Of a DNA stretch of 64,000 nucleotides, positions 1 to 64,000 are shown piece after piece; within the stretch, counting starts at the first letter, position 1, and every line of letters starts with the position of its first letter. A model generated the notes under the pieces. It saw nothing but the letters and a program-made list of their open reading frames with translations, was not told the DNA's origin and made no database searches. The translations under genes were made by a program, and so were the position numbers. Origin of the DNA: Arcticibacter svalbardensis MN12-7 (lineage in GTDB: Bacteria; Bacteroidota; Bacteroidia; Sphingobacteriales; Sphingobacteriaceae); contig NZ_AQPN01000049.1 in NCBI RefSeq assembly GCF_000403135.1, positions 1 to 64,000 on the forward strand. Direction: 5' to 3'.

Positions 1-818
1 TCCTTAAGAGGTATCAAATTAATCCTGAAGTAGTTCCCACTTTTCTCAAAAGCCGAATAAGTCGTCTTTAATTCGGCCTGCACTTCCGCACCGCTATGTC
101 GTTGCAAAAAACCGTTTAAGGCACCTTCAAATTGCTGCACATCAGCTCCCTCTTTTAATAACACATAGGTATTAAAGTTACTTCTTAACCATTTATTTTC
201 TCTGCTTTCCGGCAGAGAGGACATGGAAAGAAAAAAATCGAAGTTAAAATGAGAGGTTTTAGGCAGGTCGCTAATTACACCTGTTACTTTATAATTGAGG
301 TGATCATCGAGCAGTAAAGTACGACCAAGCACCTGGGTACTATTGAAATACTTTCTGGCTGTCGACTCTGTGAGGACTACCGTATTGGGCTCCTTTAATG
401 CGTTAAGCGGGTTTCCTTCAATCATCGGCAAAGTAAATACCTGAAAAAGGGACGGATCAGCGTATACTAACTTATTTTCCCGGATGGTAACATTTCCTTT
501 TTTTATACGCGCCGACCAGGCATTTCTAAGACGTACCGCATCTTCTACTTCCGGGAAATCATCCTTCAAAGCTTGCGCCAGTGGAGACATGACCACAGCG
601 TAAAGCACCTCATTGTTGCCAAATTTAAGATCCTCATTTACACGATAGATCCGATCTGCTTTTGTATTAAACCGATCATAGCTCAACTCATCACTGACGT
701 AAAACACGATCAGCAAAAAGGCAGTTAGGCCTAAAGCTAGCCCCAAAATATTAATCGCAGCAAAACCCCTGTTATTTTTAAGGCTCCGGAAAGCTGAGGT
801 GAGGTAACTCTTCCACAT
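1..818 (-). CDS. ABC transporter permease, MacB/FtsX type (3' part outside window)
   Basis: The reading frame starts at the ATG at 818-816 and stays open to the window edge, so only the N-terminal ~272 residues are visible. The product opens MWKSYLTSAFRSLKNN and continues into a hydrophobic segment (INILGLALG, then a run ending in LIVFYVSDE), followed by a periplasmic MacB-like core domain (YDRFNTKADRIYRVNED). This is the usual start of Bacteroidota ABC permeases of the MacB/FtsX family, which use ATP hydrolysis to drive export or mechanotransmission across the envelope. The ATPase gene lies 11 bp upstream in the same direction and a membrane-fusion gene lies beyond it, so the three probably form one export unit. 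Substrate unknown. Confidence 0.85.
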   Translation of the reverse strand, partial: MWKSYLTSAFRSLKNNRGFAAINILGLALGLTAFLLIVFYVSDELSYDRFNTKADRIYRVNEDLKFGNNEVLYAVVMSPLAQALKDDFPEVEDAVRLRNAWSARIKKGNVTIRENKLVYADPSLFQVFTLPMIEGNPLNALKEPNTVVLTESTARKYFNSTQVLGRTLLLDDHLNYKVTGVISDLPKTSHFNFDFFLSMSSLPESRENKWLRSNFNTYVLLKEGADVQQFEGALNGFLQRHSGAEVQAELKTTYSAFEKSGNYFRINLIPLK

Positions 819-829
819 ATTAGTAAATT

Positions 830-1507
830 TTAAATCAGGATATTTTCTAATACAGTCTGACCATCCAGCAAACGTATAATGCGGTGACTATACCGGGCAT
901 CATGTTCGGAGTGTGTAACCATGATAATGGTAGTACCCTGCTCATTGAGGTCCGTTAATAGCTCCATTACTTCATTGCCATTGCTGCTATCCAGATTACC
1001 TGTAGGCTCATCTGCCAAAATGAGTTTAGGATTGTTCACCACTGCACGAGCTATGGCAACGCGCTGTTGCTGTCCCCCGGATAACTGCTGCGGGTAATGG
1101 TTCCTCCTATGCATGATCTGCATCTTTTCCAGCACCGCTTCCACCCTGGCCAACCTCTCTTTGACTGGTACTTTGGTATAGATCAATGGAAGCTCGACAT
1201 TTTCAAATACCGTCAGCTCATCAATCAGGTTGAAACTCTGAAACACAAACCCAAGGTTATGTTTACGCAGATGGGCACGTTTACGCTCCGTATAATGTGC
1301 AATCTCAGCGCCATTGAATAGGTAACTTCCACCATCAGCATCATCAAGCATCCCCAATATATTGAGCAATGTAGATTTACCACAACCCGAAGGCCCCATA
1401 ATGGCTACAAACTCTCCGGTATTTATCTCGAGAGATAACTTATTCAAGGCAATAGTTTCTACTTCTTCAGTGCGATAAAATTTTTCGAGATCAGTAATCT
1501 TTATCAT
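830..1507 (-). CDS. ABC transporter ATP-binding protein, LolD/MacB family
   Basis: A 225-residue nucleotide-binding subunit. It has Walker A GPSGCGKST (about 38-46), the signature LSGGQ (142-146), Walker B LILADEP (162-168) and the switch histidine in VTHSEHD (about 199). NLDSSNG after Walker B and the length are typical of the LolD/MacB subfamily, which pairs with four-helix FtsX-like permeases. It sits between the membrane-fusion gene (10 bp upstream) and the permease (11 bp downstream), so all three are presumably co-transcribed. It probably powers export of a small molecule, peptide or lipid. The substrate cannot be read from the sequence. Confidence 0.93.
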   Translation of the reverse strand: MIKITDLEKFYRTEEVETIALNKLSLEINTGEFVAIMGPSGCGKSTLLNILGMLDDADGGSYLFNGAEIAHYTERKRAHLRKHNLGFVFQSFNLIDELTVFENVELPLIYTKVPVKERLARVEAVLEKMQIMHRRNHYPQQLSGGQQQRVAIARAVVNNPKLILADEPTGNLDSSNGNEVMELLTDLNEQGTTIIMVTHSEHDARYSHRIIRLLDGQTVLENILI

Positions 1508-1517
1508 AATCTATAGC

Positions 1518-2771
1518 TTATTTTTTTAATATCAGTTCCTGCATGTCACCATACGTTTCATAACTTGAAGTCAGTACCTTATCGCCAGGTTTCAACCCTT
1601 GCATCACTTCGTAGTATTCCGGATTCTGCCTGCCAAGTTGAATGTCAGTTCGGTATGCTTTTTTGCCGTCTTCACTTACCTTAAAAATCCAGTTCCCGCC
1701 AGTTTGCTGGTAGAAACCACCTTTGGGCACCAATACAGCCTTGGTTTCATCACTCAGGGCAAGCCTGATCTGGAGCGTTTGTCCGCGGCGAATTCCTGCC
1801 GGCACTTTCCCTTGAAAGGCCATGTCCACCTGAAAGCGTCCACTAGTAACCTGGGTATACACCTTTTTGATTGTTAACTTATAGGTCTTGTCGGCGAAAG
1901 AAAAATCACCAGCCAATCCGTTGTAAATCCGAGGAAGATAATGTTCGTCAATGTCTACCTTGACTTTGTAGCCTGATAAAACATCAATTTGCCCCAGCCG
2001 TTCCCCTTTATTTTTATTCTGTCCTACTTCGGCATCCATGGAAGTAAGCTGACCATCAACAGGAGCCCTGACAATAAGATCGCCCACCTTTTTGCGCATC
2101 AATGCCAGAGTAGATTTCATATTTGAATACGATTCATTAGATTGATCCAATTGTTTTCGGGTAGACAGGGTATCCTGCTTTAAGATCTGCATGGCCAATT
2201 TCATGCGGCGAACCTGGTATTGGTAGGCGTTTTCAGAAGACTTAAACTCTTGTAGCCCGATTGCTTTTTGCTCAAACAAGTGTTTATTCAGTTTATAAAC
2301 CCGATCCGCTTCCTTCAGACCATTGTCCACGTCAGCCATTTGATTCAGTTTGGAAATGGTATTCTGTTGAGCCTGATCACGGGAAATCTGCATTTGCGTT
2401 AACACATTAAATACCTGGGTTTGCTGGTTTGCCAGACTTAATTCCAGATCGGTATTAGCCAGCTGCAGAATCGGATCGCCCTTTTTCATTTCCGCACCAT
2501 CTTCTACAAATTTACGATCCACCCGGCCGCCTTCTATCGCATCCAGGTAGATCGTCGTTAAAGGCATAACGATCCCGTTAACAGGAATAAACTCCTGAAA
2601 GTCGCCTTTTGCTATTTCACTGATGGTGATTCGTTCTACATCCACATTCAGCTTACTTTTGCCAGAACTAAAATAAATACTTCCACCGAGTAATACCACC
2701 AAACCTGTGATACCGGCTATAGTCAGTACCCTTTTAACGTTCCACTTCTTTTTTTCAATGACTCTGTCCAC
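1518..2771 (-). CDS. efflux transporter periplasmic adaptor (HlyD/MacA-like)
   Basis: A 417-residue membrane-fusion protein. A single N-terminal transmembrane segment (about residues 15-35) anchors it. It is followed by a lipoyl-like half (residues about 80-110, VDRKFVEDGAEMKKGDPIL), a long alpha-helical hairpin (about 115-235, rich in Q, L and K), the second lipoyl half (LIVRAPVDGQLTSMDAEVG) and beta-barrel/membrane-proximal domains ending in GLKPGDKVLTS. It would link the inner-membrane ABC pump to the outer membrane. First gene of the leftward export operon. A TACCTTTG element lies 42 bp upstream of its ATG, and a sigma-54-type regulator is divergently encoded beyond it. Confidence 0.9.
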   Translation of the reverse strand: MDRVIEKKKWNVKRVLTIAGITGLVVLLGGSIYFSSGKSKLNVDVERITISEIAKGDFQEFIPVNGIVMPLTTIYLDAIEGGRVDRKFVEDGAEMKKGDPILQLANTDLELSLANQQTQVFNVLTQMQISRDQAQQNTISKLNQMADVDNGLKEADRVYKLNKHLFEQKAIGLQEFKSSENAYQYQVRRMKLAMQILKQDTLSTRKQLDQSNESYSNMKSTLALMRKKVGDLIVRAPVDGQLTSMDAEVGQNKNKGERLGQIDVLSGYKVKVDIDEHYLPRIYNGLAGDFSFADKTYKLTIKKVYTQVTSGRFQVDMAFQGKVPAGIRRGQTLQIRLALSDETKAVLVPKGGFYQQTGGNWIFKVSEDGKKAYRTDIQLGRQNPEYYEVMQGLKPGDKVLTSSYETYGDMQELILKK

Positions 2772-3172
2772 TGTTTATTCGCTATTTCCATTAAGAGCTA
2801 CACAAAGGTATGCCATGATTTAAATTGCTGATTTTCAACAAATTAAATAGTACTAAATAGATAGAGCGTACGCTTCCGTTACAACAGGTGTACGGTAATG
2901 ATACAGTGGTTTTTATTGATAGAGTTCCTATAGACTAATGGCGTTTATGCACATAAAATGTTGATTTACATACCTAATAACCTGCAATTACCGGCTAGGT
3001 TACAGGTCAAAATAAGATTGCAAACTACATTGTGCTCCGACTGCAACAAGCGTTTGGAATAGCTTGACAATAGGTCAATGGATTAAACATATTTGAGCAA
3101 AGCAAATGATGCCTTTTTAAAAACTTCGATATATAATTATATATTTATCACAAGTAAAAGCTAAACTCGATC
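2772..3172. other. 400-bp divergent intergenic region
   Basis: It separates the leftward export operon from the rightward two-component pair. Apart from the TACCTTTG element at 2813-2820 I see no gene, terminator or clear operator. The last 60 bases before 3173 are very A+T-rich (ATATATAATTATATATTT), fitting a promoter for the regulator, but no standard -7 element is recognisable there. Confidence 0.5.
2813..2820 (-). promoter_or_regulatory. candidate promoter -7 element for the export operon
   Basis: On the minus strand this reads TACCTTTG, an exact fit to the Bacteroidota housekeeping -7 pattern TAnnTTTG. It would place a transcript start near 2806, about 35 nt before the adaptor ATG. No convincing -33 TTTG is seen. 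The bases just upstream read TGGCA, like a sigma-54 -24 element, but the spacing to the following TTG is one base short. Confidence 0.45.
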
Positions 3173-4525
3173 ATGATTCTTAAAAAAGCGAATGTATTAA
3201 TAGTTGACGACGATCCGGATGTTCTTACCGCCGTTAAACTTTTGCTTAAAAAAGAAGTGCACGAAATAATAACAGAAAAGAATCCGGAAAACCTGCATGT
3301 TTTACTCCAGCGTAACGCAGTTGATCTGATATTTCTTGACATGAATTATAACAGCGCCATCAACACAGGAAATGAGGGAATTTATTGGTTACGTAAAATA
3401 AAAGAATGGAAGCCTACAGCCTGTGTGGTCATGATAACGGCTTATGGCGATATCGATATCGCCGTACGATCTCTAAAAGAAGGAGCAAATGACTTTATAG
3501 TCAAACCCTGGCATAATGAAAAGCTGATTGATACCATTAAAGACCTGCTGGATAAAAGAGAAGGAGTCAAAAGTACCAGTGTTGCTCTAAAAGGAAAAGC
3601 TGGCACAACTTTTATTCTTGGGGAGTCGGATGTGATGCTGGATATTTTTCATAAAGTAAAAAAAATTGCGCCTACTGACGCGAACATATTGCTACTGGGT
3701 GAAAATGGAACAGGTAAAGACCTGATGGCGAAAGCTATACATGAACAATCTTTAAGAGCAAAGTTTCCTTTCATAAAAGTGGATGTGGGAGCACTAACCG
3801 ATACACTGTTTGAAAGTGAGTTATTCGGACATAAAAAAGGCGCCTTTACCGATGCCCGTGAAGATCGTCAGGGACGGTTTGAGGAGGCTCAAGGAGGCAC
3901 TTTATTTTTAGATGAAATTGGTAATATCTCCCTGCAGCAACAGGCTAAATTATTGACAGTATTACAAAACAGACAAGTTACCAGACTGGGTACGAATAAA
4001 GCAGTTGATATTGACATCCGGCTGATCTGTGCAACCAACTTACCTATTCATGAACTGGCAAACGAAACGAGGTTCAGGAAAGATTTAATCTACCGGATCA
4101 ATACAGTAGAAATCACCATGCCTCCGCTCCGCAAACGAAAGGAAGACATAGCGGTTCTGGCACAGCATTTTGCCAATTTATATGCGGACAAATATATGAA
4201 GCCTGCTGTAGAATTTGATTCGGCAGCTTTGCAAAAGCTAATGGCGTATGCATATCCCGGTAATGTGCGTGAACTTCAATATGCGATTGAAAGAGCGGTT
4301 ATTATGGCTGATGAACCTATTATTAAAGCAGAAGACCTCCTATTTTCGATACTGGAAAGCCAACCGGTAAGTATAGATCAGGATAATGTACCTCTTAGCG
4401 CAATGGAGAAGAATGCTATTTTAAGAGTAATAGATAAGCATAGTGGAAACATCACAAAGGCGGCAAAAGAACTTGGATTAACACGTACAGCACTCTATCG
4501 CAGACTGAGCAAGTATGATATTTAA
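3173..4525 (+). CDS. sigma-54-dependent response regulator (NtrC/AtoC family)
   Basis: A 450-residue three-domain activator. The receiver domain (1-120) has acidic residues in VDDDPD (11-16), phospho-acceptor Asp56 in FLDMN, the switch Thr in MITAYGD and Lys111. The AAA+ domain has Walker A GENGTGKD (176-183), the sigma-54 contact loop GAFTDA (223-228) and Walker B GGTLFLDEIG. The C-terminal Fis-type helix-turn-helix contains GNITKAAKELGLTRTALYRR. The presence of GAFTDA means it should still engage RpoN. Its stop overlaps the kinase start by 11 bp, so the two are translationally coupled. The divergent ABC exporter is the obvious candidate target. Confidence 0.95.
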   Translation: MILKKANVLIVDDDPDVLTAVKLLLKKEVHEIITEKNPENLHVLLQRNAVDLIFLDMNYNSAINTGNEGIYWLRKIKEWKPTACVVMITAYGDIDIAVRSLKEGANDFIVKPWHNEKLIDTIKDLLDKREGVKSTSVALKGKAGTTFILGESDVMLDIFHKVKKIAPTDANILLLGENGTGKDLMAKAIHEQSLRAKFPFIKVDVGALTDTLFESELFGHKKGAFTDAREDRQGRFEEAQGGTLFLDEIGNISLQQQAKLLTVLQNRQVTRLGTNKAVDIDIRLICATNLPIHELANETRFRKDLIYRINTVEITMPPLRKRKEDIAVLAQHFANLYADKYMKPAVEFDSAALQKLMAYAYPGNVRELQYAIERAVIMADEPIIKAEDLLFSILESQPVSIDQDNVPLSAMEKNAILRVIDKHSGNITKAAKELGLTRTALYRRLSKYDI

Positions 4526-5867
4526 AAAATATGAATGGCGACTGGTGCTGCGGGTTGCCCTGCTATTGGTCGCATTAACGGCCACTTCTTTGGCCTTAAT
4601 AAAAGGGATGTACCTGTTTCTGCTGATTACACTGCCTCTGGTGGGGTATCTGGTAGTTGACATGATCCGCTTGCAGCGGCGAATTCTGGAGGAGGTAAGG
4701 CAATTTATAGAAACCGTACGCTATCGGGATTTCTCACGTCATTTTGATGTACGAAAAGCACCTGCGGAACTTAAGTTAATCCGACAGGGGTTTAATGATA
4801 TTAACACAACCTTTAAGTCGATTAGTAGGGAAAGGGAAACTCAATATCAGTATCTGCAAAAGATTTTGGAACTAGTTGACACAGGAATTTTGTCGTACGA
4901 GATGGAATCAGGAGCGGTCAGTTGGGTAAATGAATCGTTTAAAAGACTGCTTGATATCCCTTATATTAAAACGATCCATTCTCTGGAGAAGCGGGAGGCG
5001 GCATTTTATAAGGAGATCATTCAACTTAAACCGGGAGAAAGTAATGTAATCAGCCTGACTCGCAACCAGCAGGTTATCAAGATCCTGGTCTCGGCCAGTA
5101 TCATGCGGACGGATCAGCAGGTGAATAAACTGATCGCTTTTCAGAATGTAAGTGAGGCTATTGACGAGACAGAATCAAAAGCATGGCAGAAGTTGCTGAA
5201 TGTGATGACGCATGAGATCATGAATTCGGTAGCCCCTATTTCTTCGCTTGCCGATACACTTAAAAAGCGATTACAGAGTCCTGATTTAGTTAACAGTACG
5301 CTTAGCGAAGAGTTGGATGATATTGAACTTGGGATTGACACGATAAAAAAACGCAGTGATGGTTTGCTAAAGTTCACCGAAAGTTATCGAAACCTGAATA
5401 AGATTACCAAACCTGATGTAACCAAAATAAGGCTGCGCAACTTGTTTGAGGACCTGAATAATCTGATGCGTCCTACACTTGAAAAAAAAAGGATTGAGTT
5501 GGAGATTATACTTCGAGATCCGGGTTTAACGGTGGAAGCGGATGTTCACCTGATTGAGCAGGTGATGATTAACTTGCTGGTCAATGCGATAGAAGCCGTG
5601 AAAGATAGTGAGCAGCCCCGTATAACCCTTTCGGCTGAAATACTGAAAAATAAAACGCTTGTAAAAGTGACAGACAATGGTTCAGGGATTCCTTTGGAAC
5701 TACTGGACAAAATCTTTATTCCTTTTTTTAGTACCCGAAAAACAGGCAGTGGCATTGGATTAAGTTTATGCAAGCAAATTATGCTGTTGCATAAAGGAAA
5801 CATCCAGGCGCAATCGGCTAAAGATCAGGGAACTGCTTTTATATTGCAGTTTGCAGGGGCGGTATAA
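4515..5867 (+). CDS. membrane sensor histidine kinase
   Basis: A 450-residue kinase partnering the regulator it overlaps. Two transmembrane helices lie at about 11-29 and 32-50 with almost no periplasmic loop, so it probably senses a membrane or cytoplasmic signal. A HAMP/PAS-like linker follows (about 51-215). The dimerisation domain carries the phospho-acceptor His233 in MTHEIMN. The ATPase domain has the N box VNLLVNAIEAV, G1 DNGSGIP and G2 GSGIGLSLCKQI. This NtrY-like kinase plus sigma-54 activator arrangement next to MacB-type exporters is common in Bacteroidota. The signal is unknown. Confidence 0.93.
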   Translation: MIFKKYEWRLVLRVALLLVALTATSLALIKGMYLFLLITLPLVGYLVVDMIRLQRRILEEVRQFIETVRYRDFSRHFDVRKAPAELKLIRQGFNDINTTFKSISRERETQYQYLQKILELVDTGILSYEMESGAVSWVNESFKRLLDIPYIKTIHSLEKREAAFYKEIIQLKPGESNVISLTRNQQVIKILVSASIMRTDQQVNKLIAFQNVSEAIDETESKAWQKLLNVMTHEIMNSVAPISSLADTLKKRLQSPDLVNSTLSEELDDIELGIDTIKKRSDGLLKFTESYRNLNKITKPDVTKIRLRNLFEDLNNLMRPTLEKKRIELEIILRDPGLTVEADVHLIEQVMINLLVNAIEAVKDSEQPRITLSAEILKNKTLVKVTDNGSGIPLELLDKIFIPFFSTRKTGSGIGLSLCKQIMLLHKGNIQAQSAKDQGTAFILQFAGAV

Positions 5868-5894
5868 ATGCTTATCAGTTGTAATTGCTTTTAG

Positions 5895-6224
5895 CTATTG
5901 TGGAATTGCTTTTAGTAATTCTTGCAATTCTTTAGGGGATAAATTTTCTTTTTCGGACTTATCATAAATAGAAATAAGGAAGACTGTACTTTCAGAAACA
6001 ACAAAATTGGTTATTAACCTTGCACCGCCAGACTTTCCCTTGTTTTTAGAAGCAATTGCAATGCGTATTTTATAGCAGTTATTACCCTATGCAATGCCAT
6101 GGGTTGGATCTTTTTCTAAAATCTCAAATAAAATAGTTAAATCAGATTTTAGAGAATGGTATTTTTTAGCCAGTTTTTTAAGTTCTTTTCTAAAAGAAGG
6201 AACAGCTATAATATCATAACTCAT
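5895..6224 (-). pseudogene. RelE/ParE-family toxin, broken by a nonsense codon
   Basis: Read from the ATG at 6224, the frame gives a 109-residue RelE/ParE-like toxin (start MSYDIIAVPSFRKELKKLA; later GNNCYKIRIAIASKNKGKSGGA cut here to its core YKIRIAIASKNK; end KELQELLKAIPQ) but with an in-frame TAG at 6089-6087, codon 46, just before GNNCYK. In related toxins a hydrophobic residue occupies that place, so a single base change from TTG to TAG explains it. The rest of the frame is intact, pointing to a recent inactivation. Its start overlaps the antitoxin stop (ATGA-type overlap, 11 bp). Translation would end at 45 residues, without the catalytic C-terminal half. Confidence 0.8.
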
Positions 6225-6420
6225 CTAATAATTGCTTTGCAGGGATGCCTTTTAGTTTACCTTGACGAATTAAGATAAGTTCGTCAACAGCTTCCTTTAT
6301 GTCTTCCATCAACACCGCTTTTTCATTAGAAATCGTTTTGGCTTTCACATAAGATAAACCTTTCAGCACTTCCAATAGGTGCAATGCTTTATCGTCTTTA
6401 ATGTCTAATAAAACTCTCAT
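6214..6420 (-). CDS. type II antitoxin, partner of a RelE/ParE toxin
   Basis: A 68-residue protein beginning MRVLLDIKDDKALHLLEVL and ending KGIPAKQLLDEL. It matches the layout of small Bacteroidota antitoxins encoded just upstream of RelE/ParE toxins: an N-terminal beta strand and helix that could dimerise, a charged middle (EDIKEAVDELI) and a C-terminal toxin-binding tail. The toxin gene begins inside its last codons, so translation is coupled. Because the toxin frame has a stop at codon 46, this antitoxin may now be an orphan. It could still protect against a related toxin encoded elsewhere, which would be an anti-addiction role. The family call rests on context and general resemblance. Confidence 0.7.
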   Translation of the reverse strand: MRVLLDIKDDKALHLLEVLKGLSYVKAKTISNEKAVLMEDIKEAVDELILIRQGKLKGIPAKQLLDEL

Positions 6421-6564
6421 CTTTTTCTATTTAACAAGTTCGTTATTTAAACAAATATAGGCAGAAACTTACTTTCATTAAGTATCTCCTAAATAATTAA
6501 GGAAAAACGTATTATCAGACGAAATTATTCAAAGAATATTTTCTACTTTATTTGCAATTCAATA

Positions 6565-7248
6565 TTACCAATTCACAATAAAAGGAAGAGTGGCATTTCG
6601 ATATCTTGGATGCGTTAATTGCTCTTTCATATTCCGGAAACTTTCAAGTGGTCCCTGAGCGGCAAAGGTATTTACTATCCAGGCGGGAATAACTCCTCCG
6701 GGATCTACCTGCAGGGTATATTCAAGCTTAACCAGGTTCTGGTCTAGAGGTATAATTTTCCAGAACCCCTTCGAGTGACTGATTCGTACAATTCCCTTTT
6801 TAATAGGTATTATACCGGATACTGCCGGAGCATCAACTGTGACAATCTTTGTTTGAGAATTTTGGAAGACACGAATATGAGCAACAAAATCGCGGTTTTC
6901 CATAGGCCATGGCAAACTAACTTCTGCGTAGTAATAAATATCTGAAGGTGAAACTTTACGTACTAAAACACAAGTCTTGGTATGATATACCCATTGATCC
7001 GTTTCGTTGACATCTAAAAGTAAAGTGACTAGTTGTGAAAGAGTCGTTTTTAACACGCATTCGACTTTAAGTGCTTTGACTTTTGAGTCGGGAACTGTAC
7101 GGGAGAATACCCGTATTCCGTCCTTTTCTGTGCTTAATTTCCAAGGTGATTGTGCAAAACTATTTGCAATCGGTAAAAGAAGAATTAGAAAAATCACCAG
7201 TTTTCCACTTCTGTGATAAAATTTACACCCCATTATTATTCGCCGCAT
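6565..7248 (-). CDS. secreted START-domain protein
   Basis: A 227-residue protein with an N-terminal signal sequence (LVIFLILLLPIANSFAQ), so it is probably periplasmic. The remainder fits a START/SRPBCC lipid-binding fold: WKLSTEKDGIRVFSR, the variable core, then LPWPMENRDFVAHIRVF and YTLQVDPGGVIPAWIVN, the last motif being typical of START proteins. Such proteins bind a hydrophobic ligand in a helix-grip pocket. The ligand is unknown here. ATG at 7248 and ATG at 7233 are both possible, and the second gives a tighter signal peptide. It stands alone, downstream of a strong terminator. Confidence 0.85.
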   Translation of the reverse strand: MRRIIMGCKFYHRSGKLVIFLILLLPIANSFAQSPWKLSTEKDGIRVFSRTVPDSKVKALKVECVLKTTLSQLVTLLLDVNETDQWVYHTKTCVLVRKVSPSDIYYYAEVSLPWPMENRDFVAHIRVFQNSQTKIVTVDAPAVSGIIPIKKGIVRISHSKGFWKIIPLDQNLVKLEYTLQVDPGGVIPAWIVNTFAAQGPLESFRNMKEQLTHPRYRNATLPFIVNW

Positions 7249-7327
7249 TCATTGCTATAAGTGCAATGTTATAATTAAAATTTTAAATTTTGTGGTAATG
7301 AGTAATAATAAACTAGTTATTTAGCTC

Positions 7328-7377
7328 CAGTAAACAAAAAGGCGCCTCAATAATTTGAAGCGCCTTTTTGTTTACTG
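7328..7377 (-). terminator. long hairpin terminator of the DUF4302 operon
   Basis: A perfect 18-bp inverted repeat: CAGTAAACAAAAAGGCGC at 7328-7345 pairs with its complement at 7360-7377, and the TCAA/TTGA bases inside can pair too. The arms hold T-runs on both strands, so it can stop transcription in either direction. It lies 12 bp past the end of the last DUF4302 gene. Confidence 0.9.
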
Positions 7378-7389
7378 CGAAAAATATCT

Positions 7390-8706
7390 TTATTCTGAGT
7401 AACTTCCAAATATCCCTGTAAAATAGATTGATGGGGTTTCTACACTTTTGAATTGTCCTAAAGCCCCAGTAGCTGTATCATAGTAATTCAAGGTATAGGA
7501 GCCAGTTTGAATAAGATCGGTGATTGGCTGCATTTCTGCAGATATATAATCTGCATTTCCACCGGTATTAGTCTCTGTGTTGGTAGGCAGTTGCGTAAAT
7601 TTAAAAGTGCCATTGGCCGATTTAGTATACGAATAACGGTAAGTTCCCTGATAGACCGATGTGAGAGAAAGATTATAGAAATAAACCTTCAGGTCCATAG
7701 TTTTATCCGCATCGTTCATATTGAACTCTACTGAATACAGATTAAAACCTGATTCGTATAATCCATCATCTGCGGTTAGCCATAACTCAGTAAAGGCGGG
7801 AGACCAACCTGGAAGATCAATAAAGTAGGGAGACCCTAACGAATACTGGAAGTAGCCAACAGTACCTAATAAATATTGAGGTGCAATGACTGGGATATCC
7901 GAGAGCTGAATATCCAGTCGTGCACCATCTATTTCCACATATAATTTTTCTCCCTGCGCATCCCAAAGTACCTCATAAACTGCTTTATCATTGATGAGGA
8001 TCGGGTTGCGAAAATAGATCCCCCTTGAGGTATAGGTATAATCAGATGTTGAGAATTTAATTCCCTTAGTAGTATTGAGCGAATTAGAGGTATATGCCTT
8101 ACTGATCGGATTGATTGAAATCTGAGTAGTGGTAGCTGCATCTTTTTTGAGGACCATATACACCGTGGAGTATAAATAATCTGAGATGTTACTTTTAATC
8201 CCAGCCATTTGTCCGGATGTAAATACCAATGCCGTAGGTGCAGAGGCTTTAATCAGCTTTAACTCGTTACTATACCGATTTCCAAGCAGCATTATCGTAT
8301 CACCCTTGCTGTACTGGTAGGCGAATTCTTTATCAACTCCAGCCTTTTCCAGACTATCCAGCTGGGAACCTTCTTCAAACGAAAGGGTGGGATTGGTAAC
8401 CTGTGTAGTTTGCATAGAAAATTTACTTTTCGAAGGTGTAGTAAGGGTTTCATCATCCAGATCCATGTAAAGAGTAGCCTCTTTGGCAACGGTATCCAGC
8501 TTGATGAACCCACTTATAATACCATCTTTAGTTTTAAGAAGTGTCGTCCAGCCCTCAGGTGAAGAAGAAAGGGTAGTTTTGAAGGCTGCTAGTTGTTCCG
8601 CGGGATCCACAAATGACTTCTCTACTTCAAAAGCCAGATCTTCACTCTTCTTACAGGAGCAAAATAATATGCTCAATAAACCTATATATATTATATTCTT
8701 GATCAT
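7390..8706 (-). CDS. DUF4302-like surface lipoprotein (copy 2)
   Basis: A 438-residue lipoprotein with signal peptide and lipobox LLSILFCSCKK, expected in the outer membrane. It opens with the DUF4302 pattern: a helix (AEQLAAFKTTLSSS), then PEGWTTLLKTKDG, a beta-strand with DLDDET, later YSYTKSANGTFKFTQL and a final YFTGIFGS. The function of DUF4302 is unknown. The family is found downstream of SusC/SusD pairs together with a zinc metallohydrolase lipoprotein, as here. It is a diverged paralogue of the gene 17 bp upstream, with the same motif order and nearly the same length. Last gene of the operon, followed by a strong hairpin. Confidence 0.8.
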   Translation of the reverse strand: MIKNIIYIGLLSILFCSCKKSEDLAFEVEKSFVDPAEQLAAFKTTLSSSPEGWTTLLKTKDGIISGFIKLDTVAKEATLYMDLDDETLTTPSKSKFSMQTTQVTNPTLSFEEGSQLDSLEKAGVDKEFAYQYSKGDTIMLLGNRYSNELKLIKASAPTALVFTSGQMAGIKSNISDYLYSTVYMVLKKDAATTTQISINPISKAYTSNSLNTTKGIKFSTSDYTYTSRGIYFRNPILINDKAVYEVLWDAQGEKLYVEIDGARLDIQLSDIPVIAPQYLLGTVGYFQYSLGSPYFIDLPGWSPAFTELWLTADDGLYESGFNLYSVEFNMNDADKTMDLKVYFYNLSLTSVYQGTYRYSYTKSANGTFKFTQLPTNTETNTGGNADYISAEMQPITDLIQTGSYTLNYYDTATGALGQFKSVETPSIYFTGIFGSYSE

Positions 8707-8723
8707 GATTTGACGTTTATGGA

Positions 8724-10037
8724 TTATTCAAGATTCCCGGTAAAGAAAAATAGTGGACGTTGCTGACTTGTCAGCTGGCCAAGTAAGGAAGTACCCGAAT
8801 TATAGTAATCCACTTTAAAACCATCCGTCTCTATATATTTTAGTATAGCAGCCATCTCTACTTCAATTAATGAGGCATTGCTATTTGAGGAGAGCCTTGT
8901 AAACTGGAATAATCCTGCTGAAGATTTAGTGTAGGAATAATCAAATGTTGCAAGGAAGTTATTTGCACCCTGAGCAATAACCAGAGTGATTCGCATTGCT
9001 TTAGCCGTACTGTTAAAACTAAACGTCATATCCTTCATTGTTAAACGATAGCGCCCGTTAAGAATAGCAAGCCTGCTTCTATTGTATTCAGTTACAAATA
9101 AAGGGGACGTTCCCGGAAGCGGATTGGTACCTGTACCCTGGGGTACGACTACATCAGCATATACTAGTCCCAGCAGCGCACTCAAAGGAGCAGTAGGAGC
9201 AGTTGATGCTTGTACCGGAATCCGGGTACTACCTGATAAGGCATAATAACTTTTAGATTCATCATCCCAGATCAATTCATCAATAGTTACGCTACCCAAG
9301 ACCAATGGAATGGCAAAATGAATTCCATAGGTAGTGAAGCTGAAAGCTGACCTGACTATTTTATCTTCATTATTTTCAGAGTAGATTAGGGCCAGTGCTT
9401 TATTTTCAGGAGAGATAATGGTTTCGTATTTTATATTCCCAATCTGCACAAAACTGAACGGTGTTCCTTCAGTATAGGTTTCAGCGTTTATGTGCATTTG
9501 AAGTAGAGCACCTGCCTTGTAAGCATCAGCTTCGGCCTTAGTAGCCCTTACCATTATGAGCTTGCTCCCTAAATTATTCCCGGTAAGCTTGATGGTATCG
9601 GTGCTTACGGAATCAATAGAAAACTCAAAATCGGAATACCGTCCATAACCTGCATCCCCTCCCAGTATATCTGGATCGGGGTCTGCTAGCAAGTGGAGAT
9701 AGGAATAGGTATCAAATAAAATGGAAGGTTTTTGTACCGCTTTTAACCTATAAGAGCTTTCCGCAATGACAGTAGATGACTCATCACCTAAATCGGCATA
9801 CATCTTCACCCGGTTACTGGTGTTGAACTGAAACATAAAGCTGTAAGCTTCCTCACCATTGGTATATAAAAATGCCTTCCAGCCATTTTCTGCACCCGTG
9901 AGTTCTTCGCTATAAGCAGTCATGGCTTTATTCAACCGTTCGTCAGGGTTTTCCCCAAAGACTGATTTATTATCATCCTTTTTGCACGAAGCGAGCACAA
10001 GGACAAGAAACAGCATATATAAGTATGTCTTTTTCAT
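8724..10037 (-). CDS. DUF4302-like surface lipoprotein (copy 1)
   Basis: A 437-residue lipoprotein: signal peptide, lipobox VLASCKKDD, then the same module order as its neighbour (AYSEELTGAENGWKAFLYT, a strand with DLGDES, LIWDDESKSYYAL, YSYTKSSAGLFQFTRL and a final FFFTGNLE). The two copies look like an old tandem duplication rather than a recent one, since identity seems limited to scattered motifs. It lies 11 bp from the metallohydrolase stop and is therefore co-transcribed with it. It is likely displayed on the cell surface and may present or process the substrate imported by the upstream SusC/SusD. No catalytic motif is evident. Confidence 0.8.
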   Translation of the reverse strand: MKKTYLYMLFLVLVLASCKKDDNKSVFGENPDERLNKAMTAYSEELTGAENGWKAFLYTNGEEAYSFMFQFNTSNRVKMYADLGDESSTVIAESSYRLKAVQKPSILFDTYSYLHLLADPDPDILGGDAGYGRYSDFEFSIDSVSTDTIKLTGNNLGSKLIMVRATKAEADAYKAGALLQMHINAETYTEGTPFSFVQIGNIKYETIISPENKALALIYSENNEDKIVRSAFSFTTYGIHFAIPLVLGSVTIDELIWDDESKSYYALSGSTRIPVQASTAPTAPLSALLGLVYADVVVPQGTGTNPLPGTSPLFVTEYNRSRLAILNGRYRLTMKDMTFSFNSTAKAMRITLVIAQGANNFLATFDYSYTKSSAGLFQFTRLSSNSNASLIEVEMAAILKYIETDGFKVDYYNSGTSLLGQLTSQQRPLFFFTGNLE

Positions 10038-10048
10038 GTTGATCTTTT

Positions 10049-10903
10049 TTATTGGGTGATTACTTGAGCAAGCTCTGTTTGAACATCCGTTTGAAGTTTA
10101 TAGAAGTCAATTTTCCATGAATCTTTGAAGTACTTGACCACTATTTGTTCTTTTTGTCTTAAAATAGGCTGTACAGCTACTGGTGAGCTGGCTACGATTT
10201 CATCAAAACCATCGCGACCTTCGATCAGCATAGTGGAAATCATTTCTACAAAATCTTCATCAGGACCAGATCGTGCATAACTAGTCACAAAGCCTAATTC
10301 ATTTGCTTCAGCATCAGAATAATTAAACCAGGTGACCGAATATTTTCCTACGGATATATTTTTATAGGCAACCGGATAGAGGATAGTTTGATGAAGGATG
10401 TGTGCAAACTCATGATGAATGGTGTGCAACTGTTGTTTCACTTCAGCGACATTATTATATTCGAAAGCATTTACCTTATAGAGGACGATCTTCCTACCAC
10501 CTTCTGCTGTTCCTAGAGTAATGGTATTGTTGGCATTAAAGGAAGGACTTCCAACAAGCACAAACTGTTTAGGAGCATATTTCTTAATGAAAGCATCACC
10601 GGCCTCCTTTGTATATGGATCGATCCAAACCTTCTTTACCGCGTTCATCAGGGGTATTACTTTGTTCTCCATAACGGGCACCAGATTTTTATCCTGATCA
10701 AGTTCAAACCGGTCAAAGCGATATTTTACATCAATGTTGTAAGGTTGTACGTAGTTGGTCGACAACCAGTCATCCAGAGGGCCTTTAACCCAGGTCTCGC
10801 CTCCAAGTCCTACGATATCACCTGTCAGGTCTTCCTCTTTGGTACAGGAGGCAAAGCTGGCAATGAATGCAAGGAGTATTATATAGAGTTGTTTCTTTTT
10901 CAT
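10049..10903 (-). CDS. substrate import-associated zinc metallohydrolase lipoprotein
   Basis: From the ATG at 10903 the product is 284 residues. An upstream ATG at 11038 would bury it in the SusD gene and hide the signal peptide, so it is rejected. The signal peptide ends in a lipobox (AFIASFASCTKEED). The zinc site is HEFAHILHQ, an HExxHxxH motif, in the middle of the protein. This is the lipoprotein metallohydrolase family known to sit beside SusC/SusD pairs in Bacteroidota. It may be a surface peptidase or related hydrolase that trims the ligand before import. The 55-bp gap from the SusD stop is A+T-rich. Operon context: SusC-SusD-this-DUF4302-DUF4302. Confidence 0.85.
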   Translation of the reverse strand: MKKKQLYIILLAFIASFASCTKEEDLTGDIVGLGGETWVKGPLDDWLSTNYVQPYNIDVKYRFDRFELDQDKNLVPVMENKVIPLMNAVKKVWIDPYTKEAGDAFIKKYAPKQFVLVGSPSFNANNTITLGTAEGGRKIVLYKVNAFEYNNVAEVKQQLHTIHHEFAHILHQTILYPVAYKNISVGKYSVTWFNYSDAEANELGFVTSYARSGPDEDFVEMISTMLIEGRDGFDEIVASSPVAVQPILRQKEQIVVKYFKDSWKIDFYKLQTDVQTELAQVITQ

Positions 10904-10958
10904 CGTTTTAATTTTTTTGAGGATAAATACATATTCGGGATCATAAGCCGGTGTATGG

Positions 10959-12410
10959 TTATCTTGGGTTAAGTTCAATTCCTGCCTGTGCTGCTTCCTG
11001 TGGAATCTGGAATACGCGGCGCGGATCATTAGCACCAAGAATTATTGGGGTAGTGGTACCCAGAATATTATGCGATACAGGAATATTATGCCTCAGCATA
11101 TCGAACCATCTTAATCCTTCATGCATAAATTCACCCCTTTTAAAATTAAGGATCGTTTGAATCAAAGCCGTCTTAATATCTAAGCTATTGTAATAGGTGA
11201 GTGCTTTAGATGTAGTAAGTTCATCTGATCCAGGATCATAATCCTCTATTCGTGTACTCAAAAAGACATTAACGAGATTTACCGCTTCCTGGTAATTCCC
11301 TAATTCTACGTAGGCTTCCGCTTGATTAAACAGTACTTCTTCTGAAGTAAATAAAGGCACCATATTGTAAGCATCCCCGATTTGAGAGTTGGCATCTTCT
11401 CTTACAAAATGTTCATAAAACTTTGGAATATTGTAAACGAATTCTGTTCCTCCATACACCTGGTAAGCCAGACCAGTTCTAACCGGATTTTTAATTCCCA
11501 AAGCGTCTGTTAATACAGAAACAGAAAGGCCATAACGATAAGAGGCAAAATTCCTTCCCCAATAAGATGGTGTTTCCACGAGTAAGAGATTGGCATTTTC
11601 GGTAGACTGGGTATAGGTAGATTGGAGTTCATAATAAGTCAACGCCAGGTAAGTACTATTAATAGGCCTCAAATTGGCTGCAATAGTTCCAGTAGGGAAG
11701 GCGGCATTAGCATAGGTCAGTACTTTGGCATAATCTTTCTTAAAGAGATAAAAACGAGTAGCGAATGCATTGGCAGCTATGCTATTAAAATGAAACTTCG
11801 GAATTTTATAATAGGAATCCTTGATTAAAGGCAGACCTTCTGTTAAGTCCTTTTCAATCATCTCATATACATATTGCACTGTCTTTCTTTCATACTTGGC
11901 GGTAACTACATGTTCGGGACTAGTCACATAAGGAATGCCAGGGTCAGAAGATGCGGTAGCCTGGTTATATGCTTTAGAGAAAAAGGTAACCAACATAAAA
12001 TGAGCATAAGCGCGGGCTACTAATGCCTCACCTCTTAAATTGGCCGTTGCCGCTTCCTCGGGTAAAAGGTCGAGTGCATGCAATGCTTCATTAGATGCTG
12101 CGATGGCTGCATAACAGGCGTTCCAATAATAATCAGGGGATCCTTCTTCTTTGCTTTGCACATCATTAAACAGGTAAGGGCTCTGATTTTTTACATCTAC
12201 CATTCCGCCACCTTTATCACCTGCGTTGTCTGATATAGATTCTGCAAAGGTGATATAGTCCCCTTTAGGGTAGGCAGTAGCAAGAAGTTCGGAAATCTTT
12301 TCCGTCGTATTTAAAGTGCTTCGTTGATCTGGAGTTTGCTCCAGGTATTTTTCACATCCTGATAAAATGATCAGCATGCATAAAGAGATATATCGTAATG
12401 TCTTGTTCAT
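10959..12410 (-). CDS. SusD/RagB-family nutrient-binding lipoprotein
   Basis: A 483-residue outer-membrane lipoprotein with lipobox MLIILSGCEKYLEQTPDQ. It carries typical SusD features: an N-terminal LEQTPD motif, TPR-like helices (YWNACYAAIAASNEAL, LRGEALVARAYAHFMLV), and a C-terminal region with FNQAEAYVELGNYQEAV and RGEFMHEGLRWFDMLRHN. SusD forms the lid of the SusC channel and binds the substrate outside the cell. It is encoded 10 bp after the SusC stop. The substrate is not a recognisable polysaccharide because the operon has no glycoside hydrolase or lyase. Confidence 0.95.
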   Translation of the reverse strand: MNKTLRYISLCMLIILSGCEKYLEQTPDQRSTLNTTEKISELLATAYPKGDYITFAESISDNAGDKGGGMVDVKNQSPYLFNDVQSKEEGSPDYYWNACYAAIAASNEALHALDLLPEEAATANLRGEALVARAYAHFMLVTFFSKAYNQATASSDPGIPYVTSPEHVVTAKYERKTVQYVYEMIEKDLTEGLPLIKDSYYKIPKFHFNSIAANAFATRFYLFKKDYAKVLTYANAAFPTGTIAANLRPINSTYLALTYYELQSTYTQSTENANLLLVETPSYWGRNFASYRYGLSVSVLTDALGIKNPVRTGLAYQVYGGTEFVYNIPKFYEHFVREDANSQIGDAYNMVPLFTSEEVLFNQAEAYVELGNYQEAVNLVNVFLSTRIEDYDPGSDELTTSKALTYYNSLDIKTALIQTILNFKRGEFMHEGLRWFDMLRHNIPVSHNILGTTTPIILGANDPRRVFQIPQEAAQAGIELNPR

Positions 12411-12420
12411 GATGTACTAT

Positions 12421-15400
12421 TTAAATACCTACTTTTAAAGAAAGAGTAAACTGACGCGGCATGGGTAAAGCAACACCTCCTGCTCCATAGAACTCTGGAT
12501 CTTGTCCGTTCAATTGTGAATCTGAATAGATCAGGAACAGGTTATTCCCTACTACACTTACGGAGGCATTATTAAACCCGATCTTACTCATCTGCTTTTG
12601 TGGCAACAGATAAGATAAAGAGACCTGTTTCATTCGTACGAATCCTCCATCTGCAACGCGTTCTGTCGAATAATTGTAGTTATTATATGGGTAGGCACTT
12701 TGTAACCGGTATTGAGTGGTTACATCCAGAATAGAGGGCACATTGGTTATTGCTTCATCTCCAGGCAACATCCATCTGTTCAGAAATGCTTTGGGCATGG
12801 CATCAAGGTCGTTGTAACTTGGCTGATCATTATATAAACTACTTTTAAAAGCAGAGGCCAGTCTGATCTTGTTCCCGGCACTAAAGGTGATTAATGCGGA
12901 TAGTGATACATTTTTAAAGCGGATGGAGTTAAACCAACCTCCATTTACGGTTGGATCAATAGCTCCTTCATATTTCAGGTATTGGGTCTGATCACTTTGC
13001 AGATATACATTATTACTCTCCTCACCCTTTTCGTTAATAAATGTTGGTGATCCGTCTGCTGGATTTAATCCAACAAACTGGATGGAGAATAGTCCGCGGT
13101 ACGGATACCCTTCTTTAGGTCCTCCATCAGCAGTAACCATATCCCAGATTTGCGGATTATTTTTCAGATTGGTAATCACTCCTTTATTGTATCCGAATGT
13201 AACTTGTGTACGCAGGTCCAGTTCTTTTTTCTTGATAATGCCACCACCCAATGTTACTTCTACACCATTCGATTTCATATCAGCGTAGTTTGCACTTTTT
13301 TCATACTGACCACCAATTGCAGATGTACGGATTGGGCTGATCAGGTCAAAGCTCTGGTGATTGTAATAGTCAGCCGTAAGGGTCAGCCTTTCATCAAAAA
13401 AGGCGATATCAAACCCGGCATTGAACTTATATTGTTTTTCCCAGGTAAGCTCTGAGTTCTGCAGCTGATCAATGGAAATAATAGATTCCTGATCAGTCAA
13501 ATATGGCCTTAGGGATATACTGTTTTTCAGCAGAAGACTGGAATTTTTGGCATTACCTAAATTTGCTGTTAAGCCGTACGAAGATCTTATGGTTAACCTG
13601 TTGATCATACTTTGCTTCTTCATAAATTCCTCGCCATCTACATTCCATGAGCCACTGACATTCCATGTTGGAAGCCAACGTGCTGACCGGTCTTCACCCA
13701 TTAAGTTAGAGCCGTCATAACGTAGCGTAGTGCTGAAATTATATTTATTATCATAAGAGTAAGACGCATTTGCCATATAAGCCAGGAAGCGATCAAAGTA
13801 CTTTTGTGCTCCATAATAGGACAAACTGTTTTCTACCCCTTTTTTAATGATATTGGGGTCAATGAAAGGAATCCCTCCCTTGTCAAATTGATAGCCATAT
13901 CCATCGAAGTTTTTATTCTGACGGTCAGCATAACGCATTTCCTGAACACCAAGGAGTCTGATGGAATGCAGAGAATTGATAGTCGTTCCCCATTCCAGGG
14001 AGTTCCTTAACAGATAACTGGTCAGATTGTCCTGATTGGTATTATAGAATCCACCATAAGGCAGAACCACAACAGGCTCAGCTTCCGGATTATTAGGATC
14101 CCGATATAAGAACCTGTTTCTTTCCCTGATTGTGGCATCGCCTGCTGCACGATAAGCCATAGGCATATTTGAGTTCTCCCTTACCTCGTGATCCTGATCA
14201 GTTTTGGCATATCTCACCGCACCAAGCAGATTATACTTAAATCCCTTAAAGATCTTATAGCTAAAATCTCCCTGCAGCTTTAAATCAATCATCGAGAGAT
14301 CAAGTGTATTATTATCAAGCTCATTGATAATATTAAAGGGAGCATAATTGCGTTGAAAATATTCCAGGTTACCGTTCTCATCATAAGGAGTCATGGTACG
14401 ACTGGTATTAATAGCATAACTGAAAGGATTGATATCAAAATCGCGATCGTACTTACCGGTTACGGCATTACTTACCCTTCCTACAGATCCGGGAGCCCGC
14501 TGATCGCGGATAGAACCCTGTGTGATCAATCCAAAGGAAATCTTATCCGATACATTAAAGTCTGCACGTACGTTTCCCGTAAACCGCTTTACATGATCAC
14601 CTATGGTCCATCCATTATCCTGCAGATAACTGGTGGAGACGTATAACTGCGATTTCTCCGTTCCTGAAGAAACGCTAAGCGAATGTTCCTGCATGAATGA
14701 GTTTTTAAACAGGACGTCAAACCAGTCTGTATTCGCACTGGCATATCGCTCTAAGAATCCTTTTTTAGCTTCCGTTGTATTCTGAAGACCAAAAGCACCC
14801 TCGGATTCATTATACTGTGTAATAAGGTCAGCCATCTTTAAAAAGACGCCGCCATTTTCACTTCTGGATACATCTGAGTAGTTTAACCAACCTTTACGAT
14901 CGAGTTCAGCATAGATAGACATCTGATCATGAGAGTTCATGATGTCGAACGTGTTATATGAAGGTTTAAGGTAACTGGAGAAGTTGGCAGTATAAGAAAC
15001 AAGGGGTTTGCCTATTTTACCACGTTTTGTGGTGATTACAATTACCCCATTCATGGCTCTTGCCCCGTATAAAGCAGTGGCTGCAGCATCTTTCAGAATT
15101 TGAAAGCTTTCTATATCATCCGGATTTAATCCAGCAACGGAAGAACCAATCAACGTATTAGGGTCTCCTGTAGAAAGTTGTTCATTCGAGATATTGATTA
15201 CATCTTCAATGATCACATTATCGACTACCCATAGTGGCTTATTGTCGCCAGTAATTGAAGTGGCTCCCCTGATCCTGATTTTAGGAGCAGCACCAAATGT
15301 ACCAGACACATTCTGCAAGGATACGCCTGCAACACGGCCTTCCAGCATTCTGCTGACATCATTTATTCCTTCTCTCCTTGATTCGGATGCTTTTATGGTA

Positions 15401-16050
15401 GTGGCCGCACCTGTAAACTTACGCCTGTCGATGTTTTGATAACCGGTTACAATGACTTCACTTAATGCGTTTACATCCTCTTCAAGTGTGACATTAATTG
15501 TTGATCTACCTCCTACAACAACTTCAACACTCTTAAATCCAATCATTGTAAATACGAGTGTGGCACCGTCACCTACTGTGATTGAATATTCACCATTCAT
15601 ACCTGAGGCTGTTCCATTTTTAGCTCCTTTTTCTCTGATGTAAACACCGGGAGTCGTCTCTGTACCGGTTTTAGTATGAATTTTCACCACACCGCTTACT
15701 CTTATAACTTTCGATGTTGCAGTCATCGCCTGTGCTTTAAGAATAATCTTATCCTCGATAATTTTATAGCTAATCCCATTTTCAGGTAACTGACTTAAAG
15801 CTTTTTCAAGCGGTGCAGCATTTTGATCGACGTTAATCTTCTTTTCCTTACTTAGCTGAGAGGCATCATATACAAAACTCACTTTGTACTGTTTCTCCAG
15901 GTTATGAATAAAGTCCTCTAATCTGGTTATTGACTTATTGTCTTTGGGGTTTCTTTCTGCGTGTACTGTTGCTCCTGTAAATACGATGGCAAATAAAAAG
16001 AGCAGCGTTCTCCATCTGTGTTTGTTTTTTTTGTAGAGCGTTTCATTCAT
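12421..16050 (-). CDS. SusC/RagA TonB-dependent outer-membrane transporter with STN domain
   Basis: A 1209-residue importer. After the signal peptide comes a secretin/TonB N-terminal STN domain (about 43-108, LEDFIHNLEKQYKVSFVYD), which usually contacts a FecR protein. A carboxypeptidase-like beta-sandwich follows (about 118-190), then the plug (VIVTGYQNIDRRKFTGA; NPDDIESFQILKDAAATALYG), and then the beta-barrel ending in a terminal strand with QFTLSLKVGI. The STN domain and the adjacent sigma/FecR pair imply that transport is coupled to transcription. The start codon lies 24 bp after the FecR stop. Confidence 0.96.
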   Translation of the reverse strand: MNETLYKKNKHRWRTLLFLFAIVFTGATVHAERNPKDNKSITRLEDFIHNLEKQYKVSFVYDASQLSKEKKINVDQNAAPLEKALSQLPENGISYKIIEDKIILKAQAMTATSKVIRVSGVVKIHTKTGTETTPGVYIREKGAKNGTASGMNGEYSITVGDGATLVFTMIGFKSVEVVVGGRSTINVTLEEDVNALSEVIVTGYQNIDRRKFTGAATTIKASESRREGINDVSRMLEGRVAGVSLQNVSGTFGAAPKIRIRGATSITGDNKPLWVVDNVIIEDVINISNEQLSTGDPNTLIGSSVAGLNPDDIESFQILKDAAATALYGARAMNGVIVITTKRGKIGKPLVSYTANFSSYLKPSYNTFDIMNSHDQMSIYAELDRKGWLNYSDVSRSENGGVFLKMADLITQYNESEGAFGLQNTTEAKKGFLERYASANTDWFDVLFKNSFMQEHSLSVSSGTEKSQLYVSTSYLQDNGWTIGDHVKRFTGNVRADFNVSDKISFGLITQGSIRDQRAPGSVGRVSNAVTGKYDRDFDINPFSYAINTSRTMTPYDENGNLEYFQRNYAPFNIINELDNNTLDLSMIDLKLQGDFSYKIFKGFKYNLLGAVRYAKTDQDHEVRENSNMPMAYRAAGDATIRERNRFLYRDPNNPEAEPVVVLPYGGFYNTNQDNLTSYLLRNSLEWGTTINSLHSIRLLGVQEMRYADRQNKNFDGYGYQFDKGGIPFIDPNIIKKGVENSLSYYGAQKYFDRFLAYMANASYSYDNKYNFSTTLRYDGSNLMGEDRSARWLPTWNVSGSWNVDGEEFMKKQSMINRLTIRSSYGLTANLGNAKNSSLLLKNSISLRPYLTDQESIISIDQLQNSELTWEKQYKFNAGFDIAFFDERLTLTADYYNHQSFDLISPIRTSAIGGQYEKSANYADMKSNGVEVTLGGGIIKKKELDLRTQVTFGYNKGVITNLKNNPQIWDMVTADGGPKEGYPYRGLFSIQFVGLNPADGSPTFINEKGEESNNVYLQSDQTQYLKYEGAIDPTVNGGWFNSIRFKNVSLSALITFSAGNKIRLASAFKSSLYNDQPSYNDLDAMPKAFLNRWMLPGDEAITNVPSILDVTTQYRLQSAYPYNNYNYSTERVADGGFVRMKQVSLSYLLPQKQMSKIGFNNASVSVVGNNLFLIYSDSQLNGQDPEFYGAGGVALPMPRQFTLSLKVGI

Positions 16051-16074
16051 AATCGATGAATTGTTATATAAGAT

Positions 16075-17037
16075 TTATTTGTTTTTTATAATGATGATGC
16101 TATCCTTTTGGTTAATCGTTAGCGGATAGGTCTCCTTGATGATCGCTAACACTTCATCAATAGTATTATCTTTAAAACGGGCATTAAACTTGTTGTATGA
16201 GGAAAGGGAATCTTGAATCTGAAAGCGAATGTGGTAGTAGTTTTCAAGACTACTAAAGACCTCTGAGAGAGGCGCATCAACAAAGTTGAGTTCATGAGTG
16301 AGCCATGCAAACGTACTTCCAGTTTTATCCTGATAACGTATTGTTTTTCGCTTTATGAAATCATATAGCAGCCCTTCTCCTGCTATTAGGATCGAAGTGT
16401 TTGAACCATTGGCTAATTCGAACTTTACTTTGCCTGTTTTTACGTTAAGCGCAATTTTTCCATCTGTATTCCTGATGTTAAAAGATGTACCGAGGACGGT
16501 AATTCGTGATGACTTAATATCGACAACAAAAGGATGTGTCTTATTGGGTGTAACTTTAAAAAAAGCTTCACCTCTGAGTAAATAAACCTTACGGACTGCT
16601 TCATTAAGCTTATTGGGATACTTGATGGAACTTCCTTCGGATAAATAGATTTTTGTACTGTCCTGGAGCGTAATGGAATCAACACCATTCTTTGCCGTTT
16701 TTTCCAGATAGATTACTTTTGAAGAGGCTGAATAGATCCAGTACGCCGCTCCCAAAAGCAGCACTATTGCTGCTACATTTCTTAACCAGTAGGTATATTT
16801 AAACCTTTTCTCTTTTTTCAACCGAAGTGAAAGTCTTGCTGTTGCCTGTTCAACATCAACCGCATTTAAACTACGAACCTCTGGAGCAAGATTCCAGAGA
16901 TAGACGATCTGGTTATAAAGATCAAGATTAGCTTCAGAGGCATTTTTTTGAGCTTCAATCTCTTCAAGGAGTAATTTATCCTCCGGATTGTTTAAATGTT
17001 TAACTATTTTTTCTAAAAACTCCTTATTTTCCTGCAT
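16075..17037 (-). CDS. FecR-family anti-sigma regulator
   Basis: A 320-residue inner-membrane protein. The N-terminal ~90 residues are cytoplasmic (sigma binding), a transmembrane helix follows (NVAAIVLLLGAAYWIYSAS), and the periplasmic part has the FecR domain (DSTKIYLSEGSSIKYPNKL, YLLRGEAFFKVTPNKTHPFVVD, ITVLGTSFNIR) and a C-terminal DUF4974-like domain (NFVDAPLSEVFSSLENYYHI). It should hold the upstream ECF sigma factor until the SusC STN domain signals substrate arrival. Encoded between the sigma gene and SusC. Confidence 0.95.
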   Translation of the reverse strand: MQENKEFLEKIVKHLNNPEDKLLLEEIEAQKNASEANLDLYNQIVYLWNLAPEVRSLNAVDVEQATARLSLRLKKEKRFKYTYWLRNVAAIVLLLGAAYWIYSASSKVIYLEKTAKNGVDSITLQDSTKIYLSEGSSIKYPNKLNEAVRKVYLLRGEAFFKVTPNKTHPFVVDIKSSRITVLGTSFNIRNTDGKIALNVKTGKVKFELANGSNTSILIAGEGLLYDFIKRKTIRYQDKTGSTFAWLTHELNFVDAPLSEVFSSLENYYHIRFQIQDSLSSYNKFNARFKDNTIDEVLAIIKETYPLTINQKDSIIIIKNK

Positions 17038-17201
17038 TTGTAGTATAAATTCATAGGAGAGACAATCAACTATCCCTTATACCACTAGTCAAATTGTAAA
17101 TTTTATTCATATTTTAACTAAAACATGGACGATATGGCACAAAATGATTAAAAAAGATATTTATTAGCAAAAAGAAAGATTTATAATTAGAAATATTTCA
17201 A

Positions 17202-17849
17202 TTAGGGCTTTGAATTCAAGAATAACTCTGAGCAACCTAAAAGTGTGGCAATGGCAATGCAGGCACTTGAATTATAGAGTGTAGTTGTAGTTGAAGCCTC
17301 CTGAAGCAACCTTGGACGCAATATTTTTAAGGCATTAACAATATGATTTTCTACTGTTTTTTCAGATATATTTAAAGCAACGGCTATCTCTTTGTATTTA
17401 AGCCCTTCAAAACGACTCATTTTAAAAATTCTGCGACATTGTTGAGGCAAACGCTCAATCTCTTTAAAGATAATTACTTTAAGCTCTTGCTCTTCATACA
17501 AATCCTGAATATAGGCATCAGTCATCTGCTCTGCTATAATAAAATGATGCCTCTCTATTGTCTTTTGCCTGCTCAGATAATTCAATGACTGATTAACAAC
17601 GGAACGATAAAGGTAGGGACGTAATACAGTGATAGAATCAAGACTGGATGGGTTTTCCCACATTTTAATAAATACGTCCTGAACAATTTCTTCGGCTACA
17701 AAGATATCCTTCACATATTTCTCAGCAGTTAACAGAAGCATTGGAAAATAGCTTGAATAAAGGAGCGTAAATATGCTATGATTAGCTTCTTTTAGGCCCA
17801 AAATCATTTCTTTTTCCGAATACTTCCCTATTCCTGAAATGTTTTTCAT
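17202..17849 (-). CDS. ECF RNA polymerase sigma factor
   Basis: A 215-residue sigma-70 family factor from the ATG at 17849. A longer frame to 17909 adds an unlikely leader. Region 2 is present (FTLLYSSYFPMLLLTAEKYVKD, with VAEEIVQDVFIKMWENP), and region 4 has a LuxR/sigma-4 helix-turn-helix (FEGLKYKEIAVALNISEKTVENHI). A poorly conserved hydrophobic tail follows. It is the first gene of the sigma-FecR-SusC-SusD locus. The 164-bp gap to FecR contains no terminator that I can see. Confidence 0.92.
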   Translation of the reverse strand: MKNISGIGKYSEKEMILGLKEANHSIFTLLYSSYFPMLLLTAEKYVKDIFVAEEIVQDVFIKMWENPSSLDSITVLRPYLYRSVVNQSLNYLSRQKTIERHHFIIAEQMTDAYIQDLYEEQELKVIIFKEIERLPQQCRRIFKMSRFEGLKYKEIAVALNISEKTVENHIVNALKILRPRLLQEASTTTTLYNSSACIAIATLLGCSELFLNSKP

Positions 17850-17964
17850 AGATCTATGCAATATAACAATCATTATTATTATATGAAAAGAACATGAATA
17901 ATTTATCAAGTTTTTAAAAAAGAGGTTTTAAAGATATAGTATCAACGAAATACTCAGCGTAGAT

Positions 17965-17998
17965 AACCGGCACAAATATCCTAAACTTTGTGCCGGTT
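17965..17998 (-). terminator. 12-bp stem hairpin after the Rieske remnant
   Basis: AACCGGCACAAA at 17965-17976 pairs perfectly with TTTGTGCCGGTT at 17987-17998 around a 10-base loop. It lies directly beyond the stop of the Rieske remnant, where an operon terminator would be expected. T-runs are short, so termination strength is uncertain. Confidence 0.65.
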
Positions 17999-18001
17999 TC
18001 G

Positions 18002-18240
18002 TTATGCGGTAACAGTGAATGCACTGCCTGAAATGGCCACGGTATAATTTTTCAATGCGGTTACAGCAGGGCCTTTTAAAACAGCACCAGCAGTGCTGAA
18101 TTCTCTAAAATGGTTGGAACAAATGAATTTTCCCTGAGCCGTATTGTAATTGATGGAAGTTCCCTGATGAGTACAGGCTACCTGAACGGCAGTAAATGAA
18201 TCTGTTGCATTGGCTTGCGCTAAGCGAACTAATGGGAAAG
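18002..18240 (-). pseudogene. Rieske (2Fe-2S) protein, C-terminal remnant
   Basis: The frame ending with the TAA at 18004-18002 reads FPLVRLAQANATDSFTAVQV, then ACTHQGTSINYN, FICSNHFREF and a final AISGSAFTVTA. This is the C-terminal half of a small Rieske protein: the iron-sulfur ligands CTH and CSNH are both kept. There is no start codon or N-terminal half. Upstream the frame runs into the DUF5777 remnant, which is in another frame (offset by one base). The two genes were therefore probably joined by a deletion. An intact version would be a secreted electron-transfer protein. Confidence 0.8.
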
Positions 18241-18720
18241 TCGCGAAGAGAACTTACGGGCAATAACGGCTTGTACAAAGTAATTCAGCCGGTTGGTGTA
18301 ATCGTCAAATACATTTGTGCTGACTTCGTAGGGTTTTAATCCTGTTTTCCCGACCAGGGTTATAGCTTTGGGCATGGCATCATTTACTGTTTGTTGCAAT
18401 AAACTGTACTTAAGACCCATTTCCAGCAGTTGTTCATATTTACTGCGGCCAAAATCTATATCCAGTTTACTAGTCAGACCAAATTCAAACCCAATATAAA
18501 TGTCGGATGAGTTATCAAAACCCCAAAGAGTTTTGCCTCCCCCATCGGTGCCCGCAATGTCACCAAAGCGATGTATAACCACGAAGTTGAAGTTGTTTTT
18601 TTTATTAGTTACTGCCGTTTCTGATAAAATGAGCCGCGTAGATTTAAAGGAGGCCATCACAAAATTAATCCAGCATCCCCTACTTAATAACCGTTTATAT
18701 CTATCACGGGTGATATTCAA
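18229..18720 (-). pseudogene. DUF5777-type beta-barrel protein, central remnant
   Basis: A 163-residue open frame whose middle matches DUF5777 outer-membrane barrel proteins (FKSTRLILSETAV, VVIHRFGDIAG, LWGFDNSSDIYIGFEFGLT, TLVGKTGLKPYEVSTNVFD, YTNRLNYFVQAVIARKFS). Homologues carry a signal peptide before this and many more strands after it. Here the first ~30 residues are unrelated and lack a signal peptide, and the frame ends abruptly at RLSH where a Rieske C-terminus takes over in another frame. Both ends therefore seem lost. DUF5777, Rieske and YceI-like genes are often neighbours in Bacteroidota, consistent with a deletion inside one operon. Confidence 0.75.
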
Positions 18721-18772
18721 GAAAGGTTGCTTCGTAATTGATTATTTTTAAATAAAAATAATGATGAGGATA

Positions 18773-19969
18773 TTACGCTATCATTACACCATCCTCAAGA
18801 TAAGTTAAGGTCCCATCCGAATGCTTAATTCTTAAATTGGGTCTGCTGTCAATACTAATTGGCGATAAGACAACTATAGATTCTGCTTCAATTATTTCAT
18901 AGGCACTAAAAGTAGAAAGGTCTCCAAAATCAGCTATCGTATACAGATGTTCCTTTGTTGAAAATTGCTCGGTATAGTTCAACCCTATGTCTCCAATAAT
19001 TACTCCGTTGACGGTTTCTATTTTACAATTTTTGATGAGCAGATGAAAGATTTCTTTGTTATTGAAAGGAATCTGTAGATAGTCAATAGGATTTTCATTC
19101 CGGTATGCTGTGGAAGCAATCTTTTCAAAAGCATACAAAAGAGCTTGAAATATTAACTTTCTCCCCTTTTGCTTTTCACTAGCACTTCCTCCTGATTCGA
19201 TCAGTATAGTGGCAATTCCTTTTGTCTGAAAACTCTCCCCTACTGCTCTAGGTTCATATTCATCTCTCCAGCGGCCCACTTCACCTGGAATTTGTTGTTG
19301 CAGTAACCTATTCATCGCACAAATGACTTGAATCGCTTTAAGCATGGAAGGTGTAGGTGTACTGGTTGAATCAGCTGGTGGTGCTAACAGAGAAATCGTT
19401 GCAGGCTTTTTAGTTCCACTGACAGACCATAAACTATCCTGATCATGCAGATTAAAACCAAAATCTGGTTGTATTTCTTCTTGTAACTTGACTAAGGCAC
19501 GTGCCTCCGGACTTTGTTGAGCCAGGAAGTCGCGGTTAACATCAATTCCCTGTGCATTACGTCGCTGCCACACTTCTGCTCCATCCGGATTAAGCATAGG
19601 GACAAAGTAAAGGCTGCAATGGTCTAAAATTAGTTTTCTTAAGGCATGATACTGATCCTCTGATTGAAAAAACTTAAAAAGATCAAATAAGGCAAGGGTT
19701 GCGGTGGATTCATCACCATGCATCTGGCTCCATAACAGCACTTTTATTGACCCTCTACCGGCTTTAAGCATATATATTTCCCTATTTTGTGCAGAACAAC
19801 CAATTTGCTTAACTTTTAAGATGCCCTCTTCCTTTATTTGTGTAATTCTATTTTTGAGTGTTACATGTTTAAAAAAACGATCCTGAAAGTAATTATCCTG
19901 ATATAAGACATGATCAATTGAAAGAATATGCAGCATTTTAATAGGTATTTGAGAAAATTCATCAATCAT
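18773..19969 (-). CDS. M14-family zinc carboxypeptidase
   Basis: A 398-residue metallopeptidase of the M14 type without a signal peptide, so probably cytoplasmic. Zinc ligands are His84 and Glu87 in MHGDEST and His175 in NLHDQ. Substrate-binding and fold motifs are VPMLNPDGAEVWQRRNAQG and DVNRDF, and the catalytic Glu is in TILIESGGS (about 258). The C-terminal ~110 residues form an extra beta-rich domain. Members release C-terminal residues from peptides, including murein peptides in some cases, and a PBP4-like D,D-carboxypeptidase is encoded divergently next door. The substrate is not established. Confidence 0.88.
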   Translation of the reverse strand: MIDEFSQIPIKMLHILSIDHVLYQDNYFQDRFFKHVTLKNRITQIKEEGILKVKQIGCSAQNREIYMLKAGRGSIKVLLWSQMHGDESTATLALFDLFKFFQSEDQYHALRKLILDHCSLYFVPMLNPDGAEVWQRRNAQGIDVNRDFLAQQSPEARALVKLQEEIQPDFGFNLHDQDSLWSVSGTKKPATISLLAPPADSTSTPTPSMLKAIQVICAMNRLLQQQIPGEVGRWRDEYEPRAVGESFQTKGIATILIESGGSASEKQKGRKLIFQALLYAFEKIASTAYRNENPIDYLQIPFNNKEIFHLLIKNCKIETVNGVIIGDIGLNYTEQFSTKEHLYTIADFGDLSTFSAYEIIEAESIVVLSPISIDSRPNLRIKHSDGTLTYLEDGVMIA

Positions 19970-20052
19970 CCTTTAAAATATAGAGTCAATTCAAAAGATG
20001 TTGAGTAATTTTCGAAAGTATTACAGAAATGCTTCAAAGATCAAATAAATCA

Positions 20053-21378
20053 ATGAATAGAAGAACAACAATCATCATTATTATGCTGCTCATCTGCACT
20101 CTGGCAGCTACAAGTTGTCGGGTTCAGCAGGTCAGCAAAAGTAAAATTCGTAATCTAATTAACCATTCGTCCATCAATGCAGACCATTTCACCGGATTTG
20201 CCTTATATGACATAGAAAAAAAGAAGATGGTTTATGATTTAAATGGCGATAAATACTTTACTCCCGCATCTAATACAAAGCTTTTTACTTTTTATACAGC
20301 CCTAAATATGTTGGGCGATTCAATTCCCGGATTACGTTATATAACAAAAGGAGACTCACTTATTTTTTGGGGAACAGGTGACCCATCCTTCCTTCATACC
20401 ACGTTGAAATCTACTAAAGTATATGAACTGTTAAAAAACAGCAAGCAAAAGCTTTATTATTCCTCGGGAAACTATTCCGGCAATTTCTATGGAATGGGCT
20501 GGCCTTATGGTGACTTCGACGCTTATTATCAAGCAGAAATTGGCGCTTTACCCATTGAAGACAATGTAGCCGTCCTTTCTGCAGATGCAAAGGGAAAACT
20601 TCAAATCTCACCTTCTTTTTTAAAAATCTATTTAAAAGCCGACAGTTCCTTTCATCCCAAGTCATTTACAGTAGAAAGAGATTTGACGAATAACACCTTC
20701 CGGTATCCTTTAGGAAATGTGCCACCAGATTATAAGCAGGAAATTCCATGGAAAACAAGTGATGAACTCACACTTGCCCTATTGCAGGATACTTTAAAAA
20801 AACCATTGGAACTGATTAGTGTAAATATGCCTGAAACGGCTAGCACACTATACAGCAGCTTGTCTGATTCTGTATATAAAAGAATGTTGTGGCCAAGTGA
20901 TAATTTTATAGCGGAACAACTGTTACTGGTATGCTCTTCTACCCTGCCAGGACCATTAAGTACCGGCAAAGTAATTGAATACAGCAAGAAAAACTTTTTG
21001 AACGACCTCCCACAGGAACCGCAATGGGCAGATGGCTCCGGACTCTCCCGGCATGATCTATTTACGCCCTTCACGATGGTTGCTCTTTTACAAAAGATCT
21101 GGAATAAGGTAGGCGATGAAAACAGGCTCCTGGGCATGCTTCCCGCAGGAGGAGTTTCGGGAACGCTTAAGTCCGCTTACAAAACAGATAACGGCAAAGC
21201 TTTTGTATGGGCAAAAACCGGATCTTTATCTAATAATCATAATCAAAGCGGCTACCTGGTGACACGAAAAGGAAAAAAATTCATTTTCTCCTATATGAAT
21301 AACAACTTTACAAGACCAACCGCAGAGATCAGGGCAGAAATGGTTCGAATTATGACTGAGATCCATAACCAATTTTAA
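20053..21378 (+). CDS. dacB: D-alanyl-D-alanine carboxypeptidase/endopeptidase, PBP4 type
   Basis: From the ATG at 20053 the product is 441 residues with a signal peptide and lipobox (TLAATSCRVQQ). The upstream ATG at 20029 only lengthens the leader. S13 penicillin-binding motifs: PASNTKLFT (SxxK), LWPSDNFIAEQ (SxN) and WAKTGSL (KTG), with the long insertion between the first two typical of the S13 family. It trims or opens peptidoglycan peptides in the periplasm. A ClC channel gene follows 33 bp later on the same strand. Confidence 0.9.
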   Translation: MNRRTTIIIIMLLICTLAATSCRVQQVSKSKIRNLINHSSINADHFTGFALYDIEKKKMVYDLNGDKYFTPASNTKLFTFYTALNMLGDSIPGLRYITKGDSLIFWGTGDPSFLHTTLKSTKVYELLKNSKQKLYYSSGNYSGNFYGMGWPYGDFDAYYQAEIGALPIEDNVAVLSADAKGKLQISPSFLKIYLKADSSFHPKSFTVERDLTNNTFRYPLGNVPPDYKQEIPWKTSDELTLALLQDTLKKPLELISVNMPETASTLYSSLSDSVYKRMLWPSDNFIAEQLLLVCSSTLPGPLSTGKVIEYSKKNFLNDLPQEPQWADGSGLSRHDLFTPFTMVALLQKIWNKVGDENRLLGMLPAGGVSGTLKSAYKTDNGKAFVWAKTGSLSNNHNQSGYLVTRKGKKFIFSYMNNNFTRPTAEIRAEMVRIMTEIHNQF

Positions 21379-21411
21379 ACAAATACAGGCATCTTACAGA
21401 GCCGTTCAAGC

Positions 21412-22821
21412 ATGACTACTATTACATCAATATCATTAAAGGAGCACTTTGCTATCTTAAAACATCTGGTTAGATGGACCCTGTTTGTGGTACCCATTGC
21501 CCTGATTATAGGAAGCATAGTCGCTTTATTTCTTTGGTTACTTACTACTGCCATTCATTTTCGATTTGAACATAAATGGATCCTCTTTTTGCTCCCTTTA
21601 GCAGGTCTGCTGATTCACTTTATCTATCAGTATTTTGGAAAATCTTCAGAAAAGGGAAATAACCTGATTATGGAAGAGATCCATCAGGAAGGTGCTGGAG
21701 TTCCTATAAGAATGACGCCTATCATCCTGATTACAACTGTCGTTACCCATTTATTTGGTGGATCAGCAGGAAGAGAAGGAACGGCAGTTCAGATAGGGGG
21801 AAGTATTGCAGCTCTATTTGGACGATGGTTTAAACTAAAAGGAATGGATATGCGCATGATCCTGACCGCTGGTGTAGCCGCTGGTTTTGGAGCTGTATTT
21901 GGTACCCCGGTAACCGGAGCTATTTTTGCCATGGAGGTATTAACTATTGGCAGGATTCAGTACGATGCGTTGATTCCTGCTCTCATTGGTGCGGTTGTAG
22001 GGGATATGACGGTTGGTGCATGGCACGTTTCACATATGCACTATTATATCGGCGCCTTGCCTGACAGCCCTTATCTTCTTTCCAATATCATAAGGCCGGA
22101 TCTCTTATTGATGGGAAAAGTTATTATTGCTTCTGCGGTATTCGGACTGGCAAGCTTTCTCTTCGCAGGGATGGTGAATGAAATCAAAACGATCTGTTTG
22201 AACGTATTCAAATTTAAATGGATGATCCCTGTATTTGGAGGTCTGGTTATTATCGGATTAACCATATTGATGGGGAAACCGGATTATCTGAGTCTTGGTG
22301 TCGATGCCGAATATCCAGGTTCCATTACCCTAAGTTCTGCATTTCAGGCAGGTGGATCAGACACATGGAGCTGGTTATGGAAGACAATATACACCAGTAT
22401 AACATTGGGTACAGGTTTTAAAGGTGGAGAAGTAACCCCACTGTTTTACATTGGCGCAACGTTAGGCAATACACTATCTGGTATACTTCATGCACCTGTG
22501 AGTCTTTTTGCAGCTCTGGGCTTTATTGCTGTATTTGCAGGGGCAACCAATACGCCATTAGCCTGCACATTTATGGGCGTAGAATTATTTGGTGGTCAGC
22601 ATGCTTTATTGTTCGCCATAGCCTGTTTTACAGCGTACATTTTTAGTGGACATTCCGGCATCTATAGTTCACAGCGCATTGCTGTTCCTAAAGTTTTTGG
22701 TGATTATTTCAGCAATGAGCTCTCTCTAACGGAAGCGACGAAACGAAGGGGTTATATGTATCGAAAATTAGCGAAGTACCACTTATTTAGGAAAAAGAAT
22801 AAGGATGGAAACAACGATTAA
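21412..22821 (+). CDS. ClC-type voltage-gated chloride channel/antiporter family protein
   Basis: A 469-residue polytopic membrane protein with about 10-12 hydrophobic helices. The family core is visible as FGGSAGREGTAVQIGGSIAA (GREGx motif), AAGFGAVFGTPVTGAIFAMEV and, near the end, GTGFKGGEVTPLFYIGATLG and GATNTPLACTFMG. The second gating/proton glutamate position and the ion type cannot be settled by eye, and some relatives export fluoride. It has no C-terminal CBS domains. Co-directional with the PBP4 gene. Its last 4 bp overlap the end of the convergent EamA gene. Confidence 0.88.
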   Translation: MTTITSISLKEHFAILKHLVRWTLFVVPIALIIGSIVALFLWLLTTAIHFRFEHKWILFLLPLAGLLIHFIYQYFGKSSEKGNNLIMEEIHQEGAGVPIRMTPIILITTVVTHLFGGSAGREGTAVQIGGSIAALFGRWFKLKGMDMRMILTAGVAAGFGAVFGTPVTGAIFAMEVLTIGRIQYDALIPALIGAVVGDMTVGAWHVSHMHYYIGALPDSPYLLSNIIRPDLLLMGKVIIASAVFGLASFLFAGMVNEIKTICLNVFKFKWMIPVFGGLVIIGLTILMGKPDYLSLGVDAEYPGSITLSSAFQAGGSDTWSWLWKTIYTSITLGTGFKGGEVTPLFYIGATLGNTLSGILHAPVSLFAALGFIAVFAGATNTPLACTFMGVELFGGQHALLFAIACFTAYIFSGHSGIYSSQRIAVPKVFGDYFSNELSLTEATKRRGYMYRKLAKYHLFRKKNKDGNND

Positions 22822-23237
22822 AAAATAAGCACTAATGTTCCAGCGATTATAAGGATTGCACCTACCGCCATTTTTATCGTAAGGGCCTCTTTTAAGATGA
22901 CCACAGATAATACGATGGTTAAGGCAACACTTAACTTATCTACCGGTGCTACTTGCGATACCTTACCTATTTGCAATGCTTTGAAATAAAAGATCCAGGA
23001 AAGTCCTGTTGCTACGCCTGACAAGATCAGGAACAATACATTCGTTTTTGATAAGTCAGCTATTCCTTTTAGTTCTCCCCTTGATAGTGCAATACCCCAA
23101 GCCACAAAAAGAATCACTACGGTACGAATGGCTGTAGCCAGATCTGAATTGACTCCGCTTATCCCAATCTTAGCACAGATGGCGGTAAGCGAAGCAAAAA
23201 CAGCTGATAGTAAGGCATAGATCCACCACATATTCAT
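22818..23237 (-). CDS. EamA-type half-size drug/metabolite transporter
   Basis: From the ATG at 23237 (or 23231) the protein is about 139 residues with five hydrophobic helices and one EamA unit (ALLSAVFASLTAICAKIG, SWIFYFKALQIGKVSQVAPV, the C-terminal VGAILIIAGTLVLIF). Single-unit members of the DMT superfamily work as dimers, and the substrate is unknown. The longer reading to 23252 needs a TTG start. A TAAATTTG -7 element just upstream fits a very short 5' leader. It is convergent with, and overlaps by 4 bp, the ClC gene. Confidence 0.85.
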   Translation of the reverse strand: MNMWWIYALLSAVFASLTAICAKIGISGVNSDLATAIRTVVILFVAWGIALSRGELKGIADLSKTNVLFLILSGVATGLSWIFYFKALQIGKVSQVAPVDKLSVALTIVLSVVILKEALTIKMAVGAILIIAGTLVLIF

Positions 23238-23249
23238 TTCATTGAATAT

Positions 23250-23257
23250 CAAATTTA
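23250..23257 (-). promoter_or_regulatory. candidate -7 element of the EamA gene
   Basis: The minus strand reads TAAATTTG, matching TAnnTTTG. The transcript would begin near 23244, only some 7 nt before the ATG at 23237. No -33 element is obvious. Confidence 0.4.
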
Positions 23258-23321
23258 GGCTAATTCAATGAAGTTTTTAGTTTGTAAATCCAGTATTTTA
23301 AATGAGGCCTAATTTCTAAAT

Positions 23322-23822
23322 TTATTTTTTAGCAGTAGCTGGATTAGAAGCAGGATACTGGTTATGCAATTCTTCCAATTTCGTTTTTAATTTTGATTGA
23401 AAAGCAGGCATGTCATTCGCCATAAATGAAGTCATAAACTCTTTTTGGATTGCAGGTGTCATTTCAAGCATCTTTTTCCCTGCTGGTGTAGCATAAAAAT
23501 CAATATAATATTGTATTTCTTCATTTGTAAAATATTTGGAATATAAAGTCACCATGTCTTCATTCATTATTTTTTTCATCATTACCTTCCCCTCTTGAGT
23601 AACATAGTTCATATATTCAGTAAATGCCTTGTTATCTGCTTTATTTTTCAAACTGCCACCTTGTTGTCCCATTATTGCCATCATGTTGTCCATCATGCCA
23701 CTCATCATTTTATCAGATTTCATAATCTGAAAAAGCTCAACAACTTTCTCATTGCTTGCTTGTGCAAAGGAGCTGAAAGATAGACCGCTTAGCAGAAGAG
23801 CCAGCAAAATATTTTTTTTCAT
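23322..23822 (-). CDS. DUF2059 secreted protein
   Basis: From the ATG at 23822 the protein is 166 residues with a signal peptide (LLALLLSGLSFSSFAQ). The ATG at 23861 adds a charged leader and is less likely. The body has the helical DUF2059 layout: KVVELFQIMKSDKMMSGMMD, a methionine-rich stretch, then YFTNEEIQYYIDFYATPAGK and KMLEMTPAIQKEFM. Proteins of this family are periplasmic and uncharacterised. Single gene; no clear link to its neighbours. Confidence 0.85.
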   Translation of the reverse strand: MKKNILLALLLSGLSFSSFAQASNEKVVELFQIMKSDKMMSGMMDNMMAIMGQQGGSLKNKADNKAFTEYMNYVTQEGKVMMKKIMNEDMVTLYSKYFTNEEIQYYIDFYATPAGKKMLEMTPAIQKEFMTSFMANDMPAFQSKLKTKLEELHNQYPASNPATAKK

Positions 23823-24125
23823 AATTCGGTTATTTTTCTCGAAAGGTAATATTATTTCCATCGATAACAGATAATAAAAAAGATATTTTTAGACTGTGTT
23901 GAGCAATTACAATAAAAGCAGAAAATGGCTAAAAATTTGTTCATAAACCAAATCAGGATCTTAAAGATGAACTGCGATAACAGACCTTTCCATAATCCCG
24001 GTACTTTGAGTCTGCTGTAACATACTCTTTCATTACCAAAATCGGGAGTGTTAAGTAGACATTCATACTTTGCGCTTTCAGAAATGGAAAAACTAAAATG
24101 GCCTGTTACAATAAACCAAGCCTCC

Positions 24126-25091
24126 TCAACCTTTTTTGAACGACACCCGCTTTCCTGGTGAAATATCCGAAATCACCGGTTTTAATTTTATCGTTTTGGG
24201 ATTCAACTTAGCCAGTTTAACGAACCAGGAATCCAATCCCAGCATCAGGACATTCCCTTTGTAAAACATCTCTTTGATCTTCTCTTCTCTACCTGGGTAG
24301 TGAGAAGGTTGCATCTCAACTTCTTTCAATGGATAATCAGAGGGGTTTTCAGATTGAAATGTACCGATGATCGCGCAGGGACTGAATGCTGCGCTGTTTA
24401 GCAAAATGCTTTCATTGGTTTGGCTCATAAATGAGTAAAACATCAGCGACATACTCACTAGTGCCAAACAGTCTTTTGGAACTGCTTCATTAAAAGTAAT
24501 AACTTGTTCTTCGATAGTTTGATACCCCTCTAAGTCCACATCCCGAAAACCCAGGTTTTCATAATATTCTTCCCTGAAGTTAAAAGCAACCAACATCAAT
24601 CTTATGCGATGTTTCATGTAGGCTCCGCTTACCGCTATAGGCCTTTTAATCCCCTTTTCAGTGTCTAAGGAGCCCAAAGTAACACTAACCAAACCTTCTG
24701 CGTTTTTACTTACCGAGTGGCTCATCTGCAGAACTTCATGCAGTTTACTGTTCGCATTAAAGTTTAATCCCTGTAAAAAAGATAGGTCTCCGTCATGCAA
24801 ATCCCTTTTTCCCTTCTCTCCTGTCACATTATTTAAGATCGACCGGTACACTAGTTGTGTACTTCTGTAAGCTGCTGTCCCATCTTTAAAAAAATAAGCC
24901 GGTTCAAATGCAGTTCTTATAACGGCTGCCGAAGAACTTGAAAGTCCAAACTCAATAGCGCTCCTTTTAGTTTTTTCGGTTTGCTTAAATCCTTTTGCCT
25001 TGCCCTGTATAATGTTCTTCCCCCGGTACTCCCGGTAGATCACAGAACCAGCAGTTCCATGTACCATTCCCTTATTGTCTATTGTAGCCAT
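24126..25091 (-). CDS. DUF6266 family protein
   Basis: A 321-residue protein starting MATIDNKGMVHGTAGSVIYR, the N-terminal pattern of the DUF6266 proteins that recur in many copies in Pedobacter and relatives. GTAGSVIYREYRGKNIIQGK resembles the start of phage tail or structural proteins in feel, but I cannot support that. The protein has no signal peptide. It has a variable central part and a C-terminus rich in K and P. Function unknown. It is isolated, with a 264-bp gap before it and a 582-bp gene-free stretch after its start. Confidence 0.75.
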   Translation of the reverse strand: MATIDNKGMVHGTAGSVIYREYRGKNIIQGKAKGFKQTEKTKRSAIEFGLSSSSAAVIRTAFEPAYFFKDGTAAYRSTQLVYRSILNNVTGEKGKRDLHDGDLSFLQGLNFNANSKLHEVLQMSHSVSKNAEGLVSVTLGSLDTEKGIKRPIAVSGAYMKHRIRLMLVAFNFREEYYENLGFRDVDLEGYQTIEEQVITFNEAVPKDCLALVSMSLMFYSFMSQTNESILLNSAAFSPCAIIGTFQSENPSDYPLKEVEMQPSHYPGREEKIKEMFYKGNVLMLGLDSWFVKLAKLNPKTIKLKPVISDISPGKRVSFKKG

Positions 25092-25611
25092 ATCTTTAAA
25101 ATTTATATGGTCAAAGGACTTATTTAAAAATTTTAAAGACGAAAGAAAGGCAGAATCTTCCTAAATCTTCTCATATACGGCACATTCTTCCAAAATACGC
25201 TATCATTTTATCATAAAGGTCTTTACGGTTGAATTTAAAAGATATATGATTTTAACTCATAGCAAAAACAAAAGCATAAGAATCACGTGTAAGTCCAACT
25301 TGAACTATCCAATACCGGACTCATTCTAGATCCTTATTGCATTTTTATTAGATTACTCTACTATCAGGGTTATATGAATAGTAACGTATTGTGCGATTAA
25401 GAAACAAAGATATAAATGGACAAAAAGATCCGCATGACACTTCACATCAGTACCTAATATCAAAAACTAGAAACCCATTAACAGGCTTAAATAAATCCTC
25501 AATTATTATCGTAAAATCCGTATTTAGAGGACAAAAACTTAATGCGTCTGGCAATTTCTTAACAGTCCTTAATTCGCAATTCATAGCCTCATTCAATAAA
25601 TTCGAATAAAT

Positions 25612-25625
25612 ATACCATTTGGTAT
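25612..25625. promoter_or_regulatory. palindromic operator (KAS II side)
   Basis: ATACCATTTGGTAT: arms ATACCA and TGGTAT, 2-bp spacer. The same arms with spacer AT occur at 27572-27585 before the tetR gene. It lies where the -33 region of the KAS II promoter would be, so binding should repress transcription. Confidence 0.75.
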
Positions 25626-25633
25626 TTTATTCC

Positions 25634-25641
25634 TATCTTTG
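25634..25641 (+). promoter_or_regulatory. -7 element of the KAS II gene
   Basis: TATCTTTG matches TAnnTTTG, 32 bp before the ATG at 25674. A start near 25648 gives a leader of about 26 nt. The operator lies 8 bp upstream of it. Confidence 0.55.
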
Positions 25642-25673
25642 CCTAATATTGAATTTAATTAATTAAGATATAC

Positions 25674-26918
25674 ATGTTAAATAGAGTTGTGATAACTGGC
25701 CTTGGCGCCCTAACACCTTTAGGAAATAATATTGCTACTTTTTGGGAGAACATTATCGCTGGAAAAAGTGGTGCGGCAAGGATTACACGTTTTGACCCCT
25801 CTCTGTTCAGAACACAATTTGCATGTGAACTTAAGGATTTTAATGCAGCAGATTTCCTTGACAGGACAGAAATAAAGCGGACTGATCCTTTTACACAGTA
25901 TGCCCTCGTTGCATCAGATGAGGCCATAAAAGATTCAGGTTTTGACCTGAATAAAATGGACCCTTTTGATGTTGGCGTAATTTGGGGAACAGGACAAGGA
26001 GGAATGGAAACATTTGAAGAGCAAGTTGAAGCCTATGCTTTAGGCGACGGACATCCCCGTTTTAGTCCATTTTTTGTTCCTAAACTAATTGCTAATATGT
26101 CATCCGGTATGATTTCCATCCGCAACGGTTATATGGGCATTAATTATACTACCGTATCCGCTTGTGCTACATCGAATACGGCTATAATGGATGCTTATAA
26201 CTATATCAGGTTGGGAAAAGCAAAAATCATTATAACCGGTGGATCAGAAGCACCCATTACTGCGGCGTCTGTAGGTGGTTTTAGTTCTATGAAAGCGATG
26301 TCTACCCAAAATGATGCCCCTGAGCAAGCATCCAGACCATTTGATGTAGACCGCGATGGTTTCGTAATGGCTGAAGGTGCAGGCGCATTAGTTCTGGAAG
26401 ATTATGAACATGCTATCAGTAGAGGAGCTCATATTTATGGCGAATTAACCGGGGCTGCCATGACTTCAGATGCCTATCACATGACTTCTACTCACCCCGA
26501 AGGTATTGGTGCAGCTAAGGCTATGCAACTAGCCCTACAGGAAGCAGGGATCTCTATTAACGAAGTCGATTACCTGAATATGCACGCAACTTCTACTCAT
26601 GTAGGTGATATCTCTGAAATCAAAGCATTGCTTTCTTTAACGGGAAATAATAAGACAAACATGATGATCAGTGCGACAAAATCGATGACGGGACATTTAC
26701 TTGGTGCCGCTGGAGCTATTGAAGCCATCATCTGCCTGCTCTCTATTCGGGACCAGGTCATTCCTCCAACAATCAATACAGAGAACCTTGATCCTATTAT
26801 CCCCGAGAGCCTGAACATTGTATTAAAAGAAACAATAGACCACAAAGTAAAGGTGGCCATGAGTAATACCTTCGGTTTTGGAGGACATAACGGGATTGTC
26901 TTATTTCAATCCCTGTAA
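25674..26918 (+). CDS. beta-ketoacyl-ACP synthase II-like protein (FabF family)
   Basis: A 414-residue thiolase-fold condensing enzyme with the complete KAS triad: Cys164 in VSACATS, His304 in MHATSTHVGD and His341 in GHLLGAAG. It starts MLNRVVITGLGALTPLGNN and ends NTFGFGGHNG. It joins an acyl-ACP or acyl-CoA to malonyl-ACP. It is not in a fatty-acid cluster: no acpP, fabD or fabG lies beside it, so it is more likely an accessory synthase for a specialised acyl chain than the housekeeping FabF. The TetR operator in its promoter points to derepression by a small or lipid-like ligand. Confidence 0.93.
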   Translation: MLNRVVITGLGALTPLGNNIATFWENIIAGKSGAARITRFDPSLFRTQFACELKDFNAADFLDRTEIKRTDPFTQYALVASDEAIKDSGFDLNKMDPFDVGVIWGTGQGGMETFEEQVEAYALGDGHPRFSPFFVPKLIANMSSGMISIRNGYMGINYTTVSACATSNTAIMDAYNYIRLGKAKIIITGGSEAPITAASVGGFSSMKAMSTQNDAPEQASRPFDVDRDGFVMAEGAGALVLEDYEHAISRGAHIYGELTGAAMTSDAYHMTSTHPEGIGAAKAMQLALQEAGISINEVDYLNMHATSTHVGDISEIKALLSLTGNNKTNMMISATKSMTGHLLGAAGAIEAIICLLSIRDQVIPPTINTENLDPIIPESLNIVLKETIDHKVKVAMSNTFGFGGHNGIVLFQSL

Positions 26919-26925
26919 TTTTTTA

Positions 26926-26958
26926 AATAGGCACAATTCTAATGGGGTTGTGCCTATT
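26926..26958. terminator. bidirectional hairpin between KAS II and tetR
   Basis: AATAGGCACAA at 26926-26936 pairs with TTGTGCCTATT at 26948-26958 around an 11-base loop. It serves the two convergent genes and overlaps the last bases of the tetR frame. Confidence 0.8.
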
Positions 26959-27562
26959 ATTTAACCGTCAGCTGATTGATCAGCATTTCTACTGTTTTTA
27001 AAATATCATCCAGATTTTTCTGACTATCGGTCACCTTAGCTATCATAACCCCTCCTTCAATTAACGCAATAATGGAAAAGGCTATTTGAGAACTATCCAT
27101 TACAGGCTTAAATTCGCCTGCAAAAATCCCTTCCTGAATTAACTTTACGATATTTTCTTTCCATTTAAGGATCGCTTCTGCGGCTCTATTTTTCAGCAAA
27201 CGATTCGTGTCATCTGCTTCAATTGCAGTATTTAAAATGGGACATCCTCCTGTTGGAGATGATCTTTCCATAAAATCATGGTAAACGCTGGAATAGATGA
27301 GCAACTTTTCCCTAAAAGAGCCAGCCTGATTAATTAATTCATGAGTTGTGTAATGAATCCGTGCATAATTATAATCGAAAACGGCTAAAGCAACTTGCTC
27401 CTTATTTTCAAAGTTTCCGTAAATACTACCCTTGGTTAAACCTGTTGCTTGTGTTAAATCGGATAAAGAAGTGCCGGCATAACCCTTAGTATTGAAAATA
27501 CTGGCTGTCCTTTCTATAATAAATTTCCTGGTACGCTCTGCCTTTGATAACGTCTCATCCAT
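26957..27562 (-). CDS. TetR/AcrR-family transcriptional regulator
   Basis: A 201-residue repressor. The N-terminal TetR helix-turn-helix (ERTRKFIIERTASIFNTKGYA, with TSLSDLTQATGLTKGSIYG) is complete. A C-terminal ligand/dimerisation domain follows, with the YxxF/TxGCP-type motif RSSPTGGCPILNTAIE near residue 105, typical of the TetR subgroup with a TetR_C domain. A perfect ATACCA/TGGTAT palindrome starts 10 bp upstream of its own ATG, giving autoregulation. The same site occurs before the convergent KAS II gene, so the two probably share one regulon. The inducer is unknown. Confidence 0.92.
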   Translation of the reverse strand: MDETLSKAERTRKFIIERTASIFNTKGYAGTSLSDLTQATGLTKGSIYGNFENKEQVALAVFDYNYARIHYTTHELINQAGSFREKLLIYSSVYHDFMERSSPTGGCPILNTAIEADDTNRLLKNRAAEAILKWKENIVKLIQEGIFAGEFKPVMDSSQIAFSIIALIEGGVMIAKVTDSQKNLDDILKTVEMLINQLTVK

Positions 27563-27566
27563 GAGC

Positions 27567-27574
27567 CAAATATA
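27567..27574 (-). promoter_or_regulatory. -7 element of tetR, ATG-proximal
   Basis: The minus strand reads TATATTTG followed by GCTC and the ATG. A start 4-7 nt past the element falls on or next to the A of the ATG at 27562, implying a leaderless or near-leaderless mRNA. Confidence 0.5.
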
Positions 27575-27585
27575 CCAATTGGTAT
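27572..27585. promoter_or_regulatory. palindromic operator (tetR side)
   Basis: ATACCAATTGGTAT, a perfect 14-bp palindrome overlapping the tetR -7 element. Paired with the site at 25612-25625. Confidence 0.8.
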
Positions 27586-27709
27586 TGTTATATTATTCCT
27601 TATATACTGAACCTGTATGTCATTTTTTTGAATGCTTAAAAAGAGTCACCCTCTAACATTATTGATGATGATTTGTATGTACTAAGAACATAAATTATCT
27701 TATCTTATT

Positions 27710-28564
27710 ATGAAATTCATAACTTCTAAACAGAATGATGGAACTGAGGTGAAATTATTCTATCATGACATTGGGCAAGGCAAGCCTGTAGTTTTTATCC
27801 ATGGCTGGCCGGTTAACAGTATGATGTGGGAATATCAGTTAGCTGAATTACCCAAATATGGCTTACGCTGTATCGCTTATGACCGGAGAGGGTTCGGAAA
27901 ATCAGATCAGCCCTTTAATGGATATGACTATGATACGCTGACTGATGACCTTAAGGCATTACTTGATGAACTTGACCTTAATGACGTCACTTTAGTTGGA
28001 TTTTCAATGGCTGGTGGTGAAGTGGTGCGTTACTGCAGTAAATATGAAAGTGCAAGGGTGTCCAAAATCGTTTTGGTTAGTTCGGTAGTACCTTATATGT
28101 TGCTAACAGAGGACAATCCTGATGGAATTCCACCTGAGATGGTACAGCAAATTACTGACGGCTTAAATCAAGACCATCCCGGATTTTTAATGGAATTTTT
28201 CAAACAGTTCTTCGGCGTCAGTTTATTAAGTCATCCAGTAAGTCAGGGAATACTTGATTCTTCATTGATGTTAGCGATGCAAGCTTTGCTAAAAGGCACT
28301 ATTGACTGTGTACACAGTTTTGCTGAAACAGATTTCAGAGAAGAAATTAAGCATATCAGCACTCCAGCCTTGATTATTCATGGAGATGCAGATCAGACTG
28401 TTCCAATCAAAGTGACAAGTGATGAAACGGCTAAGTTATTACCTAATGCGCAATACATCGTATACGAAGGTGAACCTCACGGATTATACTATACTTCTAA
28501 AGATCGACTTAATAAAGATTTAGTTCAATTTATTAACAGAATAGGCTCATTAGAAACGTTATAA
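27710..28564 (+). CDS. alpha/beta hydrolase (chloroperoxidase/esterase-like)
   Basis: A 284-residue cytoplasmic alpha/beta hydrolase. Oxyanion motif HGWPVNSMMW, nucleophile Ser99 in GFSMAGG, acidic residue in HGDADQTVP and catalytic His in EPHGLYY. RRGFGKSDQP and the HGWP start are typical of the cofactor-free non-haem chloroperoxidase group, many of which are simple esterases. Divergent from tetR with a 147-bp gap. I see no second copy of the ATACCA operator in its own promoter, but the tetR operator is only 124 bp away. A 13-bp-stem terminator follows it. Confidence 0.88.
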   Translation: MKFITSKQNDGTEVKLFYHDIGQGKPVVFIHGWPVNSMMWEYQLAELPKYGLRCIAYDRRGFGKSDQPFNGYDYDTLTDDLKALLDELDLNDVTLVGFSMAGGEVVRYCSKYESARVSKIVLVSSVVPYMLLTEDNPDGIPPEMVQQITDGLNQDHPGFLMEFFKQFFGVSLLSHPVSQGILDSSLMLAMQALLKGTIDCVHSFAETDFREEIKHISTPALIIHGDADQTVPIKVTSDETAKLLPNAQYIVYEGEPHGLYYTSKDRLNKDLVQFINRIGSLETL

Positions 28565-28577
28565 TACGGTAAATAGT

Positions 28578-28624
28578 AAAGATTAAAGGCCTATAAATAT
28601 TTCATTAAGAAGCCTTTAATCTTT
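28578..28624 (+). terminator. terminator of the alpha/beta hydrolase gene
   Basis: AAAGATTAAAGGC at 28578-28590 pairs with GCCTTTAATCTTT at 28612-28624, a perfect 13-bp stem starting 13 bp past the stop codon, with T-rich 3' bases. Confidence 0.8.
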
Positions 28625-28715
28625 CATTTACTCCACCATAACAGTATCAGCTATTAATTTTAGTGTGATCTATATGGTTTGATACTGTTATCATTTTATT
28701 GCTTTATAACTTAAG

Positions 28716-29431
28716 CTACTTTTCAATATCCGACCAGTCAAATTCCTTATTTTCAGGCAACGTTTTAGACGGCTTCATGATTACTTTGAGCTTAGCTACT
28801 AATGTTGGGTTAGATGTGATCAAATTCTTTTTTTCGCCTACATCATTCTTTAGATTATACACTTCGTAAACCTCAGGCTGAGACTTTCTCTTAAAACGTA
28901 AGAGTTTCCAGTCACCCTATATCAATGCTTCCTGCAGGTATTTTTCATTAAACTGCCAGTAAAAGTGGTCATGTTGATTAACCTGTTTTTTACCTTTCAA
29001 AGATGCCACATAGGAAAGGCCATTTATATCCGGTAAAGATTTGGAATGGGTTAATTCAGAAAATGTAGGAAGAACATCCCAAAATGCCCATGGAGTATTA
29101 CTTACTTTTCCAGCAGGTATATTTTTAGGGGACCATGCAATCAGTGGCACCCTAATTCCCCCTTCATAAAGATCTCGTTTAACGCCCCTGAGAGGACCAG
29201 CACTATTGAAATATACCGGATCGGCGCCTCCTTCTTCATGCGGACCGTTATCTCTAGTGAAAAAGATATAGGTATTATCATCTAATCCAAGTTGTTTAAC
29301 CAAAGCAACTATGTGCCCTACATCCGAATCCAAATATGGGGAGTAGGAATTGGGCTCTTAGGATTAAAACTTTTCACATTTCCATAACCGAGGTCATCAG
29401 CCAGAATAAAAATAATATTGGGCTTGCGGGT
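28716..29431 (-). pseudogene. arylsulfatase-family gene, destroyed by deletion and nonsense mutation
   Basis: The 3' part (29333 to 28716) encodes a sulfatase C-terminus: DSDVGHIVALVKQLGL, FFTRDNGPHEEGG, RGVKRDLYEGGIRVPL, then a TAG at 28919-28917 inside QEALI-stop-GDWKLLRF and a continuation to NKEFDWSDIEK. A CAG to TAG change would explain the stop. The 5' part (29431-29318) encodes KPNIIFILADDLGYG ... PIPTPH, the sulfatase N-terminus with its metal-binding DD, in a different frame. The roughly 200 residues in between, with the C/SxPSR active site, are missing. An in-frame TAA at 29434-29432 removes the start. Last gene position of the PUL-like operon. Confidence 0.85.
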
Positions 29432-29579
29432 TTAATGCACATGCCGTGCGCTTAATTATTACACTGCTTTCCATGCTATGGATTTAGAGTTAATAGATAT
29501 TGGTCACAAAGAACCGCATATAACGATCATTAGCTGCATTAAAGATACGTGTACCCATCCAGTGTCTCCTACAAAAATC
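29432..29579. other. short unassigned gap beside the sulfatase remnant
   Basis: On the minus strand the stretch after the beta-helix gene can be read as short open pieces (for example GTRIFNAANDRYMRFF) but none resembles a family I know, and stops interrupt all frames. It may hold further debris of the sulfatase gene or its lost neighbour. Confidence 0.3.
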
Positions 29580-31418
29580 TTATTTCTTCTCCTCCGCAAG
29601 GTTTCCGTAGGCAGATTTACCATTTACACCTGTTGCCCTTACCCGGTAAAAAAAGGTTCCCTTCGTCGCTTTTTTATCCAGAAACATCGTTTTATTTGCT
29701 GGTAAATGGGCTATCAGTTTAAAATCGCTCAATGAATCAGTAGATCGTTCCACTTCATAACCAGTTTCAGAGGGCGAAAGGTCATCCCAACTAATGGTTA
29801 TGTTTCCTGCTGAATGTATTGCTTTTACTTGTGCAGGTGCATCCGGAGGCATTCCATATTTTAAACGCTCTTTTAATTGAGCCGTATACAAAGACGGGAT
29901 TAACGGAAGCTCAGCAGTGCCTTCAATATATCCGGTTGGTTGCTTAAAAGGTCCATCTCCTGAAATAATCCCATCACTCATAAAGCAATAATTTTGTCCT
30001 GTTGGCGGTTTCTGTAAGATAATCTTTTTCCCGGGAGCCTTCACATTCCATATTACAGAATGAACGGCTGCCCAACCATGACCAGTACCAAATGATCCCC
30101 GGTTATAAAGTGCCAGTACTGGTTCTGGTGCAGTGCCCTTAGTAAACGTAATATTATCATAAAGTAAACCCTGACTCCATCGTCTGTGTCCTTCAGAAGT
30201 ATTCTTCGTAAATTGGGAAAGGCAGTTCAGGAACACCACTCCTGATGTTGTACTGGCACCATTAGAAACAAAGTCATGTCGCGCATTCGTTGCTTCACAA
30301 TTTTCAAATAAGATATTATTGGAGGCCATATCTGCATTAAAATTATATCTCCTTCCTCCGGTGACTACAGAATGAGGATAGAGTGCCTTACAATTTTGTA
30401 CAGTAATAAATGTGGCATTTTGGGTAATGAATCCAGACTGTCTAAAATGAAGAGCAATTACCTTTTTCGCCCAGGCATTTTCTACTTTATTAAAAGCTAC
30501 TGCATTGTTAGCATGCTTTTCGCTCTTCGAATCCGAAGATTCAATATCAATTCTCAAATCCTCTACTCCTACATTGGATACTATTCCGGTACGGTCGTAT
30601 TTATAGATATAGGATTGCGAAAGACTACGATTGAGGTGATTGTAAACTGGAGCATCTATGGTTATCATATTGCCGTTTATCGCTGTAATAGTTCGATTAT
30701 ATAAGATATCGAGTTTACCTGGAATCCAAACTTTATCGGAATCAGTTCCCCCACCCTGCACGGCGTCTATCCATGCTTTTGTACTGGGATGTTTTATAAT
30801 AATATTATCCCCAACTTTAAACCGAGAGGCATTACTCACTGTAAAACTTCGTGAACCAACAGGTAGAAATTCAGTCATAATATTGGTACGTGTTCCAGGA
30901 ATGGAGTCAACCCATTCACTATCTTTCTTTCCTCCAATAACGAGTATGTTACGTTGATGCGGAACATCTCCTTTACCTATCAATATCGTATTAGTAGACG
31001 AATCACCATTATCTCCAGCACCCCGGAGAACCACACCGCTGGCATTGATATGCAGAGTCCCCTGGATATTATATTTACCGGCTTTTAAAAAAACTGCTCC
31101 ACGAAATCCATCCGACCCTAAATCAAGAGTCGACACTTTATCCAGCGCACTTTGGATATGAGCGGTATTGTCACCCTCAATCGCTGAAACAGTTTCTACT
31201 ATTTTTACTGTAGGAATGGGTACTCCACCCCCTTTGTAACCAGCATAACTAAAATCAGGAACCCTATTACCATCACGGTCTCCAACATAAGTAAGCCTTC
31301 CACTCTCCATGTATACTATTTTAGAAGCAGTCTGACTAAACACCTGTCCAGTACCCAATAACAAGAGAAAAAACAATAGGAAACAGGATCTATGTGACAA
31401 ATTTACAGGGTCGCTCAT
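29580..31418 (-). CDS. secreted parallel beta-helix protein with C-terminal FN3 domain
   Basis: A 612-residue secreted protein: signal peptide (FFLLLLGTGQVFSQ), then a pectin-lyase-like right-handed beta-helix (about 65-500; GFRGAVFLKAGKYNIQGTL, GVVLRGAGDNGDSS, later repeats such as NNAVAFNKVENAWAKK and NILFENCEATNARHDF), and a fibronectin type III domain (about 525-610, QVKAIHSAGNITISWDD ... YRVRATGVNGKSA). The fold is typical of polysaccharide lyases and hydrolases, but I could not assign catalytic residues. It is encoded 88 bp downstream of the GH28 gene, suggesting work on the same polysaccharide. Confidence 0.75.
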   Translation of the reverse strand: MSDPVNLSHRSCFLLFFLLLLGTGQVFSQTASKIVYMESGRLTYVGDRDGNRVPDFSYAGYKGGGVPIPTVKIVETVSAIEGDNTAHIQSALDKVSTLDLGSDGFRGAVFLKAGKYNIQGTLHINASGVVLRGAGDNGDSSTNTILIGKGDVPHQRNILVIGGKKDSEWVDSIPGTRTNIMTEFLPVGSRSFTVSNASRFKVGDNIIIKHPSTKAWIDAVQGGGTDSDKVWIPGKLDILYNRTITAINGNMITIDAPVYNHLNRSLSQSYIYKYDRTGIVSNVGVEDLRIDIESSDSKSEKHANNAVAFNKVENAWAKKVIALHFRQSGFITQNATFITVQNCKALYPHSVVTGGRRYNFNADMASNNILFENCEATNARHDFVSNGASTTSGVVFLNCLSQFTKNTSEGHRRWSQGLLYDNITFTKGTAPEPVLALYNRGSFGTGHGWAAVHSVIWNVKAPGKKIILQKPPTGQNYCFMSDGIISGDGPFKQPTGYIEGTAELPLIPSLYTAQLKERLKYGMPPDAPAQVKAIHSAGNITISWDDLSPSETGYEVERSTDSLSDFKLIAHLPANKTMFLDKKATKGTFFYRVRATGVNGKSAYGNLAEEKK

Positions 31419-31505
31419 ATTTATATTATCGTTATGTGTTAGATAATGGTTTAGGCTATTAATTGTTTATAAAGATTTTGTAATAGTGTCCATTCATTAA
31501 ATAAT

Positions 31506-32966
31506 CTATTCAGGGGATACTGGAATACTATTGATCGTAACCTCACGCATGAGCACCTGATCGGTATAACTTATTTCAGGCGCTTTCAGGCCCATATCAA
31601 TACGAACCTTATTTAAGAACACTTTCGTAATATGCTTATCCGCAACACCCGATATATGAATACTTTTATCCAATGCTTTCCGGCAAGTAATGTCTGATAA
31701 GTAAAATCCGCTAAAATCAGGTGGGAAATGTCCACCCCTCCAACTATGGTAGTCCATTTGAAAAAGGATAACATTACCTGAACAGATATTTAAATCGTAG
31801 TTCCTGAGGTACACCTCTTTAATATACCCCCCACGGTCTAAATTGCATTTAAAGTTTATTCCATTTTCAGATTTTAACGATTGGCAGTTTTCAAAGAATA
31901 CATTTTTAACACCTCCTGACATTTCTGAACCGATACAAAAGGCATTGGCTATCTCAGAGTTCAATATGCAATTTCTAATGATAATATTTTTTGTTCCCTT
32001 CCGTTTCCATGCATCCTGATCGCGTCCTGCTTTAACTGAAATAGCATCGTCGTTGGTTGAAATAGTGCAATGTTCAATTAATACATTACTGGATGATTCG
32101 GGATCTATACCATCATCATTAGTAGTCCCCTTAAGAATGGTTAAGTTTTTAATCATAACATTTTTACAAAAAACAGGGTGCACTGTCCAGAATGGACTAC
32201 TCTTTAAAGTGAGACTATCCAGTAGTATATGCTGACATTCGTAAAACTGGATCATGTCCGGTCGCAGGTAATGTGGTTTCCCATCTCCATATCCAGGCAT
32301 TGATTTATCAGACCCTATTTTACCATTTCCGAAAACCCTTTTATTTTCAGAAACGCCATCATTCCCCATCTGCCGAAGTACAACCTTATCACTGTCCTGA
32401 TTTTTACCTCCATTGCCACTTTTCCATAAACTCCAGGATCCCTCAGTGCCGCCATCTATTGTTCCGCTCCCCGTTATGGCAATATTTTTCTGTTTATACG
32501 CATAGATCAGCGGCGAATAGTTATAACAAACAACCCCTTCCCAGCGCACTTTAACTAGTGGAGTATAATAGCCTGGATTGGTTCCAAATTTGAGTAGAGC
32601 ACCCTTTGTCAAATATAAATTAACATTATTGAGCAGGTGAATAGGCCCGTTGATCAGATAGGTACCTGCTGGAACAGTAACTTTTCCTCCACCATTTTCT
32701 GTACATGTTTGAATGGCCTTTTGAAAAGCAGCATGGCAATCTGTAGTTCCATCAGCAATTGCACCAAAAGAAAGTACCGTGAAGATCTGCTCTTTAAATG
32801 TAGGTTCTTTAATATGCCTTAATATCCCTGGAACTTTGCCCCAAGCTTTAGATTCCTTTTTTAAAGCTATTTCAGAAGTAAATGACTTGTTTTCCTGTGC
32901 TTGAATTCCTTCATATGCAGAAAGGAATAACACGAGCAATACAATACCTATTCTTCTTACTTTCAT
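31506..32966 (-). CDS. GH28-family polygalacturonase-like hydrolase
   Basis: A 486-residue secreted enzyme: signal peptide (VLLVLFLSAYEGIQA), then a right-handed beta-helix with GH28 hallmarks. NDDGIDPESS and NDDAISVKAG carry the catalytic aspartates, CIGSEMSGGVKNVFFENC replaces the GHG motif of fungal enzymes as usual in bacteria, and FKCNLDRGG matches the substrate-binding K/RGG. GH28 enzymes hydrolyse galacturonan or rhamnogalacturonan linkages in pectin. Position in the SusC/D operon fits an extracellular or periplasmic depolymerase. The exact linkage is not determined. Confidence 0.88.
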   Translation of the reverse strand: MKVRRIGIVLLVLFLSAYEGIQAQENKSFTSEIALKKESKAWGKVPGILRHIKEPTFKEQIFTVLSFGAIADGTTDCHAAFQKAIQTCTENGGGKVTVPAGTYLINGPIHLLNNVNLYLTKGALLKFGTNPGYYTPLVKVRWEGVVCYNYSPLIYAYKQKNIAITGSGTIDGGTEGSWSLWKSGNGGKNQDSDKVVLRQMGNDGVSENKRVFGNGKIGSDKSMPGYGDGKPHYLRPDMIQFYECQHILLDSLTLKSSPFWTVHPVFCKNVMIKNLTILKGTTNDDGIDPESSSNVLIEHCTISTNDDAISVKAGRDQDAWKRKGTKNIIIRNCILNSEIANAFCIGSEMSGGVKNVFFENCQSLKSENGINFKCNLDRGGYIKEVYLRNYDLNICSGNVILFQMDYHSWRGGHFPPDFSGFYLSDITCRKALDKSIHISGVADKHITKVFLNKVRIDMGLKAPEISYTDQVLMREVTINSIPVSPE

Positions 32967-33190
32967 TTTAATAAGTTAACTAAACAACAACAGAACACCG
33001 GTAACAATTCAGGACTAAAGTACGAAAGTTATAAGTTGAAAACCGTTTACCCTTTATAAAACAGAATACAAGTTCATGCCAATAGAATCTTATTTCACAA
33101 GAGGTAATTAGGCCCTATATTTTTATAAATAATAATGAATTATTGAATACAGCTAAAATAACATCATTCCATAATTCTTCAAGAATTGAA
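32967..33190. other. 224-bp gap between the GH28 and surface lipoprotein genes
   Basis: A+T-rich, no gene recognised. It may hold a promoter for the GH28/beta-helix pair, because the lipoprotein gene upstream ends here. Confidence 0.4.
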
Positions 33191-34186
33191 TTAAAGCAGA
33201 TAGCGCTTCATACTAATAGTCATCTGTTTTGTTGTTCCTGCACTAACACTGTTTACAAATATATATGCCCTGTATTTTCCATCAGCCGTCTCTACCCAAA
33301 CGCCAGCTTCTACCTTTAAATTAATAGCAAAGTTAGCCGCGGTCGAAAGATCAAGTTGTTGAAAATCAAGATCATCTACATATTCATTATATTGAAGATT
33401 AGACAAATCCCGGTCTTGCAAACCATATACTTTAAGTACTTTGGTATTTTTATTTACACCACTAGGTAACGTTACCCCAGGACGATACTGGGCATCAGCC
33501 GCAGGGGCAACCAGGGCATGTTCAAAAATAAGAGGAGTTAAAGAACGGTAGAGATAAACCAAATCTATTTTGTCAGCATTTAATGCTGCATCTGCCTGAT
33601 CATAAACCGCCATATCGGCAATAGAAACATAGCAGTTTGCTCCATCGGTAACCACCATGTTTAACTTATAATCCATTTTTGGAACATCATAAGGCCCCAT
33701 TTTATACGACACGATTGCACCATCACTGCTCTTTGCTGAAAAGGTAAAGGATACTGTTTTTCCACGGGCAGCTTCAGGTACCACATAATAATAGCGTAGA
33801 GTGGCCGCACTGGTATCAACATTAAAAGTAACCGTTGTAACAGCTCCATCATTTACAGATGGCAGTCCAATTGGAACGGCTACATCTACACCACTTCCAT
33901 TCGTATAGTAAGAATTGTTTTCCAGATAAGTAGTGCTCGCGCCAGCTATAGATGCTTCAACCTGGGCGGAAACTAAGTTGCCTTTTGTTTTAGGAAGTGC
34001 CATAGCATACGCAAATTCAATCTTCAAGCCTACCATATTAGGACCTAATGACCTTTTAATGCAATCGTTCTGTAATGCTGTGCCTGCATCCGGTATGCTA
34101 TAGTCATCATCCTTACATGCCGCCATAAGGAATATAAACAAAAGCAATAAATGTGAATATTGAAAATATTTAGATTTCATGATCAA
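33191..34186 (-). CDS. surface lipoprotein, DUF4466-like
   Basis: A 331-residue lipoprotein (signal peptide and lipobox LFIFLMAACKDDD). The first part reads CIKRSLGPNMVGLKIEFAYA; later parts are beta-rich (AVPIGLPSVNDGAVTTVTFN, DYKLNMVVTDGANCYVS, IDLVYLYRSLTP, GKYRAYIFVNSVSAG). Length and layout resemble DUF4466 proteins, which accompany SusC/D pairs, but I am not certain of the family. It is probably a substrate-binding protein on the cell surface. Encoded 9 bp after the small DUF5018-like lipoprotein gene. Confidence 0.65.
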   Translation of the reverse strand: MIMKSKYFQYSHLLLLFIFLMAACKDDDYSIPDAGTALQNDCIKRSLGPNMVGLKIEFAYAMALPKTKGNLVSAQVEASIAGASTTYLENNSYYTNGSGVDVAVPIGLPSVNDGAVTTVTFNVDTSAATLRYYYVVPEAARGKTVSFTFSAKSSDGAIVSYKMGPYDVPKMDYKLNMVVTDGANCYVSIADMAVYDQADAALNADKIDLVYLYRSLTPLIFEHALVAPAADAQYRPGVTLPSGVNKNTKVLKVYGLQDRDLSNLQYNEYVDDLDFQQLDLSTAANFAINLKVEAGVWVETADGKYRAYIFVNSVSAGTTKQMTISMKRYLL

Positions 34187-34195
34187 TTTTTTAAT

Positions 34196-34642
34196 TTATA
34201 AAGTTGGCGTTTGTACCGTGATAAAAATTGTAAAAGGCGTTCTCACTTTTCTGTTGCCTGAAATAACCGTATAGACTTTAGGATTAGTCATATCAGAGAA
34301 GTCAACTTTACCCGTAATTTTTGGATCTAGTTTTGCGTCTTGTGAGAGCGTAAACTGCGGATAGAGATTTTTGAGGTCAGTACCAAAAAGCACCTCCACA
34401 TTTATAGTTCCTGCAATGGTATCAATTACAGCAGTTTTACTTCTTACCGTAACGAAGTCTGTGCCCAGCAGTTCAAAATTAGTCACAGCACATTCAGTCC
34501 TGGTGGTTATAAGTAATCCATCTTCATCTATGGGTTCGTCCTTCTTGCATCCGGCAAATATCGATATCAGCAAAAAGAAACTTGCAGCTAGTACGAAATG
34601 ATGCTTTATTGCGATGTGTTTTATGATCTTATGTATTTTCAT
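34196..34642 (-). CDS. small surface lipoprotein, DUF5018-like
   Basis: A 148-residue lipoprotein with signal peptide and lipobox LISIFAGCKKDEP. The remaining ~115 residues have the Ig-like pattern of DUF5018 (VTNFELLGTDFVTV, AGTINVEVLFGTDLKNLYPQ, FTLSQDAKLDPKITG). Such domains are found at the start of Bacteroidota surface glycan-binding proteins. Here it forms a stand-alone gene, 32 bp past the SusD stop and 9 bp before the next lipoprotein. It probably helps bind the polysaccharide. Binding has not been shown. Confidence 0.65.
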   Translation of the reverse strand: MKIHKIIKHIAIKHHFVLAASFFLLISIFAGCKKDEPIDEDGLLITTRTECAVTNFELLGTDFVTVRSKTAVIDTIAGTINVEVLFGTDLKNLYPQFTLSQDAKLDPKITGKVDFSDMTNPKVYTVISGNRKVRTPFTIFITVQTPTL

Positions 34643-34674
34643 TTTATGATTGTATTAATAAATGAGAAGACGAT

Positions 34675-36492
34675 TTACCGCCAAGGAAGATTTTGAGTTA
34701 AGTTGGGATTACGATCCCTTTCTGCCAGTGGTATTTGGAAGATATACATCTGTTGATAAGCCAGCTCCGCTAAATTTTGATAATACCGGGTTACATTAGC
34801 TCCCTGAGTATTAATTGTCCACTTACCATCTCCCCCCGGAGCACCCCATACTCTACTCAATGCTCTCCAGCGTCGAAGATCAAATGAGCGTTGTCCCTCA
34901 CCAATAAGTTCAACAATTCGTTCCTGTTCAATGGCACTAAAGAAAGCAAACTTATCTGCTGTCTTACTCGCTGCAAGAGCAGGCAGATTACCACGGTGGC
35001 GAACTTTGTTTACCACGCTAATTGCTTCGGGTAAAGGACCACTTACTTCATTTGATGCTTCTGCATACATTAAAAAAACATCAGCTAAACGCATAACCGG
35101 CCATGTCAGGTTTCCATAATTTCTTCCATTCCCCGGATAGTCACGCACAAACTTGCGGAACAAATATCCTGAGTTTACATCTGACGCATTTACTGTTGTA
35201 TAATTCACTCCGTTAATTTTTTCCACTGCTCCCCACTTCTTAAAAATCCAGGGATGATATCCAGTTTCCGCCAGAGCAGATAGTCCCATCATCATCTCGT
35301 AATCCCATAAAATGGTAGATTTCATGCGATAGTCGCGATTCGCATAACTTTGCGGATTAACAGCCGAATTAGGGGTTGTCCTGCCAGCTCCACTCGGATC
35401 CATGGGAATTAAGGGAGTGGTAAAGTCGCCGGTAATGGTTGACTGATACCTGTTTGCTATTTCATAACGCGGATGTACCCAAGCCTGTGAATTTTCAGAG
35501 GTTCTGCTACCAAAATCACGCATCAGCTCTTCTCCCTGACCTGTACCAGTGACGCCATGCGTAAAGCCCATAATTACCTCCGAATTACCATTAGCAGTAG
35601 GTTGAAACAACTCAAAGTAATTAGGAAGAATGTCAGCCTTGCCTAGCGCATCTATCGAACCAGGTTCTCCATTCTTGTACAGCGTTAAACCATAATTGTC
35701 AATTACCGCCTTAAAATCAAGAGCAGCGGCAGCATAGGCAGCGGCGGCAACAGCTGCATCCGGAGTAAACGTATCCAGTTCAGGCCATCCGTTTTTATTC
35801 CAGCAAGCCCAGAATAGCTGTAACTTCCCACGAAAAGCAAGTGCCGCAGGCTTAGCAGCACGACCTGCTGCAGGAGCCACAACGGGAAGCTTTTCAAAAG
35901 CATACGTAAAATCAGCCATAATAGAGTCCTTTACCTGTGCCAGGGGCATACGAGATAGGCTTGATACCTGTGTATTATCAGTAATCACATTTCCAAGATA
36001 GGGCACATCTCCCCACAATGAAATTAATCGAAAGTAAACCATACCCCGTAGAAGACGAGCTTCACCAATAGTGGCCTCCAAATTGGCAACTGAAGATGGT
36101 TTGGCTGTTGCCAACATCTTAGTCACATTCTCGATTACATAATTTGTTCGGTTCACTCCTCCGTAAAGCGCTGTCCACATGGTACTAAAAGCACTTCCTA
36201 TTCCTGAAGGGTTAAACCGGCAAAACTCATAATCATGACCACTTGGGGCCTGCCCTCTAACCCTTACAAATTCCCCATGACCATCATAGTAATAATCCCT
36301 ATCAAAAAGACCTCTTACATCGGCATAGGCACCATTTAAAGCAAACGTTGCATCCTGTTCTGTTTTCCAAAAAGAAGCAGCATCTAATTCAGTAGTAGGT
36401 TCCTGATTAAGTAAGTCCTTATTGCACGAACCAGCAAACAAGGACAATCCTATAACTGAAATAAATATTAGTTTTGAATTTATTTTTTTCAT
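34675..36492 (-). CDS. SusD/RagB-family nutrient-binding lipoprotein
   Basis: From the ATG at 36492 the product is 605 residues with lipobox GLSLFAGSCNKDLL. A longer start at 36537 adds a polar leader and is rejected. SusD hallmarks: LNQEPTTELDAASFWKTEQDA, ALYGGVNRTNYVIENV, LLRGMVYFRLISLWGDVPY and, at the C-terminus, ERIVELIGEGQRSFDLRRWRA with QIPLAERDRNPNLTQNLPW. It pairs with the SusC encoded 78 bp upstream and captures oligosaccharides at the outer membrane. Confidence 0.95.
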   Translation of the reverse strand: MKKINSKLIFISVIGLSLFAGSCNKDLLNQEPTTELDAASFWKTEQDATFALNGAYADVRGLFDRDYYYDGHGEFVRVRGQAPSGHDYEFCRFNPSGIGSAFSTMWTALYGGVNRTNYVIENVTKMLATAKPSSVANLEATIGEARLLRGMVYFRLISLWGDVPYLGNVITDNTQVSSLSRMPLAQVKDSIMADFTYAFEKLPVVAPAAGRAAKPAALAFRGKLQLFWACWNKNGWPELDTFTPDAAVAAAAYAAAALDFKAVIDNYGLTLYKNGEPGSIDALGKADILPNYFELFQPTANGNSEVIMGFTHGVTGTGQGEELMRDFGSRTSENSQAWVHPRYEIANRYQSTITGDFTTPLIPMDPSGAGRTTPNSAVNPQSYANRDYRMKSTILWDYEMMMGLSALAETGYHPWIFKKWGAVEKINGVNYTTVNASDVNSGYLFRKFVRDYPGNGRNYGNLTWPVMRLADVFLMYAEASNEVSGPLPEAISVVNKVRHRGNLPALAASKTADKFAFFSAIEQERIVELIGEGQRSFDLRRWRALSRVWGAPGGDGKWTINTQGANVTRYYQNLAELAYQQMYIFQIPLAERDRNPNLTQNLPWR

Positions 36493-36570
36493 TTGAATAC
36501 TTTTAAATTTGATAGATCTCTCTTCTATCCGCTTCATCTAAATAAATGAACAGAAGATTTTCTTATCTAT

Positions 36571-39500
36571 TTAGAAACCTACATTTAGACCAAAAGACAA
36601 AGACTTGTTCAATGGATAGATATCCCGGTCGCTGCTTGATTTTTCAGGATCAAGACCCCGATAAGATGTAAACGTGGCTATATTTTCAGCGTTCACAAAC
36701 AAACGAAGATTATCAAAGCCTACTCTTTTTATCCATCGCTGAGGTATTTTATAGCCGAACTGAAGATTTTTTACACGAAGAAAGCTCATATCGTCTACCC
36801 AGAATGATGAGTTTTCCTGATTACCGCTGGCACCTAATTGAGGCCATGTGCCATCCCGGTTATCAATAGCCCAGGGATTTGTAAAATGACCATACGTAGA
36901 TGCATAACGGGACACTTGTAAACTACTCGTTAGATTGTAGTTATTCAACCAGAAATCTTTACGTCCTGCCGACCCTTGAAGAAGCATACTAAAATCAAAA
37001 CCTTTCCATGCCATATAACCATTGAATCCAAAATTGGTCGTTGGTCTGTCAGTTTGATATTTAGGATAAGCCTTCAAATCATTTCCGTCAATACGGCCAT
37101 CACCATTCAGATCTTTCCTAAGAATGTCTCCCGGAGCACCACCCTGAGGAGTGGTATCATAAACTTCCTGCCAGGTTTGAGCAATACCTGTATCTTCATA
37201 CGCGTACAAGAAGTGGTACGGCATATTCAAAAACGTACTTCCTCTTCCTAAATATTCGTTCCACTCTTCCAGTGATGTTGAATTATAGGAAACATTTAGA
37301 TTTACCGAATAATCAAAACTTCCTTTTCTGTCTTTCCATGTGAAGTTCCCTTCAATTCCCCTATTGCGAAGATTACCTATATTCTTTCGAGGTGCGGTAT
37401 AAGCTCCGGTAAGAAGGGAGGACAAATCTGAAGGACGAAGCATATCAGTAGTCAAACGATCGTAATAATCAATTTCAGTAGTCAAACGATTCTTCAGGAA
37501 GCCAAGGTCAAGACCTAAATTTAAAACAGTAGTTGTTTCCCAGGTCAGGTCCTGATTTACCATTTTTTGATAAATAAACCCTTTTGCTATAATATCGCTA
37601 ATCAGATAGTTACTCGTTCCAAGTGTTTCTTTTTGCTCATATCTTCCAACTCCACTATTATTTCCCAATGCACCATAAGAGATCCGAAGACCACCCTGAC
37701 TTAGCACATTATGAGTCAGCTCCTTTACAAAGTTCTCTTCTGAGAATCTCCACTTAAAAGCTGCTGATGGGAAAAAGGAAAACTGACTTCCCGGAAGAAA
37801 TTTAGATGATCCATCATACCGGAAACTAACACCTAAAAGGTACTTACCATAAGCCGAATAATCAAACCGACCAACATAAGAACGGAGTCCTTCTTCATAT
37901 GAGCTCCCACCTGTAGTCTGCGTATCCATTAATGCACCATCAATTTCATGAAGTGTAGGATACAGGCGGTCAAGTCTCGAAGCATTCAGATTCCGATTAT
38001 ACCAATACTCTTCACTATAAAGTGCCAGAGCATTTATGGTATGGTTTTTACCTAAGGTCCTTTGATAGTTTAAACTTCCACTCAGCTGTGTTTTATAACC
38101 ACTTTCCGAAATATTTGAAATCCCTTCATTAGCCTTTACATAAGCCCTGTCTGTAAAGGCGCCAGTCTGAAAATTATATGCCTGATTAGGTGTAGCCGCT
38201 GCATATTGAAATTGATTATTGTAGTTTAATGCATAATCTATCCTGGCTTTTAAACCCTTAATGGGTGACCAGTCAACATATACATTTCCATTTGCTTCCT
38301 GACGATTGCGGTGAGTCAACTGATTTACAAAGTTCGTGTACGGATTAAAAGCATTAGGATCCTCACCATATGCCATTACCCCACCATAATAGCCCGTAAC
38401 CGGATCAAAAGGAAGAATTCCAGCCACTGCATATTGCATATCTTTGTTTCCGCTATTGGTAAAACCTTCTTCCATAGCGTAAGTGAATTTTGACCAGTTG
38501 CCACTAAACTTAGTCCCAATATTTATATTATGACGAAGCTTGGCATCATAATTTGCACGAAAGTTATAACGTGTGTAATCATTATTGATCTGAAGTCCCT
38601 TCTGATCCATGATCCCTGCCGAGATAAAGTAATTTGACTTATCGCTTCCTCCCGATGCAGAAAGGTTATGATTTTGAATTGTACCATCGCGCACAATCAC
38701 ATCAAACCAATCTGTATTTGGATAATGAAAAGGGTCAATCATTCCCAATGCCATCCATTGATCAATTGTACCATTCTTAAACTGCTGCTGTGAGGGTAGT
38801 GTATTATATGCTGCTGCACGCTGATGCACGGTTAATGCCCGTGGATAATCGGCCATAAAATCAATCCCTTTGGTAGGTTGTTCGACCGAAAATGAACTTG
38901 ATAACACTATACTGGGGGCAGTTTGGCCTTTACCTGTTTTAGTTGTGATTAAGATGACACCATTCGCTGCCCTTGAGCCGTAAACTGCTGCGGCGGCTGC
39001 ATCTTTCAATACAGAAATGCTCTCCACATCATTCATGTTCAAGCGATTGATATCTACATCCGGCAATCCATCTACTACAACAAGGGGTGAAGCATTATTA
39101 ACAGTTCCTAATCCACGAATGATTAGTGACGCGCTATTATTACCGGCCATCCCACTATTTTGACTTACTGCTAATCCTGGCAAAAGTCCTGATAATGCGG
39201 ATGAAACATTGGAAAGCGCTCGATTTGTAATTTTCTCATCGAACTTAACTGCTGCTACCGAACCGGTTAAATCAACCTTTTTTACAGTTCCATAACCCAC
39301 TACTACAACCTCATTTAAACCAGTCTGATTTTCTACCATCTTTACATTAATGGAACTTCTTCCATTGACAGGTATTTCCTGAGTTACGAAACCAATATAG
39401 GATACCACCAAACTCTCATTTGGGTTGCTAACCAGAATGGTAAATCTTCCCGCTGTATTGGTGCTAACAGATAAGGCGCCAATTTTAAGTTTAATGCTTG

Positions 39501-39951
39501 CCCCGGGAAGAGGATCACCCTGTAAATCGGTAACAGTTCCCGTAACGGTAGTCTGTTCCATTTCCGTTGCTGAAATTTCAGCAACCTTTTTCTTTATAAC
39601 AACCGTCTTGTTCTTATCATTTATAATATAGGTTAGTTTCTTATGATCAAGAAGTTTCTCCAGCACATCCTTCAATGGCATCTTTTTGACGTTTATAGAT
39701 ACAGGTGTAATGCTTTTTAGTACCTCAGCATTACACAAAAAGTCATAATCAGTCTGTGCTCTCAGTTGACTGAAAATGTACTCTGCTGTTTGATTTTCTG
39801 CGCGTAAAGTAACCACCTGTGCATAAGAACTTGCTTTGGCCTGAAATAATGCAAAAATGAATAGAAGAATGGTTAGTTTCATTTTGAGCCAACGATCAGA
39901 ATTAGCACAGAATTTAGGTATGCATAACAATGCGACAATAATTTTATACAT
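36571..39951 (-). CDS. SusC/RagA TonB-dependent outer-membrane transporter with STN domain
   Basis: A 1126-residue importer. The first ~45 residues contain the signal sequence (MKLTILLFIFALFQAKASSYA), and the ATG at 39951 gives the longer leader usual in Pedobacter SusC proteins. STN domain about 47-110, carboxypeptidase-like domain about 130-205, plug with VVVGYGTVKKVDLTGSVAAV and NMNDVESISVLKDAAAAAVYG, then the barrel, ending SLSFGLNVGF. It forms the import channel of this PUL, and the STN domain predicts control through the upstream FecR/sigma pair. Confidence 0.96.
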   Translation of the reverse strand: MYKIIVALLCIPKFCANSDRWLKMKLTILLFIFALFQAKASSYAQVVTLRAENQTAEYIFSQLRAQTDYDFLCNAEVLKSITPVSINVKKMPLKDVLEKLLDHKKLTYIINDKNKTVVIKKKVAEISATEMEQTTVTGTVTDLQGDPLPGASIKLKIGALSVSTNTAGRFTILVSNPNESLVVSYIGFVTQEIPVNGRSSINVKMVENQTGLNEVVVVGYGTVKKVDLTGSVAAVKFDEKITNRALSNVSSALSGLLPGLAVSQNSGMAGNNSASLIIRGLGTVNNASPLVVVDGLPDVDINRLNMNDVESISVLKDAAAAAVYGSRAANGVILITTKTGKGQTAPSIVLSSSFSVEQPTKGIDFMADYPRALTVHQRAAAYNTLPSQQQFKNGTIDQWMALGMIDPFHYPNTDWFDVIVRDGTIQNHNLSASGGSDKSNYFISAGIMDQKGLQINNDYTRYNFRANYDAKLRHNINIGTKFSGNWSKFTYAMEEGFTNSGNKDMQYAVAGILPFDPVTGYYGGVMAYGEDPNAFNPYTNFVNQLTHRNRQEANGNVYVDWSPIKGLKARIDYALNYNNQFQYAAATPNQAYNFQTGAFTDRAYVKANEGISNISESGYKTQLSGSLNYQRTLGKNHTINALALYSEEYWYNRNLNASRLDRLYPTLHEIDGALMDTQTTGGSSYEEGLRSYVGRFDYSAYGKYLLGVSFRYDGSSKFLPGSQFSFFPSAAFKWRFSEENFVKELTHNVLSQGGLRISYGALGNNSGVGRYEQKETLGTSNYLISDIIAKGFIYQKMVNQDLTWETTTVLNLGLDLGFLKNRLTTEIDYYDRLTTDMLRPSDLSSLLTGAYTAPRKNIGNLRNRGIEGNFTWKDRKGSFDYSVNLNVSYNSTSLEEWNEYLGRGSTFLNMPYHFLYAYEDTGIAQTWQEVYDTTPQGGAPGDILRKDLNGDGRIDGNDLKAYPKYQTDRPTTNFGFNGYMAWKGFDFSMLLQGSAGRKDFWLNNYNLTSSLQVSRYASTYGHFTNPWAIDNRDGTWPQLGASGNQENSSFWVDDMSFLRVKNLQFGYKIPQRWIKRVGFDNLRLFVNAENIATFTSYRGLDPEKSSSDRDIYPLNKSLSFGLNVGF

Positions 39952-40021
39952 TTGAATGTTAGTTTTTATAATATGTTGTTCGTAGCAATTATTTGTAACT
40001 AATTAACATCTAGTAATTTAT

Positions 40022-40043
40022 CAGGGGCGCTCTAACGCTCCTG
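40022..40043. other. small hairpin between FecR and SusC genes
   Basis: CAGGGGCG at 40022-40029 can pair with CGCTCCTG at 40036-40043 (one G-T pair). It lies in the 131-bp gap of the sigma/FecR/SusC operon and could attenuate or stabilise the transcript. Weak evidence. Confidence 0.3.
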
Positions 40044-40082
40044 GTATTTCTATAATACTATTATCAATTAGTTATGTAATCT

Positions 40083-41231
40083 TTAATTCATAACAATAAT
40101 CCTCCTTCCTGTAACCTTAAAATGAACATCGCCTGTCTGTTCCAGATCTTTTAACAGGTCAACTAATTTCTTTGATCTTGAATAAGTACCCCAATAGTAA
40201 GTTTCTTCCAGATTATCTTTAAACTCTACATCCACGTCATACCACCTGGAAACTTTATTAAGCATACTTTGCAGATTTTCATTATTGAACTTGAAATAAC
40301 CTTGTTTCCAGGATATTGCATCGTCAAGATTTACTTCCGCAAGAGTAAATGCACCAGAGTTCACACTTGTTGTAGCCGCCTGTCCTGGTTTTAACATAAC
40401 CATAACATTATTTTTAATAATTTTTACTGAGCCTTCCAACAAAGTAGTCACCATTAACTTTTCATCCTGATAGGCCATCACATTAAAGTGGGTTCCTAAT
40501 ACCTCAATGACCTGATCTCCTGACTTTACCAGAAACATACTGTTCTTTTTCTTAACCACTTCAAAATAAGCCTCTCCGGTTACCGTAACAACTCTTTCAC
40601 CTGCTGAAAAAGAAGCAGGATAAGAGATAGAAGAAGCTGAATTTAACCAAACACCAGAGCCATCCGATAATACAAGATGATAATAACCTCCCCTAGGGGT
40701 TGACATTTTATTTATGGCTACATGATCATCATGGAGAGAGGACAATTCATTATCCTTATATATAATAGTACCGTTCCTTAACTTGACAACCATTTTTCCA
40801 GCCTGATTGGAGATCGTTCCATTTGCAGCATCATCCAGCGTTATATTACGTCCATCAGCAAGAGTTAATGTAGCCCGTTGGAATGCAGGTTCGATTGTTT
40901 CATGTTTGCGCTCCACTACCTTTACCTTTGCCTTTTCACCTTCTGCTTTATAAAACAAAAGGGAAACGCCTATAACTAAGGCAATCGAGGCAGCTGCTGC
41001 TATCAACCAACGAAAAGAATGACCTTTCTCTCTAGCAGCATTATTAATATGTTGTTGTGTTAAATCCCATATTTCAGCTTTCTTGTCCTCCAGATTAAAT
41101 TCATTATCAAGAAGCGTGCGTTTAGCGGATTCTTCGGAGTAAAACTTTTCTAGCAGGAGTTCCTCTTCAGGAGAGCAGGTGCCTTTGAGATATTTATTGA
41201 TTAAAGCTCTTGGCTCTTTACTCCTGTTCAT
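40083..41231 (-). CDS. FecR-family anti-sigma regulator
   Basis: A 382-residue membrane regulator. The cytoplasmic N-terminus (LINKYLKGTCSPEEELLLEKFY) is followed by a transmembrane helix (LIAAAASIALVIGVSLLFY) and a periplasmic FecR domain (MSTPRGGYYHLVLSDGSGVW, LNSASSISYPASFSAGERVV, GEAYFEV, IEVLGTHFNVMAYQ) plus a DUF4974-like tail (FKFNNENLQSMLNKVSRWYD). It would pass the STN signal of the SusC gene product to the upstream sigma factor. Confidence 0.95.
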   Translation of the reverse strand: MNRSKEPRALINKYLKGTCSPEEELLLEKFYSEESAKRTLLDNEFNLEDKKAEIWDLTQQHINNAAREKGHSFRWLIAAAASIALVIGVSLLFYKAEGEKAKVKVVERKHETIEPAFQRATLTLADGRNITLDDAANGTISNQAGKMVVKLRNGTIIYKDNELSSLHDDHVAINKMSTPRGGYYHLVLSDGSGVWLNSASSISYPASFSAGERVVTVTGEAYFEVVKKKNSMFLVKSGDQVIEVLGTHFNVMAYQDEKLMVTTLLEGSVKIIKNNVMVMLKPGQAATTSVNSGAFTLAEVNLDDAISWKQGYFKFNNENLQSMLNKVSRWYDVDVEFKDNLEETYYWGTYSRSKKLVDLLKDLEQTGDVHFKVTGRRIIVMN

Positions 41232-41347
41232 AATTTGGTCTTCTATATTAAAGACACCTACCAGATGAACAGGTAGTATATAAATTATAATTATTTTTTA
41301 TTTTGAATTAAAGGGCAATGAAGAAATCATTTATTTTAAGAAATGTA

Positions 41348-41959
41348 TTATTTAAAAAGGTATCCAGTCAGAAAAATAATAGTGATAGTACCTTCCAACT
41401 TCATTTTAATTCGAAGTATTTTTAAAGCATTGCCGATTTGCTTTTTAACTGTATGATCTGTTATATTCAATTGTAAACCAATCTCTTTATGAGAAAGATG
41501 AATATATCGGCTTAATTCAAACACCTTCCGCATTTTTTCCGGAAGATGTGTAATCTCCGATTCTAAAGCAGAGGCAAGTTCCTTTTCGCAAATTTTGTCT
41601 ATAACTGAATACTGATTCTGATCTATATACAGAGCCAATGCATCTTCAAAGCCTGCACGGGTTTTCTTTTGCCTTATATAATTAAGAACCTTATTTCTAG
41701 TTGCCACATACAGGTACCCAGCCAAATTTGTATGCAACTGAAGTTCATTACATTTTGTCCACAAGGAAGCGAAAATATCCTGCACCAAATCTTTTGCTTC
41801 ATCTTCATCCTCAAGCATTCTTAATGCATGAATGTACATCTTATCCCAATACCGATTAAATACTTCAGTAAATGCTCGATTATCCCCCAACCTCAAAAGG
41901 TTTAAAAGATCGATTTCATTTATTGTATTATATGAAGACATAAATTTTTGAGAATGCAA
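41348..41959 (-). CDS. ECF RNA polymerase sigma factor
   Basis: A 203-residue ECF sigma factor: region 2 (FTEVFNRYWDKMYIHALRML, DEAKDLVQDIFASLWTKC) and region 4 helix-turn-helix (HLSHKEIGLQLNITDHTVKKQ). First gene of the second sigma-FecR-SusC-SusD locus, with a 116-bp gap to FecR. Its tail (LEGTITIIFLTGYLF) is hydrophobic, as often in Bacteroidota ECF factors linked to FecR. Confidence 0.92.
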   Translation of the reverse strand: MHSQKFMSSYNTINEIDLLNLLRLGDNRAFTEVFNRYWDKMYIHALRMLEDEDEAKDLVQDIFASLWTKCNELQLHTNLAGYLYVATRNKVLNYIRQKKTRAGFEDALALYIDQNQYSVIDKICEKELASALESEITHLPEKMRKVFELSRYIHLSHKEIGLQLNITDHTVKKQIGNALKILRIKMKLEGTITIIFLTGYLFK

Positions 41960-42086
41960 TTTTGGTTCGCTTACATAAAATTATGAATTATAATATTAGG
42001 AAAAGAATTTATTACTATCAGTGTTTCAATATTTTAAGCAATTGAACTTGGCATTTAAAAGGATATTTTCGACTTACGTTTATTCT

Positions 42087-42803
42087 TTATGGATTTGTGG
42101 ACCACATCGCAGCATCTTTAATAAAGACCCGCCTGTTCAATTTCAATTGTGCAACAATCAATTCTGCAAGATCTTCAGGATGCATGACCCGCTCTTCATT
42201 GTTATTAATCAGATTGGCACTTTTAGCCAAATCAGTCACTACAGTACTTGGAGTTAATGCTGTAACCCTGATATTATGTTTACGCACTTCCTGCATGAGG
42301 GAATCTGTTAAACCCATTACGGCAAACTTCGAAGCACTATACGCACTTGTAGTTGCCGCCCCTCTTAAACCGGCAGTAGAAGAAATATTGATAATATCAC
42401 CTGTTTGTCTTTCAATCATCTGCGGAAGTACAGCCCTGGTTACATAATACACGCCAAATAAATTAACCTTGATTTGATTTTCCCATTCAGCAGGCTCCAG
42501 TTCGAGAAACTTACCAAATGTTGCTGTGCCTGCATTGTTCACCAGGATATCGATATTGCCTAATTCCTGTTGGATACTATCCACTGCTGCATTTACTGAT
42601 TCGATGTCACTTACATCCGCAATAGCCATAGCAGCATTGACACCCAAAGCCTTAACTTCTTTAGATAAGTTCTGAAGGTCATTTTCGGTACGGGCTACCA
42701 GACCTACATGAACACCTTCTTTAGCTAGTGCCAACACAATCGCACGGCCAATACCTTTTCCTGCTCCTGTTACTAAAGCAATTTTTCCTTTTAATGATTC
42801 CAT
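42087..42803 (-). CDS. short-chain dehydrogenase/reductase, FabG-like
   Basis: From the ATG at 42803 the protein is 238 residues. The longer start at 42896 would overlap the next gene and is rejected. Classic SDR: nucleotide motif [12 protein letters not shown] (about 85-88), catalytic Ser in NISSTAG and YSASKFA (YxxxK). It resembles 3-oxoacyl-ACP reductases, but the substrate cannot be read. It is encoded 34 bp after the HbpS-like gene in the same direction. Confidence 0.9.
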
Positions 42804-42837
42804 ATGTGTGCCTAATTTACAAGATTTTTTAGCTTTT

Positions 42838-43233
42838 TTAAAATGCTGCCACGCCTGCTTCTGCAACGGCATGATCCTGTTCACCCGATCCTCCACTTAC
42901 GCCAATTGCTCCAACAACCTGTCCATCTTTTTTTAGTGGAATCCCTCCGGCAAATATCATGACCTTGCCATCATTAGAGGCGTGAATACCATAAAACTGC
43001 TGTCCGGGTTGCGAATTATCTCCCAGGTCCTTTGTACTAATATCAAAGGCACGTGATGTAAAAGCTTTTTTAATGGAGATATCAATACTGCCTAACCAGG
43101 CACCGTCCATTCGCACATGTGCGATCAGATTTCCACCTGCATCTGCTACTGCAATGTTCATAGGCTGTCCAATTTCTTTTGCTTTTACTTCAGCTGCTTC
43201 GATTATTTTTTTTGCATCTTCTAATCTGATCAT
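42838..43233 (-). CDS. GlcG/HbpS family (DUF336) protein
   Basis: A 131-residue protein beginning [20 protein letters not shown] with the family signature [33 protein letters not shown] and the end [20 protein letters not shown]. HbpS-like proteins bind haem or other small ligands, while GlcG is linked to glycolate metabolism. There is no signal peptide, so it is cytoplasmic here. The SDR gene lies 34 bp downstream, and these two may act on one small metabolite. Confidence 0.88.
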
Positions 43234-43458
43234 CTTGATTTACTTTTGGCTTGATTATATAATTGTTACTTTTGTTTTTATAAAAGGCTGGCCATTCACC
43301 TGAAAGCTACCTTTTTATGTATAAGCAAAATTTAATTTAAAAGTTTTAGCGCTTATTTCTTATTCGAAAAACCAGCGGTATCTTATAATCTAAGCCGTCT
43401 TTAAACCAATAACTCCCTTTGGAGCTCAAGCCTGATAGTATTGTAATGATCCAGCTCA

Positions 43459-45621
43459 ATGAAAAATTTAACTAAGAACTTCATCCTCTTCCTATGTTTC
43501 ACAGCTGTTACTTTTAATAGCAATGCCGGCCCATTTATTACACGCTTAAAACCTGACTCTAATGACCTCTCCGTTATAAAAGAAAGGCTTTATGACAGGT
43601 ATTTAAATAAACCCAACCTGAACAAGGAGCCTGTAGCCGCTCTCTTAAAGTCAATACAGAAGAATGGAAGCTGGTCAGTATATAATTATGACGAACACCC
43701 TAAACTTGGATTGAAGGCTATTGGCCATCTTCAAAAATTAGTCAGCATGTGTATTGCTTACCGTTCGAAAAACAGTGCCTTATTTGACAACAGCAACCTG
43801 AAGGACAACATCCATACCGCATTAAATTTCTGGTATGATAAGGATCCTGAAACTGATCACCACTGGTTTAATGAAATTGGTGTCCCCAGAGAATTGACCA
43901 AGATCTTAATCCTGATGGAAAATGAACTATCCCCTGCAGAATTAAAAAAAGGCATTCGAATTCTAAAAAAAGCCAATATTAAGGGCGTGCTTCAATATGG
44001 TAAAACAAAGGCAACAGGTCAGAATATGATCTGGATCGCAAGGATCCAAATGGAAGCCGGATGTTTGGAACAATCCCAGGAATACGTTAACTTCTCGGTT
44101 AAGGCAGTGGAAGAGGAAATTGTAGTGACTACGAAAGAGGGTATCCAGGTAGACTGGAGTTTTCATCAACATGGCCCTCAGTTATATTCGGGAGGTTATG
44201 GATTAAGCTTCACTGTTGATTGTGCAGAATTTGCTGCTTTAGTGAATAACACCACATATGAATTGGGTCATGAACAAATTGATATCTTATCACATCATAT
44301 ACTAGATGGTCAGCAATGGATGACCAGAGGAAGTTTTCTGGATTACGGAACAATGGGACGCGAAATTGCTCGCATGGATAAAGATGCTATTCCTATTGCT
44401 CTTGCCTGCGAGGATATGGCTTCTCTCAATACCAGCAGAAGACAGGAATTTATTGATTTTAGCACTAGAATACAGGGCTTGCAGTCCATCAGTACAGGAC
44501 CATCAGGCAACCGTCATTTCTGGCGATCTGACTTCATGGTACACCAAAGACCCCTATATTATACTTCTGTAAAAATGGCCTCTAACCGGGTTAATGGTAC
44601 AGAGTCAGGCAACGGAGAAGCCAACTTTAATTATCACCTTCCTGATGGCTGTACATACCTCATAAAAACAGGAAAAGAGTACCGCAACATTTTCCCTTTA
44701 TGGGATTGGCAAAAAATTCCAGGAGTGACTGCTCGCCTATCCAGGCAACCCTTGCCCATTCTAAACTTCGGCAAACAATCAGCAGGAAAAACAAGCTTTG
44801 TAGGCGGAGTTTCAGATGGAAAATACGGTATGTCCGCCTTCAATTTCGACAAAGATTCCGTAAAAGCTAAAAAGGCTTGGTTCTATTTCGACAATGAATA
44901 TGTGTGTTTAGGCACTGGGATCAGCTCAAACGTAAATGAAAATGTTATCACAACTGTGAACCAATGTTTCAGCAAAGGGCAGACAATGGTATCAGACAAA
45001 CAACTAGAAGGTAATACATTTGCCTTCAAAGGCAAGGGCTGGGTATACCAGGATGGAACTGCCTATCTATTCCCTAATTATACTGACGCTCAAATAAGCG
45101 TTGAACAACGTTCTGCCGATTGGAAGGGAATCAACACCTTCCTCGATAAGAATAGAACAGAAAATGGAAAGGTATTTACTTTGTGGATAAATCATGGTTT
45201 AAAACCAACTAATCAGTCTTATAGTTACATCGTGATTCCAGATATAGCTCTAAATAAAATTCTTATAGAAATAGCGAAAAAGAACATTTCCATTCTTTCC
45301 AATAACACAAAGATCCAAGCCGTAAGGAACCATACCTTGAACTTAACTCAAATTGCTTTTTATGAAGAAGGAAGTATTAATCTGGATGATAAAACTGTAG
45401 TTGAGGTCGATCAGCCCTGCCTGCTCATGATTCGTCAGACACAACTAGCTACCAGCATTACCCTGAGTAATCCCGAAAACAAACCATTAGCTGTTAAAGT
45501 GAAGCTGACAAGGAAGGAGGGTACAAGTCAAAAAAAGACAGCCAAGGATGTTCAGGTGCTATTTGAATTGCCGGATGGTGCTTATGCCGGACAAAGCATT
45601 ACAAAGTATTTACACCCCTGA
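43459..45621 (+). CDS. polysaccharide lyase family 8 (chondroitin AC/hyaluronate lyase-like)
   Basis: A 720-residue secreted lyase (signal peptide FILFLCFTAVTFNSNAG). An alpha/alpha-toroid N-terminal half and beta-sandwich C-terminal half are expected. All PL8 active-site positions are present: Asn138 in HHWFNEIGVPREL, His238 and Tyr247 in HQHGPQLYSGGYG (spacing 9), Arg301 and Arg305 in GREIAR (spacing 4), and Glu382 and Asn385 in TESGNGEAN (spacing 3). These spacings equal those of chondroitin AC lyase. Substrates of the family are chondroitin, hyaluronan or xanthan. It is encoded opposite to the second PUL and close to a broken sulfatase gene, which would fit a sulfated polysaccharide. Confidence 0.88.
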   Translation: MKNLTKNFILFLCFTAVTFNSNAGPFITRLKPDSNDLSVIKERLYDRYLNKPNLNKEPVAALLKSIQKNGSWSVYNYDEHPKLGLKAIGHLQKLVSMCIAYRSKNSALFDNSNLKDNIHTALNFWYDKDPETDHHWFNEIGVPRELTKILILMENELSPAELKKGIRILKKANIKGVLQYGKTKATGQNMIWIARIQMEAGCLEQSQEYVNFSVKAVEEEIVVTTKEGIQVDWSFHQHGPQLYSGGYGLSFTVDCAEFAALVNNTTYELGHEQIDILSHHILDGQQWMTRGSFLDYGTMGREIARMDKDAIPIALACEDMASLNTSRRQEFIDFSTRIQGLQSISTGPSGNRHFWRSDFMVHQRPLYYTSVKMASNRVNGTESGNGEANFNYHLPDGCTYLIKTGKEYRNIFPLWDWQKIPGVTARLSRQPLPILNFGKQSAGKTSFVGGVSDGKYGMSAFNFDKDSVKAKKAWFYFDNEYVCLGTGISSNVNENVITTVNQCFSKGQTMVSDKQLEGNTFAFKGKGWVYQDGTAYLFPNYTDAQISVEQRSADWKGINTFLDKNRTENGKVFTLWINHGLKPTNQSYSYIVIPDIALNKILIEIAKKNISILSNNTKIQAVRNHTLNLTQIAFYEEGSINLDDKTVVEVDQPCLLMIRQTQLATSITLSNPENKPLAVKVKLTRKEGTSQKKTAKDVQVLFELPDGAYAGQSITKYLHP

Positions 45622-45670
45622 AAATTACCTTTCTTAAATGGACTGATTCACCTTGTAATAGCAGAAGAAA

Positions 45671-45715
45671 TAAAGGGCTGTATCGATTAATTTCTACTAT
45701 CGATACAGCCCTTTA
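45671..45715. terminator. bidirectional terminator between PL8 and map
   Basis: TAAAGGGCTGTATCGAT at 45671-45687 and its perfect complement at 45699-45715 form a 17-bp stem with an 11-base loop. It serves two convergent genes. Confidence 0.92.
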
Positions 45716-45749
45716 CAAATATTCTATATTTGAAGAAAATTTAATGCAT

Positions 45750-46595
45750 CTAAGCTTCTAATACCGGAGACTGAGCCACTGCCTTTTCAATAGTGTAGTA
45801 ACTGCTGTTCAAATTAATATTACTTTTTTCAGCTTGTTCAATCAGACTAAAATCAGTAAGAATTTCAGGTTTACCCTTCTTCACACACACATTATGTTCA
45901 AAATGAACCGCTAATGATCCATCATCAGTAACAATCGTCCAGCCATCTTCCAATGCATAAACTTCAGGACTTTTCATGGTAATCATAGGCTCTATAGCTA
46001 AAACCATATTCTCGATTAGCTTTTTACCATTTCCTCTTCTACCGTAATTAGGAACCTCAGGATCTTCATGCATCTGTCTTCCAACACCATGCCCTATCAT
46101 TTCCTTCACCACACCATATCCATGGTTACCATTGGTATATTTTTCAATAGCATAACCAATGTCACCATTACGATTTCCAACTATAGCTTGTTGAATCCCA
46201 ACATAAAGCGACTCTTTAGTAATTCTAACCAGATCAAGGATTGCAGGAGTTGTCTCCCCTAAAATAAACGTATAAGCACTATCCCCATGAAATCCGTTTT
46301 TATAAAATACAGTATCAATGGATACCAAATCACCTTCTTTTAACACATACTGACCAGGGAATCCATGAACCACCTGTTCATTAACGGAGATACAGAGTGA
46401 ATAAGGATATCCATGATATCCTTTACAGGAAGAAACGCCACCATTGTCTTTCATAAATATTTCAGCCATAACATCAAGCGATAAAGTCGTGATCCCAGGT
46501 TTCAATATTTTAGCAACTTCAGCAATCGTAGCATCAACCATCAAACAACTCTCCCGTTGTATTTCTACCTCTTCATTCGTTTTATAAAATTTCAT
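45750..46595 (-). CDS. map: methionine aminopeptidase, type I
   Basis: A 281-residue enzyme that removes the initiator methionine from nascent proteins. All five metal ligands are visible: Asp in VSIDTVFYKNGFHG, Asp in GDSAYTF, His in GHGVGRQMHED, Glu in LAIEPMI and Glu in VHFEHNV. SCKGYHGYPYSLCISVNEQVVHGFPG is the usual substrate-pocket region. The C-terminal ~30 residues are longer than in many homologues. It stands outside a ribosomal operon. In Bacteroidota a second map copy is often found in such a place. Confidence 0.92.
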   Translation of the reverse strand: MKFYKTNEEVEIQRESCLMVDATIAEVAKILKPGITTLSLDVMAEIFMKDNGGVSSCKGYHGYPYSLCISVNEQVVHGFPGQYVLKEGDLVSIDTVFYKNGFHGDSAYTFILGETTPAILDLVRITKESLYVGIQQAIVGNRNGDIGYAIEKYTNGNHGYGVVKEMIGHGVGRQMHEDPEVPNYGRRGNGKKLIENMVLAIEPMITMKSPEVYALEDGWTIVTDDGSLAVHFEHNVCVKKGKPEILTDFSLIEQAEKSNINLNSSYYTIEKAVAQSPVLEA

Positions 46596-46624
46596 TTCAA
46601 AAATTTTTAACAGTATTCTAAATG

Positions 46625-46632
46625 CAAATTTA
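46625..46632 (-). promoter_or_regulatory. candidate -7 element of map
   Basis: The minus strand reads TAAATTTG (TAnnTTTG), 29 bp before the ATG, giving a leader of about 23 nt. Confidence 0.45.
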
Positions 46633-46686
46633 ACATTAAATGAAGGTTTAGCGAGCTTAAATATAAAATGACCTTAAATTTGAGGA

Positions 46687-47253
46687 CTAAACAGATGTTA
46701 CTCCATTCAATTTGCGGATCACTTTTGCGGGATTTCCAACCGCAAGCGAATCATCAGGAATATCTTTTACGACTACGGAACCTGCTCCTATCACACAACG
46801 GTCACCAATTGTTATCCCCGGACATATCGTAACACGCCCACCTATCCAGCAGCGCTCTCCAATAGTAACAGGCTTGCAATCTTCCCACACATCACGTTGG
46901 TCAGCATCCAGAGGATGTCCGGCCGTATAAATATGAACGCCTGGGGCAAGCATGGTATGCGCCCCGATCGTAACTTTCGCACCATCCAGAATAACAGCCC
47001 CAAAGTTGATGAACACTTTCTCTCCCGCATAAATATGGTCACCATAATCGCAATAGAAAGGTGGCTCCAAGTGGATGTTCTGAGCTGAATTAGGACAAAG
47101 TTCATTCATCACTTCTTGTGATTTATCCGTGTAATATTCAGTGACATTCAATTTATGCAGAATCCGCTTCACCTTAGTACGAATAGAAATCATTTCAGCA
47201 CTATGCGCATCATAAGGCTCACCATCAAACATCTTTTCCTTCTCAGTTTTCAT
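46687..47253 (-). CDS. sugar O-acetyltransferase, Maa/LacA family
   Basis: A 188-residue left-handed beta-helix acetyltransferase. The N-terminal maltose acetyltransferase domain (EKMFDGEPYDAHSAEM) is followed by hexapeptide repeats (VFINFGAVILDGAKVTIG, IGERCWIGGRVTICPG, IGDRCVIGAGSVVVKD). His in YTAGHPLDADQRD is the usual catalytic residue. It transfers acetyl from acetyl-CoA to a sugar hydroxyl, probably maltose, glucose or galactoside-like. Single gene, next to map. Confidence 0.92.
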   Translation of the reverse strand: MKTEKEKMFDGEPYDAHSAEMISIRTKVKRILHKLNVTEYYTDKSQEVMNELCPNSAQNIHLEPPFYCDYGDHIYAGEKVFINFGAVILDGAKVTIGAHTMLAPGVHIYTAGHPLDADQRDVWEDCKPVTIGERCWIGGRVTICPGITIGDRCVIGAGSVVVKDIPDDSLAVGNPAKVIRKLNGVTSV

Positions 47254-47463
47254 TTATCTTTAATTTAAATCATCAGGAACAATCCCTTTTATGTTTGCAT
47301 CCTGAACAGGTCTACAAAACTAGAACGATTTTGGTTTTAACTGTTGCAATTTAACAATCCTTAATGAAGCATTTCTTATTTTTAGCACATCAGAATGGAC
47401 ATGAAATTCAAATTTTATACTAATTCTAAATTATAGGTAATTTAGCACCGTAAATAAACGCAC

Positions 47464-48405
47464 ATGTCAGTCCCCTCCAATCGCAGTATTGAAATAAAGA
47501 ATCAGCTCCATCCTCGGAATAAACATAAATATCGCTATGATTTCCCTGAACTGATTGCAGCCTGCCCTGACTTATCAAAATACGTTTCGCTAAATCCATA
47601 CCAAGATCTCTCCATCGACTTTAAAAACTCTGATGCTGTAAAAACACTTAATAAAGCATTACTTCAGTATTTTTATGGCATTTCATTATGGGATATCCCG
47701 GCAGGTTATTTATGTCCCCCTATTCCCGGAAGAGCAGATTATATTCACTACATAGCCGATTTACTGGCCACCACTCAGGAGGGAGTCATTCCCCGGGGAA
47801 ACACAGTTAAGGTGTTGGATATAGGCGTAGGAGCCAATTGTATCTATCCGCTGATTGGCAACCGCGAGTATGGATGGACCTTTGTAGGCTCAGAAATTGA
47901 CCCTTTTGCCATCAGTTCAGCAAAAAACATCATTGACGCCAACTCTTTATCCTCCCATATCACCATCAGGAAGCAAAGTTCTACGGCTCAGTTTTTTACC
48001 GGAATAATTAAACAAGGCGAACACTTTACGGTCACCATATGTAACCCTCCCTTTCATGCATCCCTGAAGGAAGCTACTGCAGGATCTGAACGTAAATGGA
48101 AAAACCTCGGACAAAAAAGCAAAGCAGGAGGAACACTAAATTTTGGTGGCACAAACGCAGAACTCTGGTGTGAAGGAGGCGAAGAACGATTTGTCATCCA
48201 AATGATTAAGGAAAGTGCGGACTTTGCACAATCCTGTCAATGGTTTACCTCCCTGATCTCCAAAAAAGACACCTTACAAGGATGTTATCGCGCATTAGAT
48301 CGAGTCAAAGCAAAAGATGTCAAAGTCATTAACATGGCACAGGGACAAAAGATAAGCCGGATTTTAGCCTGGACGTTTACCGAACCAATTCCCACTAAAC
48401 CATAA
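47464..48405 (+). CDS. rlmF: 23S rRNA (adenine(1618)-N6)-methyltransferase
   Basis: A 313-residue RlmF. The N-terminal HPRNKHKYRYDFPEL and WDIPAGYLCPPIPGRADYIH are signatures of the family. The SAM-binding motif is VLDIGVGANCIYPLIG (about 117-132) and the adenine N6 catalytic motif NPPF is at 194-197. It methylates A1618 of 23S rRNA (E. coli numbering). Its last 11 bp overlap the end of the convergent LLM oxidoreductase gene. Confidence 0.95.
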   Translation: MSVPSNRSIEIKNQLHPRNKHKYRYDFPELIAACPDLSKYVSLNPYQDLSIDFKNSDAVKTLNKALLQYFYGISLWDIPAGYLCPPIPGRADYIHYIADLLATTQEGVIPRGNTVKVLDIGVGANCIYPLIGNREYGWTFVGSEIDPFAISSAKNIIDANSLSSHITIRKQSSTAQFFTGIIKQGEHFTVTICNPPFHASLKEATAGSERKWKNLGQKSKAGGTLNFGGTNAELWCEGGEERFVIQMIKESADFAQSCQWFTSLISKKDTLQGCYRALDRVKAKDVKVINMAQGQKISRILAWTFTEPIPTKP

Positions 48406-49444
48406 TATCCTTCTTAACTGCCAATTCTTTTCTGATCACTGGTGCTACCTGTGTGCCATATAATTCAATAGCCTTAAGTACATCTTTATGTGCGGTAAAA
48501 CCAGTCACAAATTGAGCTAAAAAGCGAGTATTATGGAACAACTCATACTGACCCATGATTTTGTCGATCGCCTGTTGTACGTTACCAACAATTAAGGGCC
48601 CGTCATTCCGCAGAAATTCAAATTGATTCCTATTCATTGGCGACCAGCCTCGATCACGACCCACCCGGTTCATCAAAGCCTCATAAGAGGGATAAAAATC
48701 ATTTGCAGCCTGTCGGGAATCCTCTGCAACATAAAACTGAGAACTGATCCCCAACTGCAATTTACTCACATCGTGACCAGCCTTACGCGCTGACTCCCTA
48801 TAAAGTTCCACAAAAGATAAAAACTGTCTCGGTGGACTTCCTAAAATAGCAATCACCATAGGAAGATTAAGTTTACCCGCCCGCACAGCAGAAGCTGGCG
48901 TACCACCAACACCTAACCAAATTGGAATAGCAGACTGTAAAGGCCTTGGATAAACCCCTTTATTAGCGATTCCTGCCCTATGTTTACCTTCCCAGGAAAC
49001 GACTTCCTGTTCATTTATGCGCATTAACAGCTCCAGTTTTTCTGTAAAAAGAGCATCATAATCGCCCAGATCGTAACCAAATAAGGGAAAAGATTCAATA
49101 AACGATCCCCTACCGGCTATAATTTCCGCTCTTCCATTTGAAATCAGATCAACAGTAGCAAAATTCTGAAACACACGAACCGGATCAGCAGAACTCAATA
49201 CGGTAACAGAACTGGATAACCTGATATTTTTAGTAATAGCAGCTGCAGCTGCCATCAAAATTTCAGGAGCAGAGATCACAAAGTCCGGTCGATGATGCTC
49301 CCCGAACGCAAATACATCCAATCCAACCTCATCAGCAAGTTTTACTTCTTCCAGTAATTCCTGTATTCTTTGATGCGCATGTACGGCCTTGCCCGATACA
49401 CCATCCGGTTGAACTTCCCCAAACGTACTTATCCCTAATTCCAT
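48395..49444 (-). CDS. LLM-class flavin-dependent oxidoreductase
   Basis: A 349-residue luciferase-like monooxygenase family protein: MELGISTFGEVQPDGVSG, FAFGEHHRPDFVISAPEI (the EHH motif), AAAAAITKNIRLSSSVTVL, DLISNGRAEIIAGRGSFIE and LPIWLGVGGTPAS-like SAIPIWLGVGGTP. Such proteins use FMN or F420, but the substrate is unknown. It is encoded alone, converging on rlmF with an 11-bp overlap. Confidence 0.88.
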   Translation of the reverse strand: MELGISTFGEVQPDGVSGKAVHAHQRIQELLEEVKLADEVGLDVFAFGEHHRPDFVISAPEILMAAAAAITKNIRLSSSVTVLSSADPVRVFQNFATVDLISNGRAEIIAGRGSFIESFPLFGYDLGDYDALFTEKLELLMRINEQEVVSWEGKHRAGIANKGVYPRPLQSAIPIWLGVGGTPASAVRAGKLNLPMVIAILGSPPRQFLSFVELYRESARKAGHDVSKLQLGISSQFYVAEDSRQAANDFYPSYEALMNRVGRDRGWSPMNRNQFEFLRNDGPLIVGNVQQAIDKIMGQYELFHNTRFLAQFVTGFTAHKDVLKAIELYGTQVAPVIRKELAVKKDIMV

Positions 49445-49666
49445 GTGACGTCAATTTATAAAAAACACGAATTCTTTTTAACCATGATTTACTTAAACAA
49501 ACATAATCAAGTTATTGTTCATCTTACTGCCGACCAGGAAAATTCTAAACTAATAAAGAAAAACTAAGCCCTGTAATTCAGTACCAATTGCTTGTTTTTA
49601 ATAAATGTTATAAATATCTTTAATTACCAATAGAATACTCGTTATATACCTTAAAATCAAGATTCA

Positions 49667-49831
49667 ATGGTTACCCAATTTGAGCAAATCCGTGAACAGC
49701 AAAAGCAGTCATGGAACAAATTTTCATCCGGATGGAATAAGTGGAACACCTTTATGATGGCCTTCTTAGGCCCTATAGGCGAAAGTATTATTAGTAGTTT
49801 GGACTTAAAAGATAGTTGCCGCCATGTCTGA
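49667..49831 (+). pseudogene. class I SAM-dependent methyltransferase, N-terminal remnant
   Basis: The frame MVTQFEQIREQQKQSWNKFS, then GWNKWNTFMMAFLGP, IGESIISSLDLKDS and a stop after CRHV matches the first ~50 residues of UbiE-like methyltransferases that start EQIREQQ..WNKFSPGW. The SAM-binding glycine motif, which would follow at once, is absent. Right after it, in another frame, comes AMSEADEPTKALIKRDVSEL up to a TAA, perhaps the other end of the deleted gene or unrelated DNA. The ~486-bp gap between the LLM gene and gluconokinase holds nothing else I recognise. Confidence 0.65.
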
Positions 49832-49930
49832 AGCAGATGAACCAACAAAAGCATTAATAAAACGAGATGTCTCTGAACTATCCTAAACCCAAAATCATTA
49901 TTTACGGAGAAAAATAGCGCTATGAACTAA

Positions 49931-51424
49931 ATGCTGGAGTATATAATAGGAATTGATATTGGCACTGGTAGCACAAAATGTGTTGCTATGGATCTAAAGG
50001 GAGCAGTTATTGGCACCTCCCAACAGCATTACACCATCTCCCATCCGGAGCATGGTTATAGCGAACAGGACCCTGAACTAATCTGGCAGGCCTTTGTCAA
50101 ATGCTTTAAGGACCTTTTAACCAGACTTAAAGAAGATCCCCTGACCATAAGCCTGAGTACGGCGATGCATAGCGTGATCCCAACGGATGAAAATGGAATG
50201 GCACTATCCAATATGATTACCTGGGCGGATATCAGAAGCGAGAGTATAGCCACTAATCTCAAAAACTCAGCTGAAGGCGAAACCTTTTACCGTTTAACCG
50301 GCACACCTATCCATCCAATGTCGCCCTTATGTAAACTGATTTGGCTTAGGGAAAATAAAGCAGCATTGTTCAACAACACCAGCCGGTTTATTTCCATCAA
50401 GGAATATATCTGGTATAAACTCTTTCATGAATTCCAGATCGATTATTCCATTGCATCCGCTACAGGGCTGTTTGATATCAAGAAATTAAAATGGAACGAA
50501 GAAGTTTGCTCTTATGCCGGTATCGACCGTCAAAAGCTATCCACACCAGTTAACACCAGTTATAGCCGGAAAGATCTTAGTCCACATATAACTACTCTTT
50601 TAGGTTTAAAGACAAACGTTCCCTTTGTAATAGGTGCCAGCGATGGCTGCTGCGCTAACTTAGGGAGTTTTACCACTAAACCAGGAACAGCCGCACTCAC
50701 CATAGGAACCAGTGGTGCTGTCCGGATTACAGGCACAGATCCGGTATATAATTATAGCGCCATGATCTTCAATTACCTGCTTGATGAACAAACATTTGTA
50801 AGCGGCGGTGCAGTAAATAACGGGGGCAATGCAGTAAACTGGTTGCTGGAAAACTTTCTTAACAAAAGCCCGGTAAGCCCTCAAGACTATGTCAATCTAT
50901 TTAATACCATTGAAACAGTTCCTGCGGGAAGTAAGGGTCTACTATTTTTACCCTATTTGTATGGTGAACGTGCCCCAATCTGGAATGCTAAAAGTAGCGG
51001 AGCTTTTTTAAACATTCGTCCCGAACATGATCAATCCCATTTTTCAAGGGCGGTACTCGAAGGGATTTGTTACGCCTTGAACGATGTGCTAAAAACCCTC
51101 GAACAATCATCTCCCCCTATAGAACGCATAAATGTGAGCGGTGGATTCATCAGCTCGCCTACCTGGTTACAAATGTTAGCTGATATCACCGGAAAAAATC
51201 TTTATGTGCTCCAATTAGAAGATGCCTCCGCCATTGGTGCAATTTACATGGCTTTAAAAGCCCTATTCCCTGATGTTGCTTATTCAACCCCGGACCAAAA
51301 CAACACCCTCATTATTAAACCAAACATTCAAAACCACGAGTTATACGCTAAATCCTTCATCATATATAAAAAAGTAGTTCAAAATATGAAGGAATCTATG
51401 GATCTTTTCACCTCTTTAACCTAA
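49931..51424 (+). CDS. FGGY-family gluconokinase
   Basis: A 497-residue sugar kinase: MLEYIIGIDIGTGSTKCVAM (phosphate 1), GYSEQDPELIWQ, TWADIRSESIA, GASDGCCANLGSFTTKPG and LTIGTSGAVRIT (phosphate 2), NVSGGFISSPTWLQMLADIT (adenosine). This FGGY subgroup acts on gluconate and is usually next to a GntP permease, as here, although that gene is broken. It should phosphorylate gluconate to 6-phosphogluconate. The start ATG at 49931 is 7 bp after a TAA. The kinase looks intact, so it could be fed by intracellular gluconate or by another carrier. Confidence 0.9.
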   Translation: MLEYIIGIDIGTGSTKCVAMDLKGAVIGTSQQHYTISHPEHGYSEQDPELIWQAFVKCFKDLLTRLKEDPLTISLSTAMHSVIPTDENGMALSNMITWADIRSESIATNLKNSAEGETFYRLTGTPIHPMSPLCKLIWLRENKAALFNNTSRFISIKEYIWYKLFHEFQIDYSIASATGLFDIKKLKWNEEVCSYAGIDRQKLSTPVNTSYSRKDLSPHITTLLGLKTNVPFVIGASDGCCANLGSFTTKPGTAALTIGTSGAVRITGTDPVYNYSAMIFNYLLDEQTFVSGGAVNNGGNAVNWLLENFLNKSPVSPQDYVNLFNTIETVPAGSKGLLFLPYLYGERAPIWNAKSSGAFLNIRPEHDQSHFSRAVLEGICYALNDVLKTLEQSSPPIERINVSGGFISSPTWLQMLADITGKNLYVLQLEDASAIGAIYMALKALFPDVAYSTPDQNNTLIIKPNIQNHELYAKSFIIYKKVVQNMKESMDLFTSLT

Positions 51425-51431
51425 CCAATTC

Positions 51432-52189
51432 ATGGCCCTACTTTATGTCCTGGCCGGTATTATCATCTTGTTAATACTAATCTTAAAGAAGCTTAATCCA
51501 ATGCTGGCCTTGCTTATCGTATCTATCCTGACGGGATTAATGCTAAGCATGCCGCCAGAAAAACTAATGCTTTCCATTGGCAATGGTATCGGCAATACCC
51601 TTGGTGGCATGGTGATGATCCTTACCCTTGGCGCCATGGTGGGTAAACTAGCTGAAGATAGTGGTGGTTACTCATCCCGATAAGTCAGAAGTTTAAAACC
51701 ATGCAAAGCATAATCATGCAAACGGAAGAGGGACTTCCTTCTTCTTTTAAAAGTTTTGCTATCACCTTAATGCCTATTTTCCTGATTGCTGGAGGTCATA
51801 TAGGCGCTTTAATTTTCCATGGTAAACTCCAGCAGGTCTTTAGTTTTCTTGCAGCCCCTACAGTCGCCTTACTTTTATCCGTCATCATCTTATTTATCCT
51901 GAACATTGAGATAAAGAAGGCAATGGAATCCTGCGTGGAAGGCGTAAAAAGCGTCGCCATGATCATTCTGATCATTGCAGCTGGCGGTGCTTTTAAACAG
52001 GTACTTATTGATAGTGGTGTTGGTAAAGAAGTAGAGCTCATTGCCTCAACCTGGCATGCCTCACCCCTATTTCTAGGCTGGGCAATTGCTGCACTTCTAC
52101 GTATTACACTAGGGTCCTCTACTGTAGCGACACTCACCACTTCAGGCATGGTGATGCCCTTCGTTCATTCAGGCACCTCACCCGATTAG
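51432..52189 (+). pseudogene. gntP: gluconate permease gntP, internally deleted and truncated
   Basis: Piece one (51432-51683) encodes the first two or three helices (ALLYVLAGIIILLILILKK ... GAMVGKLAEDSGG) and runs into a stop. Piece two (about 51662-52189, in another frame) encodes QKFKTMQSIIMQTEEGLPSS and later helices to LLRITLGSSTVATLTTSGMV, then stops at HSGTSPD. Intact GntP permeases have ~440 residues. The part between DSGG and the second cytoplasmic region, about 150-170 residues, and the last ~70 residues are missing. The start is only 8 bp after the gluconokinase stop, so it was once the second gene of that operon. Confidence 0.85.
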
Positions 52190-52303
52190 GTAATTGACCG
52201 AAGAAGCCAATTTAAACTACTCACAACCATTTACTAAAATAGCAATGTTACTCTCTACCTATATGCAAAATTATTACACGACCTTCCAAGTTTTACAATA
52301 GTA

Positions 52304-53137
52304 TTAAATTTTTCTAGCTGCTTTGACCTCCTTTGTAAGGGCAGCCACTTCTTTCAGTAATAAAGGAAAAGCCGGCTCAGCCATGCCACCATGATCAAAA
52401 CCCTGCAGCTCATATATCCGGGTACGTTTATGTCCGACCAGCTTCATCATACGAAACAGGTAAGCGTTTTCTTCATACCGGCCAAACAACTCCATTTCAC
52501 GATCACCAGTAATTAAAAGCATGGGTGGTGCATCAGACCTCACGAAGTAAAGTGGGGCATACTCATCTATTTGAGGTTGTGTTTCTTTAATGCCCCTTTC
52601 CTGACGGATGGTAAAATGTGTAATAGCCTGTCCACTGAATGGAATAAGTCCCGCAATGCTGTTGGCATCAATATTATACTTACTTAAGTACTTTTTATCC
52701 AGCGTAACCATCATTCCCAGATAGCCACCAGCAGAGTGACCAGATACAAAAATAAGATCCGGATTTCCACCATATTCGCTGATATGCTGAAAGGCCCAGG
52801 CTATTGCTGCAGCAGCATCTTCAATATAAACAGGTGCTTTAACTTTAGGCGACAAGCGATAACCAACACCGATTACAGCATAACCTTTATCCATGAGCGC
52901 CTTTGGTATTTCTTTGCTCCCACCGGTTATACCGCCTCCGTGAAACCAAATGATGGTTGAATAGTTTTTAACTCCTTTAGGATAGTATAGATCCAGTCTG
53001 CACTGTGAGTTTTGATAAGCGTCTTTTTTGTCGGTTAAATTTGAATAATAGGGTAAGTCTTTTTCAGTAACATAAGCCTGTTGGGCATGAAGAGTCAATG
53101 TCCCTAAAAACAAAAATAGCAGGATTAAGCGTTTCAT
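52304..53137 (-). CDS. secreted alpha/beta hydrolase (acetyl esterase/carboxylesterase-like)
   Basis: A 277-residue protein with signal peptide (LILLFLFLGTLTLHAQ). Oxyanion motif HGGGITGGSKEIP, nucleophile Ser in GHSAGGYLG, acid in ITGDREMEL and His in GFDHGGMAEP. It resembles the BD-FAE/acetylxylan-type esterases of Bacteroidota, often used to deacetylate polysaccharides. It follows the ThuA gene by 35 bp on the same strand, so they are likely co-transcribed. Confidence 0.88.
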   Translation of the reverse strand: MKRLILLFLFLGTLTLHAQQAYVTEKDLPYYSNLTDKKDAYQNSQCRLDLYYPKGVKNYSTIIWFHGGGITGGSKEIPKALMDKGYAVIGVGYRLSPKVKAPVYIEDAAAAIAWAFQHISEYGGNPDLIFVSGHSAGGYLGMMVTLDKKYLSKYNIDANSIAGLIPFSGQAITHFTIRQERGIKETQPQIDEYAPLYFVRSDAPPMLLITGDREMELFGRYEENAYLFRMMKLVGHKRTRIYELQGFDHGGMAEPAFPLLLKEVAALTKEVKAARKI

Positions 53138-53172
53138 AATTTAATTTAGGTAAGAATTAATTAGTGAATTTA

Positions 53173-53925
53173 TCATTTCATTTTCTTGGTTCCTAAAGCA
53201 TACTGCAAACCTCCTAAAAGATGTTTCAAGAAAAGCGGATCAGAATAAGATGCTTCAGTATGTCCCAATGCGGTATAAAAGGATCGACCACCATCAAAGT
53301 CATGATACCAGCTCATCGGATGGTAGTCGCCCATTTTAGCAGGTCCTGCATCATAACTATGCTCATCAATAGTAATTAGCACATGCAAAGGGTCTTTCGT
53401 CATCCATTTAAAGTTATACCATTCGTCTTTTCTTTGCCATTGATCAGGCAGATGAGAAGTGGCAATACTATTTTTATCGACTACATTTAATACAGCCGTT
53501 TGCTGTTCAGGGTGTTTAGCAAAATAAGCACCTACTAAATCACCAAACCAAGGCCAATCGTATTCGGTATCTGTAGCAGCATGTACTCCAGCAAAACCGT
53601 TCCCTGCCTGAATGTAGTGCTGAAAAGCACTTTGTTGTTCCTCATTTAACACATCACCTGTTGTACTTAAAAACACAACTGCCTGATACTTTTTTAATCC
53701 CTTTTTAGTAAATAAGTCTGCTTTACTCGTGGTATCTACATCAAAACCATTTTCCTTTCCCAATTTAAGTATCGCTAATTTCCCCACCTCAATGGAGGAA
53801 TGATGATACCCTGCGGTTTTACAAAAAACAAGTAATCTGGCTTTCCTTTGAGCCATACTAGTCACACTAAAAAACAGGAATAGCAGGAATAAAGTCCCTC
53901 TTAGGTTTATTGTTTTGTTTATCAT
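53173..53925 (-). CDS. ThuA-domain protein, secreted
   Basis: A 250-residue protein with a signal peptide (LFLLFLFFSVTSMAQ). It has the ThuA fold, a class I glutamine amidotransferase-like fold: VFCKTAGYHHSSIEVG, VFLSTTGDVLNEEQQSAFQ, GNGFAGVHAATDTEYDWPWF, then YHPMSWYHDFDGGRSFYTALG. ThuA-like proteins are linked to trehalose and other sugar utilisation and to 3-keto-glycoside processing. The exact role is unknown. First gene of a two-gene unit with the esterase. An unassigned 375-bp region lies upstream. Confidence 0.85.
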   Translation of the reverse strand: MINKTINLRGTLFLLFLFFSVTSMAQRKARLLVFCKTAGYHHSSIEVGKLAILKLGKENGFDVDTTSKADLFTKKGLKKYQAVVFLSTTGDVLNEEQQSAFQHYIQAGNGFAGVHAATDTEYDWPWFGDLVGAYFAKHPEQQTAVLNVVDKNSIATSHLPDQWQRKDEWYNFKWMTKDPLHVLITIDEHSYDAGPAKMGDYHPMSWYHDFDGGRSFYTALGHTEASYSDPLFLKHLLGGLQYALGTKKMK

Positions 53926-54067
53926 GGTTATTGAAAAAGTTTATTTATTGGATTATATTTTTATCAAGATAGTGCTTATTTACTAGTATTTTGGGTATCT
54001 CCGATTATTTTTTAACCTGTTTAAATATTTGGTTCTTAATTTCAGCGCACTTCCTACCCACCTCAGT

Positions 54068-54089
54068 CGCACCTCCTCCGCACCTTCTC
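54068..54089. repeat. two-copy 11-bp tandem repeat
   Basis: CGCACCTCCTC followed by CGCACCTTCTC (10 of 11 identical), in a locally C-rich patch unlike the A+T-rich flanks. A weak third copy may precede it. Function unknown. Confidence 0.55.
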
Positions 54090-54214
54090 CGCTCGGCAAG
54101 CGAATAAACTGAAACTTAGGTCAAAATTAAATCCCTTTTAAGTATACATAAAACAACAAGGTGGCTGCTTTAAAATACCTGTATTTGAAATCAGTGTGGC
54201 AACAACAAAAACGG

Positions 54215-54243
54215 TTGTGCTATATTTACACTATATAGCACAA
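54215..54243. promoter_or_regulatory. inverted repeat operator upstream of the GH13 gene
   Basis: TTGTGCTATA at 54215-54224 and its exact complement TATAGCACAA at 54234-54243 flank a 9-base spacer. TATATTTA, close to the -7 pattern, overlaps it. It is 57 bp before the ATG at 54301 and could bind a dimeric regulator. Confidence 0.6.
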
Positions 54244-54300
54244 AAAGATAACCTGGCAAAACCCTATCCGGTTCTGTTAGTTTATCAACGCATAAGTACT

Positions 54301-55683
54301 ATGAACAAACACATCTCCTCTTGGGTTAACAAAGCCATTTTTTATCATATCTATCCCCTGGGCTTATTTGGCGCTCCTTTGGAAAATGATTTTTTCAGTC
54401 CTATTGTCAACAGGTTGGAACGCCTGCAGGACTGGATCCCCTATATGAAAAGCATGGGCTGCAATGCCTTATACCTGGGCCCCGTATTTGAATCCGATTT
54501 TCATGGTTATGATACAGCAGATTATCTCTTAGTAGACAGAAGGCTCGGTACCAATGAAACTTTAAAAAATTTAAGCAGCAGTCTGCATGAAAATGGGATC
54601 AAATTGGTGCTCGATACCGTCTTTAACCATGTAGGACGCAATTTCTGGGCATTTAAGGACCTGCAGTGTAATGGCGAAAATTCCCCATATAAAGATTGGT
54701 TTGATGGGGTAGATTTTAGTCGTAATAGCACGTATGGCGACGACTTCTTTTATGAAGGCTGGTACGATGCTTATAACCTGGTCAAATTAAATTTAGAAAA
54801 CACAGAAGTTAAGAAATACTTGTTTGAGGTCGTATCCTTTTGGGTTGATGAATTCAAAATTGACGGACTACGTTTGGATGTAGCTGAGATTATGAGTAAG
54901 CAATTTTTAGCCGAACTTGCTGAGCATAGTCGGCAACTGCAACCAGACCTGTGGCTGATGGGTGAAGTAATATATGGTGATTATAATGAATGGGCGAACA
55001 AAAATATGCTTGATTCTACAACCAATTACCAAGCTTATAAAGGCCTCTATTCCTGCCACAATGATTGCAATTACTTTGAAATCGCCTTCACATTAAACCG
55101 TCAGTTCGGTCTGGATGGTGTTTATAAAGACTTACAGCTTTACAATTTTGTGGACAACCACGATACAACACGAATAGCCAGCATCTTAACAAATGAGCAG
55201 CACATGTTTCCTTTGCATGCCATCCTGTATACCATGCCGGGAATTCCTTCCCTATATTATGGGAGCGAATGGGGTATCAGAGGTATTAAAGGAGCACATG
55301 AAGATACATTGCTCCGACCTGAGGTTGCTATTATACCAGATCCTTCTTCGTCATCCATCAGTCGCTATATTCAACAGTTAGCAAAAATCAAACTGGATTC
55401 CATTGCACTTCAGGAAGGAGATTATGAAGAGCTCTTTGTGGATCATCAACAATTTGCATTCAGTCGTTCAACAGCCAACGAAATAATTATTATTCTGGTG
55501 AACTCAGCTCAGGAGTCTGTTTCAATCACATTAGTATATGACCGGGATGAGGGCTTGCAATTTCAGGATCAACTGGATCCTGAATATCTGACGACTGTAC
55601 ATCAGCAACAAATTGTGGTGAATGAAATTCCGGGTTATGGAGCAAGGATATTGATCGGCATAAGAGTTATTGAAACACTGTAG
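54301..55683 (+). CDS. GH13 alpha-amylase family enzyme, cytoplasmic
   Basis: From the ATG at 54301 the product is 460 residues. A frame open to 54196 starts at a GTG and would run across an inverted repeat, so it is rejected. All four GH13 regions are present: DTVFNHVG, GLRLDVAEI (nucleophile Asp), LMGEVIYGDYNEW (acid/base Glu) and FVDNHDTTR. There is no signal peptide, so the enzyme acts inside the cell, probably on maltodextrins or related alpha-glucans. SLYYGSEWGIRGIKGAHEDTLLRP is typical of the neopullulanase/cyclomaltodextrinase-like group. It has no GH13 neighbours. Confidence 0.9.
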   Translation: MNKHISSWVNKAIFYHIYPLGLFGAPLENDFFSPIVNRLERLQDWIPYMKSMGCNALYLGPVFESDFHGYDTADYLLVDRRLGTNETLKNLSSSLHENGIKLVLDTVFNHVGRNFWAFKDLQCNGENSPYKDWFDGVDFSRNSTYGDDFFYEGWYDAYNLVKLNLENTEVKKYLFEVVSFWVDEFKIDGLRLDVAEIMSKQFLAELAEHSRQLQPDLWLMGEVIYGDYNEWANKNMLDSTTNYQAYKGLYSCHNDCNYFEIAFTLNRQFGLDGVYKDLQLYNFVDNHDTTRIASILTNEQHMFPLHAILYTMPGIPSLYYGSEWGIRGIKGAHEDTLLRPEVAIIPDPSSSSISRYIQQLAKIKLDSIALQEGDYEELFVDHQQFAFSRSTANEIIIILVNSAQESVSITLVYDRDEGLQFQDQLDPEYLTTVHQQQIVVNEIPGYGARILIGIRVIETL

Positions 55684-55904
55684 CAGCAAAGCTTTGTTCC
55701 CTATTTTTTAACAATTTTGGTTTGATATTTTTCTGTATTACCCCAATCAAAGGATGCTTATTTTCTCAGCAAAGATATAAGATACTGTAAATGAGTGCAA
55801 TTATTCCTTTATTTGTAGCACGCAGTATCTATAATCCTAAATGATTAAAAATGCTTAGTAATTGAGAAATCAAATCATGGTTGGATAATCAAAAAACCTA
55901 AAGA

Positions 55905-56480
55905 ATGTCAGCTTTACAAACTATCTATCGCCATCCCCTATTGACTGCTGAAGAACTTGAAATCATTTTCAAAGCACATAGAAAAATCACTTTTAATAAA
56001 GGTGATTTTCTACTAAAAAAAGAACAGGTTGCCGATGGCTATTTCTGTGTAGAGAAAGGACTCATTCGCTCGTATGTATACGATTTTAATGGTAATGATA
56101 TCACCACAGGATTTATAGGTAAAAACGAAATTGCTATTGATGTCATTTCCCTATTTCATCGGATTCCTAGTGTTGAATATTTTCAGGCCTTAACGGATTG
56201 TGAGTGTTATGTCATCGATTTGGAATCATTTCAGAGGTTATATCACTCGATCATAGGACTTAATGAATGGGGACGCGCATGGATGTCAGAAAGCTTATTT
56301 GAATTGAAACAACGGACCATTTCAATGATCACTGATTCTGCAACTGAACGCTATGAAAGATTACAAAGCCGGCATCCGCATATCGTACAGCAATCTCCAT
56401 TAAAATTCATTGCCAGCTATTTAGGAATTACCGATACGTCTTTAAGCCGGATAAGAAAAGAGCTGGTAAAAGAAAATTAA
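55905..56480 (+). CDS. Crp/Fnr-family transcriptional regulator
   Basis: A 191-residue protein: the N-terminal cyclic-nucleotide-binding-like fold (FNKGDFLLKKEQVADGYFCV, EKGLIRSYVYDFNGNDITTG) is followed by a C-terminal helix-turn-helix (KFIASYLGITDTSLSRIRKE). Bacteroidota members of this family often lack cAMP-binding residues and control small nearby operons. The gene is followed by a VOC protein and a DinB protein on the same strand, so all three may form a unit. Confidence 0.9.
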   Translation: MSALQTIYRHPLLTAEELEIIFKAHRKITFNKGDFLLKKEQVADGYFCVEKGLIRSYVYDFNGNDITTGFIGKNEIAIDVISLFHRIPSVEYFQALTDCECYVIDLESFQRLYHSIIGLNEWGRAWMSESLFELKQRTISMITDSATERYERLQSRHPHIVQQSPLKFIASYLGITDTSLSRIRKELVKEN

Positions 56481-56559
56481 TTTGAATTTCTTGTCTTATG
56501 GCAAGTAGATTGAAACTGGATTGTCTTAGTTTTAGATTAAAACTTCAAAACCACTTCAT

Positions 56560-56976
56560 ATGATAGTCAACCCATATCTAAATTTCAATGGAAATGCAGA
56601 AGAAGCTTTCCAATTCTACCAGTCGGTATTCGGTGGTGAGATGTTTATCCAGAGAATGAGTGAAGCGCCTGGAACAGAAAACCTTTCAGATAAAGAGAAA
56701 AATATGGCCATGCATGTATCGCTACCCATCGGTAACGGGCAACACCTTATGGCATCAGATTGTATAGAATCTCAGGGGATGACCTTGAATTTGGGCAACA
56801 ATAATTACATAGCGCTATCAACGGATAGCAGGGAAGAAACAGATAAAATATTCCATGCACTTTCAGCCGGGGGAATTGTGGAGATGCCCTTGGAGGATAT
56901 GTTCTGGGGAGATTATTTTACATCGTTTAAGGATAAATACGGCATTTGCTGGATGTTAATATATTCCAATAAATAA
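56560..56976 (+). CDS. VOC-family protein, PhnB-like
   Basis: A 138-residue glyoxalase/bleomycin-resistance fold protein, subtype PhnB/3-demethylubiquinone-like: MIVNPYLNFNGNAEEAFQFY, SVFGGEMFIQRMSEAPGTEN, HVSLPIGNGQHLMASDCIES, FWGDYFTSFKDKYGICWML. The role of PhnB-like proteins in Bacteroidota is unknown. It starts 79 bp after the Crp/Fnr gene, and the DinB gene follows 6 bp later. Confidence 0.9.
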   Translation: MIVNPYLNFNGNAEEAFQFYQSVFGGEMFIQRMSEAPGTENLSDKEKNMAMHVSLPIGNGQHLMASDCIESQGMTLNLGNNNYIALSTDSREETDKIFHALSAGGIVEMPLEDMFWGDYFTSFKDKYGICWMLIYSNK

Positions 56977-56982
56977 CAAATT

Positions 56983-57618
56983 ATGAAACGACTAATTGCT
57001 CTTTTATCAATCATGCTCCTGTCGGTTTACAACCTTTCTGCGGAGCAGACTTATCCTAAAGATTCGGTTACTATGGGTTCTTTAAACGGAAAAGATTTTT
57101 TACTTCATTATTATCAGCAAACTTTGGATTCGCTCCAGAAAAGTGTAGAAGGATTGAGCGAAGCACAGTTGCAATTTAAAGCAGGTCCGGATCGATGGTC
57201 TATAAGCCAGTGTTTAGAACATATTGTGCTTACAGAAAAGGCAATCTTTGCTTTTGCTTCTAAAGGAATGAGTGGTACTGCAAATCCCGAACGCCGAAAA
57301 GAGATTAAAGCTACAGATGATGTAATTATAAATGGAATGAATGACAGAAGTCATAAAGCAAAAGCCGACCCGGCATTGACGGGAAAGGGGAAATACAATA
57401 CGTCCGCTGATGCAATAAAGGATTTACAAGATTACAGAAAAGTAATTCTGGACTATATCAACTCGGTTCCATTACTTGATTTGCGCAATCATGTCAGTGA
57501 CTCCCCTCTTGGTGTTATAGATGGGTTTCAATCATTTTTGTTTATCGCCGCACATACCTCCAGGCATACCTTACAGATTAAAGAAGTGAAAGCAGACGTT
57601 AATTTCCCAAAACAATAA
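56983..57618 (+). CDS. DinB-family protein, secreted
   Basis: A 211-residue four-helix-bundle DinB-like protein with a signal peptide (LLSIMLLSVYNLSAEQ). Metal-site pattern: W-S-I-S-Q-C-L-E-H-I near residue 75 (first His) and HTSRHTLQI near the end (His pair). This family includes metal-dependent thiol S-transferases and many uncharacterised proteins. It is encoded 6 bp after the VOC gene, so they are translated from one transcript. Terminator follows. Confidence 0.85.
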   Translation: MKRLIALLSIMLLSVYNLSAEQTYPKDSVTMGSLNGKDFLLHYYQQTLDSLQKSVEGLSEAQLQFKAGPDRWSISQCLEHIVLTEKAIFAFASKGMSGTANPERRKEIKATDDVIINGMNDRSHKAKADPALTGKGKYNTSADAIKDLQDYRKVILDYINSVPLLDLRNHVSDSPLGVIDGFQSFLFIAAHTSRHTLQIKEVKADVNFPKQ

Positions 57619-57623
57619 AAAAA

Positions 57624-57653
57624 ACGAGCCTGTGCAATTAAGTCCAGGCTCGT
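57624..57653. terminator. bidirectional terminator between DinB and GH3
   Basis: ACGAGCCTG at 57624-57632 pairs with CAGGCTCGT at 57645-57653 around a 12-base loop. On the minus strand it is followed by eight Ts, which makes it a strong stop for the GH3 operon. Confidence 0.88.
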
Positions 57654-57678
57654 ATAAAGTTTAGAAAAATTTAATTTA

Positions 57679-59904
57679 TTATTTCAATTTGAATGCGACA
57701 GCAGTACGAATATCAGTTGAAGATGCACCAACTAAAGCGTTAAAATCACCTGGTTCTGCAACCCAATCATGCTTTTTAGGATCGAAGAAACTCAAAGCAG
57801 TTTTATCAATGGTAAACTTAACAGTCTTTGTCTCGCCTGCTTTTAAACTAATCTTATCAAAAGCCTTCAATTCTTTTACCGGACGAGGTAAGGATGATTT
57901 CACGTCGTTGATATATAATTGAGCGATTTCCTGTCCTTCTCTTTTACCGGTATTCTTGATGTTCACTGAAAAAGTTATTTTACCATCGGCGGTCAGATCT
58001 TTTTTATCTGCAGTGACCTTTCCATATTCAAAAGTGGTATAATTTAATCCGTGACCGAAGCTGAATAAAGGTTTAATCTTTTCTTTATCTGCCCAACGGT
58101 ATCCAACAAAAATACTTTCATTGTATTTCTCTTCACCCTTTCCTGGATATACACCCAGTTTATGTGCTCCGTTGTCTGCCAGTTTTGCCGGAAAAGTAAA
58201 AGGCAATTTACCAGAAGGGTTCACATCGCCTACTAAGATGGCAGCCAAAGCATTTCCAGCTTCTGTTCCCAAATACCAACCCTGAACAATAGAAGGTACT
58301 TCATTCACCCAAGGCATGGCAACTGCATTCCCTGAAATCATTACGACTGCCAGATTCTTGTTTACTTTAGTCAGTTCAGTGATTAGTTGATCCTGGTTAT
58401 AAGGTAAACTTAAAGATGCCCGGTCATTACCTTCACTATCCTGTTTATCATTTTTATTCAAGCCACCAATATAAATCACAAAATCTGCTCCTTTAGCCAA
58501 GGTTAAAGCTTCCTTCATCAATTGATCAGCTGAACGGTTATCGGTGATACTATCTCCAGTGCTCAGTCCATCCTGTGCTTTAGGTTGCTCACCTACATAA
58601 CCCCGCGCATAAACAACCTCAGCTTGAGTGCCGATACGTTTCTTTATACCATCCAAAGGAGAGATCTCATATTTAGCTTTTAGCGATGAACTTCCTCCAC
58701 CAACAGTCATCAGCTTCACTGCATTTTCACCTATAACAACTATTTTCTTTGTTTTAGCTAAATTGATAGGCAACGTGTTGTTTTTGTTCTTTAACAATAC
58801 GATTCCCTCTTCTGCAATCTTGCGACCGGCTAAAGCATGTTCCTCTGTTGCGAAAGATCCCCAGGGACGTTTGGTATTCATATTGGTACGGAAAACCAAA
58901 CGGAGAATATTGCGGACTTTTTTATCTACTTCCTCTTCTTTCACTTCACCTGATTTCAACAATTTAAGAAAAGGATCGGCCAGATAATAGTTATCGTATG
59001 CATTGGAGGCACCCATAGTCAGACCATTGGTCCAGGAACCAAATTCCATGTCTAAGCCATGATAAATCGCTTGTTTAGTATCGTTTATTCCGCCCCAATC
59101 CGAGATAACCACTCCGTCAAAATGCCATTCGCCTCTTAAGATATCGTTCAATAGATACTGGTTTTGACCGGCCCATTGTCCTTTATATTTATTGTAAGCA
59201 CCCATGATGGCCCAGGCTTTACCTTCCTGTACCGCAGCTTTAAAAGCAGGTAAGTAGATTTCGTAAAGAGCACGGTCATCTACATCCACATTCACGGTAT
59301 GACGGTCAATTTCCTGGTTGTTTAAAGCATAATGTTTCACACAGGCAGCAACTCCATTCGATTGAACGCCCTGTATATAAGGCACAACCATTCTGGAAGA
59401 GAGCAGCGGATCTTCACCCATATATTCAAAATTTCGCCCGTTGAGTGGTGTACGGTAGATATTTACACCCGGACCAAGTAAAACATTCTTATTACGGTAA
59501 CGGGCTTCCTCGCCAATTGCTTTGCCATAAAGAGAGGATAGATCTGTATTCCATGAGGCCGCCAGACAAGTTAAAGCCGGAAAGGCGATACATGAATCAT
59601 TCGTCCAGCCTGCCTGATCCCATTTGTCCCAGAATACTTCAGCACGAATACCATGAGGTCCATCTGTCATCCAGTTTTCAGGAATCCCTAAACGAGGCAC
59701 TCCTGCTGAACTAAATTTAGATTGTGCATGGCACATCGCTACTTTTTCCTCCAGGGTCATCCTGGATAATGCATCTTCTATGCGTTGCTCAATTGTTGCC
59801 GTTTCATTTAAGTAAACAGGTAAAGTGTTCTGTGCTTCAGTCTTAGCACCTATACTGACCATTAACAAAAGAATTAAAATTGATTTTATTGGTTTTAACA
59901 TCAT
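57679..59904 (-). CDS. GH3-family beta-glucosidase
   Basis: From the ATG at 59904 the enzyme is 741 residues with a signal peptide (SILILLLMVSIGAKTEAQ), probably periplasmic. N-terminal TIM barrel: ENWMTDGPHGIRAE, NVLLGPGVNIYRTPLNGRNF, CVKHYALNNQEIDR, and the nucleophile Asp in VVISDWGGIND. C-terminal alpha/beta sandwich and FN3-like domain: GIVLLKNKNNTLPI, VVMISGNAVAMPW, EIAQLYINDVKSSLPRPVKE. A start at 59940 adds a polar leader and is less likely. Last gene of the SusD-GH30-SusE-like-GH3 operon. It likely releases glucose from imported beta-glucan oligosaccharides. Confidence 0.93.
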   Translation of the reverse strand: MMLKPIKSILILLLMVSIGAKTEAQNTLPVYLNETATIEQRIEDALSRMTLEEKVAMCHAQSKFSSAGVPRLGIPENWMTDGPHGIRAEVFWDKWDQAGWTNDSCIAFPALTCLAASWNTDLSSLYGKAIGEEARYRNKNVLLGPGVNIYRTPLNGRNFEYMGEDPLLSSRMVVPYIQGVQSNGVAACVKHYALNNQEIDRHTVNVDVDDRALYEIYLPAFKAAVQEGKAWAIMGAYNKYKGQWAGQNQYLLNDILRGEWHFDGVVISDWGGINDTKQAIYHGLDMEFGSWTNGLTMGASNAYDNYYLADPFLKLLKSGEVKEEEVDKKVRNILRLVFRTNMNTKRPWGSFATEEHALAGRKIAEEGIVLLKNKNNTLPINLAKTKKIVVIGENAVKLMTVGGGSSSLKAKYEISPLDGIKKRIGTQAEVVYARGYVGEQPKAQDGLSTGDSITDNRSADQLMKEALTLAKGADFVIYIGGLNKNDKQDSEGNDRASLSLPYNQDQLITELTKVNKNLAVVMISGNAVAMPWVNEVPSIVQGWYLGTEAGNALAAILVGDVNPSGKLPFTFPAKLADNGAHKLGVYPGKGEEKYNESIFVGYRWADKEKIKPLFSFGHGLNYTTFEYGKVTADKKDLTADGKITFSVNIKNTGKREGQEIAQLYINDVKSSLPRPVKELKAFDKISLKAGETKTVKFTIDKTALSFFDPKKHDWVAEPGDFNALVGASSTDIRTAVAFKLK

Positions 59905-59969
59905 GTATGCATCTATTTTATAGTTCTCATCTGAACTCACATTGAACTTAATTACCTGTTTACTATTGC

Positions 59970-61304
59970 TTATTTTTTAACAACGGTCATTACTGCTTTA
60001 TCGTTTCCAGCGCTTAAGTCAACTGTTATGACATAAGTAGCCCCAGTTTCGAGAGTGGTTCCAGTAGGAATTCCTAAATTCCCTGAATCGCGGCCATTCG
60101 TACCATCACCTATAAAGAGGAGAGTACTCGTCGTAGTTAAACCTGTATTTTTAAATTCACCTCCCCATCCTTTTTGATAGAAGAACTTGAAGTTAATTAC
60201 GTCAGCCTTTACAGTAGTACCGGCCACTACGGTCATCTGATATTTCTTATTTCCTATTGGAGCCATACAAAGGGCCTTTTCAGTAGTCCAGCCAACTTGA
60301 TTTGTAGCTACAGAAGGTTTCCCGATTCCTTCGCCAATAATCCACATCGCGCCAGTGCCATCATTCTGCAAAGTTGCCAGAGCCGTTCCGTTTAAGGCTT
60401 CAACAATGAAGTACTTCATTGTAAAGTTTGCGGTTATACGGTAGTTCCCGGTAATAGGAAGGAAAGTCAATTTACCACTTGCATCTTTACTGAAGTAATC
60501 AGGATCGATCCACCAATTAGCCAAATCTTCGATACCATCAATGGTTACTTCCTGGCCTTTTGTCAGTGCTAAATCAGCCTTGAAATTATTATCATCAACC
60601 CGACTCAACACGTTACCGTTTACGGCATAAGCGATAATAAATGGAGCTGCCTGATAATTAAAGGTATTAAATACAATTGAATAAGTACCTGATGATGAAT
60701 TAGAGAAAGGAATATTGGTCATTGAGCCGTTAATAACAGCATTATCTTCCCAACCAAATGTAATCTCATTTCCGTATGTCCCAACTGCAGGTGCCTTAAT
60801 GTAACCTTTAACAGTGAACGGGAATACTTGGGTAGCAGCGTAATTGTATAAACTTTTACGGTCCATTCTGTATTCATGATCTTCCGTAACTAAAGTCAGG
60901 TAAGGATAATCAGGTCTTGTTAATGGTAAATCGTATGATGTTTCGGTAATGGTTAAATGAATATTTTGCAGCACAAATTTCAATGTTGCTGTACCATTCG
61001 GAACATTCGCATAATAAGGAATGTAAATTTTGCTTGTATATTCACCATTTGTTTTAGTACGTATAACGGTCTCTGAAACCATTTCGTCGCTATAAAACAA
61101 TTGAACTTTCACTGTAGACAGTGGAACATCTGCATCAGATACATTGACCTTGAATTGCAAACTGTCGCCAAACAGGGCTCCCTGGGTATATTGAGTTGGA
61201 GAATCAACCACTGGATTGCCAGCAGATTGGGCTTCATCTTTCTTACAGGAGTTGAAAAAAATCGTCCCCGATACTACGAATAATATATATAGATATGTTT
61301 TCAT
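59970..61304 (-). CDS. SusE-like surface glycan-binding lipoprotein
   Basis: From the ATG at 61304 the product is 444 residues with lipobox SGTIFFNSCKKDE. A longer start at 61328 would overlap the GH30 stop. The N-terminal ~100 residues form Ig-like strands (SLQFKVNVSDADVPLSTVKV), followed by further beta-sandwich modules (GYIKAPAVGTYGNEITFGWE, TFNYQAAPFIIAYAVNG) and a SusE/F-like C-terminal domain (GNYRITANFTMKYFIVEALN, MWIIGEGIGKPSVATNQVG). It should bind the polysaccharide at the surface. Encoded between the GH30 and GH3 genes. Confidence 0.85.
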   Translation of the reverse strand: MKTYLYILFVVSGTIFFNSCKKDEAQSAGNPVVDSPTQYTQGALFGDSLQFKVNVSDADVPLSTVKVQLFYSDEMVSETVIRTKTNGEYTSKIYIPYYANVPNGTATLKFVLQNIHLTITETSYDLPLTRPDYPYLTLVTEDHEYRMDRKSLYNYAATQVFPFTVKGYIKAPAVGTYGNEITFGWEDNAVINGSMTNIPFSNSSSGTYSIVFNTFNYQAAPFIIAYAVNGNVLSRVDDNNFKADLALTKGQEVTIDGIEDLANWWIDPDYFSKDASGKLTFLPITGNYRITANFTMKYFIVEALNGTALATLQNDGTGAMWIIGEGIGKPSVATNQVGWTTEKALCMAPIGNKKYQMTVVAGTTVKADVINFKFFYQKGWGGEFKNTGLTTTSTLLFIGDGTNGRDSGNLGIPTGTTLETGATYVITVDLSAGNDKAVMTVVKK

Positions 61305-61321
61305 ATTAATATTCTTTTTTA

Positions 61322-62821
61322 TTACCAACGATAGGAAACAATTGATTTTGATGGTACACTATAACTGAAGTGTTTTACTCCGTCACTTAAGGTGATATTC
61401 TTTACATCAGTGGTGTTATTAAGCAGGACAAATGCATAGGTTCCGTCTGTATTCTTGAAAGCAGAATAAGTAACACCAGTTGCCGAATATCCACTCGCAC
61501 CAATTCGCACCGCTCCAGGTTTTACAACCGCTGAAAGATGACCGATAATGTAATAGTGCGAATTTTTAGTGATCGTTTTGTAGTCAGATTTATTGATATC
61601 TACAGCACCATAACAAGTCTGACATCCGCCCTCACGATTTGGACCACGCTCCGTATCAAGCATCAAGTTCCATACGATCACAGCCTTGCTCCAATTGTTT
61701 ATCGTACCCAAACCTACATCTTGCATATCATCCATCAGGCGGGTAGACAAGTTCTGACCATCATTCCATGTTCCAATAGAAGTTTCCGTAAAAATCAGAT
61801 CTTTATCAGGACGTTGATTATGGATGTCTAACAGTTCTGCTTTGTCGCCTCCATAGTTATGGTAGGCAGCACCTGCCACATAAGCGGCAGCTGCTGCATC
61901 CTTGTATATGTTTACAGGATAGTCGTTTTGAGAGGCGACTTTATCGTAATCATAATTATGATCGAACAGATAGATTTTAGTAGCCAAACCGGCTGCTTTT
62001 AACTTAGGTCCTAAAGCAGTTTTAATAAAAGCCAGCTGTTCTTCCCAACCCATGTATAAGGATGCAGAATTACCCCGGTTCAATGGTTCATTCTGTGGAG
62101 TGACGGCATTTATTGTGACTCCTTTTGCAGCCATTGCCTGAATCCATTTTACAAAATAGGTACCGTAATCCGAATAATATATAGGATTAAGCTGTCCACT
62201 TGTCCATGAATTGAAGGGTTGTAAATCAGTTAGATTATTCACCTTCATCCAACGGGGACTAGTCCATGGAGCTGCTATGATCTTAATATTCGGATTGATT
62301 GCCAGGATTTCCTTTAAAATGGGGATGATATAGTTATTCTCCTCATTTTGCAATCCAAAGTTTTCTATCCCTGGAGTATCCCAACAAGTGTACTCACTTA
62401 AAGAGAAGTCAGAGCAACCAATTGCAATACGGATATAGCTTTGTCCCATGCCTTCAGTTTCAGAGAAAGTTTCCTTTAAGAATTTGGTCCTGTCAGCCTG
62501 TGCCATCTTTAGCAAGTTATAACAAGTAGAACCTGTTATAGCGGCACCGAAACCATCCATAGTTTGATAAGTCGTGGTTGGATCTAAAGTGATCGTGGTT
62601 GGCGACATATTAGAGGTCTTACTAAAATCAACAAACTTTTTAGCAAAATCAGACGAACGGTTATTGGTTGTAACATAAATGGTCACATCTCCTGTAGTCG
62701 CAACCGGATCGGGAGTTATTGGTTCTGTTGTACTTTTATCCGTACCGCAAGCCGTTAATATGGAGCTTAAAAGGCAAATAGCCAGTATTGCGCTTTTTAA
62801 ATTTTCGGTATACTTCTTCAT
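61322..62821 (-). CDS. GH30-family endo-beta-1,6-glucanase-like lipoprotein
   Basis: A 499-residue surface lipoprotein enzyme (lipobox LLSSILTACGTDKS). GH30 motifs: TMDGFGAAITGSTCYNLL, SYIRIAIGCSDFS, APWTSPRWMK, acid/base Glu in TPQNEPLN and nucleophile Glu in DLIFTETSIGTW. This is the subfamily 3 look of beta-1,6-glucanases. GH30_3 acts on fungal-type beta-1,6-glucan, matching the GH3 and SusE-like partners in the operon. It starts 10 bp after the SusD stop. Confidence 0.92.
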   Translation of the reverse strand: MKKYTENLKSAILAICLLSSILTACGTDKSTTEPITPDPVATTGDVTIYVTTNNRSSDFAKKFVDFSKTSNMSPTTITLDPTTTYQTMDGFGAAITGSTCYNLLKMAQADRTKFLKETFSETEGMGQSYIRIAIGCSDFSLSEYTCWDTPGIENFGLQNEENNYIIPILKEILAINPNIKIIAAPWTSPRWMKVNNLTDLQPFNSWTSGQLNPIYYSDYGTYFVKWIQAMAAKGVTINAVTPQNEPLNRGNSASLYMGWEEQLAFIKTALGPKLKAAGLATKIYLFDHNYDYDKVASQNDYPVNIYKDAAAAAYVAGAAYHNYGGDKAELLDIHNQRPDKDLIFTETSIGTWNDGQNLSTRLMDDMQDVGLGTINNWSKAVIVWNLMLDTERGPNREGGCQTCYGAVDINKSDYKTITKNSHYYIIGHLSAVVKPGAVRIGASGYSATGVTYSAFKNTDGTYAFVLLNNTTDVKNITLSDGVKHFSYSVPSKSIVSYRW

Positions 62822-62831
62822 ATTGATTATA

Positions 62832-64000
62832 TTAATAGCCAGGGTTTTGAACCAGATTAGGATTTTGGTCCATTACAGCCTGAGGTATAGGTAAAAGGTA
62901 AGAGTCTGTATTAAATTTGTATACGAGTGTTTTTCTTCCTGAATCCTTAGCAAAGACAGCGTTCATCACGGTCTCTACTTTATCTAAGCGAACTAAGTCG
63001 AACCAACGCTGACCTTCAAAAGCCAATTCTAAACGACGTTCCTTTAAAAGTGCGTCTAACATGGCATCCTTATTACCTCGAACAGATGTAGGTAGTTTTG
63101 CTAAACCTACACGTAAACGAATCCGGTCAATGATGTCGGCTGCTGCAGATAAATTTGGGCTAGTACCCATAATGAGTGCTTCAGCTTTAAGCAGAAGAAC
63201 ATCAGCATATCTGAATTTGATGATACTGTTGTATGCCGACCTTGTTTTGTACATGAAAGGGTAATTGATGGCAGGATAATAATTGCTCCAGGTAGTTTGA
63301 TAGTACACAATCGATTCGGAATAGCGGGTTTGATCACCTTCATCCTGAAATGCTTTAATCAGATTGCGTGAAGGAGTGATCCACTTAGCCCAGGTAAAGC
63401 TATTGCCGTAATTGCTTAAATCCCGTCCTAACATCCAGGTAACCCAGTTTCCTCCACCTGTGAAGAATTGCGCTTCGAGTATAGACTCCTTGGTATTTCT
63501 AACTTTAGCATCAGTCTTTGTTGCGTTCATGCCAAACAGATCACTATAATCAGTTACCAAATCAAAGCCATCTGCTGTAATTGCATCACAGTATTGGATC
63601 ACTTTGGAATAGTCTCTGAGCGTTTTTTCAGCGTATATTTTAGCTAATAATGTGCGGGCAACTGATTTAGTAAACAGCGTTTTATTGGTCGCGTTATTGT
63701 TTGGAGCAGAAACTAAAGCTTCGAGCAAATCTTTTTCAATCTGGCGGTAAGCTTCTTCCTGTGTATTTTGTGCAGGAAAGTAATCACCATAGACATCTCC
63801 TATGGTTTCCGAAGTGATATCTCCTGCTTCTTTTGTAATCACAGGAATTGATCCCCAAAGACGAACCATATCAAAAAGAACCATTGCTCTGAAGATTTTA
63901 CCCTGCGCTTTGATCTCTTCCCTTTGAGTATTGGTAAATGAGTTGTCTACTACAGAGTCTACATTATTAATTAATCTGTTCGCACGGGCAACATCTTCCA
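62832..64000 (-). CDS. SusD/RagB-family nutrient-binding lipoprotein (5' part outside window)
   Basis: The frame ends at 62832 and stays open to the window edge. Before the Met at 63884 it continues DVARANRLINNVDSVVDNSF, so that Met is internal and the real start lies outside. SusD hallmarks: AMVLFDMVRLWGSIPVITKE, TLLAKIYAEKTLRDYSKVI, RYADVLLLKAEALIMGTSP, LKERRLELAFEGQRWFDLVR and the C-terminal LLPIPQAVMDQNPNLVQNPG. It should work with a SusC encoded upstream, off the window. First visible gene of the beta-glucan operon. Confidence 0.95.
   Translation of the reverse strand, partial: EDVARANRLINNVDSVVDNSFTNTQREEIKAQGKIFRAMVLFDMVRLWGSIPVITKEAGDITSETIGDVYGDYFPAQNTQEEAYRQIEKDLLEALVSAPNNNATNKTLFTKSVARTLLAKIYAEKTLRDYSKVIQYCDAITADGFDLVTDYSDLFGMNATKTDAKVRNTKESILEAQFFTGGGNWVTWMLGRDLSNYGNSFTWAKWITPSRNLIKAFQDEGDQTRYSESIVYYQTTWSNYYPAINYPFMYKTRSAYNSIIKFRYADVLLLKAEALIMGTSPNLSAAADIIDRIRLRVGLAKLPTSVRGNKDAMLDALLKERRLELAFEGQRWFDLVRLDKVETVMNAVFAKDSGRKTLVYKFNTDSYLLPIPQAVMDQNPNLVQNPGY

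Follow-up and report, generated by a model that had tools for sequence, protein, structure and literature searches.

A predicted beta-1,6-glucan utilisation locus in Arcticibacter svalbardensis and its conserved control region

Introduction

The closest described system is PUL1,6-beta-glucan of Bacteroides thetaiotaomicron, whose published gene order is a SusR-type regulator (BT3309), a SusCD pair (BT3310-11), a GH30_3 enzyme (BT3312), a surface glycan-binding protein (SGBP, BT3313), and a GH3 enzyme (BT3314) (Temple et al. 2017, PMC5481569). According to the same study, the SGBP BT3313 has DUF5016 domains, W345 and the C393-C396 pair belong to the -2 subsite of BT3312, and the beta-1,6-glucan locus is commoner than mannan use. 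For the SusR regulators, BT3309 (SusR3) included, an analysis of 11 Bacteroides genomes predicted direct repeats with a spacing of 67 or 77 bp and monomers that share one side of the DNA; it called the binding mode of these regulators poorly studied in 2013 (Ravcheev et al. 2013, PMC3878776).

Two other Bacteroidota systems are comparable in part. FlGlu30 from the endophytic Flavobacterium sp. NAU1659, the subject of a single-enzyme study, is an endo-beta-1,6-glucanase active on pustulan that we liken to the present GH30 by description (PMC11319602). Chitinophaga pinensis, a bacterium from soil that belongs to the same phylum, has a fungal cell wall utilization locus that is, like the predicted one here, aimed at fungal walls, but its targets are chitin and beta-1,3-glucan, for which it encodes chitinases and a beta-1,3-glucanase, and its gene content is different (PMC10449523).

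Here, we describe a locus of Arcticibacter svalbardensis that is, very probably, a complete beta-1,6-glucan (pustulan type) utilisation locus orthologous to BT3309-BT3314. It adds a clear, though unexceptional, member to a known system, in which the predicted control switch is conserved too, and it extends the well-studied gut fungal beta-1,6-glucan locus to Sphingobacteriaceae such as Arcticibacter. A search of the open-licence literature, weak evidence of absence in itself, found no earlier report of the locus in this genus.

Locus layout

The analysed stretch of 64,000 nucleotides (the window) comprises bases 1-64000 of a contig of 84,418 bases in a 4.69 Mb genome. Its right end carries, in tandem on the minus strand, genes for SusD, GH30, a SusE-like lipoprotein and GH3, in the order that the original prediction had equated with the B. 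thetaiotaomicron locus. Inspection of the contig upstream of 64000, the check proposed with that prediction, revealed the rest of SusD, SusC and a SusR-type regulator, all on the minus strand, and the full six-gene order matches BT3309-BT3314. A SusC and a sensor had been expected outside the window: the SusC gene is there, and the regulator is of the SusR type, as in B. thetaiotaomicron, and not a two-component sensor. The features are as follows:

67552-69177 on the contig, minus strand: SusR-type regulator, 541 residues, with a DUF6377 match
64365-67340 on the contig, minus strand: SusC, 991 aa
62832-64352 on the contig, minus strand: whole SusD gene, 506 aa
62832-64000, minus strand, cut by the window edge: C-terminal 388 aa of the SusD-like surface lipoprotein (Pfam SusD_RagB and SusD-like_3)
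61322-62821, minus strand: GH30 of the BT3312 type, a predicted endo-beta-1,6-glucanase (Pfam Glyco_hydro_30 and 30C)
59970-61304 from the ATG, minus strand: predicted SGBP, a lipoprotein in the SusE and BT3313 position (Pfam DUF5016-DUF5125-DUF5121)
57679-59904 from the ATG, minus strand: predicted GH3 beta-glucosidase in the BT3314 position, the last gene of the locus (Pfam Glyco_hydro_3, 3_C and Fn3-like)

By these coordinates, the gaps between SusD, GH30, SGBP and GH3 measure 10, 17 and 65 bp. Next beyond GH3 is a gene of opposite orientation that converges on the locus and ends at 57618; beyond the regulator is a divergent MFS gene. A scan for sigma-70 promoters and terminators detected no terminator 3' of GH3 and two promoter-like sites there (0.9 expected, sd 1.0), which is nothing clearly above chance.

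As in PUL1,6-beta-glucan (PMC5481569), lipoprotein boxes could be read by eye on SusD, GH30 (LTAC) and the SGBP (lipobox-like NSC), with a type I-like signal peptide on GH3. The regulator, read in the same way, has a membrane span and a C-terminal HTH.

Comparison of the GH30 with BT3312

BT3312 was the sole B. thetaiotaomicron protein to be compared directly; the other five were matched by position, domain and order. The window's GH30 is 70.5% identical to BT3312 (PDB 5NGK; 327 of 464 aligned residues). All 13 active-site residues that the study of BT3312 lists are the same in it (D131, W179, N237, E238, N244, H281, N282, D286, E339, W345, W377, C393 and C396). Both motifs reported earlier, TPQNEP and TETSIG, were found, and they align with the acid/base and nucleophile glutamates of BT3312. 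Against solved structures, the GH30 scored 774 bits to 5NGK and 144 to the next one, and it exceeded the NCBIfam equivalog cut-off of NF053856 (BT3312 endo-1,6-beta-glucanase; 866.9 bits versus 700). Among 79 of 80 GH30 relatives examined, the only departures from these 13 residues were gaps in the alignment at D131 (L054) and D286 (L062) and a change of C396 to G in L065 and L081. This orthologue set is ready for tests of GH30 specificity.

The enzyme might have drifted to another beta-linked substrate, such as 1,6-beta-galactan or glucosylceramide, while the gene order was retained. The family has several activities, its solved members include glucosylceramidases and xylanases, and a 1,6-galactanase has been published (PMC13431644). 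Against such drift stand the identity to BT3312 with every published residue kept, the score above the equivalog cut-off, and the unchanged SusD, SGBP and GH3 partners, and we consider it very improbable.

Other proteins of the locus

The SGBP had no match among solved structures and no NCBIfam model. The published criterion for this SGBP is >35% identity to BT3313 together with a lipoprotein signal (PMC5481569); the identity measured here was to the SGBP of the Bacteroides neonati locus, at 47%. For GH3, the nearest solved structure was 8VA7 (942 bits), and the protein stayed under every NCBIfam cut-off, the best being 522 bits versus 1300 for an arabinopyranosidase model. The regulator scored above the NCBIfam SusR equivalog cut-off (632.2 bits versus 480).

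By analogy with the published mechanism in B. thetaiotaomicron, the glucan would be bound at the cell surface by two lipoproteins, the SGBP and SusD, and cut inside the chain by a third, GH30. The resulting oligosaccharides would enter through SusC, a periplasmic GH3 would free glucose from them, and the SusR-type membrane regulator would sense an imported saccharide.

Source of the glucan

The original prediction was that a soil or plant-associated bacterium uses fungal cell-wall glucan. The gene content and order, the catalytic residues and the upstream genes fit the beta-1,6-glucan part of that proposal; a soil or plant type of habitat is suggested only by the nearest relatives, Arcticibacter and Desertivirga. 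A fungal or lichen origin of the glucan is probable.

Beta-1,6-glucan also occurs in oomycete walls, in the branches of algal laminarin and among bacterial beta-1,6-glucans, and a non-fungal source of this kind is a possible, if rather unlikely, alternative. It gains from the enzyme content of the genome, in which we detected no match to GH76 (alpha-1,6-mannanase) or GH18 (chitinase) and just two to GH16, thus no general fungal-wall kit by these markers. The genome also had five GH30 matches and, for GH92, five full-length genes among nine matched stretches. By the markers GH76, GH18, GH16 and GH92, it is no broad fungal-wall degrader, and since GH76 and GH18 have no match, a broader fungal-wall programme is unsupported. 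The absence of GH76 fits the wider spread of the beta-1,6-glucan locus relative to mannan use. Compared with PUL1,6-beta-glucan of B. thetaiotaomicron, this locus differs in its host, a member of the Sphingobacteriales with a genome that has no GH76 match; its substrate is a prediction.

Distribution among relatives

GH30 relatives were collected by scanning a single genome for each species, and 80 of 90 were retained. Neighbouring genes were counted by tblastn at set distances and identities, with intervening genes not excluded. SusC and SusD were present upstream of GH30 on the same strand in 54 of the 80 loci, and all six genes in order in 16, which is why we do not regard the gene order as a chance neighbourhood. 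SusC and SusD do not always adjoin GH30, as some loci have an SGBP match or more than 1 kb in between. The six-gene order was found in Bacteroides neonati, Parabacteroides, Dysgonomonas, Arcticibacter and Desertivirga, among others. In four of these 16 loci (L023, L025, L037, L038), a further SGBP match separates SusD from GH30, and in another (L022) SusC and GH3 are broken in frame. At the other extreme, 23 loci had none of the other five genes by our criteria, in part from contig ends.

A further 18 loci possessed five genes without GH3 in place: those of 14 Sphingobacterium genomes, which is all 14 members of the genus in the list, and L046, L055, L065 and L069. The contig ends in L046, an SGBP-like match (27%) lies ahead of GH30 in L055, and a GH3 is upstream of SusC instead in L069. 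In four Sphingobacterium loci (L015, L018, L026, L036), the downstream genes that were typed encode a lactonase, asparaginases, MutS, a P-type ATPase and a transglycosylase. We looked for a relocated GH3 in 8 of the 14 Sphingobacterium genomes: the best GH3 in these eight was at most 37% identical, with no close copy there, versus 95% in Arcticibacter eurypsychrophilus and 86% in Desertivirga in the same comparison.

Across 395 genomes drawn from the phylum, seven, the genome's own included, had a match to the GH30 at E <= 1e-100; identities in the other six were 74, 68, 57, 44, 42 and 42%.

Relatives and history

The nearest fetched relative is A. eurypsychrophilus, with 93% identity in GH30 and 86-95% over the six genes, followed for GH30 by A. 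pallidicorallinus (82%) and Desertivirga (81%). Six of seven flanking genes tested had matches within the A. eurypsychrophilus locus (79-98%), whereas the loci fetched for A. pallidicorallinus, Desertivirga and one Dysgonomonas matched none of the seven.

The identities raised the suspicion that the Arcticibacter lineage had recently acquired the locus from Dysgonomonas (Bacteroidales) by horizontal transfer: the GH30s of Dysgonomonas are 74-76% identical to the window's, versus 64-71% for Sphingobacterium, a genus of the same family. The trees do not bear this out. The 18 Sphingobacteriaceae rows group together in a 47-row GH30 tree (88/95, not starred) and again, at 99.9 SH-aLRT, in a quick tree of four joined alignments with 46 rows, which was built under a simpler model, with flags on three rows for odd composition and on three for long branches. 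On the joined alignments, a single clade of the Arcticibacter group and Dysgonomonas was rejected (p-AU 0.0019). Both trees, under the models used, thus reject the transfer, which we hold to be extremely improbable. One origin within Sphingobacteriaceae is the simplest reading. Because no root was inferred, the locus may have been either inherited or acquired early, by an older transfer into the family.

Control region upstream of susC

We compared the gap between the SusR and SusC genes in 32 loci. In 25, a direct repeat is present upstream of susC, with a (G/T)TACTTTTT-like word (CTACTTTTT in a few loci) occurring twice, 64-67 bp apart; the alignment had already been inspected when this distance rule, and the laxer form allowed for the second copy, were chosen. 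The spacing is exactly 65 bp in 11 of the 25, among them the window's genome, where the pair lies at 67459-67531 of the contig and the second copy reads GTACTTATT. With the strict word TACTTT and a spacing of 45-75, 22 of the 32 loci had a pair versus 0.62 expected from first-order Markov shuffles, a contrast that gives no probability because the loci are related. The window's locus and that of A. eurypsychrophilus fall outside the strict 22 because their second copy departs from the word. Of the remaining seven loci, two show a pair at 66-67 bp once the word is relaxed, one of them Bacteroides neonati, with CCACTTTTT and CCACTTATT 67 bp apart. L085 has a weaker repeat fit at 72-76 bp, and four (L040, L044, L055, L065) have no repeat.

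The second copy is followed by a TAnnTTTG box, which we take to be the Bacteroidetes -7 element, at 42-43 bp in nine loci and at 53-54 bp in 13. Such a box at those distances was thus found in 22 of the 25 loci, versus 0.6 expected from shuffles; L010, L013 and L063 have no exact box, and L013 has TAATTTTA at 42. The distance is likewise 42 in Bacteroides neonati and L025. The 53-54 bp group consists of Sphingobacterium alone and includes all 13 Sphingobacterium loci of the 25, and this spacing very likely arose in one event. The 42-43 bp group comprises Arcticibacter, Desertivirga, one Dysgonomonas, Tannerellaceae, Prevotellaceae and Capnocytophaga. The two groups differ by 11 bp, about one helical turn.

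The arrangement resembles the predicted SusR3 regulon, a two-site direct repeat with a long spacer before the operon, at 64-67 bp here versus 67 or 77 bp centre to centre (PMC3878776). The spacing agrees with the published 67 bp within 2-3 bp, a comparison of form and distance, not of motif letters, for a binding that is itself predicted. That study covered 11 Bacteroides genomes, whereas the element described here occurs in Sphingobacteriaceae, Dysgonomonas, Tannerellaceae, Prevotellaceae MAGs and Capnocytophaga. By analogy, the SusR-type regulator would turn on the susC operon through this direct-repeat operator.

A stricter proposal, for and against which we see the balance as even, is that a SusR-type activator works with a rigid geometry over three Bacteroidota orders: its half-sites would lie about six turns apart and the second about four turns (42-43 bp) before the box, with one extra turn, on the same helix face, in Sphingobacterium (53-54 bp). 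If true, the face from which SusR approaches RNA polymerase would be fixed, with tolerance for an insertion of one turn. The conserved repeat and the one-turn shift make the SusR binding mode directly testable, and it is this repeat and promoter geometry that is worth following up.

A wider repeat regulon in the window's genome was also sought by pattern. This gave three hits versus four with a reversed control, and the repeat pattern alone is therefore not specific genome-wide; about 1.5 kb around the other two hits contained no member of the six-gene set.

The repeat spacers of the window's genome and of A. eurypsychrophilus each contain a strong hairpin followed by a T run (-24.3 and -21.6 kcal/mol, respectively, for the spacer), which is likely to be a terminator of the regulator gene.

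Variation within the locus and among relatives

Upstream of susC, beyond the window, lies a direct repeat whose spacer contains a strong terminator-like hairpin:

NZ_AQPN01000049.1 67459-67531 (within fetched locus L006), direct repeat

In Sphingobacterium, the distance between the repeat and the promoter box (TAnnTTTG, behind the second repeat copy) is shifted by approximately one helical turn. The SusR gene of Sphingobacterium alkalisoli (L015:3652-5256) may be broken in frame, because the open piece extracted from it comprised only 156 residues, whereas 536 residues were matched by tblastn.

Arcticibacter pallidicorallinus carries an additional BD-FAE-type esterase (L008:12933-13748) between the surface glycan-binding lipoprotein (SGBP) and GH3; a protein with the same Pfam families is encoded in the window at 52304-53137, outside the locus. 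The expected GH3 position is occupied by a GH5 enzyme in Bacteroides sp. 519 (L017:13764-15014). GH30 was flanked on each side by SGBP matches in five loci from metagenome-assembled genomes titled Tannerellaceae or Prevotellaceae (L021, L023, L025, L037, and L038), an arrangement that looks as if the binding protein had been duplicated.

Other regions of the genome

Two adjoining genes were recorded elsewhere in the window:

49931-51424, FGGY sugar kinase
51701-52189, open reading frame of 162 aa

The latter, which we take to resemble a fragment of a gluconate permease, is possibly a broken gene. On another contig of the genome, a stretch of approximately 23 kb (C60:2910-25431) contains three matches to GH92 together with one to GH30 and is perhaps a further glycan locus.
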